Shown here: one piece after another, positions 1-36,753 of the stretch | How the letters are laid out: every line of letters starts with the position of its first letter | Position numbering within the stretch: position 1 is the first letter of the stretch | Assembly (NCBI GenBank): GCA_947624795.1 | Contig: CANQLY010000004.1 | Location: 1 to 36,753 of the forward strand | Origin: an uncultured Marinospirillum sp. | GTDB taxonomy: Bacteria; Pseudomonadota; Gammaproteobacteria; Pseudomonadales; Halomonadaceae | Reading direction: 5' to 3' | Length of the DNA stretch: 36,753 nucleotides | The notes under the pieces: generated by a model | Told to the model about the DNA's origin: nothing | The model's database searches: none | What the model saw: only the letters and a program-made list of their open reading frames with translations | Made by a program: the position numbers and the translations under genes

Positions 1-21
1 GTAAAGTAAAGTAAAGTAAAG
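1..21. repeat. Tandem pentanucleotide repeat (GTAAA)x4, running into the window edge
   Basis: Sequence gtaaagtaaagtaaagtaaag; may continue upstream of the window. Confidence 0.85.
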
Positions 22-64
22 GTATGTTAAGGTTGGATTGCTTAACTATACTAACCGTTGGTTT

Positions 65-94
65 AGTTGAAGTGGTAGGCCTACCACTTCAACT
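65..94. repeat. Perfect 30-bp palindrome without spacer
   Basis: AGTTGAAGTGGTAGG|CCTACCACTTCAACT; the two 15-nt arms are exact reverse complements. Confidence 0.95.
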
Positions 95-286
95 GCTATG
101 CAGCTTAGGTATTTATATAAAAATAAATATAAAATGAGTTGTTACTAAGACAGCACTAAAGAATGGCTATTAATTCGACTGTGATACAAATGTAGCGCCT
201 AATACTTTTATAGTGGTGGATGTGTATGGGTCGTCTAGTGGTAAGAGTTCACACTCTTTCATTGTGTGTAGGGTGTTAAAAAATAC

Positions 287-1669
287 CTAAATCGCATCTA
301 AGGCTTCGCTTAACCGGCTAACGCCTATCACTTGCATTCCTTCTGGCATGTCTTTGGGTACATTGCCTTTAGGTACTATGGCACGGGTAAAGCCATGTTT
401 GGCTGCTTCTCTGATTCTTTCTTGGCCACTGGGTACTGGGCGTATTTCACCCGACAAACCAATTTCACCAATCACCATAAGCTCATGTGGCAAGGGCTGG
501 TTTTTAAGTGAAGAGACAATTGCCATAACAGCGGCTAAGTCGGCACTAGTTTCTAGCACTTTAACGCCACCAACCACGTTTAAAAACACATCTTGGTCAC
601 CGGTAAAAATGCCGCCATGCCGGTTTAAAACTGCTAAAAGCATTGATAAACGATTGCCATCTAGCCCAACTGCTACACGGCGAGGGTTGCCTAGCTGTGA
701 TTCATCCACCAATGCCTGCACTTCCACTAACAAGGGGCGTGTGCCTTCCCAAGTTGCCATAACCACACTGCCTGCTGCCGGTTCTTCATCGCGGGATAAA
801 AAAATAGCCGAGGGATTTTTAACTTCTTTTAAACCCCCTTCTAGCATGGCAAACACGCCTAACTCATTCACTGCCCCAAAGCGGTTTTTTTGGCCTCTTA
901 GGGTACGAAAACGCGAATCACCATCGCCTTCCAATAAAAGTGAGGCATCGATCATGTGTTCTAACACTTTAGGGCCTGCTAAAGAGCCATCTTTAGTTAC
1001 ATGACCCACCAAAAAAAGAACCGTGTGGGTTTGCTTAGCAAAGCGTGTTAAAAAAGCCGCCGATTCCCTAACCTGAGCAACGCCACCGGGGGCAGAAGAA
1101 ATATCACTGACGTGCATGGTTTGAATTGAATCCACAATCAGCACTTGAGGTTTTTCAATGTCTGCTACAGCAAGCAAGCTTTCTACACTGGTTTCTGCTA
1201 GCATTTTTAAGCCTTGGGTAGGTAAGCCTAACCGCTGCGCCCTTAATGCCACCTGTTGTAATGATTCTTCACCGGTGACATAAAGCACTTTCATTAGCTG
1301 TGCAAGCTTACAAGCCACTTGTAAAAGTAGGGTCGATTTACCAGCACCCGGGTTACCACCCAACAACACAGCAGAACCAGGCACTAGGCCACCGCCTAAT
1401 ACTCGATCAAATTCGTTAAAAGTAGTTGAAAATCTAGGTAAATCTTGTAAGTTTATATCAGAAAGGTCTTGCACCTGTTTAGATAAACCACCAGCAAAGC
1501 CACTGCGAGCCGATGATAAAGATGCATTGCGACCACTTGCCACAGAACTTGCGCCTAGGCGAATTTCTTGTACGCTGTTCCATTCTTTGCAGGCCGAGCA
1601 TTGGCCCTGCCATTTACTGTATTCTGCGCCGCATTCTATGCAAACATAGGCGGTTTTTTGTTTTGCCAT
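287..1669 (-). CDS. radA: DNA repair protein RadA (Sms)
   Basis: N-terminal zinc finger CIECGAEYSKWQGQCSAC, Walker A GGNPGAGKST, KNRFG motif and Lon-like C-terminus. Start moved to MAKQKTAYVC inside the longer listed ORF. Confidence 0.97.
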   Translation of the reverse strand: MAKQKTAYVCIECGAEYSKWQGQCSACKEWNSVQEIRLGASSVASGRNASLSSARSGFAGGLSKQVQDLSDINLQDLPRFSTTFNEFDRVLGGGLVPGSAVLLGGNPGAGKSTLLLQVACKLAQLMKVLYVTGEESLQQVALRAQRLGLPTQGLKMLAETSVESLLAVADIEKPQVLIVDSIQTMHVSDISSAPGGVAQVRESAAFLTRFAKQTHTVLFLVGHVTKDGSLAGPKVLEHMIDASLLLEGDGDSRFRTLRGQKNRFGAVNELGVFAMLEGGLKEVKNPSAIFLSRDEEPAAGSVVMATWEGTRPLLVEVQALVDESQLGNPRRVAVGLDGNRLSMLLAVLNRHGGIFTGDQDVFLNVVGGVKVLETSADLAAVMAIVSSLKNQPLPHELMVIGEIGLSGEIRPVPSGQERIREAAKHGFTRAIVPKGNVPKDMPEGMQVIGVSRLSEALDAI

Positions 1670-1752
1670 AACACCCTGCTTTTTATTGACAGTTATAAAA
1701 AACGCACTCAATATAACCAAAATTTAAATACTATCTAAGATAAGGATACACC

Positions 1753-3024
1753 ATGAAACGTGAAACACTGGCACTGCACCATGCCTATGAACCGGATGGT
1801 CAGCACGCTGTAGCCATACCCATTCACCAAACTACTTCGTTTAGTTTTGATTCTGCCCAGCATGCTGCCGATTTATTTGACCTTAAAGTGCCAGGCAATA
1901 TTTATACCCGCATCATGAACCCCACTTGCGATATTTTAGAAAAGCGTGTGGCGGCTTTAGAAGGCGGTATTGCAGGCCTTGCGGTTGCTTCGGGCATGGC
2001 GGCAATTACTTACACGATTCAAACCATCGCACAAGCAGGCGACAACATTGTTTCTATTAGCGAACTTTATGGTGGCACTTACAATCTGTTTGCTCATACT
2101 TTGCCACGCCAAGGCATTGAAGTGCGTTTTGCAGATAAAAACAATTTAGCAGGCTTAGAAGCACTAATTGATAAAAATACCAAAGCTGTTTTTTGTGAAT
2201 CCATTGGCAACCCTTCAGGTGGCGTTGTGAACATGGAAGGGTTGGTTGAAATTGCACACCGCCACGGCGTGCCTGTGGTTGTGGATAATACCGTTGCCAC
2301 GCCTTTTTTATGGCGACCCATTGAGCAGGGTGCAGACATCGTTATTCATTCTGCCACTAAATACATTGGTGGTCACGGTACCACCTTGGGTGGTGTTATT
2401 GTTGATTCAGGTAAGTTTCCTTGGGCAGAAAATGCCGAGCGCTTTCCGCTTTTAAATCAGCCCGATGCATCGTATCACGGTGTTCATTATACCCGTGATG
2501 TGGGCGCAGCAGCTTTTATCACCCGTGCTCGCGTGGTGCCTTTGCGTAATATGGGTGCGGCACTGTCTGCCCAAGCGGCTTGGAATTTGTTACTTGGTTT
2601 AGAAACTTTAGCCTTACGCATTGAACGCACGTGTGAAAACACCCAAAAAGTTGCCGAATACTTGAAAGGCCATGCACAGGTTGCTTGGGTTAACTATGCA
2701 GGTTTAGAAGATCACCCCGACCATGCACTAGCGCAAAAATACATGGGTGGTAAGGCTTCAGGTATTCTTAGCTTTGGTATTAAAGGCGGCAAAGATGCAG
2801 GAATAAAGTTTTATGATGCTTTGCAGTTATTTAATCGCCTAGTGAATATTGGCGATGCAAAAAGCTGCTCTTCAATTCCAGCATCCACAACCCACCGCCA
2901 GTTAAACACTGAAGAGCTTGCCAGTGCAGGCGTGAGTGAAGACATGGTGCGCTTGTCGGTTGGTATAGAACACATTGATGATTTATTAGCTGATTTGGAG
3001 CAAGCGCTTACTGTTGCTAAATAA
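1753..3024 (+). CDS. metY: O-acetylhomoserine sulfhydrylase / Cys-Met metabolism PLP enzyme
   Basis: PLP lysine motif SATKYIGGHGTTLGG, Cys/Met metabolism family; about 423 aa, starting MKRETLALHHAYEPD. Confidence 0.92.
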   Translation: MKRETLALHHAYEPDGQHAVAIPIHQTTSFSFDSAQHAADLFDLKVPGNIYTRIMNPTCDILEKRVAALEGGIAGLAVASGMAAITYTIQTIAQAGDNIVSISELYGGTYNLFAHTLPRQGIEVRFADKNNLAGLEALIDKNTKAVFCESIGNPSGGVVNMEGLVEIAHRHGVPVVVDNTVATPFLWRPIEQGADIVIHSATKYIGGHGTTLGGVIVDSGKFPWAENAERFPLLNQPDASYHGVHYTRDVGAAAFITRARVVPLRNMGAALSAQAAWNLLLGLETLALRIERTCENTQKVAEYLKGHAQVAWVNYAGLEDHPDHALAQKYMGGKASGILSFGIKGGKDAGIKFYDALQLFNRLVNIGDAKSCSSIPASTTHRQLNTEELASAGVSEDMVRLSVGIEHIDDLLADLEQALTVAK

Positions 3025-3043
3025 AACGCTTTAAATTAATTCG

Positions 3044-3085
3044 ATGCCCTAGCCAGTTTTAACTGACTGCTGGGGCATTTTTTTT
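3044..3085 (+). terminator. Rho-independent terminator after metY
   Basis: ATGCCC...GGGCAT stem with inner CAGT/ACTG pairing, followed by a T8 run. Confidence 0.75.
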
Positions 3086-3126
3086 GCTTGCACTTCAACC
3101 AAGGTGGCAGCAGTCTAGGGTGTGAA

Positions 3127-3153
3127 GTAATTCTAGTAATTCCAGTAATCCTA
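3127..3153. repeat. Three tandem imperfect 9-nt repeats
   Basis: gtaattcta gtaattcca gtaatccta. Confidence 0.7.
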
Positions 3154-3181
3154 ACAAAGATAACAATAGAAGGAATACCCG

Positions 3182-3772
3182 ATGCCTGTACCCCTTAGCC
3201 CTTTCTTTAACCTACCCACTGAACTAGCTGACCTACCACAAGACATTCAAGAGACTATTCTTGCCGTGCAAGAAAAAGCAGGGTTTGTACCCAATGTTTT
3301 TTTAATGTTGGCTTATCGCCCAGCTGAGTTTCGTGCTTTTTTTGCCTATTACGATGCCCTAATGGAAAGGGGATCTGACACCTTAACTTTGGCTGAAAAA
3401 GAAATGCTAGTGGTGGCAACCAGTGCTCAAAACCATTGCCTTTATTGTGTGGTGGCGCATGGTGCTTTGTTACGTATTTATAGCAAAAACCCACTAATAG
3501 CAGACCAAATTGCCATTAATCACCGCACATCACCCATCAGTGAACGCCACCGTGTGATGTTAGATTTTGCTTTATACATTAGTTTGGAGGCAGGTGAATT
3601 AACTGAGGATTGGGTAAAAGCACTCGAAGCGGTTGGTTTTACGCGCGAGGATATTTGGGATATTGGTGCTGTGTGTGCTTTTTTTGGGTTGTCTAACCGC
3701 ATGGTGTCATTAACAGGCACACCGCCCAATCAGGAATTTTACCTGCTTGGGCGGCTACCTAAAACTACTTAA
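3182..3772 (+). CDS. Peroxidase-related enzyme, AhpD/carboxymuconolactone decarboxylase-like
   Basis: AhpD-type CxxC in QNHCLYCVVAHG; 196 aa. Confidence 0.85.
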   Translation: MPVPLSPFFNLPTELADLPQDIQETILAVQEKAGFVPNVFLMLAYRPAEFRAFFAYYDALMERGSDTLTLAEKEMLVVATSAQNHCLYCVVAHGALLRIYSKNPLIADQIAINHRTSPISERHRVMLDFALYISLEAGELTEDWVKALEAVGFTREDIWDIGAVCAFFGLSNRMVSLTGTPPNQEFYLLGRLPKTT

Positions 3773-3799
3773 AACTATTTTTTTAAATAATTTTAACTA

Positions 3800-5968
3800 C
3801 TATTTTCTTTTAGGCGTTTGCTTGGCTTTAGAGTGCGTCGATTTTGTCGCTTGCTCTTTAGCTTTAGCATCGGCTGCAGCTTTGGCTTTAGTCTGGGCTT
3901 CTGCTTTAACTTTAGCCTCGGCAGCTTCTTTGGCTTTGACATCAGCTTCTACTTTAGCATCGGCGGCTTCTTTGGCTTTGGCATCAGTTTCTGCTTTAGT
4001 ATCGGCAGCTTCTTTGGCCTTAGTGTCGGTGGCTAGTTCATCAACGGGTGGGCAAAGATCAAACGTTCCAGCTTGCTTGTTAGGAATGTAAGCAGGTGGC
4101 TCGTCTTGTAAGAAATCAGTAACTGATTCCATAAATTCAGCCAGTAATCGCTTACTAACAACAAAGATATGCCCCACGTTTTTTTCAATGGTGCGGTTCA
4201 AACCACCACACGTCATTTGCAAGTTACCTTCTTTACGACCCCAACGCTCGCTGGTTAAGCAAGAGCCAACAGGAGCAATCGGGTCACGCAGGCCACGGTA
4301 ATCAAACAAGGCAATGTCAGCTAAATTCAGCATGTCCATATTGACTGGCTTACCGTCTAGTTCTGGGTATTTAGAAGGCAGGGCATACTTACCTTCCCAA
4401 ATTTCATTATCTAGGAAGATTTTTTGGATCCACTCACCGTGTGCACGGGCAGGGAAACGGGTGCCTGAATTTAGCCAGTGCATAAACGGTGCAGCATCAT
4501 CAATTGCACCCGGGAAGTTGGCGCGCGCATAAAAGCCTTCAGCAACACTAAATGCAACACCTGGCTGAATGGCATGCATACCCACTTCAATGGTTTGTGG
4601 TGGTACGTTAGAATCGCTATAGAAGGTTTGCATAACCTCAGGCGAATAGTGCTCACGAATCACATCACGCATTGGCTTGTGGCCACTGGTTTCGTCATCA
4701 AAGTAAATAGGTGCTGTCATAAGCACAACTTGACGAATGTGTAGATTGCCACCTTCAATGTGTAGCTCTTCAATTCTGCGTGCAAGGTAGGGCATAAACA
4801 AAGTGCCACCCATGCAGTAAGACATCACATCAATGGTTTGATTAGGGTGGCGCTCAATCATGATGTCTAGGTATTTGTCATGCACGGTTTTACCGTAAAA
4901 ACTTAAACCTAGGTTAGCTTGATCAGGCTCAGGGTTGCCATAATCAATCATGTAAATGTCATAACCCTGTTCTAGCATACCTTCTACAACAGATTTACCC
5001 GGTGCAAGGTCAAACAGCTCGCAGCGGTTAATCATAGGGCTAACCATGTAAAGCGTTTTGCCGTTAGGCTTCACACCTTCAGGGCGTGGGTAATGCCTTA
5101 ATTTAACAGAATATAAAGCCGAACCTGGTACTTCATTCCACTCACAAGCACCTAAAAACGAAGTGGGTGATTCAAGTGCAAAACGGCGAACATCAAATGC
5201 ATCGTGTGCTAATAAAGCCACCAAACGTGATGCACAATCGGCTAAATATTGCTCATCATCTTGTACTTTTAAGCCTTCAGCAGAAAGCTTACGGTAAGGA
5301 TTACGGCGTAAATTACTTAAGGGTTCACCTGCAATTACTTGCAGTAAAGAACGCAACAACTTTTTCATTGCTCTTAGGCGTGTTTGCCCGTAGCTTGAGT
5401 ATTGCCATTCTAAGCGCTGAAAAGCGAGTAGGTTAGATAACAGCCAAGTTTGCCCGCCAATTTCTCTACAAATTTTTTCACAAGCCACTTTATCAAACGT
5501 TAGGCGGTAGCCTTTACGGGTAATGTCATCTCCGCCTTTAGCAAGTTCTTCAGGCGTTGCTTTCACTTCTTTGGTTAAAGCGGTTACAAGGCGCTTAATG
5601 CGTGCAGCATAGGCCGTTTCAATACGAATATTATTGATTGCCACAGGGTCAGGATCACGCCCTGCTGCTACTGCTTCTTGTGTGGCTTTAACTAAGGGTT
5701 TAAGCCAGCCTGTAAACAGTTCTGATGGCACGCCAAAAGGTGCAAAAAAATCACTTTGCTTCTTGGAAGCTGCCATCATGCTTTTTAATATTTGGCCATT
5801 AAAACTACTTAGCCAATTATTGGTATCTTCTAAGCCTGATACGTTATCTGCAGGCGTTAAGGTTAGAAAATACTCTAACTGATCAGCCGTTAAACGGGGT
5901 AAAGAATTGGCTGAACCTTTGAGCATATTCGATAGTGTGTTAGGTAGCTCATCACTTATATTAAACAT
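3800..5968 (-). CDS. phaC: Class I poly(3-hydroxyalkanoate) synthase with an Ala/Lys/Glu-rich C-terminal extension
   Basis: Lipase-like box SYCMGGT, PhaC N-terminal and alpha/beta hydrolase regions; length 722 aa owing to the tail. Confidence 0.93.
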   Translation of the reverse strand: MFNISDELPNTLSNMLKGSANSLPRLTADQLEYFLTLTPADNVSGLEDTNNWLSSFNGQILKSMMAASKKQSDFFAPFGVPSELFTGWLKPLVKATQEAVAAGRDPDPVAINNIRIETAYAARIKRLVTALTKEVKATPEELAKGGDDITRKGYRLTFDKVACEKICREIGGQTWLLSNLLAFQRLEWQYSSYGQTRLRAMKKLLRSLLQVIAGEPLSNLRRNPYRKLSAEGLKVQDDEQYLADCASRLVALLAHDAFDVRRFALESPTSFLGACEWNEVPGSALYSVKLRHYPRPEGVKPNGKTLYMVSPMINRCELFDLAPGKSVVEGMLEQGYDIYMIDYGNPEPDQANLGLSFYGKTVHDKYLDIMIERHPNQTIDVMSYCMGGTLFMPYLARRIEELHIEGGNLHIRQVVLMTAPIYFDDETSGHKPMRDVIREHYSPEVMQTFYSDSNVPPQTIEVGMHAIQPGVAFSVAEGFYARANFPGAIDDAAPFMHWLNSGTRFPARAHGEWIQKIFLDNEIWEGKYALPSKYPELDGKPVNMDMLNLADIALFDYRGLRDPIAPVGSCLTSERWGRKEGNLQMTCGGLNRTIEKNVGHIFVVSKRLLAEFMESVTDFLQDEPPAYIPNKQAGTFDLCPPVDELATDTKAKEAADTKAETDAKAKEAADAKVEADVKAKEAAEAKVKAEAQTKAKAAADAKAKEQATKSTHSKAKQTPKRK
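3902..4027 (-). repeat. Three 14-aa (42-nt) repeats in the PhaC tail
   Basis: DTKAKEAADTKAET / DAKAKEAADAKVEA / DVKAKEAAEAKVKA, then a degenerate fourth unit. Confidence 0.85.
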
Positions 5969-6060
5969 TAAAAATTACCTCAGATTGCTGGGTATAGGGT
6001 GTAATATTAGCAAATATCTTAACAAGCAAAAAAGATTTGCTTCTAGCTCTATCTTGATCT

Positions 6061-7131
6061 CTATTTTTGAGTATGGTAAGGCGCACTTAATTCATGCACC
6101 GCATCAATTAACACTTTGGCATGTTCAGGGTTAACAAACTGGTTAATACCATGACCTAAATTAAACACATGGCCATTGCCTGGGCCGTAGCTTTCTAAAA
6201 TACGACCCACTTCTTTACGAATAGCTGCCGGTGATGCAAAAAGACCACTAGGATCAAAGTTACCTTGCAAGGCAACCTTGTGGCCTACACGGGCACGCGC
6301 ATCGCTCATTTCAGTGGTCCAGTCTAAACCTAGCGCATCAGCACCTACCGAAGCCATGTGCTCTAGCCATTGACCGCCACCTTTAGTGAATAAAATAACG
6401 GGGACTTTACGGCCATCGTGCTCACGAATTAAACCGTCAACTATTTGCTGCATGTACTTTAAAGAAAACTCTAAATAAGCCGGTGTGGATAATGCACCGC
6501 CCCAAGAGTCAAAAATTTGTACGGCTTGTGCACCGGCACGTATTTGTGCGTTCAAATAATCGGTAACGGTACGGGCTAGTTTATCAAGCAGCTGGTGCAT
6601 CACTTCTGGCTGACCATAAAGCATAGCTTTTGCATGGCGATATTCTTTACTGCCTTGGCCTTCAATCATGTAGGTGGCTAAAGTCCAAGGGCTACCTGAA
6701 AAGCCAATTAAAGGCACACGGCCATTTAGCGCTTTACGAATACTGCTAACCGCATCGGTCACATAACCTAAATCACTTTCGATATTAGGAATGGGCAGGT
6801 CTTCTACATCTTTTGCCGTACGAATGGTTTTTTTGAAACGTGGTCCTTCGCCGGTTTCAAAATACAAACCTAAACCCATTGCATCAGGAATGGTTAAAAT
6901 GTCGGAAAATAATATAGCCGCATCTAAATCAAAGCGCTCAAGGGGTTGCAGTGTTACTTCAGTAGCTAATTCGGTATTACGGCACAGGTCCATAAAGGTA
7001 CCTGCCGCTTTACGTGTTGCTAGGTATTCGGGTAGATAACGCCCTGCCTGACGCATCATCCAAACCGGCGTAGCATCAACTGATTCACCATTAAGCGCAC
7101 GTAAAAAACGATCATTTTTTAATTCAGACAT
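6061..7131 (-). CDS. hemE: Uroporphyrinogen decarboxylase
   Basis: N-terminal [15 protein letters not shown] signature and [16 protein letters not shown]; 356 aa. Confidence 0.98.
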
Positions 7132-7310
7132 GAAACCTTCCTAATAAACAGTATTGACTTAAAAACTACTCTATTTATAAGTATTCTAACGAGGTTAACA
7201 CGGCAGGTCAGTTTAATAAGAAGAAATATCTTCTTGCTAATGCTGCCTTAAGCCTAGTTAGCGAGTAGAATAGCCCAACTTTCAATCTTAATAACTATGA
7301 GACCAAGCTT

Positions 7311-7916
7311 GTGACTCTGCGTTTTATTGCCTCTTCCCGCTTACCAACCCCTTGGGCTGTCTTCACCATGCATGGCTTTGAGGACAGCGAAACTGGCAAA
7401 GAGCACTTAGCCTTAACGCTGGGTGAGTTGGACAGCGCAAAACCAGTTTTAGCTCGCATTCATTCAGAGTGCCTTACTGGCGATGCTTTATTTTCTTTAC
7501 GTTGTGACTGTGGTTTTCAGCTAGAAGAAGCGTTAAAGCGCATTGCTGCTGAAGGCCGTGGTGCTTTGTTTTATTTGCGCCAAGAAGGCCGTGGCATAGG
7601 CCTTCTTAATAAAATTCGTGCTTATAACTTACAAGATGCCGGTGCCGATACAGTTGAAGCTAACGAGCAACTTGGCTTTGCAGCAGATTTGCGCGATTAC
7701 TCAATGCTACCTTCTATGCTTAAACACTTAAACATTAGTAGCGTTCGTTTAATGACCAACAACCCACGTAAAGTTGACGCTTTTACTTGCTGTGGTATTC
7801 AAGTGGATGAACGTATTCCGCTAACCACGGGGCTAAACCCCCATAATGCTGATTACCTAGATACCAAAGCGAATAAACTAGGCCACTTAATGAAGACTGA
7901 AGACTATAAGGCCTAG
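7311..7916 (+). CDS. ribA: GTP cyclohydrolase II
   Basis: [21 protein letters not shown] zinc site and [13 protein letters not shown] start. Confidence 0.97.
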
Positions 7917-7926
7917 TTAAAGCAGG

Positions 7927-8316
7927 CTAGTCACCCACTACCATAACGGCTTCAGCTTCAAAAGCCACCCCTTTAGGTAAAGCCGCAACTTGTACTGCTG
8001 CTCTGGCTGGGTAGGGTTGGCTAAAATAACGAGCCATCACTTCATTTACCACGGCAAAGTCAGCAAGGTCGGTTAGGTAAAGATTAACCTTAACCACTTC
8101 ATCCATACTGCCGCCTGCTGCAACGCACACGGCTTGTAAGTTTTCAAATACCTGCACAGCTTGGGCTTCAAAATCGCCTTCGACCACTTCCATTGTGGCT
8201 GGCACTAGTGGAATTTGCCCAGATAAATAAACCGTATTACCGGCTTTCACGGCTTGTGAATAGGTACCTATTGCTTGTGGTGCTTTGTTGGTACTAATAA
8301 TTGCACGATTACTCAT
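7927..8316 (-). CDS. ridA: RidA family enamine/imine deaminase
   Basis: YjgF/RidA family: [42 protein letters not shown]. Confidence 0.96.
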
Positions 8317-8345
8317 AACTAATTTTTTCTCATAATATTTGACTA

Positions 8346-10466
8346 TTAACGCAGGCGAACCACACGGTTCACTTCATGCACCGCCCTAATTTTTTTCATT
8401 ACTCTGGCCAAATGCACCCGATTTCTCACCAGCACCCCTAGGGTTAAAGTTGAAATGCGTGCATCACGCTCATCAACATTGAATCGGTCAATTCCAGCAT
8501 CCATTTCTGCTACTAGTGTTGCTATGTTGGCAATAATGCCACGGCGTAATTCTAGCTCTAAACGTAGATTAACACTGAATTCACCTTCCACTGCATCAGC
8601 CCAGCATAGGGTAATGCATTTTTCTGGATCATCACGCAATTCGCTTAGGTTACGGCAATTATCTTGGTGCACCACAATGCCATTGCCAAAGCTAATATTG
8701 CCAAGAATAGAATCCCCCGGAATGGGGTGGCAACACCGTGCAAAGCTAACCACCATGCCTTCAGTGCCATTAATAATCATAGACTCTTCTTGTGAGTCTG
8801 CTGTTTTAGTCCTGGCTTCCACATCGCTTAACAGGCGGCGTACCACCACATAAGCCATGCGTTCGCCCAAGCCTATGGCCTCTAATAGCTCTTGTAATGA
8901 GCCAACATCCATTTCTTTTAATAAGGGTGCTAAGCGGTCTTCACTGATGTTTTCTAGCTGAACATCAAATTGGCTGAGTGCTTTTTCTAATAAACGGCGA
9001 CCCAAGGTTTCTGATTCGGTGCGCTGTTGCTGTTTTAAATAATGGTGAATGGCAGAACGGGCACGGGCGGTGGCTATAAAAGAAAGCCACGCTAAATTAG
9101 GCCTTGCACCAGCGGCGGTCACTATTTCAACGGTTTGGCCACTGTGCAGTTTAACCGATAAAGGTGCTAGTTTTCGATCAATACGGCAAGCCACGCACGC
9201 ATGGCCTATGTCAGTGTGTACCGCATAAGCAAAGTCAACAGGGGTAGAACCTTTAGGCAACTCCATTATGTCGCCCTGAGGCGTAAAAACATAAACTTCA
9301 TCGGGGAAGAGGTCGACCTTAACGTTCTCAATAAACTCTAAGGAATCACCCGCCCTTTGTTGCATTTCAAGCAAGCCTTTAACCCATTGGCGTGCACGGG
9401 CATGGCTACCTTGTGCTATGGGGTGATCGGTTTGGCTGGCTTTATAAAGCCAATGCGCTGCCACGCCATTATTGGCCATGGCTTCCATTTCACGGGTGCG
9501 TATTTGCACTTCAATGGGGGTGCCACTTAAACCAATTAAAGACGTATGCAAGGATTGGTAGCCATTGGCTTTAGGAATGGCGATGTAGTCTTTAAAACGT
9601 CCAGGAACAGGCTTGAACGTGTTGTGAACAATGCCTAAAATGCGGTAACAATCATCAACTGAATCAGTCAGGATGCGAAAAGCATGCACATCCATGATTG
9701 CTTTGAATGCTTTTTTCTGCTCTTTCATTTTATTGTAAAGAGAGAAAAGATTTTTTTCTCGCCCAACGACGTGCCCAACCAAGCCTTCTTCTTCTAGCTT
9801 TTCTTGTAGGTGGACTTGAATTTTTTTAACAATGTCTTTGCGATTACCCCGTGCCTTTGCAACGGCTAGTTTAAGCTGTTTATAGCGCATTGGGTAAATG
9901 CCTTTAAAGCTTAACTCTTCTAGTTCTAAACGCAGCGTATTAATGCCCAAACGGTTAGCAATAGGGGCATAAATATCCAGTGTTTCACGGCCAATACGGC
10001 GCTTTTTATCAGGCCTTAATACACCCAAAGTACGCATGTTATGCAGCCTGTCGGCTAGTTTAACAATAATAACGCGTATGTCTTCGGCCATGGCCAAAAC
10101 CATTTTACGAAAGTTCTCAGCCTGGGCTTCAGCTTTGGATTCAAAAGTGATTTGAGTTAGTTTAGATACACCATCAACAAGCTCGGCAACAACACTGCCA
10201 AACTGTTCAGTTACTGCTTGTTTGCCTACGCTAGTGTCTTCTATCACATCGTGTAATAAGGCTGCAATTAGCGCCTGATAATCCATGTGTAGATTAGCTA
10301 GAATGGTTGCCACAGCAAGAGGGTGACTAACATAAGGTTCACCAGAGCTACGTTTTTGCCCGTCATGGGCCTGCTCTGCATAAAAATAGGCACGACGCAC
10401 CTGCTGAATTTCATCAGCAGGTAGGTAGCCTTTTAGTCGATCACAAAGATCATCAATGGTATTCAT
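8346..10466 (-). CDS. spoT: Bifunctional (p)ppGpp synthetase/hydrolase
   Basis: HD motif [10 protein letters not shown], RelA/SpoT synthetase region [13 protein letters not shown] and ACT domains; 706 aa, next to rpoZ. Confidence 0.97.
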
Positions 10467-10522
10467 TACCCTACCTTTAATAGTTTAGTACAACAACAAG
10501 GTGGGCAATTAATAGCATGGGA

Positions 10523-10774
10523 CTAGTATTCCTGTGGTGCCTGCTCTGTAATGGTTACTACAGGCTTTACTTCTGCTTCATTTAAAATGGAAGCATCGGT
10601 CAACCCTTCAGCAACTTCTCTTAGTGCAACCACTGTGGGCTTATCATTTTCCCAAGCTAAACGAGGTTCCTTGCCACCTATTGTTAATTGACGGGCACGC
10701 TTGCTAGCAATCATCACTAGTTCAAAGCGATTCTCAACGTTTTCAAGACAATCTTCAACAGTCACTCGAGCCAT
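10523..10774 (-). CDS. rpoZ: RNA polymerase omega subunit
   Basis: [30 protein letters not shown]; located between gmk and spoT. Confidence 0.98.
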
Positions 10775-10862
10775 TAAATAATACCTGCTTAATAATGAAT
10801 TCTGGAAAGGTTAATCCAATAACCTAGTGTAACGGAGCAATACACCTTGCAACAAGAGGTAG

Positions 10863-11492
10863 TCATGCCTCTGTTGGCAGCAGTTCAGCCAACAAACTAG
10901 CCTTCTCTAAGCGTTGCTTAGCTAATTCTAACCGTTTAGCAACAAAAATAGCGTTTAATTCGCTTAAAGCGTGTGAAAACTCATCATTTATTAGCAGGTA
11001 GTCGTATTCTTGCCAATGGCTCATCTCACTTATTGCTTGCTGCATTCTACCTTCAATAACATCAGCAGAATCTTGCCCACGTGCATTAAGCCTTTCACGT
11101 AGGGCTTGCAACGAAGGCGGTAAAATGAAAATACCGATGGCTTCAGGCATCTGTTTACGTACTTGCCCTGCTCCTTGCCAGTCAATTTCCAAAATAACAT
11201 CAATGCCTGCTTCTAAACGCGCATTAATGGCTAAACGTGATGTGCCATAATAATTTCCAAACACTTTTGCATGTTCAAAAAAAGCACCTTGATCAATTAA
11301 AGCTTGAAAAGCAGGCTTATCAACAAAATGGTAGTTAACACCATTTTCTTCTCCAGAGCGAGCAGTGCGCGTAGTATGCGAAACTGAAACCTCTAACCGG
11401 TCGATTTTTTTTAAAAGTGCTGCCACCAAACTAGTTTTACCTGCACCTGATGGCGCAGAGATAACGTAAAGATGCCCTTTTGATTGCGACAT
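10863..11492 (-). CDS. gmk: Guanylate kinase
   Basis: [17 protein letters not shown]-loop, [19 protein letters not shown]. Confidence 0.98.
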
Positions 11493-11535
11493 AACAAGCC
11501 CTCTGAAATTATAATAAAAAATACTTAGCCATTTT

Positions 11536-11569
11536 CTGCAAAATAGCCACTTGCTGCAAAATAGTCACT
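11536..11569. repeat. Two tandem 16-nt direct repeats (1 mismatch) upstream of recN
   Basis: ctgcaaaatagccact and ctgcaaaatagtcact, period 18. Confidence 0.85.
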
Positions 11570-11579
11570 AGGGTATAAA
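11551..11579 (+). promoter_or_regulatory. Putative sigma70 promoter of recN
   Basis: TTGCTG (-35), 17-nt spacer, TATAAA (-10). Confidence 0.55.
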
Positions 11580-11584
11580 TGCAA

Positions 11585-11600
11585 CTGTATATACCCACAG
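11585..11600 (+). promoter_or_regulatory. LexA (SOS) box upstream of recN
   Basis: CTGTATATACCCACAG matches CTGT-N8-ACAG exactly; recN is a classical SOS gene. Confidence 0.9.
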
Positions 11601-11610
11601 GAGTAACGTC

Positions 11611-13266
11611 ATGCTAATTAACTTAAGTATTCGGCAGCTTGCCATTGTAGACCACCTTGAGCTTGAGTTTAGCAAGGGCATGACAGTTATTACTGGAGAA
11701 ACAGGCGCAGGTAAATCTATCTTGCTGCAAGCACTAGGTTTAGCGCTGGGCGATCGCTCTGATAGTAGCAGTGTTCGCCACGGTTCAAGCCGAGCAGAAA
11801 TTACTGCCAGCTTTGATTTAAGTCAACTGCCCCAAGCCAAAGATTGGCTAGAAAAACATGAGCTAGATAACAACGAATGCATTTTACGCCGCAGCCTACT
11901 AAGCAACGGGCGCTCTAAAGCTTGGATTAACGGCCAGCCTTGCCCTGTCCAACACCTTAAAGAGCTGGGGGGGTTATTGCTTGATATTCATGGCCAACAT
12001 GCTCACCAATCACTGTTGCGTAAAGAAACCCATTTAAAAGTGATTGACCAATACGCAGGCTTACAAAAACAAACTGCTGAACTGACCGCCACTTACCGCC
12101 ATTGGCACGCAGTGCATAAACGCATAGAAAACCTGCGCCAACAAGACGATGTGCAGCGCGCCCGCATTCAACTGCTGCGCTACCAAGTAGAAGAACTAGA
12201 CCAGCTAGCTATGCAAGCAGAAGAGCTTGGCGAGCTTGAAGCAGAGCAACAACAACTAGCCAATGCAGAGCAGCTTATTCAAACCAGCCAACAAGTGTTA
12301 GCTTTGTGTGACCATGAAGACAAGGCGGCGCTGCAGCTAGTTAACCAAGCGTTGCAGCTAATCAGTGAATTAAAAGCCCCAAGCCTACAACCTGTATTGC
12401 AAATGCTAGGCGAGGCACAAATTCAGCTGCAAGAAACCAGCAGCGAGCTAGAACATTATGCCAGCACGCTGGAAGTTGACCCAGAGCGCCTTAAGTGGGT
12501 TGAAGAGCGTTTAAGTGCGATTTATCAAACGGCTCGCAAGCACCATTTACAAGCCGAAGAGCTGCTTGCCCATCACGTCCAGTTAAAAAATGAATTAAAT
12601 GAGTTAGATAACGGTGAAACCAGCCTAGATTTACTCAGTGATGAATTAGTGCAATTAACTGAAAAATACCGCAACCAAGCCCTGCAACTAAAGAAAAAAC
12701 GTGAAGCCGCCGCCACGCATCTGCAACAAGCCGTTGATGAACAGTTGGCTTATTTGGGCATGGAAAAAAGCCAGTTTAAGGTAAGCTTTAAGCCCCTAGA
12801 AGGCTTGCATGCTTTGGGTACAGACGACATTGAATTTCTAATTGCACCCAACCCAGGTCAGCCCGCCAAGCCTTTAATACGGATTGCTTCAGGGGGCGAA
12901 TTATCAAGAATCAGCTTAGCAATTCAAGTGATTACAGCACAAACAAGTAGCATTCCAACCCTTGTTTTTGATGAAGTGGATGTGGGGATTTCTGGTGCCA
13001 CCGCAGAAATTGTAGGCCGTTTACTTAAGCAGTTAGCAAGCCGAGGGCAAATACTTTGTGTGACACATTTAGCTCAAGTCGCAGCACAGGGCGATCAACA
13101 TTTGCACATACACAAACTAATTGATCAAGATACGACTTTAACGCAAATGGCATTATTAGATGAAAAAGGTCGGGTAGGAGAGCTTGCTAGAATGCTGGGT
13201 GGCATTAAGCTTTCAGATCGTACACTCGCCCACGCTAAAGAAATGCTGAAAGGAAGCCGCCATTAG
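11611..13266 (+). CDS. recN: DNA repair protein RecN
   Basis: Walker A GETGAGKS, SMC-like coiled coils, SGGELSRISLA signature, FDEVDVGISG Walker B. Confidence 0.97.
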   Translation: MLINLSIRQLAIVDHLELEFSKGMTVITGETGAGKSILLQALGLALGDRSDSSSVRHGSSRAEITASFDLSQLPQAKDWLEKHELDNNECILRRSLLSNGRSKAWINGQPCPVQHLKELGGLLLDIHGQHAHQSLLRKETHLKVIDQYAGLQKQTAELTATYRHWHAVHKRIENLRQQDDVQRARIQLLRYQVEELDQLAMQAEELGELEAEQQQLANAEQLIQTSQQVLALCDHEDKAALQLVNQALQLISELKAPSLQPVLQMLGEAQIQLQETSSELEHYASTLEVDPERLKWVEERLSAIYQTARKHHLQAEELLAHHVQLKNELNELDNGETSLDLLSDELVQLTEKYRNQALQLKKKREAAATHLQQAVDEQLAYLGMEKSQFKVSFKPLEGLHALGTDDIEFLIAPNPGQPAKPLIRIASGGELSRISLAIQVITAQTSSIPTLVFDEVDVGISGATAEIVGRLLKQLASRGQILCVTHLAQVAAQGDQHLHIHKLIDQDTTLTQMALLDEKGRVGELARMLGGIKLSDRTLAHAKEMLKGSRH

Positions 13267-13287
13267 TTGGCGGCTTGCCTATTAAAG

Positions 13288-13710
13288 CTAACTGGTTTTT
13301 TTACGTACATAAAGTACAAGGGAGTGGTCTACTAACTCTAAACCGTGCGATTCAGCTAATTGATGCTGTAGCTTTTCAAGCTGCTCATCAAAAAACTCAA
13401 TCACATCACCTGTTTCCACATCAACCATGTGGTCGTGGTGCTCCTCTGCTGACAGCTCAAATACGGCATGGCCGCCATCAAAGTTGTGCTTATCAACCAA
13501 ACCTGCTGCTTCAAACTGGGTTAAAACACGGTATACGGTTGCCAAGCCGACGTCTTCACCGGCATCAATTAATGCTTTGTACACATCTTCTGCGCTTAAG
13601 TGATCGTCTGCACGACGCTCCAACACCTGCAAAATCTTGATACGGGGCAAGGTCACTTTCAGACCTACTTTTCTCAATTCTTGGTTTTTATCAGCCATTA
13701 GAACTCTCAA
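13288..13710 (-). CDS. fur: Ferric uptake regulator
   Basis: LRKVGLKVTLPRIKIL, HHDHMVDVETGDVIEF metal-binding motif; 140 aa. Confidence 0.97.
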   Translation of the reverse strand: MRVLMADKNQELRKVGLKVTLPRIKILQVLERRADDHLSAEDVYKALIDAGEDVGLATVYRVLTQFEAAGLVDKHNFDGGHAVFELSAEEHHDHMVDVETGDVIEFFDEQLEKLQHQLAESHGLELVDHSLVLYVRKKTS

Positions 13711-13807
13711 TACAAAAGTGATCAGAACACTTCGCTGTAGCGCAAAGTTTAAGTATCATGTAAACACTACTATTATTGACCGAAGTAAAACAGAGTTAAA
13801 CACCTAG

Positions 13808-14161
13808 ATGAATAAAAAACCAACTAAAACACTCAACTTTCTGCTCATTGCTATTTTATTAAGTGCCTTTTCAAGTGGTTGTAGCTGGTTCAGCCCCTAC
13901 AAACAAGGCATTCAACAGGGTAACATTTTAGATGAAGAAGCCGTAGAGCAGCTAAAAATAGGCATGAGCCAAGAGCAAGTCTTATACATTTTAGGCTCAC
14001 CACTTTTAAAATCGCCCAACAACCCTAACCAGTGGGATTACATTGCCCAACTGCGTTTAGGCCAAAAATTAGTTGAGCGAGAAACGTTAAGGCTTAGTTT
14101 TGAACTAAACCCTCGGGGCGAATTACGTTTAAGCCAAATGAATCATCAGCCTAAACAGTAA
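13808..14161 (+). CDS. bamE: Outer membrane assembly lipoprotein BamE (SmpA/OmlA)
   Basis: Lipobox-like LLSAFSSGCSW; GMSQEQVLYILGSPLL; divergent from fur. Confidence 0.93.
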   Translation: MNKKPTKTLNFLLIAILLSAFSSGCSWFSPYKQGIQQGNILDEEAVEQLKIGMSQEQVLYILGSPLLKSPNNPNQWDYIAQLRLGQKLVERETLRLSFELNPRGELRLSQMNHQPKQ

Positions 14162-14170
14162 GCCATAAAC

Positions 14171-14491
14171 TTAAGCTTCAGTTGCTTTTTTTTCAGCCCG
14201 TTGAATACGAGATAGCTTAGGATCTGCTAGCAAAGGGCGGTAAATCTCAATTCGATCGCCTTGCCTAACCGCTTGTTCAGAAGGCTTAGCAACCAGTTTA
14301 CCAAAAACACCCAAGCGCGCCGATGCAATATCTAGTTCAGGAAAATAATCGGTGATTCCTGAATTCAAAGCAGCATCAAGTAAGCTTGTGCCTGCAAGTA
14401 CACTTACTTGCAGAATCTTTTGCTTATCGGGTAGGGCAAAGGCAACTTCTATGCTTAGTTTTTCACTTGAATTAACTGCTAGGTTTGCCAT
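14171..14491 (-). CDS. rnfH: RnfH family ubiquitin-like protein (UPF0125)
   Basis: Sequence ...IEVAFALPDKQ...YFPELDIASARLGVFGKLV...RQGDRIEIYRPLLADPK; adjacent to ratA. Start assumed at MANLAV. Confidence 0.88.
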   Translation of the reverse strand: MANLAVNSSEKLSIEVAFALPDKQKILQVSVLAGTSLLDAALNSGITDYFPELDIASARLGVFGKLVAKPSEQAVRQGDRIEIYRPLLADPKLSRIQRAEKKATEA

Positions 14492-14918
14492 AAACAACAT
14501 CTGCACGTTTTACAAAGGCTTCAACTTGGCTGGCAGCCATTTGGCTAAATAGGGGTGTTAAAGCTGCTGAAATAAGGCGGCCACCGGCCACTTCAAAATC
14601 TATTTCAAAATTAACCTTACAAGCCGTTTCACTTAAAGGCTGAAAATACCAACTGCCTTCAAGCTTTTTAAAAGGGCCATCCACTAATTTTAACTCGATG
14701 CGTTCAGGGTCAAATAACTCGTTACGGGTAGTAAAACGGTATTTCATGCCTGCTTTAGAAAGCTCTAATTCACCAATCAAATAACTTTCTTCTCGATGAA
14801 TCAAGCGTGCATCACTGCAACCGGGAAGAAATTTAGGGTAAGATTCACAATCATTAATCAGCTCAAACATTTCTTTTGCAGAATGCATCACCAAGGCAGA
14901 GCGACTGATGCGACTCAT
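14472..14918 (-). CDS. ratA: RatA/COQ10-like START domain protein
   Basis: MSRISRSALVMHSAKEMFELINDCESYPKFLPGC; conserved neighbour of smpB/rnfH. Confidence 0.9.
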   Translation of the reverse strand: MSRISRSALVMHSAKEMFELINDCESYPKFLPGCSDARLIHREESYLIGELELSKAGMKYRFTTRNELFDPERIELKLVDGPFKKLEGSWYFQPLSETACKVNFEIDFEVAGGRLISAALTPLFSQMAASQVEAFVKRADVVYGKPSS

Positions 14919-15028
14919 AATTCACTCCAATATCTCAATATAATGGAGTAAATTCTAACATGACCACCAGTAGCTGTGCCTTACTTGCGACCTTTTTATA
15001 GTGAATTAACACCAAGAGCTAATCGAAA

Positions 15029-15514
15029 ATGGCTAAAAAACCTAAAAAAAAGCTTAGCAGTAACACCATAGCGGTTAACCGCCGTGCTAGGCATGAGTAC
15101 CACATTGAAGAAACTTTAGAGGCAGGCTTAGTGCTGTCTGGGTGGGAAGTAAAAAGCCTAAGGGCAGGCAAGTGTCAGCTAACAGATACTTACATTCTTA
15201 TTAAAGACCAAGAAGCTTGGCTGCTAGGCTCACACATAACGCCGCTACTTAGCGCATCTACCCACGTCATTGCTGATCCAACACGCACCCGTAAACTGTT
15301 ACTGCACCACAAAGAAATTGTGCGTTTGTTGGGGCAGATAAACCAAAAAGGCTTTACTTGCGTACCCTTGTCGCTTTACTGGAAAGGCAATAAAGTTAAA
15401 TGCCAGCTAGCTTTAGTAAAAGGCAAGCAAACCCATGATAAACGCGCAACAGATAAAGACCGCGACTGGGAACGCCAAAAAGGCCGTATTATGCGAGAAA
15501 AAAACAAACAGTGA
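15029..15514 (+). CDS. smpB: SsrA-binding protein SmpB
   Basis: [52 protein letters not shown]. Confidence 0.98.
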
Positions 15515-15611
15515 CCAATAAACAGTCAAGTAAACAGTCAAGCCTGCACAGTGCATTAAGTTTAGTTGTGGTTTAACTAAAGGACTGTGGTAGAATAGTG
15601 ATTCACTGAAT

Positions 15612-15973
15612 GGGGACGTCCTGGCTTCGACGCCGGTAGCAAAACCTAAGGTGCATGCCGAGAGGGAAGCAACTCTCGTAAATCAAAAACTTCAAATATT
15701 ATAGTCGCAAACGACGAAAACTACGCTCTAGCCGCTTAGGCTACTCATGAAGCCATGTTGCCTATCGCCGGTGAATTGAGACTTATGAGCGCTGCAAGAT
15801 AGGATCGCGACAAAGATAGCTTTCGTTGGCGTCGCTAAAACTAAATCGAAAGATCGCTGAAGGGTATCCTGTTCGTCGGAGACCTAACGGTTAAAACAAA
15901 TGACGAAACTAAGCATGTAGATCCAAGGGCAGAGTGCCGACGGACGCGGGTTCAACTCCCGCCGTCTCCACCA
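15612..15973 (+). ncRNA. ssrA: Transfer-messenger RNA (tmRNA), tag peptide ANDENYALAA
   Basis: 5' end GGGGACGTCCTGGCTTCGACG; 3' end GGTTCAACTCCCGCCGTCTCCACCA with 7-bp acceptor pairing; tag gca aac gac gaa aac tac gct cta gcc gct tag at 15707-15739; next to smpB. Confidence 0.97.
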
Positions 15974-15984
15974 AACACCTAAAA

Positions 15985-16017
15985 AGCCCCCACCTTATTC
16001 AGGTCGGGGCTTTTTTT
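15985..16017 (+). terminator. Rho-independent terminator after tmRNA
   Basis: AGCCCCCACCT-TATTC-AGGTCGGGGCT stem (one mismatch) followed by a T run. Confidence 0.9.
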
Positions 16018-16046
16018 ATCTTTATTTAAATTTAAACAGGTGCTGT

Positions 16047-16865
16047 ATGCGTATTCTGCTCTATTCAGACTACCCAGCTTTGTTCGAGGCATTGCAAGAA
16101 GAATCTAAGCATTATTCTGGAATTACGCTGCTTCAAGCCAGCCCAGATACTGAAATATTAACGCTGCCTGATTTTCAGTTTTTACTTTTAGCACCCCTTG
16201 CTGAAAGCACTGAAGTGGGCGCAACGCCGCTCTTTGCAAACCAATTAGATACTTGGCAAGAAAAAATAGCCGATTTAGTCGAGCTGTGTCATTTAAGGCA
16301 ATCGCAGTTATTGCTTATATCATCTGACTTAGTTTTTACACCCAGTCAGTTAATTGCAAACGAGCTTGATGCACCAGAAAACACAACACCCTTGGCTACT
16401 AGCTTGTTGGCATTAGAAAAAATAACCGCCCAATTACCCCAGTCAGTTATTTTACGTTTACCACCCAGTTTAAGCGCTGCACCTGAAGGGGGTTTAGCCC
16501 AGCTGATCGCCCACTGCAAAGCAAAAGAATTAGCCGCACAAGCTGCACAAATTAACTACCGGGGTTTACAGCCCTTAGATGATGTTGCACGCATTTTATT
16601 AAGCATGGCTTTACAAGTTGAGGCAGGCGCAGAAGCATCAGGAATTTACCATTACGCAGGCAGCGAACCAGTTAGCCAAAGTGAATTGTTAGCCACCTTA
16701 ACGCGCCTATTAAAACTAGAAGCTGACCCAGCAATAACAACCACTCATCAGATAAGCTCATCCATTCGGCCAAGCTTGTCCACCCAGCGGCTTTTAGATG
16801 CTTTTGGTATTCACCCCCGTGCATGGCGAGAAAAACTACCTAAACTGCTGGAGCAGCTGAAATGA
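16047..16865 (+). CDS. Sugar nucleotide-binding (RmlD/NAD-dependent epimerase-like) protein
   Basis: Short-chain epimerase-like layout and C-terminal RPSLSTQRLLDAFGIHPRAWREKLPKLL, typical of RmlD-like proteins; weak Rossmann N-terminus. Confidence 0.65.
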   Translation: MRILLYSDYPALFEALQEESKHYSGITLLQASPDTEILTLPDFQFLLLAPLAESTEVGATPLFANQLDTWQEKIADLVELCHLRQSQLLLISSDLVFTPSQLIANELDAPENTTPLATSLLALEKITAQLPQSVILRLPPSLSAAPEGGLAQLIAHCKAKELAAQAAQINYRGLQPLDDVARILLSMALQVEAGAEASGIYHYAGSEPVSQSELLATLTRLLKLEADPAITTTHQISSSIRPSLSTQRLLDAFGIHPRAWREKLPKLLEQLK

Positions 16866-17617
16866 ATCAGCCAAAACCACGTAAGCCTCAGCCTTTTGGT
16901 AGCCTAGTGTTTTATTTTGGTTACTTTTCAGCTTTATTAGTCATTGGTGCTCCCATGGCACTTTTGTCTATCCCTTTGCCTTTAAGGCAGCGCTTTTCAT
17001 TGCTTAACTTATATAACCGCTTTGTGCTTTTTTGGTTAAGGGTTACTTGTGGCATCGAATACCGTTTTGAAGGCTTAGAAAACATACCAGCGACTAGCCA
17101 TGTGATGGTTTCTAATCATCAAAGTGAATGGGAAACCATTATTTTGCACACACTTAAACCCCCTTTATGCACAGTGCTTAAACAAGAGTTGCTTAATATT
17201 CCCATTTTTGGCTGGGGATTAAGATTAATCAAACCCATACCACTTGACCGAAGCCAGCCGGCTAAAATGCTTCGCAAGGTTTTAAAAGTGGGTGGCGAAC
17301 GCCTTGAAGAAGGGTTATCAGTGCTTATTTTTCCTGAAGGCACACGGGTTGCCCCTGGCCAGCGCAAACCTTTTAGTAAAAGTGCCGCCATGATTGCCTG
17401 TAAAGCAGGTGTGCCAGTTGTGCCAGTGGCACACAATGCAGGCGAGCATTGGAACCCTAAAAACTGGGTGAAAATGTCGGGTACTTTATCGATGCGTATT
17501 GGCAAACCCATTCCCACACTTGGGCGCAGGGCCGATGAAGTCATTGCAGAAGCTGAAGCTTGGGTTGAAAAGCAGCTGGTTGAAATATCAGCCATACCTC
17601 GTCCTAGCGCAGAATAA
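16862..17617 (+). CDS. plsC: 1-acyl-sn-glycerol-3-phosphate acyltransferase
   Basis: VSNHQSEWE (NHxxxxD/E variant) and FPEGTRV motifs; overlaps the preceding gene by 4 nt. Confidence 0.92.
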   Translation: MNQPKPRKPQPFGSLVFYFGYFSALLVIGAPMALLSIPLPLRQRFSLLNLYNRFVLFWLRVTCGIEYRFEGLENIPATSHVMVSNHQSEWETIILHTLKPPLCTVLKQELLNIPIFGWGLRLIKPIPLDRSQPAKMLRKVLKVGGERLEEGLSVLIFPEGTRVAPGQRKPFSKSAAMIACKAGVPVVPVAHNAGEHWNPKNWVKMSGTLSMRIGKPIPTLGRRADEVIAEAEAWVEKQLVEISAIPRPSAE

Positions 17618-17624
17618 AAGCAGT

Positions 17625-17660
17625 AAAAAAACCCCAAACATCCAATGTTTGGGGTTTTTT
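17625..17660. terminator. Bidirectional rho-independent terminator between plsC and fabB
   Basis: AAAAAACCCCAAACA-TCCAA-TGTTTGGGGTTTTTT. Confidence 0.92.
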
Positions 17661-17694
17661 ATTATTGACTATTTTTTGTTTTTAGCTAAGCCGA

Positions 17695-18927
17695 TTAAGC
17701 AGCAGGGCAACGCTGAAAAACTAAACAAGCGTTAGTGCCACCAAAACCAAAACTGTTCGATAAAATACGGTTCAAAGTTACGTTTTCGCGTGCTTTGCCA
17801 ATAACAATATCTAAACCGGCGGCAGCTTCATCTAAATTATCGACGTTTGCCGAAGCTGTAATGAAGTTATTTTCCATCATTAACAAGGAGTAGATTGCTT
17901 CTTGAACGCTGGTTGCGCCAAGTGAGTGCCCCGTTAGCGACTTAGTTGAACTAAGGGGAGGGCAAGCATCGCCAAATACTTCACGAATGGCTTTTAGCTC
18001 AGCCATGTCGCCTACAGGCGTTGAAGTGCCGTGAGTATTGATGTAATCAATCTTGCGATCTTCTAATGCTAAGCCTTCCATTGCCTGTTGCATGCAACGT
18101 GCAGCACCCTCACCTGAAGGCGCAACCATGTCATAGCCATCAGATGTTGCGCCATAACCAACAAGCTCAGCATAAATTTTTGCACCCCGAGCTTTGGCGT
18201 GTTCTAACTCTTCTAAAACTAACATGCCACCACCACCGGCAATAACAAAACCATCACGGTCTGCATCATACGCACGGGAAGCTTTTTCAGGGGTTGCATT
18301 GTAGTTAGTCGACAATGCGCCCATTGCATCAAACAAAGAGGACATCGTCCAGTGTTCTTCTTCGCCACCGCCTGCAAACACCACATCTTGCTTGCCTAGC
18401 TGAATCATTTCCATTGCATTACCAATGCAGTGGGCAGAAGTGGCACAAGCAGAAGATATAGAATAGTTCACGCCTTTAATTTTAAAAGGAGTCGCCAAGC
18501 AAGCAGAAACAGTGCTACCCATAGTGCGTGTTACACGGTAAGGCCCAACCCGGCGCAAACCCTTTTCACGCAAAATATCAGCAGCTTCTACTTGGTTGGC
18601 CGAAGATGCACCACCAGAGCCTGCAATCAGCCCTGTACGCACATTAGAAACCTGCTCTTCAGTTAGCCCAGAATCTTCAACTGCCTGCTGCATGGCTAAA
18701 TAGGCAAAGGCTGCCGCATCACCCATAAAGCGCTTTAGTTTACGGTCAATTAATTCGTCTAAATTTAGATCAATACTGCCAGCCACGTGGCTGCGAAATC
18801 CCATATCGGCATAGTCTTGTTTAAATTTAATGCCAGAACGCCCTAGGCGCAGTGCATCGATAACACTTGCCTTGTCTGACCCTAAGCATGAAACAATGCC
18901 CAAGCCTGTAACAACAACTCGTTTCAT
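17695..18927 (-). CDS. fabB: 3-oxoacyl-[ACP] synthase I
   Basis: Active site [51 protein letters not shown]; paired with fabA. Confidence 0.97.
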
Positions 18928-18941
18928 TCGTTAGTTCTCCC

Positions 18942-19457
18942 TTAGAAGCCACTAGTACTAGAAAATAAACCTACACGTAAATCTTTAGCCTCATAAATCT
19001 TACGGCCATCCACTTCCATTACGCCATCGGCAATACCCAAAATTAATTTGCGGCTCATGGTGCGTTTAATATCAATACGGTAAGTTACTAGCTTTGCAGA
19101 AGGCAAGACTTGGCCAGTAAATTTAACGTCACCACTTCCCAAAGCTCGACCACGGCCAGGGTTGCCCTGCCAGCCTAAATAAAAACCAACCAACTGCCAC
19201 ATGGCATCTAAGCCCAAACAACCTGGCATAACAGGGTCACCTGGAAAGTGACAATCGAAAAACCATAAGTCAGGTGTAATGTCTAACTCTGCAATAATTT
19301 GACCTTTACCATAAGCACCCCCATTAGTATCAATGGTAATGATGCGGTTAAGCATCAGCATATTAGGCATAGGCAGCTGGGCATTGCCAGGACCAAAAAG
19401 TTCGCCACGGCCACAAGCCAAAAGTTCTTCATAGGTGTAGGAGTTTTGTTGGGTCAC
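18942..19457 (-). CDS. fabA: 3-hydroxydecanoyl-[ACP] dehydratase/isomerase
   Basis: [30 protein letters not shown]. Confidence 0.98.
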
Positions 19458-19639
19458 TGGATACTTCCGTTGATTAGAATAATATTTATTTAAAGGTTAG
19501 GTTAACTCTGTTTGGTAGTTTACTGGCAAAACAAGCGATTTGCATCTGCTGCGACTTAATGCCTACTAAGTTATCATTTTAAGTCAAAACCCCCCGCTCT
19601 TAACCTGCTACAATAATATTCCATAAATTTCCTTTAAAT

Positions 19640-21238
19640 ATGGCAGCACTTACGACACACGTTACTATGAAAATAAACCTGCCAATAACTAATCAGCAGA
19701 TCACTTTGACTGCTAAAGATCAGTTAGTTTCTACAACCGATCTTAAAGGTTCAACAACTTACGCTAATAGTGATTTTCAACGTATCAGTGGTTTTTCAAG
19801 TGAAGAATTGTTAGGCATTAATCATAACTTAGTTCGCCACCCAGAGATGCCGCCCATTGCTTTTGCAGACCTTTGGGTACGCCTTAAAGCAGGTGAATCT
19901 TGGATGGGGGTAGTTAAAAATCGCTGCAAAAATGGTGATTATTATTGGGTTGATGCTTTTATATCCCCTGTTTTTGAAGAAGGTCAACACACTGGCTATC
20001 AATCTGTTCGCGTTAAGCCAGACAAGGATTTAGTGAAAAGAGCCTCTGTAACCTATGCAGCATTAAACGCTGGCAAACAAAAAGCACCTCGTAAACGCTG
20101 GTCTGCTTATGGTTTATTGCTTGGGTTAATTCTGCTGCAAATACTGTCCACTTTAACTATACTTTACCTTATTGATGACCGAAGTATTGCTGGTTTTTTT
20201 GTAGGGTTTTTAGGCTTAATTATTTTGGGTGTTACAGCTGTTTTTCTTAATCCACTGAAAAACATTTACAAAAAAGCACTAAGCATTGTGGATAACCCCG
20301 TTGCACAACAAGTTTATAGTGGCAGCATGAACGAATTTGGTGCACTTGATTTAGCTTTACGTACCCAGCAAGCGCAGTTACGCACAGTGGTTGGGCGAGT
20401 GCAAGATGCAACTAAAAGCTTAGGTAGCGTTGCTAGTACAACAGAACATGCCATTCACCAAGCAGAACAAAGTGTTGCCGACCAAGAAGCGCATTTAAAC
20501 GACCTTACTAGCTTAGTAGACCAGCTAGATGGCAGCATTAAAGAAATAGAACACAGCATGCAAGGCATCAATAATGCCAACGAATACATGGATAAAGAAA
20601 CGCACCGTGGTCAAACCAGTGTTAAAGCCAGTATAGAAAGTGTTAAGCGTATGGCTAAACGCTTAGATTCAGTCACTGTTAGCATTGAAAGCCTGCGTGA
20701 AGACGCCAAAGCCATTAGCGACAGTGTGCATGCCATTACTGAAATAGCCGACCAAACTAACCTACTAGCTTTAAATGCTGCCATTGAAGCCGCCAGAGCC
20801 GGTGATTCAGGCCGTGGATTTGCTGTGGTGGCCGATTCTGTACGTCAATTAGCAAGTAACACCCAGCAGGTTACTGAGACCATTACCACCCGCATTGCTG
20901 TTATTCAAGGCAACATAGATACCTCAATAAAGCAGATGCTAGAAAGCCACCAAGAAGGCCAAGTAACGGTTGTGCAAATTGAAAAGGCAGGCTTAGTGTT
21001 AGATGAAATGACCATTGCAGCAGACAATGTGCTTAATTCAAGTCAGCGTGTTGCAATAGCAGTAGAAGAACAAGCTCAAGCCAACAGCAGTGTTATTGAT
21101 AGCTTGCAACAGCTTAGGGGGGTTGCTAACACTACACGCATACAAGCAGCTGCAACGTCTCGCAGTACCGACCAGCTAACTGAGCAGATAAGAAAGATGG
21201 ATTCTTTAGCTAAAGCTTTTTCAAATAAATCCTTGTGA
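19640..21238 (+). CDS. Aer-like methyl-accepting chemotaxis protein (N-terminal PAS, two TM helices, MCP signalling domain)
   Basis: PAS region [39 protein letters not shown]; signalling tip [37 protein letters not shown]. Start may be the internal MKINLP. Confidence 0.93.
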
Positions 21239-21250
21239 TAAGTGATTGCG

Positions 21251-23038
21251 ATGAATAATAATATTCAGTTATTAAGTGCTGCTTTAATTGCACTTCCCCT
21301 CGTGTTAGCCCTTGGTTTTATGCTAGGTCAATGGTTTAAAGCTTACCGTGAGCGCACCCAAACAACCACGTTAATGTTACTTAGTGAAGTGTTTGATCAC
21401 ACACACGATGGCGTAACCATTACCGATACAACAGGGACTATTATTGCCGTTAACCGCACTTTCACTCAAGTCACAGGTTACAGTGAAGATGAGGTTGTTG
21501 GTAATAATCCACGCTTATTAAGTTCGGGTTACCATGACGCTGATTTTTATAAAAGTTATTGGGACGCGTTAATGAATGAAGGCATTTGGCAGGGTGAAAT
21601 TTGGAACCGTCGCAAAGACGGTGAGGTGTACCTTGAATGGCTGACGTGTAAAACAGTTAAAAATAACAACAATGAAATTACGCATTTTGTTGCAGTATTT
21701 AGTGACATCACAGAACACCGACGCCAAGAAAAACGGCTTGAGCAGGCCACAGAAAATGACCGGCTAACCGGTTTGCCTAACACTGCCAGCATCTTAAGAG
21801 AGCTAAGTAAAAAAACACCCAACGTGCAGCACCCTTGGTGTGTATTGCTACTTGATATTGATAAATTTAGGCTAGTTAACTCAAGTTATGGTTTTGCTGT
21901 AGGCGACCAGCTGCTTAATAACATTGCAAAGCGCTTACAAGGCTGCTGCACTCAAGGGCTTATTGCTCGCCATTCTGCTGACGTTTTTATTGTTGCTACA
22001 CCTTTAATAAATGCAACGGAGGAGGAGCAATTAGCAACCATCAGCAGGCTAAGGGATTGCATTAGCAAACCTTTTTCCGTTTTAGGGCGATTGATGGAGT
22101 TCAATTTTTCTGTTGGTGCAACCCTTTGGAATACTACAGACGTAGCCGTTAATACTGCTCTACAAGAAGCAGAGCTTGCACTTCACGCCTCAAAAAGTAG
22201 AGGCGCTGGGCAAACACGCTTTTATAGTGATGATTTACGCACAGATCAAAACCCCTTAGCTTACCTGCAAGGGTTGCGAGAGGCTTTGGGTAACAATGAA
22301 TTAGCCCTTTTTTATCAACCGCTGGTTCTGGCAACCACGGGCAAAATTCATGCTTTAGAAGTTTTATTGCGTTGGACGCACCCTGTTATGGGCAATGTTC
22401 CACCCGATCATTTTATACCCTTGGCCGAGCGTAATGGCTTAATGGAACCTTTAGGGCACTGGGTGTTACAGCAAGCCCTTAAGCAATATGCTAGCTGGCA
22501 AAAAAGTGGCATAGCACCACCTCATATTGCAGTGAACGTTTCGCCGATTGAATTTCAAAGTGAACATTTTGTTGGTAATGTAGTTGCAGCACTAAAAAAA
22601 TACCAAGTTAAACCCCATTGTTTAGAATTAGAATTAACAGAGGGCGTATTTGTACAACAAGACCCTAGCACCCTTGAAAAGCTGGCTACCTTATCAAAGC
22701 ATGGCATTAATCTTGCTATAGATGACTTTGGTACTGGCTATTCTTCTTTAGCGTATTTAAAGCACTTACCGGTTAATCAGCTAAAGCTCGACAGAGCCTT
22801 TATTCAAGGCTTGCCAGAAAACGAAGCAGATCGTGCCATAGTTGAATCCACTTTGGCACTGTGTAAAGGTTTGAAAATGAGCGTGGTGGCCGAGGGCGTA
22901 GAAAACATTGAACAGGCCAATTACCTTCGTAGTCAAGGGTGTGATTACATTCAAGGTTTCTTTTATGGCCGCCCAATTAATCAAGAACTTACTAGCAAAC
23001 TATTAACAGATCAAAAAAATGATGCCATTTCAACCTAA
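21251..23038 (+). CDS. Membrane-anchored PAS - degenerate GGDEF - EAL protein
   Basis: PAS (FDHTHDGVTITDTTGTIIAVNRTFTQVTGYSEDE); GGDEF site replaced by RHSADVF; EAL motifs EVLLRW, NVSPIEFQ, LELTEG, IDDFGTGYSSL, LKLDRAFI, VVAEGVE, QGFFYGRP. Start placed at the second ATG. Confidence 0.92.
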   Translation: MNNNIQLLSAALIALPLVLALGFMLGQWFKAYRERTQTTTLMLLSEVFDHTHDGVTITDTTGTIIAVNRTFTQVTGYSEDEVVGNNPRLLSSGYHDADFYKSYWDALMNEGIWQGEIWNRRKDGEVYLEWLTCKTVKNNNNEITHFVAVFSDITEHRRQEKRLEQATENDRLTGLPNTASILRELSKKTPNVQHPWCVLLLDIDKFRLVNSSYGFAVGDQLLNNIAKRLQGCCTQGLIARHSADVFIVATPLINATEEEQLATISRLRDCISKPFSVLGRLMEFNFSVGATLWNTTDVAVNTALQEAELALHASKSRGAGQTRFYSDDLRTDQNPLAYLQGLREALGNNELALFYQPLVLATTGKIHALEVLLRWTHPVMGNVPPDHFIPLAERNGLMEPLGHWVLQQALKQYASWQKSGIAPPHIAVNVSPIEFQSEHFVGNVVAALKKYQVKPHCLELELTEGVFVQQDPSTLEKLATLSKHGINLAIDDFGTGYSSLAYLKHLPVNQLKLDRAFIQGLPENEADRAIVESTLALCKGLKMSVVAEGVENIEQANYLRSQGCDYIQGFFYGRPINQELTSKLLTDQKNDAIST

Positions 23039-23058
23039 AGCAAAAAGTATTTATTTTG

Positions 23059-23100
23059 TTTATTGTTTATTGTTTATTGTTTATTGTTTATTGTTTATTG
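23059..23100. repeat. Tandem heptanucleotide repeat (TTTATTG)x6
   Basis: Six perfect 7-nt units between convergent genes; the last unit encodes the minus-strand MCP stop codon. Confidence 0.95.
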
Positions 23101-24555
23101 CTGATGCCGCTCCAATGCCAAAGCATTCATTGCATCAAGCAGTAGCTTGCTACTTTTTTCTGCTGCTACCATGGCTTTAATAATCTGTTCTCTTTCAGAT
23201 AAATCCGAGCTTTCATAGAGATCCAGCGCTTTTGCAAACGCTGTTTGCATCTGCTGGTATTGATAACAAATACCTTCAAAACTCGCCAGTTTAGCAATGG
23301 GCGTGGTTGCTGTTTCTTCTAACCATTTTTGCAAATAATTAGTGGGTGCTATTTCTTTTTCAGCAAAAGTATTGGGCTGATTAAAAATAGCATAATTATG
23401 TTGCTTATTAATCACATGGTCGACTTTTAATAAAGAAGTAAAACTTAGTTCTTTAATGTATTCCACTTTCTTTAAAGTTTGCTCTGCATCTTCAGCTACT
23501 TCTGCAAATCGCTGCTGAAAACCTTCCACTTCATGCATAATAAGCTCGGCTAAGTGTTGGCTTTCTTTAGCACCTTCCAAAGAGCTACCTACCTGTTTAT
23601 TAAAGCCCTCAAGGGTTTTACTAATGCTTAAAGCCGCGTGTTTAGTTTTAGTAGAAAGCTGCTTTACTTCATCGGCAACAACAGCAAATCCCTTACCCTG
23701 CTCACCGGCACGCGCCGCTTCTATTGAAGCATTTAACGCCAACAAACTGGTTTGGTCTGAAATATCAGTAATGGCTTGTAAGGTGCTAGTGACAGCGCTG
23801 CTTTGCTCTTCTAGCACTTGCACTGTTTTGGCTACTAACCTTACGCTATTGGTAATTTTTTCTAATAGGCCGCTTAGCTGAATGGCACTGTTTTGGCTGA
23901 TTAAAGCATTTTTAGCATTTTTTTCTGAGCTAGCGGCAATGTTATTCATTTGCTCGCTAATCTCTTTAAGGTCTTGCTGACTTAACTCAAGGTTAGTTCG
24001 CAAATTATAAGTGTTCAGCTTATGAAGCTGTGCTGCTAGGCGATTGTTTTCAGTAAAAATTTCATTAGCTTGTATGGCTTTAATGGAGTTGTTAATGCCC
24101 TCTAACGAGCGAGCAAATTCACCTGGCAACCCTTTAGATAAAGCTTGACGTGAATAGTCTTTATTGGCTACGGCTTTAAATGCTGAATTGACTTCTTTAA
24201 AATAGGTTTCAATTAAATCTAAAAAATCATTTAAATCCCAGCTTACTTGCCCTACCTCACCTAAACCCTTGGTTCGTGTAATGCGGTGGTGCATTTCGCC
24301 AATGCGGGCTTTTTGTAATGCAGTATAAATAAGTGACAAGGTGGTTAAAGGCCGATTTGAATAACGCCAAGCATGCAAGGTAAATAAGAAAGCAAATACC
24401 GGTGGAATAATGGCAAAAACCCAAGAAGCACTAAAAAAAACGACTAGCGCTGAACCTATAATGAGTAGGTTAAATACTATACAGACAATTAAAAACTTAC
24501 TGCCAAGAAAGGGTGTTCCTTTAGAGATATGCTGCCCTAGATTTGCTTGAATCAT
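23095..24555 (-). CDS. Methyl-accepting chemotaxis protein with HAMP-like region and a C-terminal CZB-like (degenerate) region
   Basis: TM helices near the N-terminus; signalling tip [38 protein letters not shown]-terminal [16 protein letters not shown]...YLQKW resembles CZB. Confidence 0.9.
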
Positions 24556-24558
24556 AAA

Positions 24559-25077
24559 TCACTCCTTTAACGCTTCAAGCTGTATTAGCAGCTCATCGTA
24601 ACTGCAAGCCTGCTGTTTAATTTGATCTTTTAACCATAAAAGGGACACTTCAGGAGCACGGCTTGGGGTTTCATTTGCTTCAATTGTTAGCATTTGTTGG
24701 TACCACTGGCTTACTTTTTGAATGGCTTGATAATTAGGCCGCCGGCGCACTGAAAAGTAACCTGCTAAAGTTGAATCGACTTGATAATCAGGCGTAATGT
24801 TTGCAAATACCCAATAAAAACCACCGTCTGCTGTTGCATTTTTAACGTAACCAAAAAATTCTTTTTTAGATTGCAGTGTTTGCCACAACAAACGAAATAC
24901 GCCTCTAGGCATGTCTTGATGGCGAATTATATTATGGTGTTTGCCCAATAACTCAGGCTCTGCATAGCCTGCTATTTGCATAAAACGCCGATTAGCATAG
25001 GTAATTCGACCTTTTTGGTCTGTTTTAGTAATAATAATCTCATTTTCGCAAAGTTTTACTTCATGTTCACGAGTCAT
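24559..25077 (-). CDS. Stand-alone Aer-like PAS domain protein
   Basis: TKTDQKGRITYANRRFMQIAGYAEPELLGKHHNIIRHQDMPRGVFRLLWQTLQSKKEFFGYVKNATADGGFYWVFANI; no signalling domain. Confidence 0.9.
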   Translation of the reverse strand: MTREHEVKLCENEIIITKTDQKGRITYANRRFMQIAGYAEPELLGKHHNIIRHQDMPRGVFRLLWQTLQSKKEFFGYVKNATADGGFYWVFANITPDYQVDSTLAGYFSVRRRPNYQAIQKVSQWYQQMLTIEANETPSRAPEVSLLWLKDQIKQQACSYDELLIQLEALKE

Positions 25078-25263
25078 TTGACGCCCCTAGTTTAAGTTGA
25101 AGATAAGCCAAAGTTAAAGTCAAACAACAATAAAAGTTGTGCAAAAAATCAGTTAACCCTGCTAAAATTTTATAAAAGTTTAACACAATTAAAGCGCCTT
25201 CAGCTAAAGCAAGGTGATTCTTGGCACCCTTGGTTTTTGCACCGTGATATTAAATAACAAGGG

Positions 25264-26145
25264 TTAAGATTTAAGGTGTTTTCTAGGGTGCAGCCACCGC
25301 TTAAGTAAACCGTCGCGGCCTGCAAAAAGTGAAAAAACATGCAAACTGCCCAACATTAAAATAATGGCTGGGCCGGTAGGCAGGTCTAAATGCCAAGACA
25401 TTAACAAACCTAGCCAGCAACCAAGCAAAGCAATGCCCATTGCAACGAATAAAAGCTGATCTAATTGCCTTGCCCAAAAACGTGCTGCAGTGGCTGGTAG
25501 AATCATAATACCCACCGCCATTAATGTGCCCAAGGCTTGAAAACCTGCAACAAGATTAAGCACCACTAGGGCTAAAAATACTAAATGGGTGGTGGTGCCA
25601 ATGTTGCTGTGGCGGCGTAAAAAATCAGGGTCTAAGCATTCCAATACTAAGGGGCGTAGAAAAATAGCCAACAGCAGTAAAGTAATGGTGGCTATGCCTG
25701 CTAGTAATATTAAAGCTTCATTGTCTAAAGCCAAAACACTGCCAAATAACAAATGCAGTAAATCAATATTACGGCTTTGGGTAGACACTAATAGCACGCC
25801 CAAAGCTAAAGAAAGCAGGTAAAAAACGGCTAAATTGGCATCTTCTTTTAAAACAGTGATGCGTGCCAAACCACCCGATAACAAAGCCACCACCCAGCCT
25901 GCAATTAAGCCGCCCAAAGTCATGGCACCCAAAGACAAACCGGCGACCATATAACCTAAGGCAGCGCCGGGCAAGATAGCATGGGCAATGGCATCGCCGG
26001 TTAAACTCATGCGCCTAAGCATTAAAAACACCCCCACTGGGGTGGCGCTAATGCTAAGTGCAATGCAGCCCACCAGCGCACGGCGCATAAAACCAAAATC
26101 GATAAAAGGCGCAAAAAGTGCCTGATAAATAAGCTCCAGCATCAA
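25264..26145 (-). CDS. znuB: Metal (Zn/Mn-type) ABC transporter permease
   Basis: ABC-3 family permease: RRMSLTGDAIAHAILPGAALGY, QALGTLMAVGIMILPATAARFWA; 4-nt overlap with the ATPase gene. Confidence 0.88.
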   Translation of the reverse strand: MMLELIYQALFAPFIDFGFMRRALVGCIALSISATPVGVFLMLRRMSLTGDAIAHAILPGAALGYMVAGLSLGAMTLGGLIAGWVVALLSGGLARITVLKEDANLAVFYLLSLALGVLLVSTQSRNIDLLHLLFGSVLALDNEALILLAGIATITLLLLAIFLRPLVLECLDPDFLRRHSNIGTTTHLVFLALVVLNLVAGFQALGTLMAVGIMILPATAARFWARQLDQLLFVAMGIALLGCWLGLLMSWHLDLPTGPAIILMLGSLHVFSLFAGRDGLLKRWLHPRKHLKS

Positions 26146-26906
26146 GGCACCTCTAAGCCATCAAAGTCACATATTGGCGCTAAAGGATCGGCCAATACTT
26201 GCATTTTTCGTGCTTTCGCTAAGTTTTCTGCAGTTAAAACCTGCGCTGTCGCCCCCATGCCCAAGGCGTCTCTGGCTAATAATAGGCATTTTGGAAAATA
26301 GCTACGCACCTGTTGTAGGTCATGAAGCACAGCAATAATGGTTCTTCCCTGCTGATGCCACTGCTGAACTAAATTGAGTAAATCAGCCGTTGTGGCTTCA
26401 TCAACAGCGGCAAAGGGTTCATCTAATAAAATTAATGGCGCATCTTCTAGTAATAAACGGGCAAACAACACCCTTTGTAGCTGGCCACCCGACAAAGAAT
26501 CAAGTGAACGCTTATCAAAACCTGCCAGCCCCACTTCTTGTAACGCTTGCTGCACTGCTTGCCTGTCTGATGCTTTAATGGCAGCAAATGCACCCCGCCT
26601 TGGCCAATGCCCTAGGCTTACAAAATCAATAACACGCAAAGGAAAGTCTAAATCTAAACGTGCACGCTGAGGTAAATAAGCAAGTTTTGGGTGCCCTTGT
26701 GGCCAAGTAATTCCACCCCCTAAAGGGCGTATTTCACCCATTAAGCCTTTTAGTAGGGTAGATTTTCCACCGCCATTAGGCCCCACCACAGCAAGTAAAT
26801 CACCCGATACAATTTTACCTTGCAGGTGATGCACGGCTGGGTGCATTTCATAACCTAGCGTTAAGTTATTAAACTCAACCAAAGGTCGAGATTGGTTTAT
26901 AGTCAT
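26142..26906 (-). CDS. znuC: Metal (Zn/Mn-type) ABC transporter ATP-binding protein
   Basis: Walker A GPNGGGKSTL, signature LSGGQLQRVLFARLL, Walker B LILLDEPFAAVD; Zur-like box upstream. Confidence 0.9.
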   Translation of the reverse strand: MTINQSRPLVEFNNLTLGYEMHPAVHHLQGKIVSGDLLAVVGPNGGGKSTLLKGLMGEIRPLGGGITWPQGHPKLAYLPQRARLDLDFPLRVIDFVSLGHWPRRGAFAAIKASDRQAVQQALQEVGLAGFDKRSLDSLSGGQLQRVLFARLLLEDAPLILLDEPFAAVDEATTADLLNLVQQWHQQGRTIIAVLHDLQQVRSYFPKCLLLARDALGMGATAQVLTAENLAKARKMQVLADPLAPICDFDGLEVP

Positions 26907-26913
26907 AACAGAA

Positions 26914-27024
26914 TTAACTCATTGCCCAGCAAGTTAGCAGCCACACAAGGGCGACTAGGGGCATAATTGCCAAAAGGCGGGTAACAACACCCAGTTGTAA
27001 AAGGGAAAAATTCCAAAACTTCAT
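26914..27024 (-). CDS. Putative 36-aa hydrophobic small protein between the Zur box and znuC
   Basis: Reverse-strand ORF MKFWNFSLLQLGVVTRLLAIMPLVALVWLLTCWAMS*; stop is 7 nt before the znuC ATG. Below the size cutoff of the supplied ORF track. Confidence 0.55.
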   Translation of the reverse strand: MKFWNFSLLQLGVVTRLLAIMPLVALVWLLTCWAMS

Positions 27025-27034
27025 TGCAAGTACC

Positions 27035-27055
27035 AAATGTTATAATATAACAATT
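27035..27055 (-). promoter_or_regulatory. Zur box upstream of the znu operon
   Basis: AAATGTTATAATATAACAATT contains the perfect dyad TGTTATA-A-TATAACA, matching the E. coli-type Zur consensus GAAATGTTATANTATAACATTTC. Confidence 0.85.
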
Positions 27056-27111
27056 AATGCCTAACGATAGCAGAAGTTTTTTTCTGTTACCAGAATTAAT
27101 TCGTTGCTAGG

Positions 27112-28233
27112 TTATTTTTTTTCTAGCACAACCTTAACTAAAGCGCTTTGTGGTTCTTTAACTTGTGGCTCTTTAATTAGCAATTCTTCAGCTAATGATT
27201 CTGCAACGCCATTACCCAACATTACTGCCACCCATTGCGTTGAAGCAGATTGCTCTAACGCTATTTTAGCGATCATGGTTAAAGGTATAGAAAGGAACAT
27301 GCCCGCCGCCCCAAATAACCAGCCCCATAAAATAAGTGATAAAAATACCACCAAAGGTGACAAGCCCAAACCTTTACCCATAAACCGTGGTTCAACCACA
27401 TTGCCCATCACTAAATTAACAACAAGGTAGCCACTTGCAACTAAACCTGCTTGTGGAAAACCAAGCTGAATAATGGCTAATAAAACGGCAGGAATGGCTG
27501 CTAAAATAGAACCTACATTGGGAATGAAATTCATAAGCATGGCAATTAATCCCCACAATAAGGGGAAATCTAGGCCTAACAAACTAACCCACAAAGCAAT
27601 TAAACAGCCAGTGGCTAAGCTTATGGTCGATTTGATAACCAAATACTTATTAACCTGCGTTACAAACTGGTTGGCATTACGCAAAGACTTTTCAGCATTA
27701 GGTAAAGCTTGGCGCAGTTTTAAAGAAAAAGTTGCTTCTTCAAGCAATAAGAAAATAACAATAAAAATAATTAAAAACAGGTTAGTTAATAAAGAACCTA
27801 GGTTAGTTAACGTTTTAGCAACCCAATCCATAACTTGTGAAGGGTTAAAATGCGTTAATAATTGCTTGCTAGAAACAGGCACCCCTAAATTTTCTAAGGC
27901 GGGTAATAAACCAATCATTTCAGCTTCTAGGCGCTGTTGATAATCGGGCAGGCGGTTAATAAAACTGTCGATTGCAGCGGTAACCACCATGCCCAACAAA
28001 CTACCAAAAACCACCAAAAAAGTAACAATAATTAAAATAGCTAACACTGGCGTTACTTTATGCCGAGTTAAAAAATGCAAAGGTGGTGTACAAATAATTC
28101 CAATAAAAAGCGCCAACATAATAGGAATAACAATGGCTTCAGCAGATTTAAGGCCTGCTAAAATAACAACAACGGCAGCCAAGCCAAGCAACCAAGTCAG
28201 TCCAGGCGTTTTAATCATTAACGAATCAGGCAT
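27112..28233 (-). CDS. AI-2E family transporter (PerM/YhhT-like)
   Basis: Multi-TM protein with LLWGLIAMLMNFIPNVGSILAAIPAVLLAIIQLG and VEPRFMGKGLGLSPLVVFLSLILWGWLFG. Confidence 0.92.
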   Translation of the reverse strand: MPDSLMIKTPGLTWLLGLAAVVVILAGLKSAEAIVIPIMLALFIGIICTPPLHFLTRHKVTPVLAILIIVTFLVVFGSLLGMVVTAAIDSFINRLPDYQQRLEAEMIGLLPALENLGVPVSSKQLLTHFNPSQVMDWVAKTLTNLGSLLTNLFLIIFIVIFLLLEEATFSLKLRQALPNAEKSLRNANQFVTQVNKYLVIKSTISLATGCLIALWVSLLGLDFPLLWGLIAMLMNFIPNVGSILAAIPAVLLAIIQLGFPQAGLVASGYLVVNLVMGNVVEPRFMGKGLGLSPLVVFLSLILWGWLFGAAGMFLSIPLTMIAKIALEQSASTQWVAVMLGNGVAESLAEELLIKEPQVKEPQSALVKVVLEKK

Positions 28234-28290
28234 TGTAGCAATTTACTCTACTAAAATTTTAGCAAGCTTACACTAGCTAAGCTTTAGTCT

Positions 28291-28572
28291 CTATTTTTTG
28301 CCGCTTAATTTGCCTTTTTTTAACGCTTTAACTCGCTCAACCCCTTTGCGGCGCTGGGCATAAATCACGTCCAGTTTAAGCTGCAAGCTATCAGCTTCTT
28401 CGGGGTCTTGTTCAATTTTTTCTGCAAGTTTAGTGCGTAATTCATGTTCCTTAACTTTAAGGTTTTTTAATACTTTACGAATGGATTTAATTTCTTCTTG
28501 CTGTGTTTTGCTGTCTGCATCTAAAAACTGACTTAAGCGCTCTAAAAGCGTTTTAACTTTCATACATTGCAC
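28291..28572 (-). CDS. Hypothetical coiled-coil protein
   Basis: 93-aa ORF rich in K/E (MKVKTLLERLSQFLDADSKTQQEEIKSIRKVLKNLK...); start may be the second Met at 28563. Confidence 0.7.
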   Translation of the reverse strand: MQCMKVKTLLERLSQFLDADSKTQQEEIKSIRKVLKNLKVKEHELRTKLAEKIEQDPEEADSLQLKLDVIYAQRRKGVERVKALKKGKLSGKK

Positions 28573-28595
28573 TCCAAAATTAACGCATCCTTTTA

Positions 28596-28628
28596 AGGCC
28601 TGTGGGTTGAATTAGCCACCACAGGCCT
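28596..28628 (-). terminator. Strong hairpin downstream of the Na/Pi symporter gene, possible terminator
   Basis: Perfect 10-bp stem AGGCCTGTGG / CCACAGGCCT with a 13-nt loop; only a weak TTAAAA tract on the minus strand. Confidence 0.45.
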
Positions 28629-28674
28629 ACTTGCTACTTCAAAAATCACACTTTAAAAGTCAGCCAAATGTTAG

Positions 28675-30495
28675 TTACGGTTTAGCGCTGCTAGCTTCTT
28701 TGTTCACTAATTGCTGAATTTCAATTTCATTTAAATTAAACTGGTCAGTCGTTGTCGTTTCCTCTCTAATAAGCAATACATTCACCGCAGCAATCAAATT
28801 ATTAGCTATATCTGTTACATAATTCTCATCATTCATAATTGAAGTTGCAAGGTTTGCATTTAAGCGTCGGTAGCGAATCATTTCATCTAAATCATCAATC
28901 ATTGTGCGGCTGGCTTTTTGAATTGAAAGCCTTAATGAATCAAGCGCTAAAGCAGTGGTGCTTGAGGTGTCTTCATTAAGCAAAATACGCAGCTCTCTTA
29001 ATAATCGGGCTAATTGTAAACGTATTTGATCGTATCGCTCCCTTACAGCAGGGTTAGACGATAAGCCGTAGCGAGACAGGTTGTTATGCAAATGCTTCAT
29101 TCCTTTAACCGCCGCCACAATGTTGCGGCTGGCTTGGCGTAATCTGTATAACTCTTCTGTGGCTTCGTGCGTTGATTCACGCATTTGTGCCTCGCTAATA
29201 AACGCCACTATTTCGCTGTGTAGGCTTTTAATTTTTTCCTCATAAGCATCTTCAACATCAATGGGGAAAATACGGCGGGTATTTTTTACTTCATTAGATA
29301 AAGAATCTTCCGATACAAGGGTGGCTGTTTTTAAGCTTAAGCCTTTAGCCAATAAATCAAAGGCATTGTCAAACAGGTGCCCAACTTCTTTACGCACAGC
29401 AGCAACCACACCCGAAGGCACCTCTAACACTTCTGGGTAAAGGTAAAGTGGCTGTTCGATACTTTTTGGCACAAATTGAATGAACTGAATCAACTTTTGT
29501 TCTATTTGGGTAATAAAAGGCATAAAAACCAGCGCACCTAACAGCCTGAACAGGGTTTGAAAAAGTGCTAACTTCAATAAATAATCATCAGCAGCTATGC
29601 CTAGGTAAACTGCAAGCCAATCCACGGCAAAAATTAAGGGTTTAATGAGCAGCATGGCTAATAAAGTGGTGACAAAGCTAAACAACACTTGCGCTGCGGC
29701 CAGCCGTTTACCCCCCAAGTTAGCCGCCAAGCCACCTAAAGCGGCGGTGATAGCGCTGCCTAAACTGGCACCAATGGATAAAGCTAAAGCGTTTTCATAG
29801 CTCACTTGGCCGGTTGCCAAAGCCGCAATGACAATAAGCAAAGTAGCATGGCTAGATTGCATAATAAATGTAATTAATGTGCCGATTAGGGTGAAGAGTA
29901 AAACCCCATACACGCCTGTCATGCTATAAGCTGAAAGATCAAAACTGCCTTGCAGCTGAGTAAACCCTTCTTTCATAAAATGAATGCCAAAAAACAAAAA
30001 GCCGATACCTAAAACAAGGTTTCCTGCCCCTTTAATGGCTTTGCTTTTTTGCATTAATAACAACACACCAAACACCAGCATGGGCATGGCATAGCTGCCG
30101 ATGTCCACTTTTAAACCCAAGCCTGCAATAAGCCAAGCCCCTGTGCTGGTACCAATATTGGCACCCAAAATAATGCCAAGGCCTCCGGCTAGGGCGATCA
30201 TTTCAGAGCCAACAAAAGAGATGGCAATTAAAGACACAAGGGTGCTTGATTGCATTAACGTCGTGCTGGTAAAGCCTAATAATAAACTTTTCCATAGCTT
30301 GTCGGTTGAACGTTGCAAAATGGCCTCTAATGCACCGCCAGCAAAGGCTTTAAAGCCATCTTCTAGGCAAATCATGCCAAAAATAAAGAAGGCGATGCCT
30401 AAAGCTAACTCCATAAAGTCAGCGCTTATCCAAAGTAAATAGGCAAGCAACACTAGGGTGAAAGGTAAGGTAAACTTTTTTAGCATAAAACCCAC
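28675..30495 (-). CDS. Na/Pi cotransporter family protein with PhoU-like C-terminal domain
   Basis: Repeated QSS motifs (TTLMQSSTLVSLIAISFVG, FIMQSSHATLLIVIAALA) and GANIGTSTGAWL; C-terminal helical PhoU-like region. Confidence 0.92.
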   Translation of the reverse strand: MGFMLKKFTLPFTLVLLAYLLWISADFMELALGIAFFIFGMICLEDGFKAFAGGALEAILQRSTDKLWKSLLLGFTSTTLMQSSTLVSLIAISFVGSEMIALAGGLGIILGANIGTSTGAWLIAGLGLKVDIGSYAMPMLVFGVLLLMQKSKAIKGAGNLVLGIGFLFFGIHFMKEGFTQLQGSFDLSAYSMTGVYGVLLFTLIGTLITFIMQSSHATLLIVIAALATGQVSYENALALSIGASLGSAITAALGGLAANLGGKRLAAAQVLFSFVTTLLAMLLIKPLIFAVDWLAVYLGIAADDYLLKLALFQTLFRLLGALVFMPFITQIEQKLIQFIQFVPKSIEQPLYLYPEVLEVPSGVVAAVRKEVGHLFDNAFDLLAKGLSLKTATLVSEDSLSNEVKNTRRIFPIDVEDAYEEKIKSLHSEIVAFISEAQMRESTHEATEELYRLRQASRNIVAAVKGMKHLHNNLSRYGLSSNPAVRERYDQIRLQLARLLRELRILLNEDTSSTTALALDSLRLSIQKASRTMIDDLDEMIRYRRLNANLATSIMNDENYVTDIANNLIAAVNVLLIREETTTTDQFNLNEIEIQQLVNKEASSAKP

Positions 30496-30523
30496 CTAAT
30501 TAATTTAACCAAAATTGTTTTTA

Positions 30524-31354
30524 TTATTGCGGTAAAAATAGCTCAGGGTTTACTCTGGCGGCATTTAAACTCATCGTCCAGTGTAAATGCGGGCCTGTTG
30601 AACGGCCTGTTGTGCCAACTTCACCAATCACCTGCCCAGCACTGACTTCATCACCCACGTTTAAATCAGCAAAAACACTCATGTGGCAATACAGGCTAGT
30701 TAGCCCTTGCCCATGATCAATCACCACCGTTTTTCCATTAAAGAAATAATGGTTTTGTGCTGCAATGCGCCCGGGTAAAGCAGCTTTTATGGGCGTGCCT
30801 TGCGGTGCGGCAATGTCTAAGCCACTGTGGGGGTTACGTGCTTCACCATTAAACACCCGACGAAAACCAAAGGGGCTAGAATGCCGTCCTTCTAAGGGTT
30901 TAACTAGGTTGGGTAAGGGCAAAATAACTGGCCGAAAGGTATCCATTGCGCTTCGTAATTCGGGTGTTTCTTTTCTTACTCTTGCAAGGTCGTTAGCTGA
31001 TAAATTAACGTGCTTGGGCGCAACGCTTAGACGCTGCTCAGGGTAGGCTTTATTTTCAACATCAAACGTTAAAGGTACATCGCCTTCACGGGTGCGCCAA
31101 AAAACTTCAGTCTTGCCCAGCTTTTGGTTTAAAGGAATGCCCACCCAAGCCATCCAGCGCCCTTCTTTTTTAACCGTGTAAACCCGCTGATTGTTAAAAA
31201 AAACATGCGGCGGTGATTCACTGCGCTGGGGAATTTCTAAAATAGCAATACCGCCTGGAACACGGGCTTCTTGTGGCCAAGTACCGGCTTGCACTTGAAT
31301 ACTTAAAAAAATACAACTTAAAAAAACACCCAGCCAACCTAAACGCATACTCAC
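30524..31354 (-). CDS. M23 family (LytM) metallopeptidase
   Basis: Signal peptide; HSGLDIAAPQGTPIKAALPGRI, VVIDHGQGLTSLYCHM, GRSTGPHLHW. Confidence 0.94.
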   Translation of the reverse strand: MSMRLGWLGVFLSCIFLSIQVQAGTWPQEARVPGGIAILEIPQRSESPPHVFFNNQRVYTVKKEGRWMAWVGIPLNQKLGKTEVFWRTREGDVPLTFDVENKAYPEQRLSVAPKHVNLSANDLARVRKETPELRSAMDTFRPVILPLPNLVKPLEGRHSSPFGFRRVFNGEARNPHSGLDIAAPQGTPIKAALPGRIAAQNHYFFNGKTVVIDHGQGLTSLYCHMSVFADLNVGDEVSAGQVIGEVGTTGRSTGPHLHWTMSLNAARVNPELFLPQ

Positions 31355-31357
31355 TCC

Positions 31358-32689
31358 TTAAACTTTAACCGCAGTAGCATTTATCTGCTCTACTCGGCAT
31401 TTTAAAGCACCTTCTGCCAGCCAAACTGTTAGCAGGTCATCTTTTTTTACTTGGCTTGCGGTGCGTAATAATTGGTTATTTTGATTCTCTGCCAAAGCAT
31501 AGCCACGGCTTAGGGTATTTAACGGGCTTAACGTGTGTAAGCGTGTGGCTTGCTGCTGTAGCTTTAACTGCCTTAATTGCTGCTGGTGAGCCAAGCCTTG
31601 TTCTAAGCGTGGCATTAACTTTATTAACCCTTCTTGGGCTTGTGCTAGGCGCTTACTAGGCGTTGCTGCATTAAAGCGCTGAACAAGCCGTTGCAGCTGG
31701 TGTTTATCATGCTTTAAACGCTGCTTTGGGTGTTGGGCAATTAAACGGTTAGCTAAATATTCTAGCCGCTGCTGTTGCCCCTTATTCATGCCGGCTTTAA
31801 TGCCTGAAGCTAGTTGATCTAACTGCTGCTGCTTAGCATGCAAGCAGCGCAGAACACTTAACTGCAAATGTTGCTTTAAGCGCTTAATTTGCTGAATAAG
31901 GCTGGCTAAATCTGGGCTGGCAGTTTCTGCTGCCACTGAAGGCGTGGCGGCACGTTGGTCGGCAACCCAATCGACCAGCGTAAAGTCGGTTTCATGCCCC
32001 ACCCCAGTAATGACCGGCATGGCCGAGGTTGCCACCATGCGTGCTAAAACTTCATCATTAAACGCTTGCAAGTCTTCTAAATTACCGCCACCCCTAACCA
32101 GCAATAGCACTTCTGGCTGGCCGTGGTATTGGGCTAAAGCAAAAGCACGGCGCAAGCTTGCAGGTGCCTCTTTACCCTGCACAAGGGCTGGGTAAACTAA
32201 CACTTTAGCCAAAGGCCAGCGGCGTTGTAACACCTGCAAAACATCGTGCAATGCTGCACCCTGCAAAGAGGAAACCACCCCCAAAGTTAATGGAAAGCAA
32301 GGCAAAACCCGTTTACGTTCAGCAGCAAACAAACCCTCTGCTGCCAGTTTTTTCTTTACCATTTCCAAGCGTGCTAATAAATCACCCTCGCCACTAAAGC
32401 GCAAGGCTTCAACCATAAACTGGTATTGCCCCCGCCCTTCATACAGGCTGACATTGCCTTTTAATAGCAGCCGGTCACCATTAACTGGCAGGCGAGCAAC
32501 CAAAGCATTGCGCCCGGCAAATACCACACAAGCAAGCTGTGCTTGCTCATCTTTTAAAGTGAAATACCAATGGCCAGCGCTTGATACCATAAAGTTAGAT
32601 ACTTCGCCTTCAACCCAAACTTTAAACAAGCCCTGTTCTAACAGTGAACGGGCTTGGGCATTCAGCTGGCTAACAGTAAAGCTAGTCAT
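31358..32689 (-). CDS. xseA: Exodeoxyribonuclease VII large subunit
   Basis: N-terminal OB fold FKVWVEGEVSNFMVSSAGHWYFTLKDEQAQLACVVF; RGGGNLEDLQAFNDE; GVGHETDFTLVDWVADQRAATPSVAAE. Confidence 0.97.
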   Translation of the reverse strand: MTSFTVSQLNAQARSLLEQGLFKVWVEGEVSNFMVSSAGHWYFTLKDEQAQLACVVFAGRNALVARLPVNGDRLLLKGNVSLYEGRGQYQFMVEALRFSGEGDLLARLEMVKKKLAAEGLFAAERKRVLPCFPLTLGVVSSLQGAALHDVLQVLQRRWPLAKVLVYPALVQGKEAPASLRRAFALAQYHGQPEVLLLVRGGGNLEDLQAFNDEVLARMVATSAMPVITGVGHETDFTLVDWVADQRAATPSVAAETASPDLASLIQQIKRLKQHLQLSVLRCLHAKQQQLDQLASGIKAGMNKGQQQRLEYLANRLIAQHPKQRLKHDKHQLQRLVQRFNAATPSKRLAQAQEGLIKLMPRLEQGLAHQQQLRQLKLQQQATRLHTLSPLNTLSRGYALAENQNNQLLRTASQVKKDDLLTVWLAEGALKCRVEQINATAVKV

Positions 32690-32754
32690 TGCTTATTTTT
32701 AAGCTTAATTTCAATATGAGCATTTTTAACCCCAGCCTTTTACTAAAGTAGTCA

Positions 32755-33345
32755 TTAAAAACCAATAAAACTAGCCACGGGCAAGCCTGCTAGCTGTGCC
32801 AACATGCCCACTAAAATGCTGGATGCTAGGTTAATACCTAAAAAAACAAAAATAGGCGAAAGGTCTAAACCACCCAGACTAGGGATAATTTTTCTAACCG
32901 GTGCCATTAAAGGTTCGCTTAGCTGGTAAACCAATAATGCGCCGGGGTGATTGGCCTGTGGCGCAACCCAGCTAAGTATTATGGAAATAACCAAGATAAA
33001 GAAATACAAATCTAACACGGTTTTTAACACGCCAGCCAAACCGCCAATTAAAATACTGACTAAATCTGCACTGCCCAACAAGCCGCTTAAATACAAAGCA
33101 ACGCTAATACCCAAGGCTTTAACGGCTAGGGCAATGAGCAGGCTTGCAAAATCTAACCGACCACTGGGGCGCAACACGCTTTGCAAGGGTAAAACGATAG
33201 GGTTTGTTGCCTTTACAACGCCTTGTGTGATGGGGTTAAAATAATCTGCCTTACTTAAATGCAGCAAAAACCTTAAAACAAAGATAAAGGTCGCCATATT
33301 AAACAACAGTTGCACAAAAGAAACTAAACCTGCACCCATGCCCAT
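32755..33345 (-). CDS. yggT: YggT family integral membrane protein
   Basis: Two repeated halves with FLLHLSKADYFNPITQGVVKATNPI and LSEPLMAPVRKIIPSLGGLDLSPIFVFLGI; next to proC. Confidence 0.93.
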   Translation of the reverse strand: MGMGAGLVSFVQLLFNMATFIFVLRFLLHLSKADYFNPITQGVVKATNPIVLPLQSVLRPSGRLDFASLLIALAVKALGISVALYLSGLLGSADLVSILIGGLAGVLKTVLDLYFFILVISIILSWVAPQANHPGALLVYQLSEPLMAPVRKIIPSLGGLDLSPIFVFLGINLASSILVGMLAQLAGLPVASFIGF

Positions 33346-33428
33346 AGTTAATTACTCCGCTACTTTATTTAATGAAGAGAATCGTTAGTAAATACAAACC
33401 CTTGCTAGTCTACGTTAGCGCCGTCTAG

Positions 33429-34274
33429 CTAGCTGCTTTTTAATGTGGTAGCCAGTTCAACGGCACGCGTTGCTGCTGCTTGCGTTGCTACTTCCACCAG
33501 TTCAGGCAAACCTTTATTTACAAAAGTTTGAATGGCCTGTTCAGTGGTGCCACCGGGGGATGTCACTTTGCGCCTTAATTCTGCCGGTGAATCTGCTGAT
33601 TCTGCCAACATTTTTCCAGCACCGGCTGCCGTACTTTTAGCCAGCTGTAAGGCCAATTCAGGCGATAAGCCTAGCTTTTCACCGGCAGCGGCCAAGGCTT
33701 CGGTAAATAAGAAATAATAAGCAGGGCCTGAACCTGAAATGGCGGTAACTGCATCTAGCTGGCTTTCTTTTGTAACCCAATGGGCTTGCCCCACGGCTTG
33801 TGAAATTTGCTCTACCCAAGCCTGCTGTTGGGGGCTAACGCTTGTGGTGGCATAAAGCCCTGCCACGCCTGCACCTAGCAGCGAAGGCGTGTTAGGCATG
33901 GAACGCACCAAAGGCAATTCACCACCTAACCAACCTAGCAAGCATTCGCTGGTTAAACCGGCTGCAATGCTGAGTAATAAAGGCTGGTGTTGCTGCACTG
34001 TTGCAGCCAAAGCCACGCACACTTCTTGCATTGCTTGGGGTTTAACGCCTAGCACCAAAATATTGGCCCAAGCTGCCGCCTGCTGATTATTGGTGGTTAC
34101 TTGAACGCCTGTTTCTTGTGCTAATGCTTGTAACTTAGCTTCATTACGGCCTGTTGCCATTAATGCTGTAAGCGGATATCCCTGCTTGACTAGCCCACGC
34201 AAAATGGCACCGCCCATATTACCTGCCCCAATAAAAGCGACTTTGGGCTGGGTTGATTCATTTGGCTGATTCAT
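33429..34274 (-). CDS. proC: Pyrroline-5-carboxylate reductase
   Basis: AFIGAGNMGGAILRGL; VRSMPNTPSLLGAGVAGLYA; SGSGPAYYFLFTEAL; KVTSPGGTTEQAI. Confidence 0.97.
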   Translation of the reverse strand: MNQPNESTQPKVAFIGAGNMGGAILRGLVKQGYPLTALMATGRNEAKLQALAQETGVQVTTNNQQAAAWANILVLGVKPQAMQEVCVALAATVQQHQPLLLSIAAGLTSECLLGWLGGELPLVRSMPNTPSLLGAGVAGLYATTSVSPQQQAWVEQISQAVGQAHWVTKESQLDAVTAISGSGPAYYFLFTEALAAAGEKLGLSPELALQLAKSTAAGAGKMLAESADSPAELRRKVTSPGGTTEQAIQTFVNKGLPELVEVATQAAATRAVELATTLKSS

Positions 34275-34315
34275 CTTTGTTGTTTCCTATACTTTTACTT
34301 TTTAAAATTTTGTGC

Positions 34316-35023
34316 TTAATGTTTTGCTTCTCGTGCACCAAAAATAGCCGTACCTAGTCTGACGCAAGTGCTGCCTTCTGCAATGGCGGCTTCTAAATCG
34401 CTGCTCATGCCCATTGAAAGGGTATTTAAATGGGCGGTGGGCAGGACTTTTTTTAAGTCTGCCTGCAAAGCAGCAAGCTGGGCAAAGGCTTGACGTTGCT
34501 TAGTAAAATCTTCTGTTGCTTTTGGAATGCACATTAAACCGCTTAAAGCCAAGCGTGGCAGCTGCATCACTTGTTGAGCAAATGCCAAGGCTGTGGCCGG
34601 TGCTACCCCAGCTTTACTGGCTTCATCACTTATATTCACTTGAATAAGCACTTTTAACGGAGGCAGGTGGTCTGGGCGTTGGTCATTTAACCGCTGGGCT
34701 ATTTTTAGTCTATCTAGGGTGTGCAGCCAATCAAAGTTTTCAGCTAATTCACGTGTTTTATTGGACTGAATCGCCCCAATAAAGTGCCATTCTAGCTTAG
34801 GCAGATCGGCAAGCTGCTGCTTTTTTTGTAAGGCTTCTTGTAAATAGTTTTCCCCAAAAGCTTGCTGGCCTGTGGCAGCAGCAGCCCTGATTGCTTCTGC
34901 TGGCTGAGTTTTACTAACTGCCAACACTTGAACATCTGATGGGTTACGGTCAAATTTAAGGCAGGCTTGCTCTACCTGTTGATGAGCCTTTGCGATATGC
35001 TCGGTAATATTAAAAGGACACAT
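34316..35023 (-). CDS. yggS: YggS family PLP homeostasis protein
   Basis: VQVLAVSKTQPAEAIRAA, FGENYLQEALQK, WHFIGAIQSNK, LSMGMSSDLEAAIAEGSTCVRLGTAIFG. Start shortened from the 35065 ORF to leave promoter space before divergent pilT. Confidence 0.94.
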   Translation of the reverse strand: MCPFNITEHIAKAHQQVEQACLKFDRNPSDVQVLAVSKTQPAEAIRAAAATGQQAFGENYLQEALQKKQQLADLPKLEWHFIGAIQSNKTRELAENFDWLHTLDRLKIAQRLNDQRPDHLPPLKVLIQVNISDEASKAGVAPATALAFAQQVMQLPRLALSGLMCIPKATEDFTKQRQAFAQLAALQADLKKVLPTAHLNTLSMGMSSDLEAAIAEGSTCVRLGTAIFGAREAKH

Positions 35024-35088
35024 ATAGGCTGTTTCTTTTAGTGAGTTCAATTTTGGCTCTGGCAAATGGAATCTATCAGAGGTGGTGA

Positions 35089-36126
35089 ATGGATATTACA
35101 GAACTATTAACCTTTTGCGCAAAACAGAAGGCTTCAGATTTACACCTTTCGGCAGGGCTTTCGCCCATGATTCGTATTGATGGCGATATTCGCCGCATTA
35201 ATCTACCTGTTTTAAATCATAACCAAGTGCATGCTCAAGTTTACGGCATCATGAATGACAAACAACGCCATGATTACGATACTTTACTTGAAGTTGATTT
35301 TTCTTTTGAAATAGCAGGCTTGGCACGTTTTAGGGTCAATGCTTTTAATCATGACCGAGGTGCAGGGGCTGTTTTTCGCTTAATTCCTTCTAAGCTATTA
35401 AGCCTAGAAGATTTGGGGCTAGGTGATGCTTTTTGTAACCTTGCCCTTAAAAACCGTGGGCTAGTTTTAGTCACAGGGCCTACGGGTTCAGGTAAATCAA
35501 CCACCCTTGCCGCCATGATAGATTATGTAAATGAACGCAAAAATGCCCACATATTGACCATTGAAGACCCCATAGAATTTGTGCACACCTCTAAAAAGTG
35601 CCTAGTTAACCAGCGTGAAGTTCACCGCGATACCCTAAGTTTTTCACAAGCCTTGCGCTCGGCACTGCGTGAAGACCCTGACATTATTCTAGTGGGTGAA
35701 TTAAGGGATTTAGAGACCATTCGCCTTGCCTTAACCGCCGCTGAAACAGGCCACACTGTTTTTGGCACACTGCACACCACCGGCGCCGCAAAAACCATTG
35801 ACCGCATAGTGGATGTTTTTCCAGCAGAAGAAAAGTCGATGGTGCGTTCCATGCTGTCAGAATCTTTACAAGGCGTTATTTCACAAACCTTGTTAAAAAA
35901 AGAAGGCGGCGGTCGGGTAGCAGCGCATGAAATTATGATTGGCACCCCTGCCATTCGTAATTTAATTCGAGAAGACAAAATTGCCCAAATGTATTCAGCC
36001 ATTCAAACCGGCGCAGTGTATGGAATGCAAACACTAGACCAAGCACTTAGCAAATTAGTTAACCAAGGTTTAATCACCCAAGCAACGGCTAAAAGCAATG
36101 CCAAGCAACCCGAAGGCTTTAGCTAG
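35089..36126 (+). CDS. pilT: Type IV pilus twitching motility ATPase PilT
   Basis: KASDLHLSAGLSPMIRIDG; Walker A GPTGSGKSTT; ILTIEDPIEFVH; REDPDIILVGELRDLETIRLALTAAETGHTVFGTLHT. Confidence 0.96.
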   Translation: MDITELLTFCAKQKASDLHLSAGLSPMIRIDGDIRRINLPVLNHNQVHAQVYGIMNDKQRHDYDTLLEVDFSFEIAGLARFRVNAFNHDRGAGAVFRLIPSKLLSLEDLGLGDAFCNLALKNRGLVLVTGPTGSGKSTTLAAMIDYVNERKNAHILTIEDPIEFVHTSKKCLVNQREVHRDTLSFSQALRSALREDPDIILVGELRDLETIRLALTAAETGHTVFGTLHTTGAAKTIDRIVDVFPAEEKSMVRSMLSESLQGVISQTLLKKEGGGRVAAHEIMIGTPAIRNLIREDKIAQMYSAIQTGAVYGMQTLDQALSKLVNQGLITQATAKSNAKQPEGFS

Positions 36127-36258
36127 CAGCTCAGCCGCTAAATTTTAAACCTTAAAAACGCCCCGCTTTTTAGCGATAAAATAGCCGCTAAAGGCTGGGG
36201 TTGATTATAAATAAATAAAGCGTTTAATAAGTTGGAACTTAGCTATTCTGCCGTAAAC

Positions 36259-36279
36259 CCTCGCCCAACAAGGGCGGGG
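36259..36279. other. GC-rich hairpin between pilT and the cytochrome gene
   Basis: CCTCGCCC-AACAA-GGGCGGGG stem (one G-T wobble), no following T-run. Confidence 0.5.
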
Positions 36280-36386
36280 ATATAAATCACGGTGCTAGTT
36301 AAATACCTTTTCAGTTTTCTGCTGCTTAGTAGTATTATATAGGATTAATATAATATAGAAGCTGCTTAAGCAGTAAGGCATTGCTG

Positions 36387-36753
36387 ATGAAAAAACTAAC
36401 CCAACCCCGATTACTAAAGTTACTTGCGGGACTACTTCTAACAGCTTTGTTAGTAGGAAGCCTGCAAGCGGCTGATAAACCTTCACAAACCACGGCTGAC
36501 CACAGCAAATTTAAAGTGCTGCAGGGCGAATTTAAAACCGCCCCTGAAGTGACTGAAGCTTGTTTAAGTTGCCACACAGAAGCTGCCAGTCAGGTTAAAA
36601 AAACCACCCACTGGACTTGGCTTTATGACCATGAAGAAACCGGTCAGCAGCTAGGTAAAAGCAAGGTAATGAACAGCTTTTGCGGCATGGTCGTGACTAA
36701 CGAGCCACGTTGTACTTCTTGCCATATAGGCTATGGCTGGAAAGACATGAACC
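36387..36753 (+). CDS. Multiheme c-type cytochrome, octaheme tetrathionate reductase (OTR)-like, truncated by window end
   Basis: Signal peptide MKKLTQPRLLKLLAGLLLTALLVGSLQAA; heme motifs CLSCH and CTSCH with the family-like context FKVLQGEFKTAPEVTEACLSCHTEA and NEPRCTSCHIGYGWKD. Not in the ORF track because it is open at the edge. Confidence 0.85.
   Translation, partial: MKKLTQPRLLKLLAGLLLTALLVGSLQAADKPSQTTADHSKFKVLQGEFKTAPEVTEACLSCHTEAASQVKKTTHWTWLYDHEETGQQLGKSKVMNSFCGMVVTNEPRCTSCHIGYGWKDMN

Follow-up and report, generated by a model that had tools for sequence, protein, structure and literature searches.

In the passages available of PMC10797113 and PMC12183173, the zinc importer ZniCBA is presented as a system of three genes, both in Klebsiella pneumoniae and in R. 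leguminosarum. For R. leguminosarum, the part of the source available reports a Zur motif 153 bp before zniC, an interval with room enough for an ORF of the kind described below. AztABCD of Paracoccus denitrificans (PMC5387054, PMC7731109) has a related ATPase and permease, and among NCBIfam families AztA and AztB best match the transporter proteins encoded in the window, i.e. the whole 36,753-nt stretch of DNA analyzed here. The gonococcal ZnuCBA is likewise described as a three-gene operon in the available portion of PMC9280163. Small proteins with a membrane helix are established transporter partners elsewhere—i.e. AcrZ, MgtS, MgtU, MgtR, and LucB—and, as far as the passages available of one review go, LucB offers a precedent from an ABC importer (PMC10710835).

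The importer operon and its small first gene

The importer genes of the window are listed in Table 1. Its ATPase scores 214 bits against NCBIfam AztA (cut-off 220) vs 86 against ZnuC, and its permease 256 bits against AztB (cut-off 280) vs 78 against ZnuB. These scores place the transporter in the ZniCB/AztAB branch and not in the E. coli-type ZnuCB branch, which corrects the label znuC that an earlier note on this DNA had attached to the ATPase gene. Both best scores fall below their cut-offs, and the importer is therefore not filed as AztAB proper. The 2 genes overlap by 4 nt, forming the adjacent pair of ATPase and ABC-3 permease of that clade that marks a ZniCB/AztAB-type operon. The nearest solved permeases are a manganese permease (7kyp) and ZnuB (9oko). 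No binding-protein gene stands beside the pair; 2 ZnuA-family genes are found elsewhere in the window's genome (L319 and L320, at G000:C22:2039-2938 and G000:C1:27186-27965).

Table 1 Positions of the features of the importer locus in the window
Feature	Position	Strand	Basis
Zur-type operator-like palindrome TGTTATAATATAACA	27038-27052		0 mismatches to TGTTATANTATAACA
Gene for a 36-aa protein, predicted single-span membrane protein, first of the importer operon	27024-26914, stop included	minus	ORF reading, orthologues, constraint, predicted helix
Zinc-importer ATPase, ZniC/AztA-like	26142-26906	minus	Pfam ABC_tran 1e-23; NCBIfam AztA 1e-63
Zinc-importer permease, ZniB/AztB-like	25264-26145	minus	Pfam ABC-3 9e-52; NCBIfam AztB 6e-76
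AI-2E family transporter gene	27112-28233	minus	

The small ORF translates as MKFWNFSLLQLGVVTRLLAIMPLVALVWLLTCWAMS*, and a gap of 7 nt separates its stop from the ATPase ATG at 26906, just as the earlier note had it. That note had also called its Shine-Dalgarno sequence weak, which it is in the window, but clear ones (GAGG, GGAG) are seen in several relatives. An alternative in-frame TTG at 27036, four codons 5' of the ATG, abuts the Zur-like box; the ATG is preferred as the start because protein conservation begins there. The box itself, a perfect 15-mer palindrome, lies 13 nt from this ATG, and the 11 nt given previously is correct if a longer box is counted.

A Zur-type box within 3 mismatches occurs at 78% of 111 homologous loci, where the mean is 2.9 mismatches vs 6.1 in shuffles. 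What had been proposed as a Zur-controlled operon thus does have a Zur-type palindrome just upstream, the sequence mark of a Zur regulon, retained at most homologous loci; the control itself, over the small gene together with the importer operon, is what we infer from it. A sigma-70 promoter scan returned no site, which is uninformative. Upstream, the AI-2E family transporter gene ends about 60 nt before the Zur box. At other loci, genes for GTP-binding (COG0523-type) proteins and Fur-family regulators often flank the operons (L156 1102-2349, L302, L305, L306, L312), and such neighbors are expected of a Zur regulon.

Single-sequence AlphaFold2 predicts one helix for the small protein (residues 3-35, mean pLDDT 89), in line with the one TM helix that had been read from the sequence, and its best 19-residue hydropathy window reaches 2.28. 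By prediction it is therefore a short protein with a single membrane helix, as a small single-span transporter partner would be. Hydrophobicity peaks over residues 17-35 and positive charge is found only N-terminal of that segment, so that, under the positive-inside rule, the N-terminus is predicted to lie in the cytoplasm. All of 16 divergent members have the arginine that precedes the helix and the first tryptophan, and nearly all have the second. Constraint extends along the entire helix, and variation is greatest at the C-terminus (e.g. WAMS, WALR, WAGGWLG, and WALDWLAGL). Halomonas-type, Chelatococcus, and other alphaproteobacterial copies have His-rich N-tails with about 5–10 or more His, and the Halomonas-type copies also have a conserved Cys-His; no such tail is found in the copies of the window's genus, Klebsiella, Neisseria, E. 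coli, or Mesorhizobium.

The same 16 members gave no match above the curated cut-offs of Pfam and NCBIfam, and the small protein is in none of the solved structures in the PDB. A resemblance to DUF2474/CydX-type proteins (PF10617) was rejected: the window peptide reaches 14.4 bits (cut-off 26.6; E 0.041) and 1 of the 16 members matches. DUF2474 and cytochrome bd small subunits are likewise short one-helix proteins, but their operon is a different one. Matches to photosystem, FUSC, and cytochrome oxidase IIa proteins are isolated and weak, reflecting one-helix similarity, and were also set aside.

Evidence for a protein-coding gene

The small ORF precedes the same ATPase gene in all 8 genomes of the genus examined, window included. 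The 7 orthologues are 52–89% identical to the window's protein (E 4e-15 to 1e-5) and contain no stops. Of the differences between the window and its nearest relative, about 14 are synonymous and 5 non-synonymous (dN 0.06, dS 0.96); dN/dS ratios are rough in many other pairs, because synonymous change there is near saturation. Pooled pN/pS is 0.39 in the frame of the small gene vs 0.52–1.77 in the other 5 frames, and BLOSUM similarity stands 6.8 SD (z 6.8) above 500 column permutations that keep codon position. The frame is thus kept and its amino acids are constrained across relatives, as expected of protein-coding sequence.

On this evidence, the small ORF is almost certainly a real, long-conserved gene, and the constraint, together with the clear ribosome-binding sites of several relatives, makes its translation very likely. 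The earlier note had suggested a translated first gene and had named conservation of frame and start, and dN/dS, as checks. Both come out in its favor: the reading frame and the region of its start are conserved, as are the position of the ORF and its constraint at the protein level, and the gene recurs in 3 classes of Proteobacteria along with one permease clade.

Distribution of the small gene

A profile built from 12 members was searched against 275 genomes of the family. At E ≤0.5 it matches 265 of them, or about 254 once some 11 weak matches are discounted; of these, the ones inspected in genera g4, g6, and g24 have no importer ATPase in their vicinity and were rejected for that reason. 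All confident members examined adjoin the ATPase gene, and in family genomes without a confident match, the best AztA-like loci do not have this permease either. The family is taken to be Halomonadaceae, since the small peptide of a Kushneria genome (L155) is the same as that of a genome of genus g15 (L077).

Outside the family, the profile finds matches in other families and orders (to E 0.036) directly 5' of the ATPase gene, and class-level matches to a 38-position profile alone (E 1e-6 to 0.04) adjoin it as well (L110-L114, L135). Contigs were also searched with an ATPase alignment, which returned at least 5 close loci among the matches listed; loci fetched by ATPase add members in Chelatococcus, Mesorhizobium, and Elioraea. 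The bacteria with a copy, marine and soil species among them, are gamma-, beta-, and alphaproteobacteria; Klebsiella, E. coli, Neisseria, Bartonella, Mesorhizobium, Thioclava, and Comamonas are examples. A search of 5,426 E. coli genomes with the Klebsiella operon gave 60 that match it over the permease, and the 2 of these that were examined both carry the small gene.

Annotation usually omits the small gene. In the plasmid collection, for example, the copies of Comamonas, Skermanella, and Thioclava are labelled "hypothetical protein", while those of Bartonella, Klebsiella, Neisseria gonorrhoeae, and Methylobacterium have no annotation, the collection's gene table being incomplete. In 2 E. coli records (L316 and L317, both at 1332-2168), the annotated ATPase CDS starts beside the Zur box and covers the small gene in a different frame; this start is probably misannotated. 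One alphaproteobacterial MAG (L154) has the small gene and the ATPase gene after a Zur-like gene with no permease adjoining, possibly an assembly artefact.

Association with one permease clade

Loci picked by their ATPase, and not by the small gene, provide an unbiased set. Among these, the small gene is found at 25 of 31 loci with a permease sharing 50% or more identity with that of the window, at none of 51 with a related permease below 50%, and at 1 of 58 with no permease detected (Fisher P = 6e-21 for small gene vs permease class over all ATPase-picked loci). Four or five of the 25 positives had helped to build the profile, but the outcome is the same without them. The 6 exceptions all belong to one genus, and a search of 7 of its genomes, which lack the small gene upstream of the ATPase, revealed no convincing copy elsewhere. 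The ATPase of this genus (L233, genus g467) has a His-rich C-terminal tail, GHGHDHVAHDHSHHDHDH, at about 2170-2270. Most of the family retains the small gene and a permease 53–59% identical to the window's, although the ATPase shares only 34–42% identity with its counterpart in the window; this favors the permease as the partner of the small protein.

A tree of 119 permeases, made with a quick method and a simple model and with long branches among the outgroups, contains a 70-member clade on a long stem (support 100), and 55 of its rows have the small gene. Of the 15 rows without it, 13 form a single nested AztABCD-type clade (support 100) that includes the AztB proteins of Paracoccus and of Klebsiella pBio30 and the exceptional genus. 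Gemmobacter (L302) has a diverged 31-aa copy that the profile missed, and a Roseomonas operon without the small gene (L310) also lacks the ATPase gene. With these absences so concentrated, the small gene would most simply be ancestral to the 70-member Zni/Azt clade, with one loss in the AztABCD branch. Mutual exclusion between the small gene and AztD was considered and dropped, as Skermanella has the small gene and a downstream WD40-repeat gene that may be AztD-like.

Discussion

We consider it probable that the small protein is a Zur-controlled single-span accessory subunit of the ZniB/AztB-type permease, in keeping with the candidate membrane subunit or regulator of the importer that the earlier note had suggested. 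During zinc starvation, Zur would leave its operator, and the small protein, the ATPase, and the permease would be made together. The helix would insert with its N-terminus inside, placing a short amphipathic stretch and the conserved arginine at the cytoplasmic face and the conserved Trp-x4-Trp-Ala in its outer half, and it would pack against the permease, stabilizing the importer or tuning its activity. Where the N-tail is His-rich, it could in addition bind Zn(II) close to the exit on the cytoplasmic side. Binding to the permease and a subunit function are suggested by analogy with known small membrane proteins, which stabilize or tune transporters. Three points temper this reading: single-span helices carry little specific sequence signal, co-occurrence in one operon could come from shared regulation instead of binding, and the AztABCD branch works without the small gene (Paracoccus, Sinorhizobium numidicum, and Klebsiella plasmid pBio30), so that the gene is not mechanistically essential.

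A different possibility, which we regard as unlikely, is a leader ORF whose translation couples or tunes that of the ATPase, possibly through membrane targeting or ribosome arrest, the peptide having no other role. In many genomes, the small-gene stop does abut or overlap the start of the ATPase gene (as an ATGA overlap in Klebsiella and Neisseria), and several copies end in WAV-x-x-P or similar before the stop, recalling proline-ending arrest peptides, but this ending is limited to part of the family. Moreover, it is the whole helix that is constrained and the C-terminus that varies most, the small gene tracks the permease clade while the ATPase diverges, and an Rfam search of the region found no known RNA element.

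We find it similarly doubtful that the protein is a Zur-regulated membrane regulator of some other target, e.g. a zinc exporter or a protease, that merely shares the importer operon. There are precedents among small metal-stress proteins, namely MntS acting on MntP and MgtS on PitA, given in the available passages of the review PMC10710835. Against this, the small gene keeps closely and almost exclusively to one permease clade, over 3 classes and on plasmids, and no convincing stray copy was found in the 7 searched genomes of the exceptional genus.

Much less probable is a shared function as zinc relay or sensor, in which a His-rich cytoplasmic tail would catch imported Zn(II) or trans-inhibit the importer at high zinc. 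The tails described above, and the Cys-His of the Halomonas-type copies, would suit this role, but several lineages, the window's genus among them, are without the tail, and relay or sensing therefore cannot be the function common to all. In some lineages, the tail may add zinc sensing to the function proposed here. Finally, a chance open frame can practically be dismissed: the ORF is short, its ribosome-binding site in the window is weak, and most of the 8 sequences have a second open forward frame, but that frame has a pN/pS of 1.70 vs 0.39 and the small ORF is conserved across classes.

The accessory-subunit reading may extend to the ZniCBA-type importer clade as a whole, including Klebsiella and the pathogenic Neisseria. 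We see an even chance that published descriptions of this clade have left out a fourth, ancestral membrane subunit, which in some lineages would have a cytoplasmic His-rich zinc-sensing tail. The clade has been studied in symbionts and pathogens as three-gene systems, and if a conserved fourth component is real, then reconstitutions, structures, and mutants made without the small gene may misjudge the transporter. The ATPase start, moreover, is sometimes annotated over the small gene, as in the E. coli records.

In the passages searched of the open-access literature, no small protein of this operon was found, and a paper on small proteins of S. meliloti makes no mention of zinc in its main text. 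To our knowledge, no small single-span partner has been described for a zinc ABC importer, and we know of no precedent for small proteins in metal ABC import. Among the closest described systems, K. pneumoniae ZniCBA shares with the window the permease clade, the Zur box, and the small ORF, which has an ATGA junction before the ATPase gene. The gonococcal ZnuCBA/MntABC has a permease 55% identical to the window's and a 34-aa family member that overlaps the znuC start. The AztABCD permease branch differs, with the small gene absent in all 13 rows tested. Compared by description, AcrZ, MgtS, MgtU, MgtR, and LucB resemble the small protein in size, membrane helix, and transporter partnership, the partner being predicted in our case. 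Small accessory proteins of transporters are a known kind; for a clade of zinc ABC importers, such a protein appears to be new.
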